Assembly: GCA_037903475.1 (NCBI GenBank)
Contig: JBAJFG010000004.1
Span: forward strand, 1,612,001-1,676,000
Origin: Ancylostoma caninum
Lineage: Eukaryota; Nematoda; Chromadorea; Rhabditida; Ancylostomatidae
Reading direction: 5' to 3'
Length of the DNA: 64,000 bases
The position numbers were made by a program, and so were the translations under genes. The notes under the pieces were generated by a model. The model did not search any database. It saw nothing but the letters and a program-made list of their open reading frames with translations, and was not told where the DNA came from. Of this stretch, positions 1 through 64,000 are shown in pieces. The first letter of the stretch is position 1; every line of letters starts with the position of its first letter.

Positions 1-114
1 GCACTCGTCCACAAGGCGTCTGTTGCTCATGATAAATGCTGCAGTTCTGTATGGTTTTCCCATTTTCTGGTTTAATTCAGGAGCCGTTCACATATTTTCT
101 CAATTACATTTCAG

Positions 115-1526
115 TTCATTTGCTTCATCTTTACGTCAATTAGATCTCCGACGCATGTTACGCTTTCGTGAACCCGAACCGTTGATGTGGGGCTTGGAGG
201 AGAATATCATTTTGCCGACAACTGGTAATGAGTATGTTGTATTTCTTTTTTCTACTTAAATTACTCAGTTCGTTCAACTTAAAGGTGAAGAAGCGCTGGA
301 GCGGTTTCTGTGTTCTCCAAAGTGTCACGACGCCTACGGAGTCCTCGGTCTTCGAGCTTCATGTACGGAAGAAGATGTTCGTCGTCATTACAAGAGGCTT
401 AGTGCATTGTTAAATCCCGACAAGGTACTTTTTAGTCGTTTGTTCACGTCGCCTTCTGGTTTAATTTCAACCTTCAACTTGATATGTATGAATCATTCGA
501 TAGAATCCGCTAGAGGGAGCTGAAGAGGCCTACGAAATGGTTACGAAAGCTTATCAAGTACTGTCCACACCAGAATCACGAAAAGCATACAACTTCAACC
601 GCATTCGCCCGGGCAAGAACGACCTTGTCAGTTGTAGGACTCTTGTAAATGAAATAAGGAATTTTGTTCTTTTTATTGCAGCATCATGAACTCGGAGAGA
701 TGTGGGATCGTATTCGTGAAAGAATTGAAGAAGCTCGCAGCTCCATGTACTGTGATTGTGGTCGTCGACATGCACGAATCGCTCTTGACATCCGTCAGAG
801 TGAAGCGCGCTACTGTCGACGCTGCAGAACACGCCACCCTGCTAGAGCAGTTAGTTTCATCGTTTAGTTCTCACCTGCTGTAAATATCTTTTTTTGCTTA
901 ATTTAAAGGTTTTTGATCACACGGATAATTTATCAGGCTTATTTTTTTAGTGTGCGGAAGTTTTGTTGTAGATTTCTTGAATTTTGTTCCCACTTGGAAG
1001 GAGGGCCAATCTATTTTCCATGAATGCTCCGCGAATCTATGTCATGTTTCTGACTTCCCAGTTTTATTCGTTCCTCCAGCTCTAGCGTTTGTGTTCCAGA
1101 ATGATATCTGGGTCGAAACTCGTTTGTGTGGTCTTCTGTGGGTCTACTTTACCTGCTGTGACGGGATTGTTTACGACATCACCGATTGGGCTACTTGCGA
1201 GGTTCACACTTCGCTACAGTTGGTTTGTAAAGTGCGAGAAAAAAACCGAAATCATGATTCAGGTCAACTACCTGAAGCACGTGCGTCCAAATTCACACAC
1301 CGTGCAGTATCGATTAGTTTCGCCACCAACGCCCTCTTCTGGAAGACTCTCTAGTGGTGATTCAACTTCTCACCACCAACATAATGACAAATTGCGCGAC
1401 TTCGGTGATGTGACCGAGGACTTCCGTCCTGATTGGGGTATGTCTGTTTCGTTGCCTTCAAAATCTTAGAAATTTAACTAAGTAGCCTTTGCAGTAAGCG
1501 TGAACAACACTGTAAAAGAATACTGA
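115..1526 (+). CDS. DNAJC14/Jiv-like J-domain protein, 5'-partial, six exons
   Basis: I assembled exons 115-224, 285-424, 504-626, 682-849, 1100-1201, 1263-1437 and a short last exon 1495-1526, all with GT-AG borders and consistent phases. The J-like domain spans exons 2-3 (DAYGVLGL, then RRHYKRLSALL, then EAYEMVTKAYQVL and KAYNFNR). After it comes a zinc-ribbon-like Cys region (CDCGRRH, then YCRRCRTRHPA) and the segment CDGIVYDITDW. This order matches DNAJC14-family proteins, whose C-terminal Jiv90 region has the same Cys pairs and VYDITEW-like motif; these are ER-associated Hsp70 co-chaperones. The HPD motif that stimulates Hsp70 reads NPD here. The N-terminal membrane region typical of the family must lie upstream of the window. 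The final exon gives a very short end (about 10 residues); see the alternative at 2334-2434. The 1202 donor is weak. Confidence 0.82.
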
Positions 1527-3140
1527 AAAACGATGACTACGGTAGGATTGAAAACAGCAGTCAACGGAGTGTGGGGCTCGTATTCAACATATTACATCCA
1601 GACGGGGGAAGAGAAATGCGCCGGTTCCATATCCGTTCTCATCGGTCTCTATCCACTGCTCAATCCAGTACAATTTATCTACGCGTGTATTCATTCGTTG
1701 TTGCAAATGCGGCTTGTTTGCAGAAGTCAAACTCCATTAATCTGAGGGTGACTATCGCACTTGACCTCACGCAAAGGTTCTTCATAATCTCACATTATTT
1801 CCAGGCTTGATTTAGCATGACAGGAGGCTAGAAATTCCCGGAACTGACATCCACGACTTTTTCAGACCACTTTGCGCTCTCCACGTAGTCATATCCAGTC
1901 ATCACTACCTCTTGAACTCACTATACAAGAACTGGTTACAGAGCTGCTAATTTATCCACCCGATATCCTGTAGTGAAATGAGCGGATTTACATATTTGCA
2001 GATAAGTTTTGTTTGATTAGGATGGCCATAATATCCAATACACACAACATCCATATTTGTGTCAAAGCGCGTGTATCCGGGCGGATGAATTATGTTGGTA
2101 CGGATCCTGGTCGATCATTTCCAAAGATGAAACTGTTTTGGGGATTATGTGGGGACAGCAGAAAAGATAACTAGCATTATTTGTTGTTGGAAAAACGTGA
2201 TACTTCGTAAATACTGTTGAGCTTTGTTGCATCATTATATCACGGTTCTCAGCTACTCGTCGGTTGAATTAACAAAACTTTGTCATCTTACCTGGAGTCA
2301 CATTATTGTTGTAATATGCTTTGAACATTCAAGCACGACCGGGACATGCGCAAGTCTCATATCTTCCGCTTGAGCCACGGGATGAAGATCGCTCCCGTCG
2401 TGCGGCGAACCGACGTCAGAAGAAGTGGCGCTAAATTTCTCCGACATCCACTTCTCACTCCGCAGAGAGACGATGTAATACCACTAGGCCGTAGAAGTGA
2501 GAGTGTGCTTGCATAGATCTATATCTACTCATAGAAGTGGGCACTCTTCTCTACTTATGCCGTGGATTTCACGTTGCTTCAGTTCACAGTTAGTATACTT
2601 AGAGGGGTTACCCCACTTCTTTCGGTTTCGCACTATCTAGCTTTATCTTTTGCGGTTTCTTAATTCCATTTGAATTTTTGGTGTTCTCATTTGTGCTTTA
2701 CAGTTTCAACACGATTTGGTTTCGTTGGCAGCTTAGCTCTATTTTTGTTGTTTGTAGGGAATTTTATCCACGTGCTTTTTTCTGATCGTGTTCCCTTGTG
2801 CGCAATGCGATTAGCTCAATTAATATCACTTTCTCTCCTTTTCTTCATTAACTGCCTTAGGCTCTCGTTCTTAATTCCGTTTAATCTGAAGGTATTGTTT
2901 ATTTCGGGGCAAGTGGATTGATCTTCTCAGAGAAGCAGTGTTCAGCAATAGCGCTGATTAGATCACAATAGATGTGAACCACTTTAAGTCCGGTTTCTTC
3001 CGCATAATCTTCAAGTATTTTAATGACTCATTAGCGAATTTCAACGTATTTCTGCATTTCCCTGTAGCAGTGTCTGAAGCGTTTTGTTCCAATAAATGTG
3101 AGACAGCTCTTTTGTTTTCGACTCTTAATAATTCGGGGTT
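1527..3140. other. Non-coding stretch after the J-protein gene
   Basis: Apart from the candidate exon at 2334-2434 I see no gene. A block near 1605-1680 resembles the reverse complement of about 36290-36375 (shared words around ATATCCGTTC and CGGT..TATCC), so it is probably an old dispersed repeat. The rest is AT-rich without recognisable structure. Confidence 0.5.
2334..2434 (+). CDS. Possible alternative last exon of the DNAJC14-like gene
   Basis: The phase-1 donor at 1438 also joins in frame to an acceptor AG at 2332-2333. That reads about 33 residues (starting [18 protein letters not shown], ending in the basic tail RRQKKWR) before a TAA at 2432-2434. The composition is more protein-like than the short exon at 1495. 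The two may be alternative ends, or this one may be the real end. No similarity was recognised, so the call rests on phase, splice site and composition. Confidence 0.4.
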
Positions 3141-3224
3141 CCTAATAGCCGGTTCGTCGGTTACCGGTCCTGGTGAGTGGATCCTAATAGCCGGTTCGTC
3201 GGTTACCGGTCCTGGTGAGTGGAC
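3141..3224. repeat. Two-copy 42-bp tandem duplication
   Basis: Units 3141-3182 and 3183-3224 are identical or nearly so; both begin CCTAATAGCCGGTTCGTCGG. The related repeat at 11165 has a single copy, so the duplication is specific to this locus. Confidence 0.9.
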
Positions 3225-3380
3225 AATGTCACGGTTCACACCGGAGTAGTCCCAGGAGTAAGTAGGGTTGTCGGGGCTCGGGTGTGGCGTGGGAGGGAAA
3301 GGAGAAAGAAGATTTTATTTAAACTGAAAACCCCAATGACGGCTCAATGGCCACGAAAGAAAATGAGAACAATAACGAGA

Positions 3381-3383
<3 letters not shown>

Positions 3384-3433
<50 letters not shown>

Positions 3434-3694
3434 TGGCGGACGCAGGGGGGGCCCCCCCCGAGAATGGGTCGCCAAATTTTCGAAATTACTTTACAATACA
3501 AATAAAAATCTTGTGTTAGTTTATTTTTAATTGTTTATTTTTATTATTATTTTTAATATATTTTTTATTTATTGTTTATTATTATAATTAATATTATTAT
3601 TAATTTTATTTTCCGTCTGGGTCCCCAAAACGGCGGAGACCCCACTTTTCTTCCCACGCCCCCCCCTTCCGCCCACTTTCTGCGTCCGCCACTG

Positions 3695-3758
<64 letters not shown>
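3384..3758. repeat. (TA)n microsatellite interrupted by a MITE
   Basis: Pure or nearly pure TA runs at about 3384-3430 and 3695-3758 flank the element at 3431-3694. Many apparent open frames here are just (YI)n or (IY)n translations of the microsatellite and are not genes. Confidence 0.95.
3431..3694. mobile_element. Microsatellite-associated MITE, copy 1 (TIR CAGTGGCGGACGCAG)
   Basis: The element is 264 bp with perfect 15-bp terminal inverted repeats CAGTGGCGGACGCAG. It has no coding capacity. Inside the left end are a poly-G/poly-C run and GAGAATGGGTCGCCAAAT; the centre is rich in TTATTATTAAT; the right side carries CCCACTTTTCTTCCCACG. The flanking bases ATATATAT on both sides fit an 8-bp target duplication, as expected for hAT-type elements. 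Same family as 46212, 47457, 47759 and 48069. Confidence 0.9.
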
Positions 3759-3760
<2 letters not shown>

Positions 3761-3925
3761 TACGCGCCTACCGGAAATGGGTGCAATAATCAATTTGACC
3801 TAATTTTGATCTGCCCGTAGGGCAAAGCACGACGTGGTCACTAGAGGTCGGGGACTACTAAGTTAAGTCAGACTCAGAAATGGGTCACTAAGTACCTTCA
3901 CATCAGGGCTCTCTCAGGAGAAAAT

Positions 3926-4203
3926 TAAGTACTAGAAGAGTGATATAGTCTGTGCGAAACGACGAGTCCGCCCACGCACGCGGGGAGCGAGAGGGAGCCA
4001 CGCTTGCCAGCACTCCACGTCATCATCCCTGATCTGCGTATCACGTTTCATCGATATCTTCATGATATCGACCAATGATTTGGCTGTGACGTGGACGACG
4101 TGGCAGGCAACAGCATCCGTCCCAGCCGCGCCGCCTCTAAATCCCAGCGTGTGTGGGTGGACTCGCCGTTTCGGATACACTATATCTATAGCTTCTACTA
4201 AAC
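3926..4203. mobile_element. Inverted-repeat (MITE-like) element, about 280 bp
   Basis: The left arm (about 3926-3981, containing GATATAGTCTGTGCGAAACG and AGTCCGCCCACGCACGCG) is the imperfect reverse complement of 4149-4203 (GGTGGACTCGCCGTTTCGG, then ACTATATC). The centre holds a small hairpin, CGATATC-TTCAT-GATATCG. There are no coding features. Target duplication and superfamily are undetermined. Confidence 0.7.
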
Positions 4204-4279
4204 TCTGAAATTTCAACTAGGAATGCATACAATCCGTGAACGATTTATCTCAATTGCAATTGGTTTAGTACAATTTATC

Positions 4280-4709
4280 TTAAAGGCAGCACTCACGGAA
4301 ATTTTTGTGTTGAAGATTTCGCGGTATATCGGGGTTTTTAGGGACGATGAACTCATTGACAACGATGAAGTAGCGTGAAACAGGCGAAAAACACAGAAAA
4401 TGATGGCGGTATTTCATGTGTGTCCACAGCGCGGACGAGTGTTCCGTGATGGGTCCCGGCACGGAACCCTGCAAATGGTACGAATTTCATAGACACGCCC
4501 CCGCTGAACCACATGCACACACCCTGTCAAAGGCGTTAGTTGGCGCGAGGGAACCCTAATGTCCAGAGCGGCATACGTGTCCACGGCAGTATCTTCGCAG
4601 GTAGGTGGCCATTCAAGGTGTTCAACTTACTGTTGCGATTGTCCAGCGGCCGGCTATATGGTAAGCGACTCATTTCAGAAGTGAAAGTTTCCGTGAGTGC
4701 TGCCTTTAA
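4280..4709. mobile_element. Terminal-inverted-repeat element, 430 bp, TTAA-flanked
   Basis: The ends are near-perfect inverted repeats: AAAGGCAGCACTCACGGAAA at the left and its complement at the right (TTTCCGTGAGTGCTGCCTTT). TTAA lies at both outer edges, which would fit a piggyBac-type TTAA duplication; a shorter TA duplication is equally possible. There is no transposase, so it is non-autonomous. It sits only about 23 bp from the large inverted repeat that follows. Confidence 0.78.
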
Positions 4710-4732
4710 ATAGAAGCTGAAGTCCCGAAAGA

Positions 4733-7687
4733 CTAATAATAACGCGAAACTGTTAAGAACCCGCTAGAACTCGTTCGAACTTGTTGCAGGACCAGTCAGA
4801 ACCAGAAAATTGTCATTGGAGCACGTTTTTATCCCAACCCCAGAAAATTTTCAAGAAATTTCTCTGGTCAGAAGGAGCGTGTTGATGTTCTGTCAACTCC
4901 AAGTTGTGCGCCTAGGGTGTACCAATTCTGTGCGCCTAGAGGTACCAGTTTTCCCAAAGGGGCATCCTTCCTTTTTGAGAAACCGTCTTCGTTTTTGAAA
5001 AAAAAAGCCGTCGAAAGTGGTCAAAAAATGCTCAAAAACCACTTTTTGACCATTAATGACAGTTTTTTTCCAAAAACGAAGACAGTTTCCCAAAAACGAA
5101 GGATGTCGTCTTAGAGGGATAATTGTTCGTATAGTGCGCATCCACACTCTAAATTTCAACATGATCTGCCACCTACAGGAGGAGCAACACCTGATTATCA
5201 GTGGAGCGCGCCAGAGTACAAGGAAAGGATGATGTGATTTACTGTCCATATTCGCAGTGATTTGCAGAAGATTTGCAGTGATTTACAGTGCAGTTCACAT
5301 TAGATGAGTGTGTTCGGCAAGCACCAATCTGTTTTATGAAGGATAGAACCAGTCGCAGCGCTAACGCGTTCCAGACGCAGGCACACGCTCGCGGCTTCGA
5401 CTCGGCTCTGCGGCATTTTTCTTCAGAGTATGTAGTATATAGCGATTCGAATTTTCGACTGCTGATAAACCTCGGCATATTCAGCTAATATCTCAATTCT
5501 TGCTTCAGTTATACACGAGGTTGTTAAGAGAACTGTTTTGGCTGACGTTTCGGCAAATCGCCGTCTTCAGAGCCTGAAATGGACGATTCGACAAGCCAAC
5601 TATCCAGTCAAATCTCTCCAGAACTCCGCAAACATAACTATCCCTATTTATCATCAAAGATCTAGCTCACATACCAATGCTCATCTTTTTATGTGATAGC
5701 AGTGATGTGACCGATCACTGTCCACTTAAGCGAATGACTTGGACGCCCCATTTGGACCAGAAGAGCAGTCCAAGATATGGCGCGAGCTCCCGTGTGATTG
5801 AGAGGCACTTCTTTGCGGTTCATTTTCCGACTTTCGCTTGAATCCACAAAGCCTATAAAGTTTTGCGAGCTGGTGTTCCGGATTCTTGCGCCAGGATTTC
5901 TACATTACAAAATTCGCTCAGTCGTGTATTACCCTTCTGTGGTTGCCAAGAGGTGTACTTTGGCGCGATCTTTGCTTGCCGTCCGAATAGGGTGGTTCCT
6001 CAATACTACATTCGAACAGCTATTAAAACACATACTTGCATACTTGACCAACACCTATATGTTCCTAAATCATCTGCGCCGACAAATACTATCGAGATTT
6101 GTGCCATGGAATCCTTTGATGTTAACGCTTGTAACCCTCCGCACCGAAGTGGTTAAATAATAGTTCATCCTGTGGGATCACCTTTGATTTGATTATTGAG
6201 GAACCACCCTATTCGGACGGCAAGCAAAGATCGCGCCAAAGTACACCTCTTGGCAACCACAGAAGGGTAATACACGACTGAGCGAATTTTGTAATGTAGG
6301 AATCCTGGCGCAAGAATCCGGAACACCAGCTCGCAAAACTTTATAGGCTTCGTGGATTCAAGCGAAAGTCGGAAAATGAACCGCAAAGAAGTGCCTCTCA
6401 ATCACACGGGAGCTCGCGCCATATCTTGGACTGCTCTTCTGGGGTGTGGGTCATGATGAGGCGAAAGTGGGTGGGCAATGTGTCTGCGATTGGTTCATTT
6501 GAACCCTCGCCCCGCCCTTCAGGACCTACCCGCCCTGATTCGCGCGCGATTTCATCATAGTTGCCCATGCAAATTTGAATGTGAGTGGGGACGAGTCGAC
6601 TCTGAAGGGCGGGAAGACGCCGCCCCATTTTGTCTCATCACGACCCACACCCGCTCTTCTGGTCCAAATGGGGCGTCCAAGTCATTCGCTTAAGTGGACA
6701 GTGATCGGTCACATCACTGCTATCACATAAAAAGATGAGCATTGGTATGTGAGCTAGATCTCTGATGATAAATAGGGATAGTTATGTTTGCGGAGTTCTG
6801 GAGAGATTTGACTGGATAGTTGGCTTGTCGAGTCGTCCATTTCAGGCTTTGAAGACGGCGATTTGCCGAAACGTCAGCCAAAACAGTTCTCTTAACAACC
6901 TCGTGTATAACTGAAGCAAGAATTGAGATGTTAGCTGAATATGCCGAGGTTTATCAACAGTCGAAAATTCGAATCGCTATATACTACATACTCTGAAGAA
7001 AAATGCCGCAGAGCCGAGTCGAAGCCGCGAGCGTGTGCCTGCGTCTGGAACGCGTTAGCGCTGCGACTGGTTCTATCCTCCATAAAACAGATTGGTGCTT
7101 GCCGAACACACTCATCTAATGTGAACTGCACTGTAAATCACTGCAAATCTTCTGCAAATCACTGTGAATATGGACAGTAAATCACATCATCCTTTCCTTG
7201 TACTCTGGCGCGCTCCACTGATAATCAGGTGTTGCTCCTCCTGTAGGTGGCAGATCATGTTGAAATTTAGAGTGTGGATGCGCACTATACGAACAATTAT
7301 CCCTCTAAGACGACATCCTTCGTTTTTGGGAAACTGTCTTCGTTTTTGGAAAAAACTGTCATTAATGGTCAAAAAGTGGTTTTTGACCATTTTTTGACCA
7401 CTTTCGACGGCTTTTTTTTTCAAAAACGAAGACGGTTTCTCAAAAAGGAAGGATGCTCCTTTGAGGGAGAACTGGTACCCCTAGGCGCACAGAATTGGTA
7501 CACCCTAGGCGCACAACTTGGAGTTGACAGAACATCAACACGCTCCTTCGGACCAGAGAAATTTCTTGAAAATTTTCTGGGGTTGGGATAAAAACGTGCT
7601 CCAATGACAATTTTCTGGTTCTGACTGGTCCTGCAACAAGTTCGAACGAGTTATAGCGGGTTCTTAACCGTTTCGCGTTATGATTAG
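4733..7687. repeat. Giant inverted repeat, two arms of about 1.27 kb
   Basis: The arm 4733-6004 is an almost exact reverse complement of 6195-7687 once a 220-bp insertion in the right arm is removed. Landmarks such as GGAGCACGTTTTTATCCCAA (left) and its complement (right) confirm this along the whole length. The two arms even encode the same short open frames on opposite strands. The unique centre is about 190 bp (6005-6194). No transposase, reverse transcriptase or known gene was recognised in either arm. It may be a foldback element, the long ends of a large transposon with its core deleted, or a local inverted duplication. The right arm abuts the gag-protease pseudogene inside the protease region. 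Confidence 0.9.
6442..6652. mobile_element. MITE inserted in one arm only, 211 bp, 9-bp target duplication
   Basis: The ends are GGGTGTGGGTCATGATGAG and the complement of GGGTGTGGGTCGTGATGAG. GCTCTTCTG flanks it on both sides (6433-6441 and 6653-6661). The other arm of the giant inverted repeat (around 5755-5775) carries GCTCTTCTG once with no insert, so it is a built-in empty site. A 9-bp duplication with G-starting termini fits a Mutator-like (MULE) element; 8 bp plus a chance G would fit hAT instead. Confidence 0.88.
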
Positions 7688-7689
7688 GT

Positions 7690-9871
7690 CGTCCAGTCCA
7701 CGACCTACATACGCTGCGATGAACTCCAAACGCCCGTAGAGCGCTACTGCTACTCAAATCGCATCCAGAAACACCATCACATTGCCCGATGCGTCGCGAT
7801 TTCTGACGCTTGGTCCAGGGGTTCGCATGTATTTGTTCAGGTTGATGTCCATGTCAACTGCCCTTTTCAATAACTGTAACAATATGGTTGTTGGGACCCT
7901 ATATCCAAAAGAGCTATCGCATCCATTCCGAAAATGGTTATCCCAGCCAATGTTTTGTCGCCAAACAACTCGTTTACTATCTCCGAATTATCTTCCCTAT
8001 AGCGCATGTCCACTTATCCACTAAGGATGAATAAGTTCCTGAGGCCGCTTTGGGATGCTCCAAACCTGGTGCACTTGTCCGATTCGTGACACGACAATCC
8101 TTGGCTAAGTCGCCCACTCTGCCACAATTGTACCGTTTTCTTGGCTCTTCCCTCCTTTTCTCCTAGGGTATTTGGTTTTGGGTAGAGGTTTTCTTCTGCC
8201 CTCTGTTTTTCTTTTCTTGGGAACTCCTGCTCCGCATGATTACAATTATACCAATCTCTCTACTGTACTTCGACGGCTTGATATTGAACGAAGGTCTGGA
8301 TTTACCCATGCTACTATATCCCTCAGCTGCTCTTATACTCCTCTCTAATCTGAGCGCGACTTCTTTCACCGTGTCGTAAGCCTCGGTGGTAGCGCTAACT
8401 TCGAGAGATTCTATCAAATAGTAACTACCGTTCCATGCCGCTAATTGACGACACAGAATTTCCGCCACCTGCAAAGATATAACCTGTCGCGATGTGTTCG
8501 GATATTCTTTGTGTGCTACTTTTTCGAGCACCAAGCAAGAGTTGCTTACGGATTGGTCTTCCCTCATGCTCGGCCTACTTAATTCATACAACGCCTTAAG
8601 TGCTCGCTTTTGCTATCAGTGCGTAATCTCCTTTTCAGGGCATCCACCACTTCGTCTAAAGTACTCTCGCGCACCTGTAGTGGTAAGGTTTTAAACAATG
8701 TTAGCGCATTTTTACGCAAAAAGCTCTGCAGCAGTTGTAGCCGGCTGGAATCCTTCCACTTAGTTTTTGGATATTTGATCTCGGAGGAGTTCAGAAACCT
8801 TTGAAACATTTGCTAGCTTCAGGGAGTGACATGGTTCTTATAAAATCACTCATCGAAAAATCACTCATGACAACCTTCTCTGTGTCCGATGAATGTGGTG
8901 TTCCTTGACTGCTCTTGAATTCGCCTCTCCACGTACTCCCGCAACACCTGAGGGCTGACTGCATCGAGGTCTGCTGCTCGTGATCCTGGAGCGTCGTTGT
9001 TCCTTCATTGGCTAGATATCCTACACTTGAGTTCTGAGACAAACATTCAATGGGAGGTGGTCGCTGCTCCAAACCAGACGTCTGTTGCATGTCGGCTTCA
9101 CGAGCGTGTTCCAATTCTTCTACTTGCTGGCGCGGGGACTAACTGTACCTCATTTTGTTTTTGCAAATCTCGCAAATATTCACATTTCCTTTTTGCTTCA
9201 CGCTATCTGCTATCAGGTTTTGAATGCGCTCACTAATTTGTCGTTCAGGGCAACCCAGTGTTTTACAATCCTCCTGAATTGTCTTTTTTAAGGCCTCTTG
9301 CTGTTCAAGATGTATCTGCAATTGCATGCCTTTGCAAATACGGGTTTGCTTGAGCGCTTCTATCAAATCGGCGCTTACCTGTGCACAGCCCAGGTCGTGT
9401 AACTCAGGCAATGTCCCCTTCACAATTTCCTTAGCTACAGCTCTCTGTTCCTGTACAGACGCTGTGACGCACCCCCTTCTTGGGTCATTGCGCATCGATT
9501 TTCCTAACTCACTATCACAAGTTATGCCGACCATTTCGAGTTGACCTAGTATTTTTGCCGCTGGTTTGACAAACTCTGAAGTCCATTGGCGACCCATTTG
9601 CCGAGGTTTGTTTGGCAACCTAGGAAACGGGTTTGCAAACGAGCCAGGCAAACAAGCTCCGCCAAATGTCCTGCCAAACATGATGTCCCGCCAAATGGGT
9701 CGCCATGCAAACCTTGCCAAATGGGTTGCCATACAAACCTTGCCAAATGGGTCGCCATACAAACCTTGCCAAATAGGTTGCCATACAAATCTTGCCAAAT
9801 AGGTCGCCATGCAAAAATTGCGCTTTAACATCGTACGTGGGATTTCGCCACGTACTCCCATTTCCTCTCAT
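7690..9871 (-). pseudogene. Decayed gag-protease region of an LTR retrotransposon
   Basis: Consecutive minus-strand frames read a gag-like polypeptide broken by several frameshifts (near 9130, 8800 and 8585). Segments include SDFIRTMSLPEASKCFKGF, KTKWKDSSRLQLLQSFLRK and EILCRQLAAWNGSYYLIESL, of the retrotransposon-gag helical type. Next comes a zinc-knuckle-like stretch at about 8100 that has lost its first Cys and its His (RYNCGRVGDLAKDC). An aspartic-protease-like stretch around 7780-7940 follows, where the expected D-T/S-G reads D-I-G in ALLDIGSQ and a stop follows soon after. Frame damage continues until the giant inverted repeat begins. No reverse transcriptase, RNase H or integrase follows. 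The element is clearly dead; its family (Gypsy- or Pao-type) is not settled. Confidence 0.72.
9691..9820. repeat. 26-bp tandem repeat at the 5' end of the gag remnant
   Basis: CCAAAYRGGTYGCCATRCAA followed by AYCTTG recurs with exact 26-bp spacing at 9691, 9717, 9743, 9769 and 9795. Because 26 is not a multiple of three, successive copies are read in shifting frames. Degenerate relatives (CTTGCCAAACA, AGGTCGCCAA) continue at 9600-9690 and again at 10270-10445. Confidence 0.85.
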
Positions 9872-11164
9872 TGTCAGGAGAGGCCTCCAAAATTATCACA
9901 TTGTCCGAGCTTTTCACATTCAATGGATCAGACCCAGGAAGTAGTTTGGGTAAAGTACCTCCTCAAGCAGTTGAACCGATGACGTCCATCGATTCTGTCC
10001 CCGGAAGCACGAAATACGTGGACATCGCCGTGGTTCAGCCGGCTGCGCACTGTCGTGCGCATTACGGCGAGGAGCACGGGGATATCCTCATGCAAAAATC
10101 GGACTGTGATCCTGTCTAGCGGTGACCTCGGACTGACACCGCCACCCTCCTGATGTACGACTCCATTTGGAATGCGTACCTCAAATTGGGAAAGTAATTG
10201 AACTGACTCATCGACTCGAAAGCCGATGCGTCGTATGTGCCTGTCCAGGAAAAAAGGTCGTCAACATATTCTTCCTCAATCTATATTGCCAAACACCCGG
10301 TAAATAGGTCGCCAACATCTTCTCTTGCCATTTGTCTTGCCAAACAGACTCTAGACCCATTCTCTCGAAAAATGTCTTGCCAAACAAGATTTTAACCCGT
10401 AAAATGTCTTGCAAACACATTCTCTCTCCAAACAGGTCGCCAATGGACTTCAGAGAACTCTTCGTTATAAGGAGCACCTACACTGTCGTTAATTCGCACT
10501 TCCTCCAGATCCATCTCTTCCTGGGAATCAACCTCCTCAGGGATACGGAGTAGGCCGTTTTCGTTTAGAACTGACGCCATTCGAACTAATGCACAATCTG
10601 TAACACGCACAGTGTTCTCGAAGAAGTGTTGAACGAGTGAGCACGAGCGAGTTACCGCGACATAAAAGTGAGGGAAGGATGAGATGAGGAGATATAACCT
10701 GGTAGCTCTCTTTCTCTCTATCCCTCAGGTCACACATACACTAACCTCACACCTTCCAAGGTCACAACTTCACACCTTCCACCTCGCAAGCACTCGATAA
10801 ACCCATAACTTCTCTGCTTCCACTTGGGGGTTGCGCCGCTTTCACACCTTGGCGGACTCCGTGCTAAAATCGATCGTTTGGTCTCGAATGTTAGATCAAC
10901 CAATAGCTCACGCTGTGATCGATCCGTTCACAGACCCCGCTGGGCCTGTCAACCACGCTTACACAGTACGTGGGTCCCTCGGAATCCTCTCCAAGCTACT
11001 CGTAGTAAATCGTGAGCAAGGCACGAGAGGACGAGCTGTAAAACTTCTCGTACTCGACCGTGCACAAGCACAGGATGACGAGCTACAAGCAACTCGCACT
11101 CAACCGTGCACAATGCAAGGGGTAGCGAACTATAGGTCCCACCTGAATGAACCCCTCTCCGAAA
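9872..11164. other. Probable leader/flank of the dead retrotransposon
   Basis: No gene is recognised. The segment 10270-10445 contains degenerate copies of the 26-bp unit. 10600-11160 is moderately GC-rich with several short open frames on the + strand that resemble nothing known. Confidence 0.4.
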
Positions 11165-11460
11165 GGTGGCTAGGCCCCCAAATAGCTGGCTCGTCGCTTA
11201 CAGGCCCTGGTGGATGGACAGTGTCACTGTTTACACCGAAGTTGTCCCAATAGTTAGTAGGGTCGCCGGGGCTGCGGTGTGGCGTGAGAGAAAGAGGAGA
11301 AAGAAGATTTTATCAAAACTAAAAACCTCGGCCCGATGGCCAAGATGACGGCCCGATGGCCACGCAAGAAAATGAGAACAATTACAAGAACAATTACGTC
11401 TTGGTACGCGCCTACCGGAAACGGATACAATAATTAATTTGACCTAATCTTGATCTGCCC
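11165..11460. repeat. Dispersed repeat copy B, uninterrupted; possible LTR
   Basis: Colinear with 3183-3830 but without TA array or MITE: AAAATGAGAACAAT is followed within about 25 bp by TGGTACGCGCCTACCGGAAA. It gives the pre-insertion arrangement of copy A. Confidence 0.8.
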
Positions 11461-11827
11461 GCTTACCTATTTAAAACCATCCTAGGATTCCGAAACTTAA
11501 ACTTCTTTAAGCCCAAGCCAAACTCAGTCAGCTAAGCTAATCTACTCTAACATCTTAGCCGTCCGACTTTCCTGTAGGAGCTTGTCGGTTTTCAATTATT
11601 TTTGAATGTTTTTGAGATTCTTATGACGTTATGGATAGCGAGAACCCTCCATTACGTGCTTTGAGCAGAAGATAAAATGTTAGGCTGGCTGTGTGCCACG
11701 AAAATTTCAATTTTGTTTGTTTTTCAATCTGTTACATTACAAGAAAGTGGTCGTTAAACGTTACACATCAACATTGATGCCACTAATATAAACATTATTT
11801 AATGTTAGCCCATCATTTTCTCAGGAT

Positions 11828-11930
11828 GGGGATAGACGATAAAGGATAAGGTGGTCGGTGTTAATCAATCCCGTCGATGGGATGCATTCGATTTTATCCG
11901 AGGAGCGTGGAGGTATTGAATGCGTATGTG
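11828..11930. repeat. Dispersed repeat, related to 16525-16620
   Basis: Both copies share AAGTGGTCGG/AAGGTGGTCGG, TTAATCAATC, TGGGATGC, GCATTCG, and then a CCGAG-containing stretch. A box-B-like GGTTCGATTTC is present on the minus strand at about 12043-12053. It could be a SINE-type repeat, but that is weak. Confidence 0.5.
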
Positions 11931-12145
11931 CCCTTAGCATACACTAACTTGCGGGGAGTATCCGATATACCATGTCAGTGCTTAATTTTCATCTGGTACC
12001 AACTTCCCGACCCCAGTAGGGATGGAAGATTATTGGCCTGGGATGAAATCGAACCAACAACAATGGGACCAGAAATTGTGGGACATAATAACCATCACAA
12101 ATTCCAATGAAATTCCAACGACCACAAAAAAGGTGCGCGGACTTA

Positions 12146-13400
12146 TTAGGTTGGTGCAAAAATAATGCGCGTTCTTAAGCCTTTACTTGCAAACCCAATA
12201 ATTCGCTTCAAAATCAATATTCTCAAAGAATCTCAAAGCTTTGTAGTCGCTTTCTTTATCAATAGGAGAGATTTTCTCGGTCCAGCGTGCTTTTTCGAGC
12301 GAGGCTTTTTGGGATGGATGAACGCCGGAAAAGCAATTTTGGTACTCTCTTAGGCTGTGATGGAGTTCTCTCAGAAGAAGTCATTTAGATGCTCTAGAAA
12401 GTGATAATCGGGAGAGAGAGAGACTTGTTGATTATGATGTATGAGGCAGTGCCTCCTAGCCTAGTTGCTCCAGTAGGTGGATTGTCTGATATGCGAGATG
12501 AGGCTGGACGGTGCCTTGTAAGAGTATAGAATCTATTTTATTGAGCAACGCCCGACTCACACAGTGAAATTCCTGATTTATTTCATTAACATCTTAGAAG
12601 TACTTATCAAGTGAGAAGTGTTGGATGGGCTGAAGTGAAAGTTTTTTCGCAGCAGACCGCCACAAATCACCGTGGCCTTCTTTTGGTGATGCTTCGGTTT
12701 CTCACAGTGCTTCTCTGACTTCTCTTAGTCCAGCTGTTGAGCAAGGAACTTTATTTTGTTCCAGACGGTCTGTCCTTCGCTGTGTATCACTAAGCGACCA
12801 AGTATTTCGTTGTGACTATCACTGCCGCTGTAGTCCTCGAGGACTGCAGCACCTTGCATCGCCATCGTCGGCGACTGTGAGGCCGATACGCATTGATTGT
12901 GGGCGGAGCGGCGGCGGCGGCCGCCGTCGCCCGCGACTGACGATCGCCATCATCGGCGGCTGCCAATGTTGGCGACTGCTGCGCCAGTACTTATCGATTG
13001 TGAGGGGTCGCCAACATCGGCGGCCGCCGGCGACGGCGACGCAAGGTGCTATACTCCTCGAGGAGTATAGCGGCTACCTTAAAAATTCTCTTAAAGCATG
13101 CATTCGCTTGCACTTTCTTGGTCGAGACTATGACGTTATTCCGAACGGTTCCTGCCGCGATATCGCCAAGTTTTGGTTCGCAGAAGTGAATTCAGCAAAA
13201 ATTCCGCTTCGATATCATTCGTTGAAAAGCTAAAAATTCAACAAAATGTTAATTTCATTCGAACTAAATAAGACAATTGGAAAGGCCATAAAACTTCGCT
13301 ATAAATTCATATACAATTTCTTACGTCGTTACTAAGAAAAACTAAGAAAAACCCGGAATTTTCTGCGCCGAAAAAAGCGCATTATTTCTGCACTATCCTA
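12146..13400 (-). mobile_element. Dead mariner-family transposon
   Basis: The left end TTAGGTTGGTGCAAAAATAA is a classic mariner terminus; the right end (about 13378-13400) is its imperfect complement (TTATTTCTGCACTATCC). The minus strand between 12350 and 12560 carries transposase remnants: TVQPHLAYQTIHLLEQLG, then, after a stop, EALPH. These correspond to the mariner HDNAxPH..QTxxxLxxLGWExLPHPPYSPDL region, with the catalytic Asp context destroyed. The overall length is close to a full mariner (about 1.3 kb), but roughly 250 bp of it is a nested insert, so some of the original is missing. Confidence 0.85.
12824..13074. mobile_element. GC-rich foldback element nested in the mariner
   Basis: Left GCCGCTGTAGTCCTCGAGGA and then AGCACCTTGC is mirrored at the right by GCAAGGTGCT and then TCCTCGAGGAGTATAGCGGC. 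The core (12900-13040) is extremely GC- and CG-rich (GGCGGCGGCGGCCGCCGTCG) and itself palindromic. There is no coding content. The contrast with the AT-rich mariner shows it is an insertion. Confidence 0.72.
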
Positions 13401-14779
13401 TTACATATTTTTGGAGTGGGCACAGTCCAATCGATATTACTTTCACCGCATTAACTTAGGATTTGTTACTTTATAGAGCACAATTTTGAGCGCTGCTCAC
13501 TCACATTTATGTTTGAGTTCTCCTTCTCATTTCCAATTTGTTCCCAATATGTTTGACAGTTCGGCAATTCTTCTTGGCAGATAGATGTTCCTATTTTTTC
13601 CTGTTCCTACTATTCGCAATTACTAGAACAATTCTAACAGACATCAGGCCTTGATGTGTGTTCCACTGCACAAACGCCGTGGTTGTCCAAGTTCCACTCA
13701 TTCTTAACCAATTTCTGGGTCTTTGAAAATATTAATTCGAATTCACTCTTCAACTTTCTGTTAGCCCTTTGCGTCATTGTAAGAATGACCGTTTTGCGTT
13801 ATTGAGTCAATTCGTTAAGTTAGTAACGCAAAACTCTATTTCGCACTCCTTGTAGGAAATCCAGCACCCTTACGCTTCATTAGTGGGTTCTCTTTTTTGT
13901 AGAAAACGATTCCATGGTAACGAACCCTTGTGTAATTTTCATGGAAATTGCTATTCGAAACTACGGTGGCTACTTTTTGCTATAATCGTCGCAAGAACAG
14001 CGTTATACACAGCTGCAGCTTCGGAGTGAGAACAAATTTGAAAGAAAATTTATTCGTACTCGGGTTTAACAACACGTTACTCGTAATAACAATTGAATCG
14101 CATCCATAAATGACTGATAAATTTTGGCCAATCTGGCAGACACTGTTAATTGTTGGCCTTATTACTGATAAAGGCTAAGGAGCTAAGCAGTCCCTAATCG
14201 AGATTTTCTCACTGAGAACAGAGGACGGTAATTTTGCACTTGGTCCGGAGAAAAACGCTTGCTACGCTGAAATGTAAGGGACAAACGTAAGTCAGACATT
14301 GAGGGATTGCCTGACTATCTCGTCCCAAATAGTTGCTTAAGGGAGGTCGAGATTCCCTTATATTTATGCGAAATGTTGTGAGACACTACAGACTATGTAC
14401 TACGGCAGCCCATTCTGCTGCACTAGCCAAAGCTTGACTATCTACCAGTTTTTTACCCGTGTAAGGCGCCATCATGGATCTGAAAACGAGTCCCCACCTT
14501 CGGTTTCATGGGGGTTGGGGCGTGGGTAGTGGGCCGGTGGGGCTAGTGAAGCGGGATGGAAATGGATGGGACTACGGCGATCATCACCATTTTTCAGAAT
14601 TACATGGAGAACATAAGAAAATGTGCACACAAATTACAACACGAGGTCTTAGAATTGTTACTAGTTCTAGAGCTGCTGCTTTCGACGTCGAATAGCGGTG
14701 GTGGTCCTGAGATCTATTGCTGTCGCACGACACAGTTGTGCGATTCTCGAAAGTAACGAAGAGCCCAGCTGCCCAGGTC
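13401..14779. other. Downstream region of the sphingomyelin synthase gene
   Basis: I see no gene or clear repeat. 14500-14560 is G-rich. Possible 3' UTR of the minus-strand gene occupies the right part, but no poly(A) signal was singled out. Confidence 0.4.
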
Positions 14780-17700
14780 TCAGACGATCCGTCGTCGCAC
14801 CTTCTGCGGACAGCTGCTCGGCCACTCGATGCGGTTGTGGAAGGCGTGCGGTGGCGGAGCGTCTTTCTCAAAGTACGGCACGATCCATGACCACCACGAC
14901 CTGGATTCTTCGGTTTGGAAGACTATATTAGGATAGAACCGATCCGTGTGATCTCACCATGAGAGAATGTTTTTCTCCAAGGACTGCTCGTGGTATGACA
15001 GCATGAGGGCGTGATACTCCATAAAGATGCGAGTTGAGACGGTGTACCTGAAGCATTTTGCTTCAGTTTACACTTTTACGGCCTGAACACTGTAGATTTT
15101 CTCTTATATACCAATATTGGTTCGAAATTTAACTTTCACCTAAGTGGAGAAGAATCGGAGTCCTGCCAGAGTTTGAGCTTCTCTCCACTATGCACACACA
15201 GACTAATTATATAAAAGCAGCCAATTATTGGTCACTGTTGAGAGGCTCTGCATGGACAATTTTTACCAGTCCCACCCACTTTTTCCAGGGGCTATGGACG
15301 GTTATTTGGAAGAATTTTGAAGTGTTGAGCAGCAATGCGGAGGAATCAGCACTGTGTGGCTAGTCCTGCCCAAAAGAAAAAAAAAAGAAAAATTCTCAAA
15401 AGAAGACGCTCACGCGTAAACGTGACCTAAAGTTTATTCAACGCTCTGATCACAAAAATCATCGGTCTAATTACCTAAGCTCGAGGTTATTTTACTATTC
15501 TGTAGCATTTGGTTATTCTGTTAGTGTTTCTGCATGGCCATAAGAGAAATCAATGAATCCTACACGATGAGTTTTTCTGTTGGCTTTCTGTGTTGGTGGT
15601 AGGTTTAACTTAGAGCTTCCCCTTCTCAGTGATGGTGAAGTCCTGGGCTTTTTGCTCAACTTCCGGGCAAGGGAGCAGCACGAAACGGAGGCTGAGCCGT
15701 TTTTTTTTCTTTTTTGATTTTTTATATCTCAGTATGTTGGGTTCCTTGGTCCTTGCTTCGCACCGTAGCGCCTTTAGTCTAGAGTTCCCTAGGATTACTG
15801 TAAGAAATCGGAAGAGAGTGCTGCAGTTGACAAGAAAGTAGCAAAACAGTACGAAATAATATCCATAATTGTAAGTTTGAGTTCAACGTTTGAGATAATC
15901 CACGTGCGCTAAGTGTCATGAGAATCTATAGAATGTTTTCTCTGCAGTAATTTCACAGAAACGGTGTGAAACGGGTGGAAAGAGGCAACCGAATAGGGTC
16001 AAAATCCATCAATAGACGTTTGAAAATCGATGGATCCTCCAGCACTTTCGTTTGCATTAACAGAGGTCTCAGTCAGGGGGAATCCCACCGCTGTGGTGGT
16101 TTTGGATACGGTGATGCTACTTATCGAAAGCCTGGGGGTCACACTGGCGAGAAAACTGGTGTTGGGGTGGAGGTGCAGCAATTCCTTCACTGAAAGATGT
16201 GAGTCACTGAAGCCTAATTTTTCCTACATCGCCTTGAATTTAGCGCGCCAATAGCCTCAGAATCGAGTTCCAGTTGGTGCTACTTTTAATTTTGCTAATA
16301 AAATCTCCTAATGGTATCCGAGGCGTCTTCGTACGGTCTAGCAACACTGAGATTACAAAATGTATTCAAATGTATATACGTGTGCTCCGGAGAGATCCCT
16401 GGATTACCTGTGGACCAATCGGAACAAAAAATGAGTCGCCTGGTGTAAGAATTCCTGGACTACCTCTCATGTTACCCTGGTTGTTGTTGCTTCCATTGCC
16501 TTGTCAAATCGTGATGACAATGAAAAAAAGATAAAAGTGGTCGGCCTTAATCAATCAAATTTGTGGGATGCGCCACGCATTCGCCTTCACCCGAGTCTCA
16601 TAGGGGCATCGAATGGCGATAGCTTCTAAAAAGCGCGTGACGTTGAACATTCTTTCCTCTCCTGTCTGACGTTTCAAAGATATTGCGACCCAAAAGCGAT
16701 AAGCTGCACTACTGTAGTGTGCAAAAAAGGCTGAAACTGTAGTGCACACAGTTTTAGCACTACAGCTACAACTGCAATACGAAAACTGTAGTGTGCAAAG
16801 CTTATCAAAGTTTTGGAAAAACAGCGAATGCATAGGTGCTGCACAAGTTGTACTGACATTCAAGCGCATTTTACAAGCACCATCTGCTTCCATCTTTCAA
16901 AGAATTCGTTTGTTCCAGGCCCTACACTCCTGTCCTACATATCACAACCATAAATATGATAGCGTTACCATAAAATTGTTTGTCTACCGCAGAATGAAAG
17001 TGCGACTGAACCTCCGCCTCTGCCACCTGACCTTTGTGCGACCATGTTATTGTTTTATGGTTTAAGAGAACCGTTCATGTCAGCAGGAGAGTACGCAGTC
17101 AAACTCTAACATGGTGAAAAATCAGGAATAGGTGCTTAGATAGAGAAGCAAGGACCATCTTGCATTGAATTCTGGAGTCGTTCGATTTCCGGTACCTGAG
17201 GTGAAGTAGATTAAGGAATACCGACACTACGGTAAAAAATGTCACGTAGAATGTGTTCACGACACCTCATCGAGGGGGCCTATAGGCAGGGTGAAGGGTT
17301 CACTGGGAAATTCCTAGTCGAGGGGGGGAAGGGTGGGTCATATAGGTTCAGGGTTCCCACCCATATAGGTTCGGGGTAGGGTGAAGTAGGAGTGGCATCC
17401 ATATCTGGAGGAGGGCGTGACGCATGGGAGGAGGGGGGGGGGGTGTAGGTAGACGCTCGCGCAATGAAAGTTACATAGCAAACTACACGGCCACTGAGAA
17501 AAACAAGTGGACATTCAGCAAATTCCATCCACCACTAACATGTGAAAGCAAGATTGATTGGAAGTTCACGCGAGGGGATGGCGGCAGGGCTCGTCTGAGC
17601 ATTCAACAGTAGGGTGAGCTTGACGCAGTACATCAATGGGCGTATACGATGGCAGGGAATAGGATTCTGCACATTCGTGAGGGATTACTGGTTCTACACT

Positions 17701-20700
17701 ATTATATGGCTGTGATATAATGATAAACAATGTTGATAATCGTAAACAGCACTTGTAATACTTTTCCACGTCAAATTTCAGAGACTGTGAGATGCCATAT
17801 ATCAAACCCTAGATAAAAAATAATTCTTTGCGTTTCGGCGTTGGCTCTTCAAAAAATAAGTGTGGTGGCTGTGATGAGCATACCAAATAATGCTAAAATC
17901 TTGCGCAAGCCGGGGATGAATAAATCGTCAGGAATTCGCGCTATGACGTCAAATTCTCTGATTTCTGACCAGTACTCAACACAGCACTGCTCGTGATTCA
18001 CTGTGACTTCTGCTCCTGCTCCTGAATTTTTGGTGACGTGGTGTGTGTACCATATGAGTCGTAAATGAACTGAATGTGGTTGAGTTCATCTCAACACCAT
18101 GTTTGTGTGTTCATATCGTAGGCCGAAGAACGTTTTGACTCTTAGCTCTTTGCCACCAGTGCGACGTTACCATGACGCGTTTCCCCCGAGTATCTTTGTT
18201 GAAAGGAAAGGTGGTGCATTGTGAATAATTCTTAAGGGCTATTTGAAATGGTTATATCATATAATAGCACCTCCCCCAACAAAATTCTAGAGCTAGAGAT
18301 AAGGAGCACACGAATGCTTCGACTGAAAAAAAAACTAATCTCTGACAGACACCGAATACTTTGATAATCAATCACATCTCATTCTTTTTTTTTCTTTGTA
18401 AGATTAGATTCTTGCAAATTACGTGCGTAAATGCAAGCAGAACCCAGAGAGGGGTGCATATCTCAGGACCCCCAGAACAAGTCGTCTGCTCAGCTTTGCA
18501 CTAAAACAACTTGCAGACGAGATTTTAACTAGCAAATCGTTGCCGACAAGTTTGACGTCATCATGCCATTCAAAAACTAGTGCAGTCTACCGCGGCGCCG
18601 TACTCTGGCTGTGTACCTAACCCATACGGCATGCGGGCCTAAACAGTCGGAACTCCCTGTATGTAATTCGTTACAGTTCGTGCTATGGTCCCCAACGTGT
18701 GCTTTTCTAAAATTGACGGTGGCAGTGGGATGTTTGACCAAGCAAACAGAAACTACTTCGGCCGAGATGTTTTATGTAGTTTATGCTCTGTTTGTAGAGC
18801 GAAAGGCGCCTGTGTTTGATTGGAACCTACGCGACAGTATTGCGATTTTCGATCTTCGGCTGGGAGAACCGAGCAAAAGGATCCGCTTCGCGCCTTCTGA
18901 GGGATTTTTGAAATACCTTAGAGTGGATGCAACAGCACTGATAATTATTTTTCTCATAAAATTTTGATTTGCACAGTTGTATCCTTAACACCGACAGAAA
19001 TTTCACAATAAATGAATACTATTGAATAGAGAAGAAAGCGAAGAAAACCTTCACAGGGGTTTTTGATCCTTAACTGCGTATTTTCGCGGAAACCATCGGT
19101 CTTTGCTCAGACTCAGACAGAGCTAGGTGTCTGGAGATGCTGTAGCTGGTATATTCTCCCAGTGTGGTTACCGCACTTAACCCTCTTTCTGAGGATCTTT
19201 TTAAAAAGAAGGAGCAACAATAAGTGAGGTACGCCATGAAAATGGAAAAGTCCCCATCAGCAGTAAATACTTCCGAATACCCAATTTTAGGACCTACGAA
19301 TTTTTTTCTTTCTTCCTTCCTCTTTTTTTCTGAAAAGTATCAACAAACCCCAGCACGACGTCGATGGTGTAGTGTTTCCTGGCGAAGAGGATCGCAATCA
19401 CCGCCATGAAAGCCAGCATATTCAGCATGTAGGAAAGAGGCTGAAAAGAATGAGGATTCACTAAGCAGTTCAGTAACGTTTTCGACCCTGCATGTTTCTC
19501 CACATGCGTCTGCCTCTAATTGCAAATCTCTGGTCGTAAATCCATGTTATGTTGTCTCGTAAACGATATGAGCACGTTTATTTATGGTTGATCGGAGCCG
19601 CTGAGAACGAGATACAACACATACCTTCAACTTCTTTGGAGCGTAGTATTTGAAGGCGTAGAAGGACGTGAAGATTGTGAGAGTGTGGCCGGAGACGATC
19701 AGGTCACCACAAAGTTCTCGGGGACGTAATTGCTGAACAAAAGAATTGTTAGGGAGCCAGACTGTAGCGGTTTTCTGAACAGCTTCTTTTTTGAAAGAAA
19801 TACACAATAGTCATGGGGTTGACAAGACTGAAATTCGTTGAGAAGAAAACCTCAGAATTTGGCAAAGCACAGAAATTTATGGTCATTTTCTCGATACCAG
19901 CTACACTAATTTCGAACCTGAAGCAGCGGTTCTGACGCAGTCCCATAGATCTTAGGCGCTGATTCCGAATCTGCGCATATGTGCGACTTTTTGTTCATCC
20001 TTATACCACCTTATAACAACCTTATAGCAGAATGAGAAGAAGTCACGCCTATGCATCCTCTTCATCTTTTCACCGAAAATCACCGACAGTATTGTGCACC
20101 TATTATACACGGCACTCATTGAATCCCTCATTTTTGTAGATCCGCGGACTGTTTCCCATCTCGCTGTGTTTACAGAGTGTTACTCCGTTGCTTAGTTTAA
20201 AAAGGTTTCCCGCTAACGCAGAAAACTGCGCAGTGAGCTGGTGGGTCAACAGTTGCAAGGGAGTAGTTGTTTGCCCTGTGACTCACAACTCGTTGAGTGA
20301 TTGTTGGCCTTGATGACGCATGGTGTTTCTGCTGTGGTTTACTCATTGTTCCATCACACTTTCACATCACAAAACTGTGGAGATGGTGTTGTGGTGTCAA
20401 GGAATTTTTCACATGGTTCTCTACATAGTCGAATATGTTGTACTGTAATTATTATATATGTAGTATAGAATAGAGCAGGGATTGATTGTGATGATTTAGA
20501 CGTCCTGGTTTTGTTGTGGTCCTCAATGTTCTTTATGATAGGACTCCCTATTTATAGGGGGAGTTACTTGAGAAGTACTCCTGAAAATTATGGAAAATTC
20601 CGTTGCGCTGTTCTCCTTTCTCTTAGGCATTTTTGGAGGACCGCCCGCCCACCCTTCCTTGTTTTAGAGGACCGAAAAAATGCCCCAAAATGGCCAATAA

Positions 20701-23700
20701 CCAATAAAAACCTCTGTACGAGGCGCAACCAATGGTAGCCTGTGCCAGCAGTTCGGTTTGATGTAACTGTTCAAATCTCGAGAATGATTTCTGAAATGAG
20801 GCGCTTTCTCCCTTGAGGCTCACTGTGAGAGCAGTACTTTGTTGCGAAGTATTGGTCTGTTTCGATATTTTTGTTTAAGCTAAGCTGCTATATTTTGCAG
20901 ATACCGGTGTGTGACCTACAAGGGTACATAGACCAACAATGTAAGCGCATTCTCCCTTCATTTTCTCACCCAGTTTGAAGTTTGTGTTACATGCATCCGG
21001 TTCTTTTCGCAGTGATTGCCGTTCTTAGCTAAAAAGCAACTTATGAAGAAGGAAAAGCCTATCAGTGACTCAGTTAGACTTGGAAGGCAAAATTTTCGTA
21101 TTAGAACTGCTTTTTTGTATGGGAACATCACAAAATAAATCTGAATCTAAATGTGATGTGTACTATGTGGTTGTTAGCGAAGAAATCTAGTGGAGTAGAA
21201 AGCAGAGATTACGAGGGCCCGTCAGACACCGGTGGTCCGCTTTCAATCAGAAGCTGACCGCCTGCGCACCCAGTTGCTGACCAGTTTTCGTCCCTTACGC
21301 AGTCCGTGGGATTGAGGAAGGCGGCTGGTCCCCTAAAAGTGTCTGCGCTGTTCCCTAACATGGTGTATTTCCCTATACATTCGCCAAGCTTGTGAAGGGC
21401 GAAATTACGCAAAGCTGGCTTATTTTTCCTTCTTGCCATTGATTTCAGAAATGTTAGGTCTTCATTTAGGAGCCATCCACGGCTCACCCTCAAATACAGT
21501 AGTTGGAAAAGAACAACTAAATTGTGCTTATTGCCGCTGGTGATTAGAGAAGCCAACAAAAACTCGAATGCTTGAGTCACGCGCGTAGATTAATTCGATT
21601 CGGTACCAGTGGGGTGAAAAAAACGTTGTCTTACTTCGATGCCTGCGCTCCAGAACATTCTTGCTACTCGAGCTGACACAATGTAGAATGAGCCATTCGT
21701 TTTCGGAGCGCAGTAGGTGTGCACGGATGGAACCGGTACCTGTAAATAATGTGTAAATAGTAAAAACTTTAACGTTTAGCAATGCATTCACACTTGTAGA
21801 AGGCCATTCAGGCCTCATCTTATCCATAAATTTCACTTCTGGATTTATGAAACGCTAATCGACTAAACCAACAATGGCGATCCTCACTGGTTATAAGAGG
21901 TATGTACATACATATGCATACAGTGTTAGGCTGTGCAGGACGTGAAAGCTGTTTCCTAGCATGGTTGTTCCTTTTAGACGCTCATGTATCCCAGTCAGTG
22001 TCGGGCGGAAGTATTGTATAAGACCAGAAGTTGGAGGTCGGAAGCTGGAGGAAGTTCAAAATCCGCCAACATTTGGAGAGCACTCAACTCCAGCTAACCT
22101 TCCGGAAATCTAGAAGGCGGAAGCTCGTGTAACGCTGCAATTCAGGAACTTCCGAGCTTCCGAAACCGGAATCCCGCGAATTCCTGATCCCAGCCCTGCA
22201 ATTTCCTTGGAGATATTTGAGCCCGCTAGCCTTTCCCCGTACGCTCATTAGTTCCTTAACTAAATATGGCTATACTGCGAGCGTCCTGGTTCAACAATGG
22301 TTACATGCAGCTCGCGTTTCTCACATCCATCAGTACTTGACTCCTTGTTGGTTTGATTAAATTTAGCATCTTTCAAAACATTTTTCATTTATATAAATAT
22401 AAAAACAAAGATCGATTAAATAAAATTAATTGAAATATTGAACTGTGCAGCCCTGTAGAAAACTCGCTGAGATTCACTGAAGTTATAAATGTAGTATGCC
22501 TTCATTGATTCTCTGAGAACTCTTGCTTTTTTTGGTTGATTCGTCTAGGCATTTACTAGGACATCTGTTGGACCCTGGACATTGGTATTGTATTGACCGC
22601 TCCAAAAGACTACAGATTTCATATTTAGCACCCCCGAGGGTTTCCCACGTCAGGTCGTTTCAGTTCTCGCTCAGACATAATCACCTCCATCGCTCTATGC
22701 AGTTAGTAATTCTCGGTCTTTGATAATCATGGCTGCTGTTCTATGATGCCATTTCTCTCCGATGCAAGGAAACACCTCGTTTCACGCCGTAATTCTAGGC
22801 GCTAACAGAAATAGAGTGTTTACACTGAGAATATTGAGACCGTTCTGCACGATGGACCCCAAAATTGGCTTGGAAACCCCGAACCTTTGCAGAGTGAAGA
22901 GGGAATATGCAGGGAATGTGTGGAATGGAAAATTCCGCACATTCCCTGGATGAGGTTGAGAGCTTCATAAGATATCTTCTGGACTTATTGGGAAAGGTTG
23001 CTCGCCGGACATCGAATGCGGGGTCTTCGAAGGGAAGCCGACCCAAGCTGAGCCTACGTGGTGAGGAAGAGCCGAAAATTACTCATGCAGCAATGTTCCA
23101 ATGTAAAAAAAATATAGAGTGAGCTTTGGTGAGCTCAGAGCTAAGATGGGTGGGATTTGTAATCTCATACCTATAGGTGTGTTTACCCTTGAGTAACACC
23201 GGTGTGAACAACGTCACTTATGAGCAAATGTGTTGAGGGTGCCATGTAAAGGGTAAATTTGGTTAAGTTAGCACGATAGCTTAAAATAATAGATATCAGA
23301 CAACTCCTGAAAACTGCTTCATCAGCAGCAACGCAAGCGTTCAGAAGTAACACGAAGGCACATGCAGTTTCCAATTTGTGTCATTTTTCGAAACTTGTAG
23401 CTTTTTATTTGTTGCAGCTTTCAGGCTGAACTAAACAGATTCCGCTCTTCAATGTTATTCAGCTCTAAAGGTCTGTTTTATTCGAATGTGGTGGGATCCT
23501 CAATGCTTTGGAAGTCAATCAAAGGCCGTCTCTATGAGCACGTACCAATCGCACGCATAGCTTCAACCGTTCTGCTTTCTTGAACTCAGGAAAAAATAGT
23601 CAAAAATGGTTGAAAAGATGGCTTTATTCACTCGAGCACCTCACTGGTAATCTTTGGTCAAAGATGACCTGTTCTTTCTGAGTAAGAATCGGGTAAAACA

Positions 23701-26471
23701 GCTTTCTATACAGTGTTTTAATGGGGCGCAACGCTGGTGGTAAGTGTTCGAAAATCATCAAGGGCTCTTAGGAAGTTGTAAGGTATATGAATCGGGCAGC
23801 TTTTCTAGCACGTCTGCATCTCCCCTATAGGGACTATTTCTCTGGGTAAATTTGAAAAAAAACCTACCTTAGGAGCAAATTTGCTGTCCGAAATAACACC
23901 TACACTTACAACTCGCGAAAACAATTCAGCAGAAGGAAAGCTACATTTGCTCTACTTGATAGAACCCTTCCTTAAAATCATGTCAAATCACAATACTATA
24001 AGCTTTGCAAATTCCGCATATTCACACATTTTTAGATAGCACTACTCCAATGCACTTCTACACGCTAGTTAACGTATACATTTCTGTACCTAGAGCGAAA
24101 ATTATGGCAACAATGTCTGTGTTTCTAGTGTCTTCTCTGAAGAGATAACTGGCACAAAGCACAAAGTGAGAGTATTTCGCTTCGCCGCAGACAGCACATT
24201 ACGATCGTCTGCGAACGAAAGCTCTGGAAAATACTAGTAGGGTACACATACCTGAAATATTGTGATGCAAAGTGCACGGAAGCAATAGGACAACGCAGCG
24301 CAGAAGAAGACTCGCCGAGACACGACCCATCTGAAAACAATGCCTGGGTCTGAAGAAGCTGGACAAAACATCCCTCTAGACTAGAACTATTTTCAGATTA
24401 TAACTGAAACAAAATAAAGTATAAAATTGAACAAGCCTAGCCGATTATGCTGGAGCAAGTATTGCACAAATAATTACAAAGAAACTAATAAAATAATAAC
24501 CCTGAATTGAGAAAAAAACTTATTAACACAGGAAAATTTTTAAAAAAGTCTACGTACGTATATGTTTACCACGGCGACTGGTAGGATTCAATTTTGGTAG
24601 ATCGCAGGTAAGCCAGGTTGAGGAAGTAGAAATGGCGTTACCAGCAGAAGCAATCTATCAACAGCCTCACCCGAGATGTGCTTTTTTTCCTTATCGGTGA
24701 ACCTCAGCCTCTTTTTCCCCTCAAGGAACTAATAATGTTTTCAGAAATTTGGGTATAGTCTGCCTATCTGAATTTTGGCTTTGTGTTGGTTCCAAAACAA
24801 TTCTTCTCCCAGGAAATGTGCGACTAATGGGCGTTGTGATCGTGTGAAGCCAGGGGTATTTCCAGATTCAAATGTGAAACTGAGAACAGTGAATACGTCA
24901 GTTGGCGCTCTCGATTTTATTTCAGTTACCCATGTTTGGAGATGTATTTAGAGAGATTTTTGCACGTATATGGCATAGAGTGGCGGGCAGGTGTTCTCTA
25001 ATTGCCGTACATGACGTTTAGAGCAGTTTCACATGGAAAATCGGGGAATACTAAACAGAGAATACCAGTAGGCGCGCCATGATTCTTTCTATAAAATGAC
25101 TCTACGGACACTTGTTGAGAGAAATGAAAACGGGATACGCCCACGTTCGAATTTTTTTCAGCTAATACAGAAAATAAGTGATAAAAGCTAGAAAACAGTC
25201 TACTTGGAAGGAGAATAACGAGGAAAGTAGGTGGAGAAGCGTAAAGATGAAAAAAAGATCCAAAATAGGAAGAGCCACTTGTTTCAATAGATGATCATAG
25301 CAGAGAGAAATACTGTTGTTTTCTATGAATTTACTCTTCTTGTTGTCGAAGGAATATCAGGCAAAACGTGTGACATTAATGGCAATCCTTCCAATGGGAG
25401 CCTCTATTCTTTCAAGTTTACCTGTGTTGATGGGTAACGATGATAACCAGAGTGTTTACGACGAGAATCAGCATGATGTACTCGGTGATTCTGATAGCTC
25501 CGCGGACCTGAAAACATGGGGAATCGGTAGTGCTATGGAATTCAAACCTATCTCTTCGTACTTAATAGTTCACACCGTTCGCTAATTGCTTTCTATTCTG
25601 ACAAAAATACACACAATAGCGTCGTTAAATGGAATGTGCAGCACATGGCTCAAGGAGTAATTCGCAGGGATCTGAACGCCTTTTCAAAAAAGCGCGCTAG
25701 CGTTTTTCAAATCTCTTTATGACTGTAAGAACCTCCAGTCCTGAACCTATTGCATTATGAAGCCTGATTAGAAGCAAATGCGTTTACCGTGGACCAGTAA
25801 GTGGCAACGGTCCTTAATTACAAAAAAGTAAGTATGGGAGTGGATTGGAAGGTTTAAAAATGCAACGAGTCGGGTTCAAGGAATGAACCAATTTTCAATT
25901 TGTTCTCCCGCAAAGCTTGCAATATCAAAAAAATTTCTGCTTCCGCTACCCTCCACTGTAATTCCGGGAGACTTTTTAAGTTGGCAAATTCTCTCGGAAT
26001 TGCCACAGGAAATAAAAATCTTGCAATAGCTCGTCTGCTATTCCTAGTTTTGCTGTTATTTTTCAGTCAGTTTTCGATAATTCAATTTTAAACTTAATTT
26101 TCACCTGTATTTTGGAAATCTGGCCATCGCAGATCTCATACTTCCAAATCAATATAATTCCGTGATTACTCTATAAAAGAGGCACATGTCCTATTGACTG
26201 ACCTCTGGGAACCACGAGAACCACAAATCCGGCAATGGCGGCGTGTCCCGTGGGACCCGTTCGTGGATCCATGCCAGCGCCACCTCATTCAGCAACCAGC
26301 CGACACCCTGAAACTCTGTGTAGAATTCGGGTCAACAGTGCAAACTCCGTAGAGCGATAAGCGTCGTCCACGCACCACTAGTGCCAATGCGACCAGCGTC
26401 GGCAGCCGTCGTACCACGTAGGACTTCGTGATCGAAGTGGGCAGGATCTCCCGTTTTTCTTTGTCCAGCAT
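14780..26471 (-). CDS. Sphingomyelin synthase-family enzyme (one internal exon not located)
   Basis: Exons in coding order: 26471-26376 (ATG, MLDKEKREI...), 26307-26203, 25507-25422, 24330-24252, 21739-21635, 19732-19625, 19440-19349, and a last exon 14900-14780. All junctions have GT-AG sites and matching phases. The family transfers phosphocholine (or phosphoethanolamine) to ceramide at Golgi or plasma membrane. Seen: ALAWIHERVPRDTPPLPD, CAPKTNGSFYI, MFWSAGIE, the catalytic CGDLIVSGHT and HYTIDVV (His-His-Asp triad intact), hydrophobic helices between them, and a C-terminal SWWSWIVPYFEKDAPPPH. No N-terminal SAM domain is seen. Between HYTIDVVLG and the last exon the family normally has a further TT(R/K).F..YH segment; I did not find it in 14900-19349. 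Introns are long (up to about 4.4 kb). The AG directly before the ATG could be a trans-splice acceptor. Confidence 0.87.
15000..19300. other. Long intron of the sphingomyelin synthase gene
   Basis: This should contain the missing exon. A dispersed repeat related to 11828-11930 is at 16525-16620; a G-rich stretch is at 17310-17450. Short open frames on the + strand (18423-18967) look like chance. Nothing else is recognised. Confidence 0.45.
22910..22948. other. Near-perfect hairpin in a sphingomyelin synthase intron
   Basis: CAGGGAATGTGTGGAAT pairs with ATTCCGCACATTCCCTG across a 5-base loop, with one G-T style mismatch. It may be a structured RNA, a small foldback remnant or chance; no terminator role is expected in this genome. 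Confidence 0.6.
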
Positions 26472-27591
26472 CCTTAAAATTTCGAAAGATTGAGATATGG
26501 ATGCATACTTATTCCAAGCGACAAGATTGTCATCACTAGTAACTGCGAAGTGCTTCACAGGTGCATCAAAGGCACAATGGAGGGAACTGCGATAATTTTT
26601 AAAGGCATCTCTAGAACTCTACGGATTTTTCCGGAAATATGTAGGAAGGAAGCTAATAGTAAGCGGATTTAAGGAAAGGGCTGGAAGAGTACTCATAAAC
26701 CCTGTGCTTTTATTTATCTTCGGCCTAATATCCTATGATTGATGACATCGATAATGTTGCTATTGGTATGGTACAGTGTTCTACATTTCATACAACTGTG
26801 GCTTCCAACTATGAGCGGAATGGAATGATTGACATCTATAACGGCTCAAATAGATCGAGCAAAAACAGGTGGTATCTTTGAATTGTAATGCATTCCAGCT
26901 TTTCTCATGCAGTTGTTACTGCATTGGATTTGCTGCAATGTTTTTTTTTTAAGTTTACATGAGCTACGGCTATGTAAATAATAAAAAATAACCGTTGTTT
27001 TATGTAAGCTTAAGAACTCATGTATGACACAGCTCTACTGGCAAGCTTTCGGTATAGTAACAGCTGCGTCAGGCCTTTAAGCTCATGCAAAGCTCATACA
27101 AAACAACGATTATATCCAGTGAGACTAAGGGATAGCTCTACCGTAATGAAAAGACAAATAAATTCTTGAGGTGTTAAAAGTGTGGTTACTACAACATTTT
27201 CCACTTGAAGCGAAATCCCAAAGTCCTCTTGCTCTATGTTCTTTCCCTTCCCCGACGACGTTTGTCAGAGAGTATAGTTCACATATAGAATCGAAGAACG
27301 AGACTTCCTGGAAAAACTGATGTGAACATTCCCGTTAGTTCCCCAGGAATTCACTGGCTGCATTTCTAATTGATACAACAGATGTCCATGTACATGCGTA
27401 AACACTCATAATCAGAGATAACGAACCAAAGAGTCGGGTTCGGGTGATGTGCGGAAAAACGGAATAAATTTTGTTCTGAACGGGACTGAAAATGAACTAA
27501 AGGCAGTGTTTGCCGGAATTTGAGGAATAGATTAAGTATTAAAGAAGTTTGACTGGTTTTTTAGTTAACATCAAACTCAAGACGCCCTATA

Positions 27592-27716
27592 TCTGAGGTA
27601 GCTCCAGGTTGTTTAACCTTTCCTTTTTTGTTTTTGTTACGGGGAATGGTCAATATCAATAGTAGCTGCTTATTGATAAAGCACTGTCATCTCTGGGGCA
27701 GACATCTGTAGCGTAT
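27592..27716. repeat. Dispersed repeat, partner of 31570-31684
   Basis: Shares TGAGGTAGCTCCAGGTTGTT, then CTGCTTATTGATA, AGCACTGTCATC and GCAGACAT with 31570-31684 in the same order and orientation. Non-coding; family unknown. Confidence 0.8.
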
Positions 27717-28158
27717 AGGTAGGATCGAAATACGAATTCAAATGTTCAGTTCCAAATGAGTGCAGGAGTGGAATGTTCGTACAAGAGAAAAGTATAGATA
27801 GTTTCTCATAGGAAAGTTGTGGGAATGTATAGAGCTCTCACGATCTCGAATATTCAAATGCTCGATTTGGTTCCCGAACTGAATGGATCAAACTGACTAT
27901 AATATTCGGCTATGTTCGCTTCTATTTAGATAAAGTGCATATTGAAATGAAGAGATTCAATGAACTGAGGACTAAAAATCACACCATAATTGACTGAATT
28001 AAACTACTCAACGATTCAAAAACAAAGAGACGCTCTCCTAATGCAAGAGGTAGAAGGAAAATCTCGTACTCCTACTAAACCCTAATGATATGACTCATGG
28101 AAAACAGTCTGATGAAACCAAAGAGGGAAAATTTTGCTGCTTCATCCTTATAGTTGCT

Positions 28159-28351
28159 AAGTGGCGGACCCAGAGGGGGGGGGGGAGGTGGAGAATGGGT
28201 CGCCGAATTTCCGAAATTCCTTTATAGAATAAACGAAAATCCAGTATAGGTTAATTTTCTTTGGACGGTCATAGACAACACTCAATTTTTTTTCACGCCA
28301 ACCCCTCCCCCCTTCCTCCCGCTTTCTAGCCCACTTCTACGTCCTCCACTG
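28159..28351. mobile_element. Diverged copy of the CAGTGGCGG MITE
   Basis: The left end AAGTGGCGGACCCAGAGGGG and GAGAATGGGTCGCCGAATTT, and the right end CTACGTCCTCCACTG, match the family with several substitutions and an internal deletion (193 bp). No microsatellite flanks it, so it is an older insertion or its array has decayed. Confidence 0.75.
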
Positions 28352-31300
28352 CCACATCTTCGTACAAAACCACAGAGAACTTCGACAAAAGCCCAATTCG
28401 ACAAAAATGAGGACCACATATCAATAGGATCGAATTCGAAACAGAATTAAGATCAAAGCAGAATTTAATAGTTTTTCCCCCGGGGACGAACTTAAGTTAC
28501 CATAGGATGGATATCCCTTTTTGGCTTCTTTTCTTGGCCAAGATAAATACGAGCGTGCAACTATCATCAAGAAATGTACTTATGTTCCTCATGTCAAATT
28601 CATTGTGTTTAATCCATGATTTCGTTTTTCTAATCCTAAGAAGCTGCTGATGGGCTCTTTCATGTTAGCTTTCGCGTGTTTTATGTTATCATTTATAGAG
28701 CCGTTAATCTTCCACATAAAATTAGATGTCTAAGAAATGAAGGGGAAGGTAAACAATTTCTGAATTCCGCATAACGTTTCATTGTTGTGATTTGAAAGGA
28801 AGAGAATCACTTTCTCAACAGTGCAGAGCAGCTGAAGGGCATCTTCATATATTTCCTGGTACTTCTAAGCATTTAACAGGATGTGACAGCAGGAAAATAA
28901 CGCGATAATCCCAGTAGACCTCACGATCCTGTGACGTTCGTTCGTACAGGAAGTGAGAAGCAATAATAACAATGAGGGAAACCCCTTGTTCCGCCCAACA
29001 GCGGCTGTGAACACTTGATCTCTGTCGGCTGCTTATGGAGCATTACGCCATTATTACGTTGTTGACAGTCTAGTAACACACGCGGTATCTTAACGACCCT
29101 ATCAAAACCACGCTAATGTTCAAAAATTGCTTTGATTTTGAAAAATAATCCAAAAAAGCAAACCTATATCGTCCCATGATTGAGATGACAAGGAGTTCAG
29201 CGGTTTAGTAATTCGCTGGCAGAAGCGTCCAAATAATGGGTGGCGTAAGACAGCGACGAAGGAGCAAGTGAGCGACTGATAAGAGACTTTAGTGCTTCGA
29301 GGAAACGAACATTCGGTCGGGATTTCCGGAAATTCGATGAGGAAACAGCAGAGTTTGTTATGAATCTCCTTCAGAAAGGGCAACACCGCAAAGGAAATCA
29401 CCTGCAGACGAGCAGCTGCAGGCGATTTCGAAAAAAAAGCAGGACGAAGTAGCTGTACACAGGCATGGACACGCCTATGTTGTAGCGCCCAAGAAGGCTG
29501 TAAACTACCTGCGTTGCGAGGCAAATGAGTTCCTGGAGCATATCGCTGCAATGCCGTTACATTTCATGCAAAAGACTTTCCATAGCCGTCATTCTGTTAA
29601 TTTTCGAGGTATGGATTCACCATTTTTAATCAGAAGATGAAAGGGGTGAGTCAATGTCTATGCAGGAAACTCATACACGCTGTGCTTGTCGAAACGCTGT
29701 AACTTTCTTGGGTACTCCCGTAAGTCTCGCTACTGGCCCTTTGTGGGCAACGCCATTCGGTTTTCTTCTACAAAAATGTGGGCGGGTGTAGAGTGCCATA
29801 CCTAGAAAGAGCAGCGCTCCTCTTTATGAAGTGCTTCAAACTCAATGTGTGCCTTTTCAGCGACAGTTTTCCCTTCCATCTCGTACCCGTTTGGTTCACT
29901 ATCTGGGCCGTTCAGGAGCTCTTTTCTTCTTCTACAAGACTTTTTCATCCTGCCTAAAAACAACATGTTCCTTGAACATTAGAATCAAAGAGGTGAATCC
30001 AGTTGACAAGTAATAGTTCTTTTTTTTACTTGGGGCTGAAAGGCTTCCTATGCTCGTCGTGGTGTGGATTTAGTAGAAGACAAATATCAAACAATTAGGT
30101 GGATATTACGCTCCACTACTTAGAATCCGAACTCAATAAAAAAATTTTGTTCTACTTTATTTTGGTTTTGCACACAAAGGTGCGCAAAAAACACGAATCT
30201 GCGATTACAAAACATACACATGTGTGCTCAACTCCAACAAAATAGAACGACGATAATAAGTTAGGAATGGGCAAGCAGGGTCGTCTCTCGACAGAAATTT
30301 TTCTGAAAGAGTACTAAGAAATCGAGTTTCTTACCTCGAGTGTACCCAACTGTGGATTGCAGAGTACCCTTTTGTGATGGAGGAGTAAGAGTGCTAGTAT
30401 AAGACAAATATCCAGCCATAAGACACATGAATGAGATCCAACAGTACGCCCTTAACGGCTTCTACTCTCAAGCAAGACAAAATAAGTGCTCGAACCACGC
30501 TGACCCTGAACAGATCGCCAGGCGCAGGAGATGCATGAGCGACTCATTACTATTACTTGTGGATTCCTTGCCACATACCTTCAGTTGTTTCTTCTCATTC
30601 ATATCTCACTAATTCAGTATGCTGATTAATAAATAGTATTCTAAACAAGTATATTAAGTTGATATCGTGAAAGAGATCACTGGAATTCAAAGCGCATCGC
30701 CTATAATTAACCATTTGAAGGAAATTTGAGCACGGAAGAGCAGATGCACTCATATTTATGCGCCATGTTTCTGAAAGTCCAGAGTGAAAATTGCCTATTT
30801 CGAAGCTTTATAAAATAAGTGAGGCGATGCAAACTTTTGCAAAGTATGTTGCATATCCATGACAGGGTAGAGCAAAAGACAAACAGTCGATAAGCTGTAA
30901 ATCGCAGATGAGCTTATGAATTAAGAAACACATTTCAACTGAGATCTGTGTGCAGTTGTGGTTCCCCCGTAGGTTCAGGTAGTACAATAACACGCAGCTG
31001 AAGCCCACCCCCTCCTCCCCCACCCTCAGAAGTCGTTCTTCTAACCAGAAAGCCTCTTATCTAGAATAAAAAGCGAGCTGAATAGCGCTAGCATCTTCTC
31101 TGCAGACTGTCACTAACCGATTCTGGAGGACCTACTACGCTAGCTCCTCAACGCCTTGTTCTCACCTAGCCCATCTACGTATGGTTTCGTTTGCCATGGA
31201 CAGGCATCGGAGAAAAGTTATCGAAAAAAAATGTACAGCGGCGAGATACCTACACTTTCGTTAGAAGGTTGTAAGCTTTTCTGAGGGTGATTTCTCATAC

Positions 31301-31569
31301 ATGCTGTCAAAATGGCTAATCCCAAGAGCTCGCTGCCGATTTTTTTCTCCACTGTTCTCTGCTCCTATTATGAGCTGTACATCTACCACTGGATGCGCAC
31401 AGTCTCTGGTAACTGTAGAGGACGAACGCAGACCAACAATTGCTGCTAGAGAGCCGACAGCTTGAGCAGCAATCGAGGGGAGAATGGCAGCGACTGGCAA
31501 CCATTGCTGCTAGGGTTTCTCCTCGAACCATTACGCAGTTCGGGCTGCGTTCGTGCGACCCAGTTACCT

Positions 31570-31684
31570 GAGGTAGCTCCAGGTTGTTTAACGTTCCCTT
31601 TTTTGCGATTTCTGCTACGAAGAATGATCAATAACTGCTTATTGATAGAGCACTGTCATCACTGGTGCAGACATTCAGTACCCT
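31570..31684. repeat. Dispersed repeat, partner of 27592-27716
   Basis: See 27592-27716. Similarity begins at TGAGGTAGCTCCAGGTTGTT and ends around GCAGACAT. Confidence 0.8.
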
Positions 31685-32839
31685 TCGTCCAGCGAGACAG
31701 ACAGACATCGGAGAATTGTCAAATGTGGGTCTCGGAAATTTTTAGTGTCAGACCCCCTCCACTCGGTTCCAAAGAGACTGCGATCTATTGAGACCAGGTC
31801 AGATTGGCACGATTATGTGTGATGCAATATGTGCTCTGGATCTTTAGTCGCGCAAATTTGAGAGTCTGTGACCTTGAAAAACTACGAACGAATGGGAGTA
31901 TTCTGTACATAGCCTTTGACGATGCTTCTGCTTTACAGAAGCCCGAATATTGTGCTCTGCATGTCTTGCTTGTTCGCACACATACTTCTGGAATGCTTTT
32001 GGAGTAATGCGGCATTTTTGTGGTTTAAAAATCCCAGCAGTTCCAAGGCACTAATGAAGAGGCGAGACAGGAGTTGTGAACCTGTTAATACGGCCTCAAC
32101 CGTAAATACAAGAGGATCCCACTTTATGTGACTGCAATGCAACATCGCGGATCAGACTTCCTAGTTTGGCAAAGTAAAAGACAAAGCCACGAGAAGAAGT
32201 CCCGCAGGAGTGGCTTGAGTCATAGAGCAGTTTATCTGGAGGTGAAGCAATCACTTTGATCTATGCTGGAGTCCATGAGTCATGAGAACCTGGGAAAGAC
32301 TCTCCAAAATCACCATAACCTTTGATGTACCGATGTAGCGATGCTTAATTGTTGCTTGCAACTCGCGCAAAGTGGACAATTATTACGAATTACTGCAACA
32401 TCATTTCTAATGAGATCGCTTCGCAGCATTGAATTAAATTCTGGCATTTTTAGATAGTTCATTCACAACGATAGCTTTTGATAGGTTTTGAAGGCTCTCA
32501 TTATCAAAATCCACTGGACATGACATACTTCCGCCGAAAAATGCTACTGCACCGAAAAACAATCAGCGCACTTATCAAAAGGCAGTCTTCAGGTTGTGTG
32601 GAGACCAACTACTAATCCTGCAGATGTGGGATTCCGAGATAAGTTCATGCCATCACAGACCATTGTTTAAAGTGCAAGCTAATGTTTACATACATATTTC
32701 TAGGTAATTTGATAAACATTAGTAAGGGGATTTCCACTTGGTAATGTGACCTCAATCCTAATGATGAATGAAGACGACCTAGTGCTTGAAAGAATATGAG
32801 AAGAGCTCAGTCCCGTTTGAGACGTAAATATTAGAGGAC

Positions 32840-32927
32840 CTTCAATGGCACCATAGAAACGTGAAGGGTGCAGGCCATGGAAAGCAGCTAAAACACCGAG
32901 CAGTGACACCAACACTCCCCAGTTCAT
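32840..32927 (-). CDS. Candidate first exon with a signal peptide
   Basis: ATG at 32927 follows TTTCCAG-AA, a plausible splice or trans-splice acceptor. It reads MNWGVLVSLLGVLAAFHG, a typical secretory signal peptide, up to a GT donor at 32839. No following exon was linked with confidence, so the gene is unidentified and this may be chance. Confidence 0.3.
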
Positions 32928-33119
32928 TTCTGGAAACAGCGAACAAAACAGCCGTGCATTTTGCTGCACTGAGTACTGCCTGGAAGACGCAGCCGAAAGA
33001 CGAAGGAAGTAAAGTACTTTCGAGAACGCACAGTTTGTACTTGAATGCTAAGGGTGAGAGCAAAGTAAACTCTGCTGAGAAGGGCATACACAGAACAAAA
33101 ACAGTCGCTTTGGCGTCTG

Positions 33120-33560
33120 AATTGTGCTCAGTCGTCTAGAGCCATGGAGAACAGCGTTCGTAGGTGCAAGCCAGCGCCAATCACCAGCTCGCGAAAGCCG
33201 ACGGAGAACGAAGCCGGCGACCGTTCTGCGGCGACTTTTGTTCGCGAAGTTTCCCCTAGCAACTACGCAAAAAACGCACCTATCCAGTAGTACTCGAAGT
33301 AAGCGAGACGGGCGGAGCGCATGGGGCCCGAGATCACGCAGAGGCCACTGTCCGCCTTCTTTCGACAGCCCCTCAATTTCGCCTTCCTCACCTGTTGCCA
33401 TGGGAGAACGAAGTGCACGGCGAAAGTACGGGAAGCATCCGTACAAAAACATAGATGCCATCCCGCATTTCTCTCTTCTCCACGCTTCGTATGGCCTGTA
33501 CAATTTGCACCGTCTTCGAAAGGCGCACGTCGGCGTATCTTGGCAAAAGGAATGCTACTG
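33120..33560. other. GC-rich block open on both strands
   Basis: Frames of about 145-150 codons are open on both strands at once, which usually means a GC-rich repeat rather than two genes. No domain recognised. It stands out from AT-rich surroundings and could be a dispersed repeat or an old transposon fragment. Confidence 0.4.
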
Positions 33561-36500
33561 GTTCTAGGGAAGTTCCTTCTGCTTGAGCTAAGGTCAGCTG
33601 AAGCAGTGGAGATGTTTCACAAGTTAACGGAAGCTGATGATAAGCGTAGGCAAGGTAGGTCATTACTGGCCGAAAAGAAACCGCTTTCCGAAGTGGAGAC
33701 GTGGGATCGTAAGAGGAAAAACTGGAGTCATCCCTACATATTCAGATATTATCGATAGACATCGCCTACATATTCAGACCATAAACCGCAGCAACGAAAG
33801 CGAAATTGCCAAAAAAAACAATTACAGGTTTGAAACCTCGAAAAAATATGAATAGGTGATATAGCGAATATTTGAGAAAGAATATGCAAGGGATGTAAAA
33901 ATTGACACTTTCTGGAACTAAATGGGGTATAATACAACAACAGAGTATATTAATTTCAATATCACTAATTGGAGATAAATTATAAGTGTAAATAATAAAT
34001 ATCAATACTGAACACGTACGCATATTAGCAAGCATTTCTGGAAAATTCGGCAACCCGTTCTCAAGGAGAGGGGAGGGGGGGACAACATCTGTTACTGGTC
34101 AAAGCCTTCAATTTCGCAGTATTTACAACCACCTAGACGGTAACTTCCATAGTAGGAATTCCCGCCAATTCCGAATTCTATCTGTGTATAGTACTCGTTG
34201 ACAGCAGGAAACTAGCATGTATAGGATAGGCTACTGTTAGCTTCAAATAATATTGGGTTTAGCTAAACTAAAGTTGCAAAAAATTTCTAGAGGGATTTCG
34301 TTGATCCAGTGCACTATAAAACTCCTGCTTTAAGGGTTCGCTCCACACGATATTCAGCTGAACGATGCTCCACCATAAGGACGTCCGGTTGCCTTAATGA
34401 TCACTAAACATGTAGAAATCGTAGGTGAATTTGATTTGGTCAGTAGGGCACCTAATGCGAGAAAAGGTTTAAATTTCTTATTCTAGTGGAAGAAAATATC
34501 ACGAAAAAACATTGGATTGAGTAGGAAGTGATGTATAGAAACGCAAAAGGCGATCCCTTTTCTGACAGTACTGTATGCCTTCCATTGATTCAATCGGCTT
34601 TCAATCAAGTCGGGAAGGTGTTGGCTTAGGCATCATAAAGACATCCATGAGGGATCTTGTAGGAGCAATAACGTGCAGTCGTTTTATCTCATTCAAGAGC
34701 TGTTCACTGTAGGTAACAGTGAATTTTTTCAGACGTTTGCGCTTTTAAAACAATCATACTCCATGTAGTCCCCAATCGTCACTCATCCTATGGTGTGGTT
34801 TTTCTCTCAGAATTATACTCATGGACCGCTAAGTGCTTGACGTTTGCACGAAAAAACAGTCGTTACCATGAGACGTGTATGGAATGTGCATCTGCTCCAA
34901 CCATTTGCATGACTTTGCAATAGAAATCCTGTACCTGTCTCAGGAAGCCAAGACTTGCATGATGTTGAGCTTACGGATCTCCTTAGTCCAAGTCATACTC
35001 ACCATGCACATTCTATGCACTTCCCATGACAAAGGAGACCACACTTCCGGTCTAGTTCAAGCCCCGAAACCGGTATGTGAAAAATTAACCAGCATTCTAG
35101 CTTCCCAAGATCCTTCTCAGAGCTCTCATTTCTTTCAATTTGTCCTTTAGCAATAGCGTTTCGTCCCATAAAAATTCGTGTCTGCTTCAACATCGTATCA
35201 AGAGCATGAAGTTTGCGCGAGATTAGAACTGCGAATAAATGGCGGAATCTTGTAGCAAATTTCGCTCTTTTCCCCTAACTTTCCCTCTAATTTTGAATTA
35301 ATGTTTTGAAAATAAATCTATGGAACAGTAGCTTTCTCATTTTCTGCGTACGCAAGAAGTAGAACGCCAACGCAAACAACCCCTGTAGCAGGATTAGTCC
35401 CTGTGTACGTGGTTGCTACGGAAAGTGTAAGCGCATAGGGTAATACATGTACTACATATTATTAACCGAGAATGAGTTCTACCAGTCTTCTTGTTTTTGA
35501 TCCTTATTGCCTTGGCCTGTCGTTAATGTATTTCCTTGTTTAGAAAAGGTTCAGAGTGCAGACATAGCTGCAGGGGAGAGAAGAGGAGGACACTGGTGCT
35601 AGTGCCATTTTTTCTGTGGCGAAAATAGGAACAGGTTTACTCTATGGGTCATTGGTGCCACTATTTTTCGCCCGAGGGCTAATCCAGGCTCGCGTGAAAG
35701 TGTAGAGATTGGCATGGGACCAATGCTGCTTTAACTCCCTCTATATGTAGATGCGACAATCAGAAGAACTTTAACATACCTTAGCACCAAATAGGAAAAA
35801 ATACTTCTGCAAGGGCCACTGAATAGGAATAGGAGAGTAGAGCTGTACATACATCCATGTAAACTCTCTATTACAACCTCGCATACGTTGATCAGTATGT
35901 GGAGAGCTTTATGCGGGAAAGATGAGTGCGGCCAAGCTCTGCGATTGGTTGTTCCGATGAGATGGTCTAAGCTGCGGCTTCCTTTTCGGAGGCAGCTCTC
36001 CACATTGGTTGGAGAGAGTCGTGTAATAAATATTAGCATATGAACATTTGGACTAAGGACTTCTGGTCTCGTATCCACATACTTTACCCACTTGGATAAA
36101 CGCACTCCAGTGAATATGTTGGGGTAGTTGGGATTAAACAGTGGAATCATATGCGCTGATATGCTAATCCACAGGTTTTGGTACAAGTGGTCTTTTTCCA
36201 GGTGATTTCCACTTGATAACTCTCCATGGTCTGCTCCGACTTGATGCTACGACATGCTCTGACTCTGTGTTGTCCCTTGTTGCGCCAGGATGTGAACACG
36301 TGGATGGGTGGGTTATAGTGGACATCAGAGCGGATAAAAACCGGTGGGAACGGATATATACGCGCTGCGTTTTACCTCCAACTGTCAATTATATTGGATA
36401 CGGGTTCAGATACTGCTATCGATACTTTATTTATTTCTGCGATTGCGCCTGCAATATATACATATGGAGAAGATCTACTGGGTGATGCTGACAGAAGCGA

Positions 36501-39110
36501 CGCGTGCGCCACATCGGAAGAGCAGAAATCCGCCAAATGAGCTCACCCACAGCGGAGACCATGCCGTGTCGCAAATGCGTGCGTCGCGCGTCACCAAATC
36601 AACTTCGATGCGTTCGCTCTATCTTGAATGATACGTGCTTCAACATGCAGTGAATTTAGAAGCCAGCTACGATTTCACATATTAACCTAATATGCCAGTG
36701 CAGTGCAAGCAAGAACGGCTGCCGGGGGGGGGGGGTGGAGGGGAAAGGTAAAAAGCCTAAGGCTAGATGTTGCAAGGTTGCACTAGCGCACTTCCACTTT
36801 TTTACTTTTGTGCTTTTTTGAGTCACCCGCTTCTAAACTTGTAAAGACACGACTCATCTTAGCAGAATTTCGCTTTTAAATCCTTGGAAGAAGAGGAAGG
36901 GCGGATCCGTTGCTGCTTGCTATCTATTTTGTGCGACGGTTTTCGCCGTATGAACAGTAAATCTAGCATTGATGACGTAAGTCAGAGCTCATCGAAAAGC
37001 CGGAAACCATATCTCAAGTACAATGTGATCAATGCAATATATAGGAAGTATTTGTGCGATGGAGGAAATGACGTCAGCTACATTGACTGCTTAATGCTCT
37101 GAAAAACCACTCACGATATTGCTTTTTCAGTATCCTTCACATGAGAATTGAGGAAAGAGTCAAAAGTTATGTGATTCTGGAAAACGGTGTAATTCTCCCA
37201 AGCTGTTAGCCAATTATGTGATTATTTCACTTCTTCGCGTGAGCGCCACCCCGTCCCTTGACCCCGCTCCTCGGCTCCACCCACTGGCTCCTCGAGAATT
37301 GGGACTCGAAAAGGGTAATCCCGGCAGTTTTGCAGGAAGCACATATACCATTGTGTTAATTAGCCCCTTAAGATTCATTTCACATGAAAAAAAAAAACAG
37401 AAACGAGGTGGGACAATGCCTTTTAAGTAAGTATGATATGTTTCATCTTCAGTTCATTTTCCTTAGTACAGCTCACAAAATAGAACGTTATTAAAGTAAC
37501 GCGACGATAGTGAATAGCAATAGAAAATCCTAGCTACAGGGAGTGAAACAAAAAAGGAAGGGGGTGTGCTATCAAGAGGAAAACGGGGAGGTGACTTCCT
37601 CACTCTGGCGTCTCGCTTTCACTCAAACTCGACTTGTACGCGCGTTTGCACTGATACACTTCACGATAGGGGTGTGGAGAGTGTACCCGAGACGGATGGC
37701 ATGGCCGAGCTGTGCGATTGGTCAGTTCACGAGACTGGCCAATCGCAGAGGTCTTTCAAGATGTTCTCTCCATAAATGCGGTCCTCACTCTGCGAAAGAG
37801 AACGTGTAAACGCTGAATTGCGCGAAGCGGGTTTGAATCCTGGTATGAGCTGAGGGACCCACGATCATACCAACTCCAAAAACGATTAAAATGCAATTTC
37901 CAGGCCCAAGCTTGGTTCATATCCACCATGGTAAAAGCTAGCATAAAGCAACGAGTGAACAACTGCTTTTGCGCCTAGTCCCAGTGTGTTGAATAGCGAC
38001 GATTTTTGAAATAACAGACACAGAAAGACGACGAAAATGTATGGTAAATACAAGTAAGAGTATTGCTTATATGTGAGAGTCAGACGAACGGAGATATGGG
38101 CAAAGTTATGGAGGACGGATAACCATGGATATAACTTCGTGATAGCGTTTCTGCAAATGGACTGCATGAGAAAATGCCGCCGCTTATGCATACCTATACG
38201 TGGGTAGAGAGTTAATTTTAACGTGTTACCATCTTACAGGATGAACAAAGGTAAAGTACTATTGAATGGAGCGTGGCGGCTGTGAGGGCGGCACTTACAC
38301 GTTGCCTTCGAAAGGATATCCTTCGGCATTAACATTTAATCAGACTTGTAATAGTCACACATTTTTGATGCTATAATAGTCACACATTTTTGATGTGGAT
38401 TTTAGCCTATACACAAATTTTCGAAGTTTCAGAGCTACACTCATGCTAGCACTACTTTATCGCTCACACGCTCATCCGGGAAAACGAGCAGCAGACCTTT
38501 AGCTATAAATCCTTCCAAAAGTCCACTCTGAAAGAAGAAACTCTGAATAGATGCAAGACAAAAAAAACAGCCAGGAAGGTCTAGATAGAGCTCGAAAAAT
38601 CACAACACCTTCTTCCCCTTCATTGCACACAGATTCTGTTCTCAATTTAAAAAAAAAACTAGTGAATAGTGCACAAAGCAATGGTCCGTAGCAGAGAAGT
38701 CTTTGTGATTGCGGCGCATGTATTGAACAGAAGCCAACGTAGACTCGGCTACCAAAAGCACACAATGGTGCTCTCCCCAAATATGGCGATCGGGCAGAGC
38801 TCGTCTGCCTCATCTCTGCTCGAATGGCTCGAATCTGTTATCTATTTACCAATCTACCGCAGATCGGCTGGTAACGGAGACATTTACGGCGAAGGCTGAG
38901 GAGACGCGGATCTTGGGAGCAACGTTACCTAGCTCAAGCCGCGGATGCTTCCTCATTTATTATTTACTTGTTTAGTTGCATACTCCATACAACACCTCTA
39001 ATTTTTTCTTTTCCTATTGTGAACTGTTAATGAGCGCAAAATTTGCATATCTAAAAAATGTGGGGAAAAAATAGAAGTTGCATACGACGAGGTTTGAAGA
39101 TTCCTGGGTG
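33561..39110. other. Intergenic, no gene recognised
   Basis: AT-rich DNA with a poly-G run at 36724-36735, a repeat-like block at 36290-36375 similar in reverse to 1605-1680, and a small palindrome around 37716-37748 (GCGATTGGTCAG against CTGGCCAATCGC). No gene could be supported. Confidence 0.45.
38349..38398. repeat. 25-bp tandem duplication
   Basis: TAATAGTCACACATTTTTGA occurs at 38349 and again at 38374 with the same following bases. Confidence 0.9.
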
Positions 39111-39360
39111 TTAAGGTCAATTTATGCTAGATACGAGCGTTTGACACGCGTGCGTCTATATGATGAAGGACAGGGCCAGTCGGATCGCTAACGCATCTCA
39201 GACGCACTCGTTCACAGCGTCGCTGCGGCAGTGCGTTCTTTTCACTGAAGATGTTTTAATACATGCCGCATTGTGTGGTCTTCATGGGAAATCCTCTGCA
39301 GCTAGCCGCGTGCGTCTGACACGCTACTGACGCCCGCGGCTAGCATAAATTGCCCAATAA
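39111..39360. mobile_element. MITE, about 250 bp, TIR GGTCAATTTATGCTAG
   Basis: The left GGTCAATTTATGCTAG is mirrored at the right by CTAGCATAAATTGCCC, with TTA/TAA at the outer edges, as in PIF/Harbinger-type elements. Inside, GACGCGTGCGTCT-like and GCGTCTGACACGC sequences continue the inverted repeat. The inner segment 39160-39260 resembles 5330-5440 in the giant inverted repeat (CCAGTCG..GCTAACGC..CAGACGCA). Confidence 0.75.
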
Positions 39361-42250
39361 TTCCATTGGTTAGCTTTCGGTACAAAAATATCTTCATCGG
39401 ACATACAACATGTCTGCTGGATTCAGTCTAGATCAATCAGCATCACCATTCGTGTAAATTATCAGACACTAATGAACTTATCGCATGTGAAAATTCAAAA
39501 CTTGACAGAGGCATCTACATTACTATTTGAGACTCCAGGATAGCTCCATAATGTCAAAGACAAAGGTGTAGAATAGGGCGAGTTCTCAGCATCAATGGCC
39601 AGTGATCAATCGAACCGTTAATCGAGGCAAAATAAAAATCGATATTGCTCTGTTACCCACTGTATGTATTCATTAATAGAGTTTCTGATGCCTAATGTGG
39701 AGGGAGGAAGGCACATAATGTTCTTCCGGTGCAACATATTTATGAACCATTCTTGATTTTTTTTTCAAAAATCCAAGTTTATTAACACATAGATTGCTGT
39801 TCTAATTAAAATCAGATTTGGCGTCTTTGACTTCTATAACTGCTCAGTACTTTTATCCTTGCAATAAGGTGAATGGGAGAACTCTAGGCTGTGAGAGAGG
39901 ACCACATCAAGGGCATTGCGCACTGCACTTGATCACCAAGTTCGATTTCTGCAGCCCCGGAGGTTACCCAACACTGTTGTGATCTATGATCCAATAGGAT
40001 GGGTGACGGAATCGAAGACGTTCATCTGTGCAGTCGCAGAAGCTGTACTACTAACGGAAAACTCTTCGCCCATTGATTACCGACAGCATAAATAACCTGG
40101 AGCCTATATTTATTGAAAAAAAATCAGCTCGAGTGTCCCTGCCGGCGCTTTCCAGCTGCTTTTCGCAAGTGCAACACAAATATCCGGGCGTCGACGGTGC
40201 TTGTTCCCGGATTCCCGCGACACACGCACGTTTCGCGCATGGCAACGGCCACCGCGAATGAGATCAGCGCATGCATCCTTCAATCAACTGAATCTACTTC
40301 TAGCATCAAATACTGTTGGCTTTGCTTGCTCAGGAGCTGTAAGGACCCAGAGAATTGGGGTCCCATGTGCCGAAATATGACAAGGAAGTAGTTATTGCAA
40401 TAAAAGCAATAACTTCCGGGGCATGCTGAGTTCTCCAGCCTGCCTCCAGTATCTTAAAATGAGTGGTGTTGGAGGCAGTCTTCCACTCAGAACAGTACTG
40501 GGATGTGAAGTAAGAATATGAACACAGGAAAGCATCACCTAATTCTAAAAGAAAAAATTTGGCAAAAAGGGTTTGTCCAGCAAAGCGTGAATCGATTCAG
40601 GATTCCTAGCGGTAGAGTAATAGATGTGGTTTTGTTTACTGATTTCGAGCTGATCAGGAACTCAGGGATGTTCAAGAGGAGTTTTTTCAGTGACCATTAT
40701 TCCAAAAATCCAAGGTATTTTGAAGATATTCAAATTTGAAGCAGGGAGAGTTATTAAAGACTTCGCTCACTTCCAGCATTACAAACACTACGACAAGTGA
40801 CGCATACCTATTGTACCAGCACCCAAAATAGTTATGATTTATTGTATCTGCTGTGGGTTATGATGGTAAAATGCATGTCAAGGTCTTCTCAGAGTGCCAA
40901 TCAAAAAATGTCCAAACACATAGGAGTTTGATGCAGAAAATGGTCATAAATTCCTGCTCTAGGAATACAGTAAGAACATCAGCATGAGGTATAGCAGTCG
41001 TAAGGAGGATAACTCATTAGTGATCGCTGTAGTGAAGCTGGTAACCGCCTGTAAATTGAAGATGGACCAGACTCGTCAGTCATGAATACGTAAATGCAAA
41101 ATAGCTAACTCATTCTAAATTAGCTACAAATTCAAGGTGAGAACTCAGTCTTTTTAGGTAAATTGGCAGAAGTACGTATGAACTTTAACGTCAGAACGAG
41201 ACGGTCTCTCTAACCACAAAAGCTGAACCGGAAGCTGAGTGTTAGTAGAATGTGGACAGCTAAAGATACACGACTTGAGGAGAAAGGCTTACTGCTCATG
41301 ACTTACAAAATGAACCCATTAGATCGTACTGGAAAATAATACCGACGGAAAACTATAGAGAATGGCAACACCGCCAAAACCCCTATGTTTCGAGCGAGAT
41401 CCCCATTGTTTAGAAGCATCTGGTGGCAAGATCACGGAGAATCAACAGAGCGAAGAGCGGAACCAGCGCGGAAAAGACGCGCCCCGGGTCTCGGCACTGC
41501 GCGCTGAAGAAATGAGCTTACCTCCGAACCGCTCAGTCGACTGTTTGATTTGTGCCAACAAACAGAGTCGAGGAGGTTCACGGTGTCACGAGGCAAATGG
41601 CATCGAGGCAAACCTAGTCGCCGCTGAGTAGAGGCTTCGCTGGCGCAAATATTTCGAGGAATTTTGTCGATGGGCAGGTCATACGGTAAACTGTCCACAA
41701 ACACAAATCTTTAGAGTTCTACAAAACCTGTGGGCTATTTTATTTTATTTTATTTGTACGTTACAAGAACGCACTGAACATCAGAGTCGACTAACATCAA
41801 ATGCGAAGAAACAAAGCAGAAAAAATGCTGATTTTAAACAATAAACACGAACACTTGCAGTAAAACTTAACGACAGATGCTTAAGATAGACAGCGAAATT
41901 TCCCAACGCTTAGTAAAAGAAGAAAATCTAAAATTTGACCAGCTGTACACCCCAATGTCCCAACTTTTATGTTGCTATATTTTTACTAGCTTAATGCTAT
42001 TATTAGTTCTACTAAATTATATTTGGTCATTCGAAAAATGATTCGTACATCCTTCGTGGTTTTAATTCTTAATCTACAATCACCTTCTTCCACAGAGCAT
42101 CAAAATGGGGTTTCTAATCTGGTCTCGTCCTGGATTTCTGAATATCAGCTCAGAAGGGGTGAAGGGAGTGGCAGGGAAGGAGGTGTTCCACCGTGAAGCG
42201 CCCATCTTGAAAGCAAGAGAATGAAGATGGTAACAACACACGAATTGGTG
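39361..42250. other. Intergenic, no gene recognised
   Basis: Short open frames at 40073-40391 and 41362-41704 are open on both strands and carry no recognisable domain. A small hairpin GTTATTGC-AATAAAA-GCAATAAC lies near 40391-40413. A TTTTA-rich run lies at 41735-41755. Confidence 0.4.
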
Positions 42251-42356
42251 GACACAGGGGGGAGGGGTCGGCGGAGGAGGGGGACCAATTTTCGAGATCA
42301 CTTTATAAAATAAATAAAATTCTTGTATGAATTTGTTTTAGTTGTTTATTTTTACA
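42251..42356. mobile_element. Half-copy of the CAGTGGCGG MITE
   Basis: GGGGGACCAATTTTCGAGAT, CTTTATAAAATAAATAAAAT and TTGTTTATTTTTA match the left half of the family (compare 3450-3545). The right half is missing or unrecognisable and there is no flanking microsatellite. Confidence 0.55.
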
Positions 42357-42559
42357 GTCAATTTCCAGGCATTCATTTCTAATTATTTCATATTTGAACT
42401 GACACGTGAAGTCATTAGGATCGGATATTCAAGACTACTAAGACGAAAATGTCCATAGAGAACTGCTAACTATGCTATGGTTATAAAAAGGACTGATTCC
42501 CAATACGCATAATATATTCCGAGAAACTCGTCTTCTATTCCAGGGGCTGCATCACTCCC

Positions 42560-43141
42560 ACATACCGCTACTTGTTGAAAGAATCGGTTAGAGACACAAA
42601 CAATACTGATGACTGTTTCGTATGTCACAACAGATGACGAATGAACAAGAAACGAATATTTTTCACTGTTGTGTCAATAGCAAAAATGTTTCGAAGCTGC
42701 GGGATTTCAGTTTGTGTAATCGGAAGTGTTCTTGTATTGTTTCATGTTGTCTCAGATCTTCTCTTCTTCTGAAACTGCAAGAAGATCAATCGTCAACAAT
42801 TTCTCTTCGTTGGTATTGGATGTTGGTACATCCAGGCTCGTTAGTTGAAAAATTTCGCTGGATATTGCAGCATGAAAGCGCATTTCAAACCCTAATCATG
42901 GTCGATCGTTTCAGTCCATCCTTTGAAAGAAAACGCACTCCGTCTCCAGAAGCTTGCCACCATTAGACTGGCAAGTTACGAATCCTGGCTCCTAAAAGTG
43001 ATGCAGGAAAGGACAATGTTGGAAAATTTTCAAGATATAATCCAGCAGCAAAAACAGCTACCTTTGGATTTTTTTCATTCAATTGTCTCTGCTCATCCTG
43101 TTTCACTGAAAACGCATACATGTTTACTTATGTTTAGATGA
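42560..43141 (+). CDS. Possible exons of an unidentified gene
   Basis: Three in-frame stretches look protein-like: 42547-42587 (GLHHSHIPLLVERI), 42632-42915 (through CCLRSSLLLKLQEDQSS and LVHPGSLVEKFRWILQHES), and 42917-43141 (LQKLATIRLASYESWLLK and ERTMLENFQDIIQQQKQL, a helical segment). AGs at 42545, 42631 and 42916 could be acceptors, but a one-base frame change between the second and third parts is not explained by a clear intron. Family not recognised; it may be a pseudogene. Confidence 0.3.
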
Positions 43142-43939
43142 CAATGTATTATTTGTATTGGTTTTGCAACTCGAAAGAATCTTCGTTGTCTTGAGTGTAT
43201 CAATAAATAAGCAGGTTGTTGGTGTCTTTCTTCGTTTTAATGAGCGAGCGATAGGGGTTTTTCCTTCGTTCCTTCACTGTTACCGTGTGCAACGTTTTAT
43301 AGCTCATCAAAAGGAATATTTAGTGCTCCAGGTCATCCGTTCTTCAGAAAACTTAGAAAATTGTCTGCGAAAATAACGGGTTTTTTTTCTCAAAATTTCC
43401 GCATAATTTTTCTCGAAAAGTCCGCAATTCTATCGATAAAGGTTTTTTTTAACTGAGAAATACTTCAAATACTAATTGTAAGTCGAAGTCAGGACTGAGG
43501 TGAGCGGTTACTTTAAAGCGCAAACTCGTTGGGCAGAGCATTATTTTGCTTCTCGAAGGATAGCAATGAATTACCCAGGTAAATGTGCACTGTAATTGAG
43601 TTTCAAAGATTGAGAAAGATTGGAAACAAACACCCTTGCAGATTACTGACCCCCCCCCCCCCCAAAAAAAAAAGCTCAAGAAATTTCACTCAAACTTCGC
43701 ATAGTGAGGGAGGGGGGAGGTACATTTGAGCTGCAGAACATGCGTAATGTAACCATTTCCTGCTGTGATCCTGTTTTTTTTTCTTGAATCACGACGGGTA
43801 TGCTGTGAATTCAGCATCTCATTGAACCTTCTCAAAAACTGTACCGCGGATTCATTCAAATCGTTAGGCGTGATATAGTGCATTGTCTCATTGCCTTGTC
43901 ACGAAAGAAATTCGTCCACGTTCACTAGGATGTAAACCT

Positions 43940-44540
43940 TGATAACGTTGTCAACTACCCACTTTAGCATTGAATTCGCCCAGCACAACTGTATAAGTGG
44001 ATTTCTGTCTCAGATGACGATGAAGTTCTTCATAGAAGTCTTCGATTTCATCATCACTGGCAGCCAACGTTGGAGCGTTTACTGCAACGACCTTCATATT
44101 AGATGATTTGCCAACTTTGAACTTCAGTATCGCAAGTCTGTACGATATAGCTTCCATAGAGATCAATCGACTCGTTATTAACGCGATGAAGCCGACAGCG
44201 CCAAAACGATTCTTCGCAGCACCAAGCATCAGTTCGCTACCTACCATCATGCCATTTTACAGAAATCTCCTTCTTACGCCTTGTTTCGCACACTGCTACA
44301 ATGTCGATCTTGATGTTTTGCAGCTCGTCAAACAAGAAGCTTAGTGCCGATTCGGAGTTCAAAGTCCTTACGTTGTATGTTCCAAGGTTCATATCAATGC
44401 AACGGTGACCGCTAACTACTGCGAGATTCCTCGCACCCCCTGCCCCTATGGCGTTCCGGCCGTCATTAGTGCGAGAGGGGCTACGCAGGACTGGGGACCA
44501 TTCATTTAAGAACTTTAAAACCATGGTTGCTGTGGCCAAA
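43940..44540 (-). pseudogene. RTE-type retrotransposon endonuclease fragment
   Basis: Two overlapping minus-strand frames (44539-44237 and 44250-43951) read LGTYNVRTLNSESALSFLFD, AVCETRR, then VVAVNAPT and VVLGEFNAKVGS, i.e. the APE-type endonuclease that starts RTE retrotransposon proteins. The TETRR-like catalytic Glu is present as CETRR. A frameshift separates the halves and the reverse transcriptase is absent. The sequence differs clearly from the RTE copy at 51318-54689, so it is a separate subfamily. Confidence 0.85.
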
Positions 44541-45435
44541 AATCCGCCGCCTGGTGGCCTTCCTTCTGGCGATGTTTCGTCCGCTCTACTTCACCTGGCC
44601 CGAGGGATCCATGGAGGGCGCCTCGGTGGACACTTGGTCCGGGAGTGACGTCATCAGCACGAAATGGGCAACACCACCTGACAAATCAAGCCCCAGCATC
44701 GCGACAAGACGATCCACCATGCTGGGGAGGGGGGGTCGTTTACATGAATTTATGAAAACTTTATGAGAACTAGTAGGATCTGAATTATTGCATTGAATAT
44801 TTCTTCTACCGGTCATGTTGTTGTGTTGTTAATGTAAGTTCGTGAAAATTATAGTGAGATGTCATGAGAGGTAGTAGGATTTAAGTCGGTTTTGTTGTGT
44901 GGATTTCTCGTAAAATATTTTGTAACCAGCCTGGCCGTCCGGCTAACGCCGGACTTCCAGACTTTTATTGATGCTCGCTTCGCTCGCATACTGTATGTTG
45001 AAAGCAGGCACAAAAGTGTAAATGGATTGATAAAATCTGTATCCTTCCACGCACTTCTTCCGCTATCCTGAGATGCCCTCGATCTCGTAGTTGTTGCTTT
45101 CTCGCATATGAACGAAGTTACGCCCTCCCATATGAGCGAAGTTAGTGGTCGTGAAGAATTGAGTGTAACCGATTCAGTGCGAATGTTATCTCTAAATGAT
45201 TTAGGCTCAACTGGTTGTTGTGGTAATTCGAGTGATAAGGGGCCACCGGTGTATATAAACGGAAAGGAGGGAGTGGTTCATTCAAACACAAACGGAATGG
45301 GAAGAGAACATGGATAGGAAAGGAATCATTGTTCATCTAGGTGACTTAGGTGGGTGCGTCCGCAAAAACAGGGTAAGCGTAACCCTCAAGCAGAAATAGA
45401 CACGCCTAGCGAATTCCTATTACGTGCGGAGCTTG

Positions 45436-45962
45436 CACACCCTTATCGCATCGTTGGACCCGACTCCAGGCGTTTCCCCACTTTTGGACGCCGGCGCACC
45501 CTTATCACACCGTTGGACCCGACTCCAGGCGTTTCCCCACTTCTGGACGCCAGCGCACCCTTATCACACCGTTGGACCCGACTCCAGGCGTTTCCCCACT
45601 TTTGGACGCCGGCGCACCCTTATCACACGTTGGACCCGACTCCAGGCGTTTCCCCACTTTTGGACGCCGGCGCACCCTTATCACACCGTTGGACCCGACT
45701 CCAGGCGTTTCCCCACTTTTCGACGCCGGCGCACCCTTATCACACCGTTGGACCGACTCCAGGCGTTTCCCCACTTTTGGACGCCGGCGCCGGCGCACCC
45801 TTATCACACCGTTGGACCCGACTCCAGGCGTTTCCCCACTTTTGGACGCCGGCGCACCCTTATCACACTGTTGGACCCGACTCCAGCGTTTCCCCACTTT
45901 TGGACGCCGGCGCACCCTTATCACACCGTTGGACCCGTCTCCCCCCATTGGGCGCCGGCGCA
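45436..45962. repeat. 59-bp GC-rich minisatellite, about nine copies
   Basis: ACCCTTATCACACCGTTGGA, then CCCGACTCCAGGCGTTTCCC and CACTTTTGGACGCCGGCGC repeat with a 59-bp period (one 58-bp copy, one with an extra GCCGGC). As 59 is not a multiple of three, all frames on both strands remain open, which explains the long but meaningless open frames of 163-241 codons here. Confidence 0.95.
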
Positions 45963-46155
45963 GCCCTTCTCCATGGACTCCATTGACGGACCCGTTGTAC
46001 ACCATCCGACCTTCTGGTCGACCATCTCTCTACCCCACTCCACCACACCATACCCGTTCTTAGCCTTTTATATGATCTCACAATCACCACCAATCACCAT
46101 CACTGACCAATCACAGTGCGTGTGCACACGCACGCACAGAGTCACATAATGTCTG

Positions 46156-46211
<56 letters not shown>

Positions 46212-46214
<3 letters not shown>

Positions 46215-46468
46215 TGGCGGACGCAGAAAGTGGGCGGGAGGGGGGGCGTGGGAAGAAAAGTGGGGTCTCCGCCGTTTTGGGGACCCAGACGGAAAATAAA
46301 ATTAATAATAATATTAATTATAATAATAAACAATAAATAAAAAATATATTAAAAATAATAATAAAAATAAACAATTAAAAATAAACTAACACAAGATTTT
46401 TATTTGTATTGTAAAGTAATTTCGAAAATTTGGCGACCCATTCTCGGGCCCCCCCCCTGCGTCCGCCA

Positions 46469-46471
<3 letters not shown>
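46212..46471. mobile_element. Microsatellite-associated MITE, copy 2
   Basis: 260 bp, perfect 15-bp termini CAGTGGCGGACGCAG, opposite orientation to copy 1 (starts CAGAAAGTGGGCGGGAG side first). Flanks ATATATAT on both sides. Confidence 0.92.
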
Positions 46472-46504
<33 letters not shown>

Positions 46505-46507
<3 letters not shown>

Positions 46508-46699
46508 GAAGCTCCAAATGTCCGCAGTCAAGAGGGCGTGGCCACGGCGCGGCTCCTTGATCAGACACAGGCGCTCTCTATGCTGCCTCTGGCTTCTCTG
46601 ACTCTGCAGCCAACCAGTGGCAGCATGCCGAGCGCCTGTGTCTCTGTCTAAAGCCGCGTCGTGGCCACGTCCCTCTTGACTGCGGACATTTGGAGCTTC

Positions 46700-46702
<3 letters not shown>
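46505..46702. mobile_element. Second foldback/MITE family in the same TA array
   Basis: 198 bp. About 50 bp at each end are inverted repeats (CAGGAAGCTCCAAATGTCCG at the left, its complement at the right; both followed inward by the CAGTCAAGAGGG type sequence). TATATATA lies on both sides, consistent with an 8-bp duplication. It shares only the CAG...CTG ends with the other family. No coding content. Confidence 0.88.
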
Positions 46703-46753
<51 letters not shown>

Positions 46754-47456
46754 TATGATACTGTTGTGCAGATGAAATGGATTAATGATTTGTTGTATTC
46801 AGTGTGTTAGATGAAATGGATTGATGATTTTTGTATTTAGTGTGTTTGTAAAATTGCATATTTCGCCTTTAACAGTTTTCAACTTGTTAGTTACTACATA
46901 CTATTTATGGATGAAGGCAGTATGTTACTACATATGGAGGTTGCATGGCGTGACGTCATCGCCCATATGGTAGTGATTCACTGGGCGCGCGTACTGATCT
47001 CGCTCGCTGAGGCGCCCCAATCTCGCTAGTCCCAGGCTCTTACCTGCACTCGGCTGGATCCCGAGGATAACCATGGATTTCGGGCCGTTAGGCCCGGAAT
47101 CCGCGGCTGTCACTGGTTTAATTACCCAAGTTTGAGGTACCTACATACACGTATACACAGATACATACATAGATACACGCATACATTCATACATAGACAC
47201 ATACAAACATACATACAAACATACATACAGGGCGGACAACTCGTCCGCACCCATCAGACGCTCCGCCCCCTCGAGCAGACGCTCCGCCCACTCGCCGAAC
47301 AGCCCGATTTGCCGGGATTTCCACGGTTTTTTCGGTTTTGCTCGGTTCTCCTCGGATTTCTAGCATCTCCTCAGCCGCCAGCCCCCGCGAGACACCAGAC
47401 ATACATACATACATACATACATACATACATACATACATACATACATACATACATAC

Positions 47457-47726
47457 CAGTGGCGGACGCAGAAAGTGGGCGGGAGGGGGGGCGTGGGAAG
47501 AAAAGTGGGGTCTCCGCCGTTTTGGGGACCCAGACGGAAAATAAAATTAATAATAATATTAATTATAATAATAAACAATAAATAAAAAATATATTAAAAA
47601 TAATAATAAAAATAAACAATTAAAAATAAACTAACACAAGATTTTTATTTGTATTGTAAAGTAATTTCGAAAATTTGGCGACCCATTCTCGGGGGGGCGC
47701 GCCGCCCCCCCCTGCGTCCGCCACTG
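47457..47726. mobile_element. Microsatellite-associated MITE, copy 3
   Basis: 270 bp, 15-bp termini intact, orientation as copy 2. Flanks ATACATAC on both sides, consistent with an 8-bp target duplication in a CATA array. Internal sequence nearly identical to copies 2 and 5. Confidence 0.93.
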
Positions 47727-47758
47727 ATACATACATACATACATACATACATACATAC

Positions 47759-48040
47759 CAGTGGCGGACGCAAGGAGGGGGAGAGTGGGCGGGAGGAGGC
47801 GTCCCCCCGAGAATGGATCGCCAAATTTTCGAAATTACTTTACAATACAAATAAAAGCTTGTGTTAGTTTATTATTAATTGTTTATTTTTGTCATTATTT
47901 TTAATATAATTTTTGTTCATTATTTATTATTATAACTGATATTTTTATTAATTTTATTTTCCATCCGGGTCCCCAAATCGGCGGAGACCCCACTTTTTTC
48001 CCACGCCCCCCCTCCCGCCCACTTTCTGCGTCCGCCACTG
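47759..48040. mobile_element. Microsatellite-associated MITE, copy 4
   Basis: 282 bp, orientation as copy 1; left terminus CAGTGGCGGACGCAA has one mismatch, and the interior has more substitutions than the other CATA-embedded copies. Flanks ATACATAC on both sides. Confidence 0.92.
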
Positions 48041-48068
48041 ATACATACATACATACATACATACATAC

Positions 48069-48348
48069 CAGTGGCGGACGCAGAAAGTGGGCGGGAGGGG
48101 GGGCGTGGGAAGAAAAGTGGGGTCTCCGCCGTTTTGGGGACCCAGACGGAAAATAAAATTAATAATAATATTAATTATAATAATAAACAATAAATAAAAA
48201 ATATATTAAAAATAATAATAAAAATAAACAATTAAAAATAAACTAACACAAGATTTTTATTTGTATTGTAAAGTAATTTCGAAAATTTGGCGACCCATTC
48301 TCGGGGGGGGCGCGCCCCCCCCCGCCCCCCCCCCTGCGTCCGCCACTG
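48069..48348. mobile_element. Microsatellite-associated MITE, copy 5
   Basis: 280 bp, perfect termini, orientation as copies 2 and 3 and almost identical inside; differs mainly in the length of the internal poly-G/poly-C run. Flanks ATACATAC on both sides. Confidence 0.93.
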
Positions 48349-48443
48349 ATACATACATACATACATACATACATACATACATACAGACATACATACATAC
48401 ATACATACATACATACATACATACATACATACATACATACATA

Positions 48444-49260
48444 ATCGGCAGAAATCCCGAAAATCCCGAGATATCCGGGTAAATCCTCAAAATTTCCAAT
48501 TTTTTTGAAAATTCTCGCTCTTTTTCGCAATTTTAGCCAAAAATTCCACCAAATTCACATACATAGATACATACATACTCACATACATACACACATACAT
48601 CCATACATACACAGATTTTAGCCAAATATCCACAAAAATCCCCAAAAAATCCAAGATTTTTCGAATTTTTGGCAATTTTAAGCAATTTTAGCCAGAATTT
48701 CCACCAAAATCATACATACATACACACATACATACACACATGCATACATACAACACACATACACACATACATACACACATACATCCTTATACATCAGCTT
48801 GAAATCCCACAAAATCCCCAAAAATCCCAAAAATTCCGATTTTTTTCGATTTTTGTCCGATTTTTCCCCCAACTTTTCAGAAATTTCAGCCAGATTTCCC
48901 CTCAAATCCTCATACACACATACATACACCCATACATACACACATGCATTCATACAGCATACATACATACACACATTCATACATAGATACATAGATTTTA
49001 GAGAGAAATCGCTGAAAATCGCGATTTTTGAAAAGTGAGGCCTAAACCACGCCCCCTTTTGTGCCGATTTGGCCCGATTTTTGGCATTTTGAATTCTCTC
49101 ACATACATACATACATACACCCATACATACATCCGAGAGCCCGAAATTACGAATTTTCTCGAAAAAATCCGAAAATCCGAAAAATCCGATTTTCTCATTT
49201 TTGGTGGATCCCGACTGGAATTCTTTTATACATCAACACTCCCCCCAACATCCACTACAT
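48444..49260. repeat. Composite satellite: (CATA)n plus about 100-bp AT-rich spacers
   Basis: Spacers starting near 48444, 48612, 48798, 48996 and 49138 are rich in AAATCCC, AAATTTT and TTTTTCGA and end with related words just before the next CATA run (TTTTAGCCAAAAATTCCACC, TTTTAGCCAGAATTTCCACC, TTTCAGCCAGATTTCCCCTC). The repeat unit is therefore array plus spacer, about 140-200 bp, diverged. Confidence 0.7.
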
Positions 49261-49319
49261 ACATACAAACACCCATACATGCATACATTCATACAGACAT
49301 ACTACGGATTTTTCTGCAC

Positions 49320-50137
49320 TCGGTTTGCCGTTTCCATCATTATTCCTATTTTTACGTCTGGCAACTTATCCCGCCGCGTAAGTCCACACGTCCTCCTACT
49401 TAGACAAACCCTCTCGGCGCGCGCGACAATCTCGCCGAACGCGCTCGTTCGTGCGTCTGCGACACCGTCCAACACTCACTTCAGTAAATCATTGCCGGCC
49501 CCACCACTATGTGATAAATCTTCCCCTCAGCATTCTCGAGCAATTGCCTCCACTTAAACCATAGCAGCTAATCCGTCCCTTAAATGCCACATCTGTTGTT
49601 CCTTCAGTGATCGAGATGCTGCTCAAATCTTCCGTTTGGGATGTTCAGTTTCACCACTGGCTGCATGGTTCTGCTGTGAATTTAGTTTTTGGGAACGCCA
49701 CGCATGCATGTCTTTTCTTTCTTTCTTTATTGGGTATGAGGAACATACATGCGGAAATGAAGTAAAACTCAAGAAACAAAAACGTGAAACTAGTTAACAC
49801 TTATACGGATTGCATAATACGTTTTCGAAAAAGACAGCTTAACATTAAAAAACATTAGAAGTTAAAACTGTATTGAACCTAGAGCAGATTCTATCGCTGA
49901 GGAATTTGGAATTTCGATCTGACCACTTTTCTTTCATGAGGAAAGTTTTAGCAGTTTTAGCAGCGACATCATGTGCTTCAGCCAGTTCAATGGTCCCTTA
50001 CCGTTTTGATTTCTATTTCAAAGCCTTTCCTTCATAAACTCTTTGGAAGCCTCTCTATCACGACCTACATGATCACTGATATCTCCTCCAGTTGTCAGAT
50101 CAGGTGTGCTTCAGGGTTCAGGTATTGCTATTGCTAC
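49320..50137. other. No gene recognised
   Basis: A CTTTCTTTCTTT run at about 49710-49730 and a moderately GC-rich patch at 49400-49470. Nothing else could be assigned. Confidence 0.4.
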
Positions 50138-51012
50138 TAGGTTGAGGAGAAAGTAATGGAAGAAATGACATCCAGGTCAGATTTTCACCTCTAACATCTG
50201 AGAGGGACTTCCCCAGTGAACTGATTATATACCTTTCAAATCTATAACATTACCTCAACGCATGGGGAGAACGCCGACTCGCTCTTCTCACAGGTGCACA
50301 GGCTGCGGCTGGTTATATAAGGTGACTCCTGGTTGAAAATGGTCAAAATCAATGGGCTCTTTTCAGCCCATGAAGAAACTGAGGGCTGGGACAAGATAGT
50401 GGTCAGAGAGTGATGAGCCATGAGAGTAAAAATAACAGGTCACCAGAGCGCAGGAAAGCCCCGCTGGTTTAGGCAGGAAAAAAGTGGGAAAATTGGCATG
50501 CAAAATAAGTGGCGTGTTGCAGGGTTGCATTTTTGTCGTTTTTCTCCGAGGGTCCCCTTCAGTTTTCAGATCTGTTCTAACCATTTGATAGCCCTGTCTC
50601 TTATACCTTGTGGGAGCAACTCGAATCGCAGCAATCCCTTCGCGTTGTGACGTGAGACTGTTCGAGGCGTGGCTCCGCATAATAGCCCATATGTCCAGAT
50701 TCGAAGTAAGTGGGGCGGTCGGGTAGTGTGAAATACTTAGCTACTCTCTTCTTGATTGCATTGTTGTTGCTCTTGGCCTCAGCGCTTGTCAAGCTGTTGA
50801 AGAGCAGCTCATAGTAGAGGCTGGAGCAAAAGCACCTTTTCGCAACTGAAGGCGTAACTGTAGCAACGAGCACTTCCTGGTACTTCAGTAGCCACGGGGT
50901 AATACTTTGGGTAATTTTTTACCATGTCAGCAGGCCGTGCCTGATCGAATCATCAGCAATAGGGAATAAGGAAGTTTTGAAAATTTGCTTCCATTACTTT
51001 CTCCTTAACCTA
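50138..51012. mobile_element. Element with mariner-type terminal repeats, about 875 bp
   Basis: The left terminus TAGGTTGAGGAGAAAGTAAT and then GGAAG is mirrored at the right by CTTCC and then ATTACTTTCTCCTTAACCTA (one mismatch over about 25 bp). TA-ended, AGGTTR-starting termini are typical of mariner-type elements. The interior (50350-50880) has no recognisable transposase; it appears to be a non-autonomous or deleted copy. It interrupts a LINE-like fragment. Confidence 0.68.
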
Positions 51013-51019
51013 ATGTTAC

Positions 51020-51215
51020 CACCCCGTTCCCTTTTGTCTCAAGCCTATAATGGAACAGTTTGATGCAACTTCCGATCACTCCGGCTTTTGACCCTTTCCA
51101 TTTCGTCTCCTGCAGACACAAATGTAAAATATCTTTCGTTTCGTGAAATTGCGATCTCTCTTGTCTTTTCGGTCAGAGTTCCGACTTTCAAAGACCTCAC
51201 ACAAACCACCGCCCT
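51020..51215 (-). pseudogene. Possible LINE endonuclease N-terminal fragment
   Basis: The minus strand reads VRSLKVGTLTEKTREIAISR and then DEMERVKSR, resembling the start of APE-type endonuclease domains in LINEs (VRTLKVGTLTG.SREL...). Frame damage begins soon after and the mariner-type element at 50138-51012 ends it. Short and degraded. Confidence 0.38.
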
Positions 51216-51317
51216 TAGCCGAGGTCGTTAATTGCTCGGCAGCACTTGCTTCTTAACTACAGGGGGCAGCGGGTATGATGCAGGCCGCTTCCGGGCGACG
51301 CTTCAGCATTTGTTCTA

Positions 51318-54300
51318 TTCCACATCACCTTGATCACCTTGACTCCCGTTGATCTTCGGGTGTACCGAGCGGCCGCCAGCAATCCTTCCATTTGTCCCTC
51401 TCGCGAGCCAGAGTTGTCCAGTGGATTCTGTCCGTTCGAGGGACATGGAGAGCATCGTATCTATCCTTGAAGGACTTCGTGAAGAAGTCTGACCATCGGG
51501 TCGATGGTCTTCCTGTCGTGCGCTTAACGTCCCGTGGAGTCCAGTCGCTGACGGCTCTTGTCCAACGGTTGTCGTTAAAACGCATCACGTGTCCGGCCCA
51601 TCTAATCTTACTCAACTTGGCGTAAGCGGCAGCGTCCCTGATCTTCGATTGTTGACGAAGGGTGGAGCTCCGTATTCCAGCCCTCACTTGCGTGAGGCGG
51701 GTTATTCCTAGCATCACCCTCTCGATGGAGCGTTCGACGACGCTGACCGCATTCTCATCCTGCTTGCGCAACGCCCAGGTTTCTGAGGCGTAGGTCAAAG
51801 CAGGGAGAACGGTTGTGTTGAAGAGGTGGGCACGGAGCCTGGTGTTCTTCGTCTTCTTCACTACGTCCTCGATGCTCTTGTAAGCTCCCCAAGCCGCTCT
51901 TTTCCTCCTGCTCAGCTCTGGAGCGAGGTCGTTCATCATGTTGACTTCCCGACCTAGGTATACGTAGCTGGAACATTCGGATATGGTCGTTCCGTTGAGC
52001 GAGAATGGGGCATCCGGGACCCATCCGTTCTTCATGAACATCGTCTTCGTCAGATTCAGCTGGAGACCAATCTTTCCACACGCGTCCTCGAAGTCGGCCA
52101 GCATCTGTTCCGCTTCGCTGATGGTTGGTGTTATAAGAACGATGTCGTCAGCGAAGCGAAGATGACTAAGTCGCCGGCCATCAACTTGCACTCCCATGCT
52201 ATCCCATTCCAGTTTCCGCATGACGTCTTCGAGAGTGGCGCTGAATAGTTTTGGCGACACGGTATCGCCTTGCCGAACCCCTCTCTTGACGTCGATGGTG
52301 ATGTCGTCGTAGAATGGAGAAATCCTGGTCGTGAAGTTGCTGTAGACTCACGAAATACCTTGATGTATTGAGTAGGTATGCCCTGGTTGCCCAGGGCTTC
52401 CAACACCGCTTCCGTCTCAACAGAGTCGAAGGCTTTCTTCAAATCGATGAACGTGAGACAGAGGGGCATCTTATACTCTCGCGATACTTCGATGAGTCTA
52501 GTGACGGTGTGTATGTGGTCGATCGTACTGAATCCTTTTCGAAACCCTGCTTGCTCGCACGGCTGTCCCTCGTCTAGTGTCCTTTCGATCCTATTGAGGA
52601 TCACTCGCGTGAAAAGCTTGTAGACGACGGACAGTAGGCAGATGGGGCGATAATTGCCAATATCCTGCGGGTCTCCCTTCTTGTACAGCAACACAGTCCT
52701 GCTGGTCTTCCATTGGTTAGGTACCTTGCATTCCGAGAGGTACCGCGTGAAAAGCCTAGCCAAGGTGGTAATGAGAATTGGCGGTAGGTTCTTCAGATGT
52801 TCCGGTCGAATCCTGTCGGGGCCTGGTGCTGTACGGTTCTTCACCGACTTGATGGCATGTCGGATTTCGGAAGGGAGAACCGATGGGACAACATACCCGT
52901 CCTCCCTAAGATGACATTGAGGGAGGTGGACGTGGCTATCGAAGAGATCCGAGTAGAAGTCGTAGATGACCTTCTCCATTACCCGTCTTGATGAAGAAAT
53001 TGTTCCGTCTGGGCGCCGGAGGGCGGACATCTTGGTCTTGCGATTGGCGAAGTCTCGGCGGGTGCAGCGAATGCTTTTCCCTGCCTCTGCGGCTTCGGCC
53101 AACACTGCTGCTCGTCTCTCCTTTAGGTCTTCTTTTATCGCTTCTCTGCACCGTTTTGCGAGCTCGGACGTTAACTGGTAGTTGCCTGCGGCTCTCGCGG
53201 CTCCACGCTGGCGTATAAGCTCGAGGGTCTCGTAAGACAGTCGTCTCTTGGTGACTCTTAAACCCTCAGCGCTCTTTGCGCTGTCGCGGAGATGCTGTAC
53301 AAGCCGATCGTACTCTTCGTCGATGTTGTCGACAACCGCATCTTCCCAAAAGCCGGCTAGCGAAGTGAAAAGATCCCAATTGATGACGGGTTTGGGACTC
53401 CTTCTCTTAAACTTCACGGCTTTCTCTCCTTTGCGTGAGAAGAAGAATCTTGCACGAAGGAGGCGATGGTCGGATCCGGTGTAGAACTTTGGTACAACAC
53501 CGACGTCGGTCAGGCAGAACCTTCGATTGACGATGATGTGGTCAATTTCATTATGGTACTCTCCACCGGGTGACTCCCACGTCCAGCGTAGGGAGGTTGG
53601 CTTCTGAAATTGTGAGTTACCATGGATGGTCTTCGTCGTCATGATGAACTCAGACAGCCTCTCTCCCTGTTCGTTCCACTGCAGGCCGTGGGTACCGATG
53701 TGAAGTTCCTCAGGCGTTCTCCTAGGACCAATCTTGGCGTTGAAATCGCCAACGATGATCTTGTAGAATGTGTGGTCTTCCCTGTAGAACTTCTCCAAGT
53801 CCATATAGAAGGCCTCGATATCCCCTTCGTCGTAGCTGGATGTTGGAGCGTAGGCGACGAAGATTGTCAAGGCCGGTATTGATCCACATCTTCTCAACCG
53901 CAAACGTCCGATTCGGGTTGTTAGCTGTTCGAATGAGTCGATGTTCATGACCAAGTTCGTGTTGACGAGGACACCGACTCCACCAACTCCTCTACTGTCG
54001 CAGGTTCCAAGGAACAGTTCTTCTCCAGTGTCGAAGGTGGCGTTCAATGGTCGGTGTCTCCTCGTCTCGGTCAGTCCGATGACGTCGTACCTGATCTTCC
54101 TGGCCTGCATCATCAAATCCTCGATGGAAGCCTCCGATGCAAGCGTGCGTGCGTTGAAGGTACAGACCGTCATCATAGTCCTTCTGGTTTTAGGCAGCCT
54201 AGATAACCCCTCGGACCTCGTCCTCACTGGCGCTGCCGTACCAGTGACTCTTCCGAGATCAGGGGAACACTCTCTAATATTGCTGTGTCGAGCTTGAAAA

Positions 54301-54689
54301 ATTTGATTCCCACAGGAGATAGCTTGCTGGGCTCTATTCCCCCGTGGGAGGCTGGAGTGTGATTTCACCGGGAAGTTAGCCGGGCTTCCCGGGAGTGGAC
54401 GATGGAGCTTATTTGTTGGAGGCGACTCCGAACCGCCTCCCTTGTACCTCCCAGTCACTTGAATGCAGGGCTTTTGGTCGGATAGATGTGCAGGATACAA
54501 TCTGCAGACACGCAAGCACACCCATGCACGCATGCATGAACATGCCCACGCGCTGACAGAAGGTATAGATCGTTCCGACACTGCAGAGACAGGGAGTCCA
54601 TCCCCTGAATCCACCCGCGTCTCAGGGCAGGCACAAGGTCGCGTTTGGTCCGCGATTAGCCCCCTATCCGCCACCTGGGGACGCGCCAC
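51318..54689 (-). mobile_element. RTE-clade non-LTR retrotransposon, nearly intact, one frameshift
   Basis: The long minus-strand frame (54689-52131) carries an N-terminal extension and then the APE-type endonuclease: FNARTLAS (about residue 178), TETRR (207), VAYAPTSS, GDFNAKIG (315) and GSDHRLL (405). Reverse transcriptase follows: TAPGPDRIRPEHLK (about 620), NYRPICLLSVVYKLF, AGFRKGFSTIDHI and FIDLKKAFDSVE. At about 52347 a one-base frameshift moves the coding frame; the rest continues in another frame to a stop at 51334, with LRFADDIVLIT (the FADD active site) and a C-terminal region ending EDQRESR. All catalytic motifs are visible. The 3' tail holds AAGGTGATC twice, a short-repeat tail typical of RTE. 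The protein nicks target DNA and copies its RNA into it. Confidence 0.93.
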
Positions 54690-55015
54690 GTAGCCTCGCG
54701 ACTAACCGGCTGGGATCCCTCGTATGAGGGAGAGTGGCTATTCCACATAGAACCTCATATTTATGTGATGTTGGTCTCCATCAGCAGATCAGTGATCACT
54801 CTGTACCTGACGTCAGACATACCAGGAAGAAAAGATTGCTTAGGTAACCGAGTGAACGTCATCCCACGGTAGGACGACCTCGTCAGTAGAAGCAGCCCCG
54901 ACTCACCTCTCCCATTCGCCCCACTTTCTCTGACAAGCAACTTATAGGTCATGAGGTGTAACCCTAGGCCAGAAAAGGATCGCTTATGATACGTAGGGAT
55001 TCCTCCCTGCACCAA
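54690..55015 (-). other. Probable 5' region of the RTE element
   Basis: An 84-codon minus-strand frame (55015-54761) and GC composition like the element suggest that the retrotransposon's 5' untranslated region extends here. Its exact 5' end and target duplication were not determined. Confidence 0.4.
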
Positions 55016-55938
55016 TTGCCGAATGGTAGATGCGCTCAGTAGCTAGGGAGACTTAATTAAGGTAATGGTTAATAAATAATTAATAGCCTCGAGTTTGTAT
55101 TCTATACCTGATCAAGTCAAAATCAAACACGACCATTTTCTGGAGCTGCTGCTGCTTCGGTCAGCCACCCCACTATCACACGATTTGAATCCGTTGCCCA
55201 TTCTACCTGTAGGGCTTATCACCGTTTTCATTGCAGATAGGTTTTACTACAACAATTGAAAAGGGTGGCAAATGATACTTCCATTTTGTCTCTATCGAGC
55301 AAGGTCTACATCAGTCGGATTGGCAGAAGAACCACACGCGCGAAAAGGCATGCCAAAGACAAGAAATAATTTGCAGATGATTTATATAATGTTATGCAAG
55401 GAAATACATGAAAGCAGCAGTGGAACTGCAACATCATTAACACAGAATTCGGTAGGGAAGTGAATAGCGCGCAATGATATTTCGACCGTGCAGTGGGTTG
55501 CCCATGACAGAACATGAGTAGCACAATAGACTGTGAACGCTCTATAACGGCAAGGTATAAAAGGCATTAATCTCTATTACTAAGATTTATGATACACTGT
55601 AAATTCTGCTCAAAGTAGTTGCTTGACATGTCACAACAATAAAAACACTGAATGGAAACCGGTTTACATTATCGTGAGAACATAACTTTCACACCAAAGC
55701 CTCAAATAAAGCCTCTGCAAACAGTGCAGTCGGAACGCTCCATGTCTAGAATCTCGTGGGACATGCTACTCAGTCAGATTATCCGCCCATTTTGGAGATG
55801 AGAGTCATACCGACTAGAGTTCAGGAGAAAATAATGCCGAAGTGGGTGCTAACATATGAACATGAACACTAGACTCAATGAAATCTCTCGATTTTTTTTT
55901 GGCTTATCAAAGAGATAAAGCAATTATAAATACGTACT
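55016..55938. other. No gene recognised
   Basis: AT-rich DNA without structure that I can identify; short overlapping open frames at 55270-55567 on both strands look like chance. Confidence 0.45.
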
Positions 55939-56838
55939 TACTCAGACAATTTCGGGGGCAAATCCTGTTCCGAACAAGCGGGGGGCGAGGGTCGAAACGA
56001 GCGTTTGGGTGTTTTCGCCCGAGAAGTAGTCGCGTTCAGGCCGCTGTGGGGCCGCTGAAAACGGGGCTTCCCTTCCTATCCGCCCGCGTACTGTCCGCGT
56101 TCAGGCCGCCATGAGCCCGCAGACTACCAGGCGCTACTGCTCCTAATCCAGCGCACAAGGTGGTATTTTCCACAATTACCTATCAGCTAGACGCACCGTG
56201 ACAACCTCTGGCAGCTTGATCACTGCTTGGGCACAGTCTCGCACGGAGGAGCTGCGGGTTCGGAGCTATTGTTGATCCAAAGTGATCCACCGGAGTAAAA
56301 AAGGAACACAAATATGCAAATTTTTATCAGAAATACGAAAAGATGGCTGTTTTCAAGGCATGTCCATGGTTTCGTAGTGCTAGATTCGAACCAACCTGAC
56401 CATTCTTTATGAACGACTGAGAGTCCGCTGCTTTATCCACTAGGCTATCCATGCCGCTGATCTCTTCCATACCGGTGTTGCCTTCATCCTTTATCACGTG
56501 CGTACTACCACCAACCAATCATTCCGACCGGGCCATTCCCTTATTGAGCCGAAATATGTAGTCGTTCAGACCGCTTTTTGGAGAATATTTGCCGGCGCTC
56601 AGTGGCCGCAGAAAGCGGGCAGATGCCCGACACTCTTCACATAGTGGGCCGAACCCCGACGGTGGTACTTTAGCTCGAATGACTCTGCGTTCAGCCCGCG
56701 ATTCGCCCGACAGCGCGTTTGGCCCGCAACATTCGTGGTTTCTGCCCGCTGTTTGTCCGCTATTGGTCCTCGTTCAAACGTTTCGTTGGGGATTTGCCGG
56801 CGGTTGGAACGAGATTTGCCCCCGAAATTGTCTGAGTA
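55939..56838. mobile_element. Terminal-inverted-repeat element, about 900 bp, TA-flanked
   Basis: The left end CTCAGACAATTTCGGGGGCA and then AATC has an exact complement at the right (GATTTGCCCCCGAAATTGTC and then TGAG), with TA directly outside both. A TA duplication suggests Tc1/mariner-type or a PIF-like TNA target. The subterminal parts are GC-rich with recurring GTTCAGGCCGC / GCGTTCAGCCCGC words. There is no transposase. A tRNA-like sequence lies in the middle. Confidence 0.85.
56346..56456 (-). repeat. tRNA-like sequence (tRNA pseudogene or SINE)
   Basis: The minus strand has a box-A-like TAGCCTAGTGGATAAAG (56446-56430) and a box-B-like GGTTCGAATCTAG (56393-56381) at tRNA-like spacing, between GGCATGG and CCATG-ACATGCC that could pair as an acceptor-type stem. 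The T-stem is poor and the total length is over 100 nt, so a tRNA-derived SINE or tRNA relic is more likely than a working tRNA. Confidence 0.5.
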
Positions 56839-57733
56839 GCTATAAGGAAACCTCATCTCTCTTCACGTGATCATGCCATTCATTTGCTCTTTTATAATTG
56901 GAAAGATGATAAGCTTTCCATTAGAGTTAGAGTCAAGTTTGAAATAAAGTGTCGAAAAAGATGAACTAAATGGTTTGTCGTTGTAAAAATATAAATACAT
57001 CCTGAGCCTTCTTGCTGCGCCGATTCCGCTGGGCACTTATTTTTTTACGTGTTTGAGTGCTATTGCTCAATTGCTGGTTCCAAGAATTCCTTCTGCAGCA
57101 TGATTCTGTAATTCGCAGGTAGGAATGTTTGCAGTCCTCTTGAAATGCGACAACTTGGTCACACAAGGGAGTTCGACATTTTCATAGTCGCCAGCGGCAG
57201 CGAAGAGGCGAAAAAGAGGCACGGCAAAGAATTCCAGCAGAGGGTCATATAACCTCCACCTTATTCAAAGTTACGGAAGATTTTCTTGGAAACCGCATCT
57301 GTGTTATGCCTACTACAACCCCACAAAAATTGCATTACAGCACAAAGTGAGTGTGTGATGTTCGAGATCGGCATGTAAAATAGCACTCCTAAAAAAGCAG
57401 GCATTCGGGGGAAATCGCGGGAATTTCTGTTTTCGGATTTTGCTGCAGAACGAGTGCGATCAGATACGCGGAATTTTGGATTTTTGATCGCTTATAATAA
57501 ATGGTTCCAGATTCGATTCTGTTTATGTCTAAATACCTTTTGACACATATGATCTCGCAAATGTTCTCGAATGTGAACAACTTTTTGTTTTGTTTTGGAA
57601 ATGTAGTTACCTTCGGAGTGAACCCTCCAAGAATGCCCTTTTAATAACAGCACTTGAACAAATAATAATTTTACCATAACTTTGTGCAAAATTTGAATGG
57701 AGTAGTCTCGAGACCATTCTTAATCTGCCTGTT

Positions 57734-57811
57734 ACTCTCTCTCTCTCTCTCGCTCTCTCTCTCCCCATCTCCCTCTCTATCTTTCTCTTTCTTTCTTTCT
57801 CTCTCTTCCTG
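57734..57811. repeat. CT-rich microsatellite
   Basis: (CT)n and (CTTT)n runs interrupted by CGCT, CCCCAT and TAT. Confidence 0.95.
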
Positions 57812-58320
57812 TATTTTGTTGTCCTTGAAAACCCAAGATTTTGACTGTGTCGCTTTTCTCTCTGGAATTGGGGCGAATTGAAGTGGGATCTTTTCTACTG
57901 TGACTAGAAGCATCAACTGTTTGCGTACACTAATTAGTAGGATTTTGTGGCAAGTTGCAAGCGTTCTGTGGAAATCATACCATTTTGCCACACCGCAGAA
58001 GGCTCATTGACTTTGTTGGCGGAACTCTCCAGAAACGCAAACAGCTCTCAGAGTACTTTTTAATCACGCACTATGTAGCCCAAGTCCGACTCTAACCAAG
58101 CGCCGGTTGTCAGATCACATCAATATCTATTATGCGAGAACCAATTTACCGAAGTCATTGATCTGCAGTGCTGCCTCACCCTGTCCTTTGCCTCGTAGTC
58201 TGTCTTGTCTTTGCCACGGATTTGTGAGTCGAGCTCCTGCTGTAGAATTGACAATGAGCCAGCCAGCGACTGTGCATACTTCGATTGACACATGTTGTTG
58301 ATTTTTTATGGAACTTTTTT

Positions 58321-58402
58321 TTGTCGAAAATTCTAAAACAGCGGAAACCTATATTACAATTTTTTGTCGAAAATTCTAAAATAGCGGAAACTTATGTTAC
58401 AA
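58321..58402. repeat. 43-bp tandem duplication
   Basis: TTGTCGAAAATTCTAAAAYA and then GCGGAAAC occur at 58321 and again at 58364 with a few substitutions. Confidence 0.88.
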
Positions 58403-59873
58403 CCTAATATTTATCAATCTGAAACGCCGTCTGTGATTGATCATCGTGGCAAAATGCTAAAGTCATAACCGGCTATATCAACCTACAGATCACATAAACA
58501 CAAACAACTGCAAAAGTGCAGTGTCAGTGGAGTCCATCTCAAAATTGATCTATAGTGGCTCTAAGCGCACTCGCAGCGCACCCAAATTTTCATGTGTGAG
58601 GCATATTTCGAGGTTTTGATGGACGTAGACCTCATATTTAGTGGTTAACATACTCGAGAAATGCCTGAAATCGGAGTGCTGTTTCCCGGGCGTTTGAATG
58701 CCGTCTCATGACGCTCGCCGCGCAATCTATTGTTTTGCAGAATCACTATATATTAAATGGATCTTCGTGAGCAACCAGGTTGGTTTGAGTGAAATTTTAT
58801 TACAGATTCAACTGTACAAAGAAACTACATGAAACATGCACTTTTCGTGAGCAAATGAACTACACTTCTAGAAGAAGCTGAACTAACAGAATTATCAACG
58901 TAACCAGATAGGAATTCGGCGGCCTATCATCTCAAATAAAGACAGAACGCATAGAAGTTGTCAGTCACGTCTGAACACGGAACAAGGGTCAGAGTAGCAT
59001 GAGATACAACTATTATGGTCGACTCGTACAAGGGCACAATCGTCGACAAATACCTGCATCTCTGATTCATATGAATGTTTCAGCGAATCTACACGAAGGC
59101 CTTGGTGAACCAAAGGAAATGGGGGAGGAGATTGGATAAAGTGAACACCCGCATCGCACAGCGTGATGACGAAGTTGACCAACCGCGGAGCGGTGCGGGA
59201 CCAAACCGCGGCACACTATCACAGCAGAACGAGAGACATTGCAATACTCTACAATTTACAACGTACACAAACACTTGTAATCCCCGTTCGCCAAAGCTCT
59301 CTAGCGACTTTCGAAGCACAAAACGCACAGCAACACGCCAAGCGCGCTCATCACATAACCGTACCAGAAGGAAATGATATTACAAGTGTGAAACACAACA
59401 TTAAAGGTTACGTAAGATTAAATAGTTAAAACAATTCGCAAGATATTGTTACAGTGTATAACCGAAACACAGGTAGTTTTAACAGCTGACATACGAGCAA
59501 AGCGTCTTTTCCGCGGGAAAAGCTGCTCAGGTGGTCAGAGGACGGTCCATAGGCTCAATCTGTAAATGTTCAAGTTGTATGTACCAACAAGCACGAAAAA
59601 CCTTGTCATAAGCAGTTGCAATCCTAATTGTAATCGTAATTTTTTAAATGTGACTTCTTAGAAAAACCTTGTTTCTATACTTGGATGCTGATGTTAAGGG
59701 ACAAATGGGACCTCAGCTCTTGAACAAATTCTTTTCAATGAATATCACATAATCAAGTTTAACTAGAAAGTGAACGCGTAACACATCCCTAAGAAGAACT
59801 GTTTGACTTGTTCAACTAGGGTAGTAAAATAACGAGCCGAAGCGAAAATTATTATATCTAGACGTGAAAAACT

Positions 59874-62800
59874 TTATGCTTCAAGATTTAGTGGTACCGG
59901 TTGATAATCTGGAAAACTTACAACTGAATTGTGAACGTTTTCTTCAGGGTCGGCCATTACTAGTCGAGCGTTTCCAGGACCTTGCATCGCATTGCTGTCG
60001 CTAAAACCAAAATTAAATTCGAACGACCAGTCAAGGATGCACTCAAAACTGACTGAATTCCAGTTTTTGGTTCAAATGGACGTACCCGAAGGGATCGCGG
60101 AATGGGTCATCCATATCAGGCTCGGTCGTTCGTCTGTAGATTGGATTGTCGAAGTTCAAGGCAGTGAAGGCTCCAGAAGAGTGACGCTTACGATAATACA
60201 CGACGCCCTAGAAAATTCCAAATTACTGAGACATTTTAAAATCTCAGGAACCTAAAGTGACAGTGATAGTGAGGAAAACGTACCATTACCCCAAATATCG
60301 ACAGCATTAAGAAGAACAGCATCGTACTCAGTGAAAAACCTCGCCCATTGCCACCAGTAGCAATGTCCACTAGAACACGTACGCATTGGCATCAAGTATC
60401 ATGATTTCTACGATTGTAACATAGCAAGCAACTCTTACCAGCACATTCTATGAGATCAGTAGGAGTGTTTCCCTCGCACATGCAGGCGAAAGGTCTATCG
60501 TGCCACACGGTTTCAAGTGCTCGTTCAGTCTTGCGATAGACGGCTCGAGGAAGGCACATCTGGTCACATCCGGAATCTCTACACTGTAACAGAATATGGT
60601 TATTCCTTTCCGTTATATGAATTTCTTAACCCTGTTTCGGTAACACCAGTTTAAAGGAGAGACTGCTGTTTTGCAGTAGCATAGGAACACCTAAAGTATG
60701 GCTGTAGATTTGAGGTCAATGGCATACCTTATTCTCCACTTTCGGCTGTGCTAGTCTGTGATAAATCCTAACGGTCATTGGTGTTGAAACTTTCTGCATG
60801 ATAGTACGCATTTCACCTCCAGTGAACTAAAAAATCCATTTAAGTGAAGGAAGAACTAGGTAAGTTCTTACAATGACCCCAAAAGGCAAAGTAAAGGCAA
60901 AATTTGTAATTTTTGAATGAACCTTATTTATTGTTATTACTCCATCGTGCTCCCAGTCAGTGTAGTAAATACGGTCCTCAAACACAGCAATGGAGAAGGG
61001 GTGGCGCAAATACTGGTGTGAATGTAGAATAATCTGTAAAAAAATACCGCTAGGCTCTAACTACCACACTCATCGACTCAGTATTTTTAACGATATTCAA
61101 TGATTCGGCTAAAGGAAGTAAATTTTGTCTGCTAACTACAAAGGCATAGGAAATTAACAACTGAATTTAAAAAGTGAAAAACATTTGGCTTAAAAACTGA
61201 CCTTTACATCACGTCCCCAGTAATCACACGAGAAAATTGATTTCACTTTGGCATCCGCCCAGTACACACGCTTGTCAATATAGTCGAGGGCAAGACCGTT
61301 GGGCCATTTCACACGATCTCCCTTCACGATGACCTGAAAATTTTCCTCACTTCTGCTACGGAGTAGAGCAAGCGAACGTCTCGAAGAAAGATATGCAAAG
61401 ATGATGGTAGTCATTAATTTATTAGTGAGGTGGAATAGAAATTTCCAAAACGTTGCTTATGTAAAGGATTCAAAACAGTGGATGTGAGACGTACCGTTCT
61501 GTGTTGTCCATCCATTCCAGCACGTTCGATGCGCGCCTCTTTGCCCCAGTCAGTCCAGAAGATCAGACCCATTTCTGGGTCTACCGCAATTGCTCGAGGT
61601 TCCTCCAGACCATCATAGAACAGGGTGCGCTTGCGACGAGTTGTCAAGTCCATGACATTCACCTTCAAAGCAGTGATACTAGAGAAATGAAAATAAAAAA
61701 AGAAGGGTAATCGCAACCTGATCAAGACCACCATCAGTCCAGAAAAGAAGATTATGGACCCAATCTACAGCCAATCCATCGGGAGTGTGTACATCCGAAT
61801 CGAGCAGAATGCTCTGTTCACCTTCAGCACACTGAAAAGAATAAGTATCATCCTCTTACTCTCGTAGCAACTGTATTCGTTCCAACCTTTTCTCTAACGG
61901 CCAAATGATGATGAACAGAGTCGTTACCAATTTTGCACATGAGGATTTTTTGCAAAGCAATATCTGACCATACCAGCGTCTGCAATATAACAATAGACAA
62001 TCTTGCTCTTTCAATAAAACACTAGACTCACGAACCCCATTTTCAAGATGGAAATCCATGGCAACAGCAGAACCTGGACTTTGGATGAGGGGGACATGTA
62101 CATTCGTAACTAGATCGAACTGTCTAATTGTTGCCCTGAAATAAAGGAAAAACTTGATCAAAGTAAAATATCGGGGATAGATTACTGCAAACCTATTGCT
62201 AAGCAAAAGAAGTGGGTCGCCTCCGAGAGCCCTGCATCTGTTCGGTACAGTGGAGTTCTGACTTCTACTGAGTTTATAGTGTGGGTGGCATCGACATACG
62301 TAACTACCAGGAGTGTTCTCGCAAATCTGATCACAAGCACCTGGCTGCTCACACTCGTTGATATCTAAAACATAGCTAGCCTGAGAAAGTACTACAAAAA
62401 TAAAGCTGCACTGTGATGAACTCGAGCAAGCTTGGCGTTTACAAAAAGCGAAATGATACATTCATTGATGCGATTTGTGTTTAATGTTGTTATGAAAAAA
62501 AATAGAATAGACGAAAAGAGTTAAACACATACCCTCGCACTTTCGATTAACGGCTCTGAATCCGGCCCTACAGTGGCATACACGAGCGTTCTTTGCGTAT
62601 GATTTGTGACAGTCACAATAGTCGCTCTTTTCATCACAAGTTGCTGGAAGGAAATTGGAGTTCGATGAGCTTGGCAACAGCATTGAACACCTGACAAACT
62701 CACTTATATTCTTGGCGCAAGTAATATCGTCACCACAATCATTATGTCCAGGTTTCACACAAAGATCCTTGTAATTGACGCAAACAGGAGGATCAGTGGG

Positions 62801-63735
62801 ACACGAGAACTGTGTGTCTTGATTGCATGACTCGACTAAAAAGCATGTTCATAATGGTAACAGCTTTGACAAAAACGGTTTGCGAAAGAGGCACATGTTC
62901 GAGCTCAAAAAGCACTGATCAGTGAAAAGGCCAGCGAAGATATTTTACACAGAAATCCAAGTGAATTTATGAAGGATATCACTTCGTAATTGCCTACCAG
63001 TGCCATTTGTAGGACAGTGCGACTCATCAGATCCGTCAGGACAATCCTCAACACCATTGCACCTGGAAGAAACAGAAACCAGTTTTGTGAAGTTGAACAT
63101 TACAATATTGATTACAAGAGGTTGATTGCTAACCACTGGCTCTCAGAAATACAGAGATTACTAGTGGGACATCTTCGTTCTCCTTTAACGCATTCTCTAG
63201 CCGAAGCACAATTTCTTTCGTCGCTTCCATCAGGACAATCTTCCTCTCCATCACAATACCACAACCTGTTGATGCAGTACTTTCCAGATGCGCATGCAAA
63301 CTCCTGAAATCCAAAGAAGTGTAATGGGAAAAAAGTTACGACAGGAGGGTACTATTCCACTTACCGTTTCTGGATGGGCACATTCATGAGGTTTGTCCGT
63401 GCAGTTCCTCTCATCAGAGTGGTCGAAACAATCGGCTTCACCATCGCAAACCCAATCTTTAGATATGCAGCCATCACTCGTAAGGCACTATAACTATACT
63501 TACATTACAAACAAAGTTAGGATTTGTCAAAGCCACACAAAAGAAAAAAAACCATGAGCTATTTCAATACTGCCCAGACTTGAAATGGAGATCAACTCAG
63601 CTAACCTTGAACATGTGTTTAGAGTCGCATATCTGCTGTGGCGTTTGCGTACAATTCTTTTCATCAGAACGATCTCCACAATCGTCCTCGCCGTCGCACT
63701 CCCAGTTTTTGAATATACAGATGCCGTTTGCGCAT
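59874..63735 (-). CDS. LRP/megalin-like LDL-receptor-family protein, C-terminal part, 18 exons
   Basis: Exons in coding order: 63735-63606, 63487-63365, 63303-63134, 63062-62998, 62835-62704, 62643-62533, 62364-62193, 62135-62036, 61979-61860, 61831-61718, 61662-61495, 61333-61202, 61033-60923, 60826-60728, 60583-60439, 60369-60284, 60207-60086, 60000-59874. GT-AG borders and phases all agree. Domains: at least four LDLa repeats with Ca-binding [17 protein letters not shown] ends, an EGF-like module, a Ca-binding EGF ([20 protein letters not shown]), a YWTD propeller ([37 protein letters not shown]), an EGF, one membrane segment ([14 protein letters not shown]), and a tail with FDNPIY, the NPxY clathrin-sorting signal. 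This is the endocytic receptor layout of megalin/LRP. The N-terminal repeats lie beyond the right edge. The tail either reads on to TAA at 59874 or splices at GTAAGT (59921). Confidence 0.93.
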
Positions 63736-64000
63736 CTAAACGAGGAATGTACACATAAAACCAAACAATTTGACAGGAAGCACTATCGATACTGAAGAGA
63801 AGCCCTTATTTACTACGTTGGAGAACGAAACCAATCCAAAGGAAACTGTTTGAATGGAGCTTCATGATATTTTCATATGACTTCACAAAATAGTGCATTT
63901 CCAAAATATGAGCGGAATTTCGGAGACTTCCAGTAGATCGGGAACCATTACAAAGAGAATAGCTTCAGAGGATGACGATGAAAATCCTACAACCTCCACT

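Follow-up and report, generated by a model that had tools for sequence, protein, structure and literature searches.

Among the closest described counterparts of the element family analysed here are plant MITE-like elements, namely the SaTar elements of guayule and rice, MuTAnT and the Ac-mMITEs of pineapple, which in the available text of their descriptions are over-represented in (TA)n arrays (PMC5907723, PMC4486113, PMC8449440). The guayule SaTar families are described there as using other microsatellites too, and recombination was considered by the authors. Micron and TAFT are drawn upon here as they are presented in those papers. As far as these accounts extend, non-nested stacks and normal duplications outside arrays are common to the plant elements and the hookworm MITE, whereas the plant elements are linked to Mutator and have 9-10 bp duplications and the hookworm MITE belongs to an animal and has an 8 bp duplication. 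For elements that dwell in microsatellites, the usual explanation is either a special targeting mechanism or recombination.

In its ends (CAGTGGCGGACGCAG), size (~260-290 bp in nearly all young copies) and duplication (8 bp), the hookworm MITE is alike to the Pegasus-like MITEs of silkworm, BmMITE-14 to -16, for which the available text gives the ends CAGTGGCGGATTA, CAGTGGCGTACCTA and CAGTGGCGGATTT, lengths of 265-431 bp and unspecific 8-bp duplications (PMC2997013). This likeness is one of those three properties, and the word 'microsatellite' is absent from the main text of PMC2997013. Target motifs have also been described for hobo, Hermes and Tol2. An 8-bp duplication is reported for hobo, and a palindromic motif that reaches beyond the duplication is given as the rule for hobo and the other families studied (PMC3276498); the targets of Hermes and Tol2 are given as nTnnnnAn (PMC10368747) and TNA(C/G)TTATAA(G/C)TNA (PMC4818426), respectively. 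Microsatellite accumulation is not mentioned in the available text of these three papers. Among the best-ranked matches in the open-access literature there was no animal hAT-like MITE enriched in microsatellites, although such a case may already have been published.

Copies of the MITE in the window

The window, that is the whole 64-kb stretch of DNA analysed, contains five full-length copies of the MITE, here called c1 to c5. These copies, two older relatives and the two arrays that house four of the five are as follows.

3431..3694, minus strand: MITE copy c1, 264 bp, in (TA)n (3383-3430 and 3695-3758); 0.4% from the family majority
46212..46471, plus strand: MITE copy c2, 260 bp, in (TA)n (46158-46211 and 46472-46504); 0.0% from the family majority
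47457..47726, plus strand: MITE copy c3, 270 bp, in (CATA)n (47399-47456 and 47727-47758); 1.1% from the family majority
47759..48040, minus strand: MITE copy c4, 282 bp, older, 9.5% from the family majority; in the (CATA)n array of c3 and c5
48069..48348, plus strand: MITE copy c5, 280 bp, in (CATA)n (48041-48068 and 48349-48443); 0.7% from the family majority
28159..28351, minus strand: old degenerate relative outside arrays, sharing 65-68% identity with c1 to c5 across the aligned bases; nhmmer match partial (E 1e-13)
42246..42404, minus strand: old relative, truncated and not in an array; nhmmer match to model 101-268 (E 2.3e-16)
46158..46750, no strand: single interrupted (TA)n array, containing c2 and an unrelated palindromic MITE (46505-46702)
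47399..48443, no strand: single (CATA)n array, containing c3, c4 and c5 end to end

Nine of the ten ends of the five copies are exactly CAGTGGCGGACGCAG and the tenth (47759-47773) carries one mismatch. The window termini exceed chance: when up to 3 mismatches are allowed, CAGTGGCGGACGCAG has 12 matches, compared with 0.81 on average in 100 shuffles. An initial annotation had described five young copies with shared 15-bp termini, each within a pure TA or CATA array. The coordinates and termini of all five stand, as do the occurrence of both orientations and the presence of the same 8 bases on both sides of every copy, ATATATAT in (TA)n and ATACATAC in (CATA)n. Only four of the copies are young, however, since c1, c2, c3 and c5 share 98.5-100% identity over aligned bases and c4 shares 91-93% with the other four. 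Two copies do lie in (TA)n and three in (CATA)n, although the array of c1 is interrupted once, at 3695-3758.

Every full-length copy of the window therefore sits in an array. The two copies placed outside arrays by the same annotation, as the most diverged, are indeed old relatives, but the one delimited as 42251-42356 is part of the truncated match listed above. The 8-bp flanks of 28159-28351 do not match each other. Fainter profile matches are present at 33946-34075 (E 3e-4) and 25981-26096 (E 4e-3).

A right subterminal G/C tract (~46443-46459, 47689-47713 and 48300-48336) differs in length and sequence among near-identical copies of the window, unlike the left 210 bp of the same copies, in which no differences are found. 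The (CATA)n array belongs to a cluster of CATA arrays at 47138-49302, mostly degenerate, in which the occupied array alone combines length with purity.

Abundance, surroundings and classification of the family

The window (C140:1612001-1676000) belongs to a 348-Mb, 638-contig genome, judged from the protein relatives of its LINE (below) to be probably that of a hookworm-like strongylid nematode. Within this genome the exact 15-bp terminus occurs 5427 times (2707 + 2720), compared with 0 + 1 occurrences of the reversed control. The surroundings of 99 of 100 terminus places listed, on contigs C1, C2 and C4, were taken as a sample, which is biased toward copies with one or both termini still perfect. 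Searched with a profile of the five window copies, it gave 79 matched rows, among them fragments and copies entered once for each strand, and 52 near-full copies (model 1-5 to 260-271) were kept. Eight of these lie in (TA)n arrays and 44 in ordinary DNA. The proposal that the family is found only inside microsatellites thus describes the full-length copies of the window and fails for the genome, where most sampled copies lie in ordinary DNA, the youngest included (24 of 32).

Enrichment at TA arrays is nevertheless strong, as had been suspected: 936 of the 5427 termini (478 + 458; 17%) adjoin ATATATAT, against 0 for the reversed control and ~0.2 expected from base composition. The window, with all its full-length copies in arrays, is an extreme local sample of this 17% tendency. 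In the available text on the plant elements, copies are mostly microsatellite-flanked, at 62-95% in the 13 guayule families covered (of 15) and ~74% in pineapple, compared with the ~17% of termini at ATATATAT here. For worm genomics, the result suggests that a young and possibly polymorphic MITE is present in many (TA)n arrays.

None of the 52 sampled near-full copies adjoins ATACATAC or GTATGTAT, and within the sample CATA use outside the window is rare. In the sample, a CATA-type flank beyond the window is hinted at only by a truncated copy (L034:412-527, model 166-271) that ends at an 11-bp GTAT repeat. At a further sampled locus (L028:4566-5454) a copy with the duplication CTAAATTG has another palindromic element inserted in its middle, and, judged by its two ends, this longer copy is a normal copy plus an insertion. 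No match to a 26-letter terminus pattern was obtained in viral and prokaryotic contigs, where little was to be expected.

Divergence from the family majority is bimodal in the sample, with 32 copies below 4% and 20 above 8%. Arrays hold 8 of the 32 young copies and 0 of the 20 old ones (Fisher p 0.017 when young and old are divided at 5 or 8%, and 0.12 when they are divided at 3%), and divergence differs between array and non-array copies (Mann-Whitney p 0.010), with the proviso that the 8 sampled array copies occupy only 5 places and their independence is limited. Contrary to this trend, copy c4 of the window lies in an array and yet, at 9.5%, belongs with the older copies.

The family has the properties of a MITE, being 260-290 bp long in nearly all young copies, with 15-bp inverted termini in high copy number. 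Its length allows at most ~95 codons and leaves no room for a transposase. The inverted ends are CAGTGGCGGACGCAG...CTGCGTCCGCCACTG. Termini of hAT elements begin, as a rule, CAG or TAG, and the ends of the hookworm MITE have a start of this type. Inside arrays the duplication length is unreadable: identical 8-mers on either side are inevitable because the array period divides 8. Taken alone, the array copies of the window require a multiple of 4, since the TA flanks allow any even number and the CATA flanks only multiples of 4. The 8-bp length was accordingly taken from the non-array near-full copies, in 36 of 44 of which at least 7 of 8 flank bases are alike. In the other 8 no duplication is present at the model ends, and by eye some flanks look shifted by one base.

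The earlier suggestion that CAG...CTG ends and 8-bp duplications fit the hAT superfamily is borne out by these copies. Duplication length alone does not separate hAT from KDZ/Zisupton, P and Merlin, which are other groups with ~8-bp duplications. From its ends and duplication together, the family is probably a non-autonomous hAT-like MITE family that would depend on a hAT transposase. Pegasus of Anopheles, which we take to be a member of the Pegasus-like MITE group, would be among its counterparts. Two other assignments were rejected. A Mutator-like element (as SaTar, MuTAnT and Ac-mMITE) would have a duplication of 9-10 bp, which is at variance with the 8 bp seen here and, as neither 9 nor 10 is a multiple of 4, also with the CATA flanks. 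A Tc1/mariner or Stowaway-like element would duplicate TA, whereas the CATA copies are flanked as ...ATAC|element|ATAC... and the duplication elsewhere is 8 bp.

Target-site motif and register of array insertions

Empty target sites, 36 in all, were rebuilt by joining the two flanks of each of the 36 non-array copies, and array copies made no contribution. Among these, TA steps at positions -5, -3, 2, 6, 10 and 12 are present in 12, 21, 16, 8, 8 and 10 of the 36 sites, respectively, against a background of 0.058 (uncorrected p 5e-7, 3e-17, 4e-11, 9e-4, 9e-4 and 3e-5, with 51 positions tested; those at 6 and 10 are borderline after correction), and G or C occupies positions 1 and 8 in 75%. Together these form a weak palindrome, approximately TATAn|STAnnTAS|nTATA, in which the bars mark the 8-bp duplication and TA steps are spaced 4 bp apart across it; a clear signal is absent beyond ~8 bp from the duplication. 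The palindrome is stronger to the left of the element (TA at -3 in 21 of 36 sites vs at 10 in 8 of 36, p 0.004). The leave-one-out median score of the sites is 3.6 vs a background median of -4.6. The motif, which rests on 36 sites, is weak: at most one of the four core steps is matched in 23 of 36 and TA at -3 is absent in 15 of 36.

The Hermes-type pattern nTnnnnAn is present as a bias and not as a rule: of the 36 sites, 20 have T at 2, 18 have A at 7 and 9 have both. When the middle eight letters of the Tol2 target, as given in the available text, are taken as the duplication, the hookworm motif shares with it the S at 1 and 8, the T at -3 and 2 and the A at 7. What distinguishes the hookworm MITE from hobo, Hermes and Tol2 is the 4-bp spacing of its TA steps, which fits TA and CATA arrays.

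A weight matrix built from the 36 non-array sites was then scored on repeats, with 264 kb of local DNA as the background; this background consists mostly of regions chosen for holding copies, arrays included. Within (TA)n, the register ATATATAT scores 8.8 (99.99 percentile) and the register TATATATA scores -11.3 (4.4 percentile). Within (CATA)n, the register ATACATAC scores 6.5 (99.82 percentile), with a predicted rate 73 times the mean, and of the remaining registers one scores 1.8, which is the 95.8 percentile and a rate 3 times the mean, and the other two score -9.1 and -11.9, with no higher predicted rates. All five window copies sit in the registers predicted by the motif. Among the 52 sampled copies ATATATAT is found on the left in 8 and also on the right in 7. 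Seven sampled array copies scored by the matrix had been picked by their ATATATAT flank, and the register is there given by construction; the fair and independent register count is that TATATATA adjoins 0 of the 52 sampled near-full copies on either side. All four core TA steps occur together at 251 positions in the 264 kb, 229 of them within TA or CATA arrays.

A single TA-step preference of a hAT-like transposase would explain both repeat motifs and the register. The use of two repeat motifs by one family, which had been singled out as unusual, is real within the window and poses no special puzzle, given that one degenerate TA-step motif fits both. The MITE would move by cut-and-paste, duplicating 8 bp of its target, and the transposase would prefer the weak palindrome, with TA steps at 4-bp spacing and one more on each side. 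Ordinary DNA would seldom offer all of these TA steps together, whereas (TA)n would offer them at every second position and (CATA)n at every fourth, and arrays would thereby become hot spots with one fixed register. Each insertion would leave array on both sides, so that later copies could land alongside it and build non-nested stacks.

That an ordinary target preference of this kind, the best targets of which are microsatellites, explains the array copies is the reading we favour, with a probability of roughly 0.7. The family itself is real, young and abundant, and its target preference is of the ordinary kind. Integration would be direct and performed by a hAT transposase, and preference alone, without later array growth or survival, may account for the size of the ATATATAT excess. 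It is only tentatively proposed, at slightly worse than even odds, that (TA)n and (CATA)n are the best targets of an animal hAT-type transposase whose MITE stacks as plant SaTars do, with no dedicated array-reading step. A further difference from the plant elements is that the target motif of non-array copies accounts for the array register of the hookworm MITE.

By the matrix, (ATAG)n is further predicted to be a strong target, whereas for (CA)n and (GA)n the prediction is no better than average. If the preference for this motif is the true cause, flanks of ATAGATAG/CTATCTAT should, like those of ATATATAT and ATACATAC/GTATGTAT, be found far above TATATATA. A motif learned only from copies in ordinary DNA that predicts both the repeats used and the register amounts to a quantitative test for any genome with such an element, and, if the reading is true, this register test would help to tell, for microsatellite-targeting elements generally, whether direct integration or recombination is the better model.

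The register also bears on the possibility that insertion is random and that copies then survive in harmless repeats. Arrays are plausibly neutral landing places, and the sampled array copies are all young. Survival, however, gives no reason for one TA register to be found over the other (8 vs 0 of 52), and the same motif is present around copies in ordinary DNA, so that this explanation is considered very improbable.

Array growth, array seeking and local copying as possible alternatives

The difference in array occupancy between young and old copies is not predicted by a constant preference alone. It would fit dedicated array seeking, whether by an array or chromatin reader or by circle recombination as suggested for the guayule SaTars, or a recently sharpened preference, either of them acting atop a weak preference. 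Besides the age difference, for which the cut-off and independence caveats given above hold, the motif is clearer in younger sites, with TA at -3, 2, 6 and 10 in 16, 9, 7 and 7 of 22 younger sites vs 5, 7, 1 and 1 of 14 older ones. This may reflect either decay of the flanks or a sharpened preference. Array copies are also more alike within a locus than between loci (below), which fits local exchange or bursts. Seeking of arrays is opposed by the finding that the array register is that predicted by the non-array motif, on both sides of the element, for which recombination gives no reason, and by the large share of young copies outside arrays. Overall, array seeking or sharpening is judged unlikely.

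It is also conceivable that the arrays grew after insertion, from a short TA-like or CATA-like target that was duplicated and then expanded by slippage, as proposed for TAFT of maize. In the available text, empty sites of TAFT are 6-8 bp long and have grown to up to (TA)50 (PMC5907723). In the 264 kb only one long TA array is present without a copy or a second MITE beside it (L015:6986-7039, 54 bp), a count in which empty arrays are underestimated since most of these regions were selected for the copies they contain. Close to the occupied CATA array, the unoccupied ones (48557-49302) are degenerate, with 73-85% matches, and the occupied array is the only long and pure CATA array of the window. 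Against later growth, no expansion is seen in the duplications that flank the 36 non-array copies. Furthermore, in two array copies (L025 and L061:1608) the TA on the shorter side spans only 8 and 10 bp, compared with 20 and 36 bp on the longer side, lopsided flanks that are as expected if each landed near the edge of an existing array. Array growth after insertion remains a real rival to the target preference, albeit one we think rather unlikely.

The arrangement of copies within arrays was compared at 20 further loci, chosen from termini adjoining ATATATAT and thus selected for it. Two or three intact, non-nested copies were present in the stretch read at 8 of these 20 array loci; in 6 of the 8 the copies are 10-34 bp of pure TA apart, and in 4 of the 8 the neighbours are oppositely oriented. 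At one of the loci (L079:219-754) two copies are fused head to head with their inner ends lost (7 + 12 model bases outside the match) and TA arrays flanking, another (L088) holds part of a copy only, and at L081 there was no profile match of score at least 100. Two loci on different contigs, L076 (contig C4) and L084 (contig C28), have a common right flank, ATATATATACAGGGGGGGCCATAAG..., which is itself a repeat beginning with a TA stretch.

Across the left 210 bp, copies differ by a mean of 0.42 within one array locus (19 pairs) vs 1.44 between loci (684 pairs), and this greater likeness within array loci makes it likely that some local duplication or exchange has taken place too. In a stronger form, a single array insertion would have been multiplied by unequal exchange or replication slippage. 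The within-locus likeness, together with the 0 differences in the left 210 bp between c3 and c5 and among several stacked copies, could be read in this way, but c2, which lies in (TA)n, also shows 0 differences from c3 and c5. Moreover, opposite neighbours are frequent (c4; L073, L074, L075 and L077; and L078, where the stretch read cuts one copy), and at L009 three copies lie within 2.7 kb in arrays whose outer flanks have no common 9-mer. Local copying is on these grounds quite improbable as the main source of array copies, and in its pure form, local duplication alone, it is rejected on orientation and unlike flanks.

Several other features lie near the copies of the window. The unrelated palindromic MITE at 46505-46702, in the (TA)n array of c2, is 198 bp long with the ends CAGGAAGCTCCAAATGTCCGCAGTC and occupies the opposite TA register (TATATA on both sides), as expected of a TA-duplicating element; no further copy of it was present in the window or in sampled loci L009-L068. 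A 59-bp minisatellite at 45438-45942 (8.5 copies, 93% matches) has long open frames on both strands. At 51334-54701 there is an endonuclease/reverse-transcriptase LINE with two overlapping frames, and residues 300-820 of its reverse-transcriptase frame (52131-54701) have their best relatives in Ancylostoma ceylanicum proteins (93% identity), followed by those of Necator and Haemonchus.
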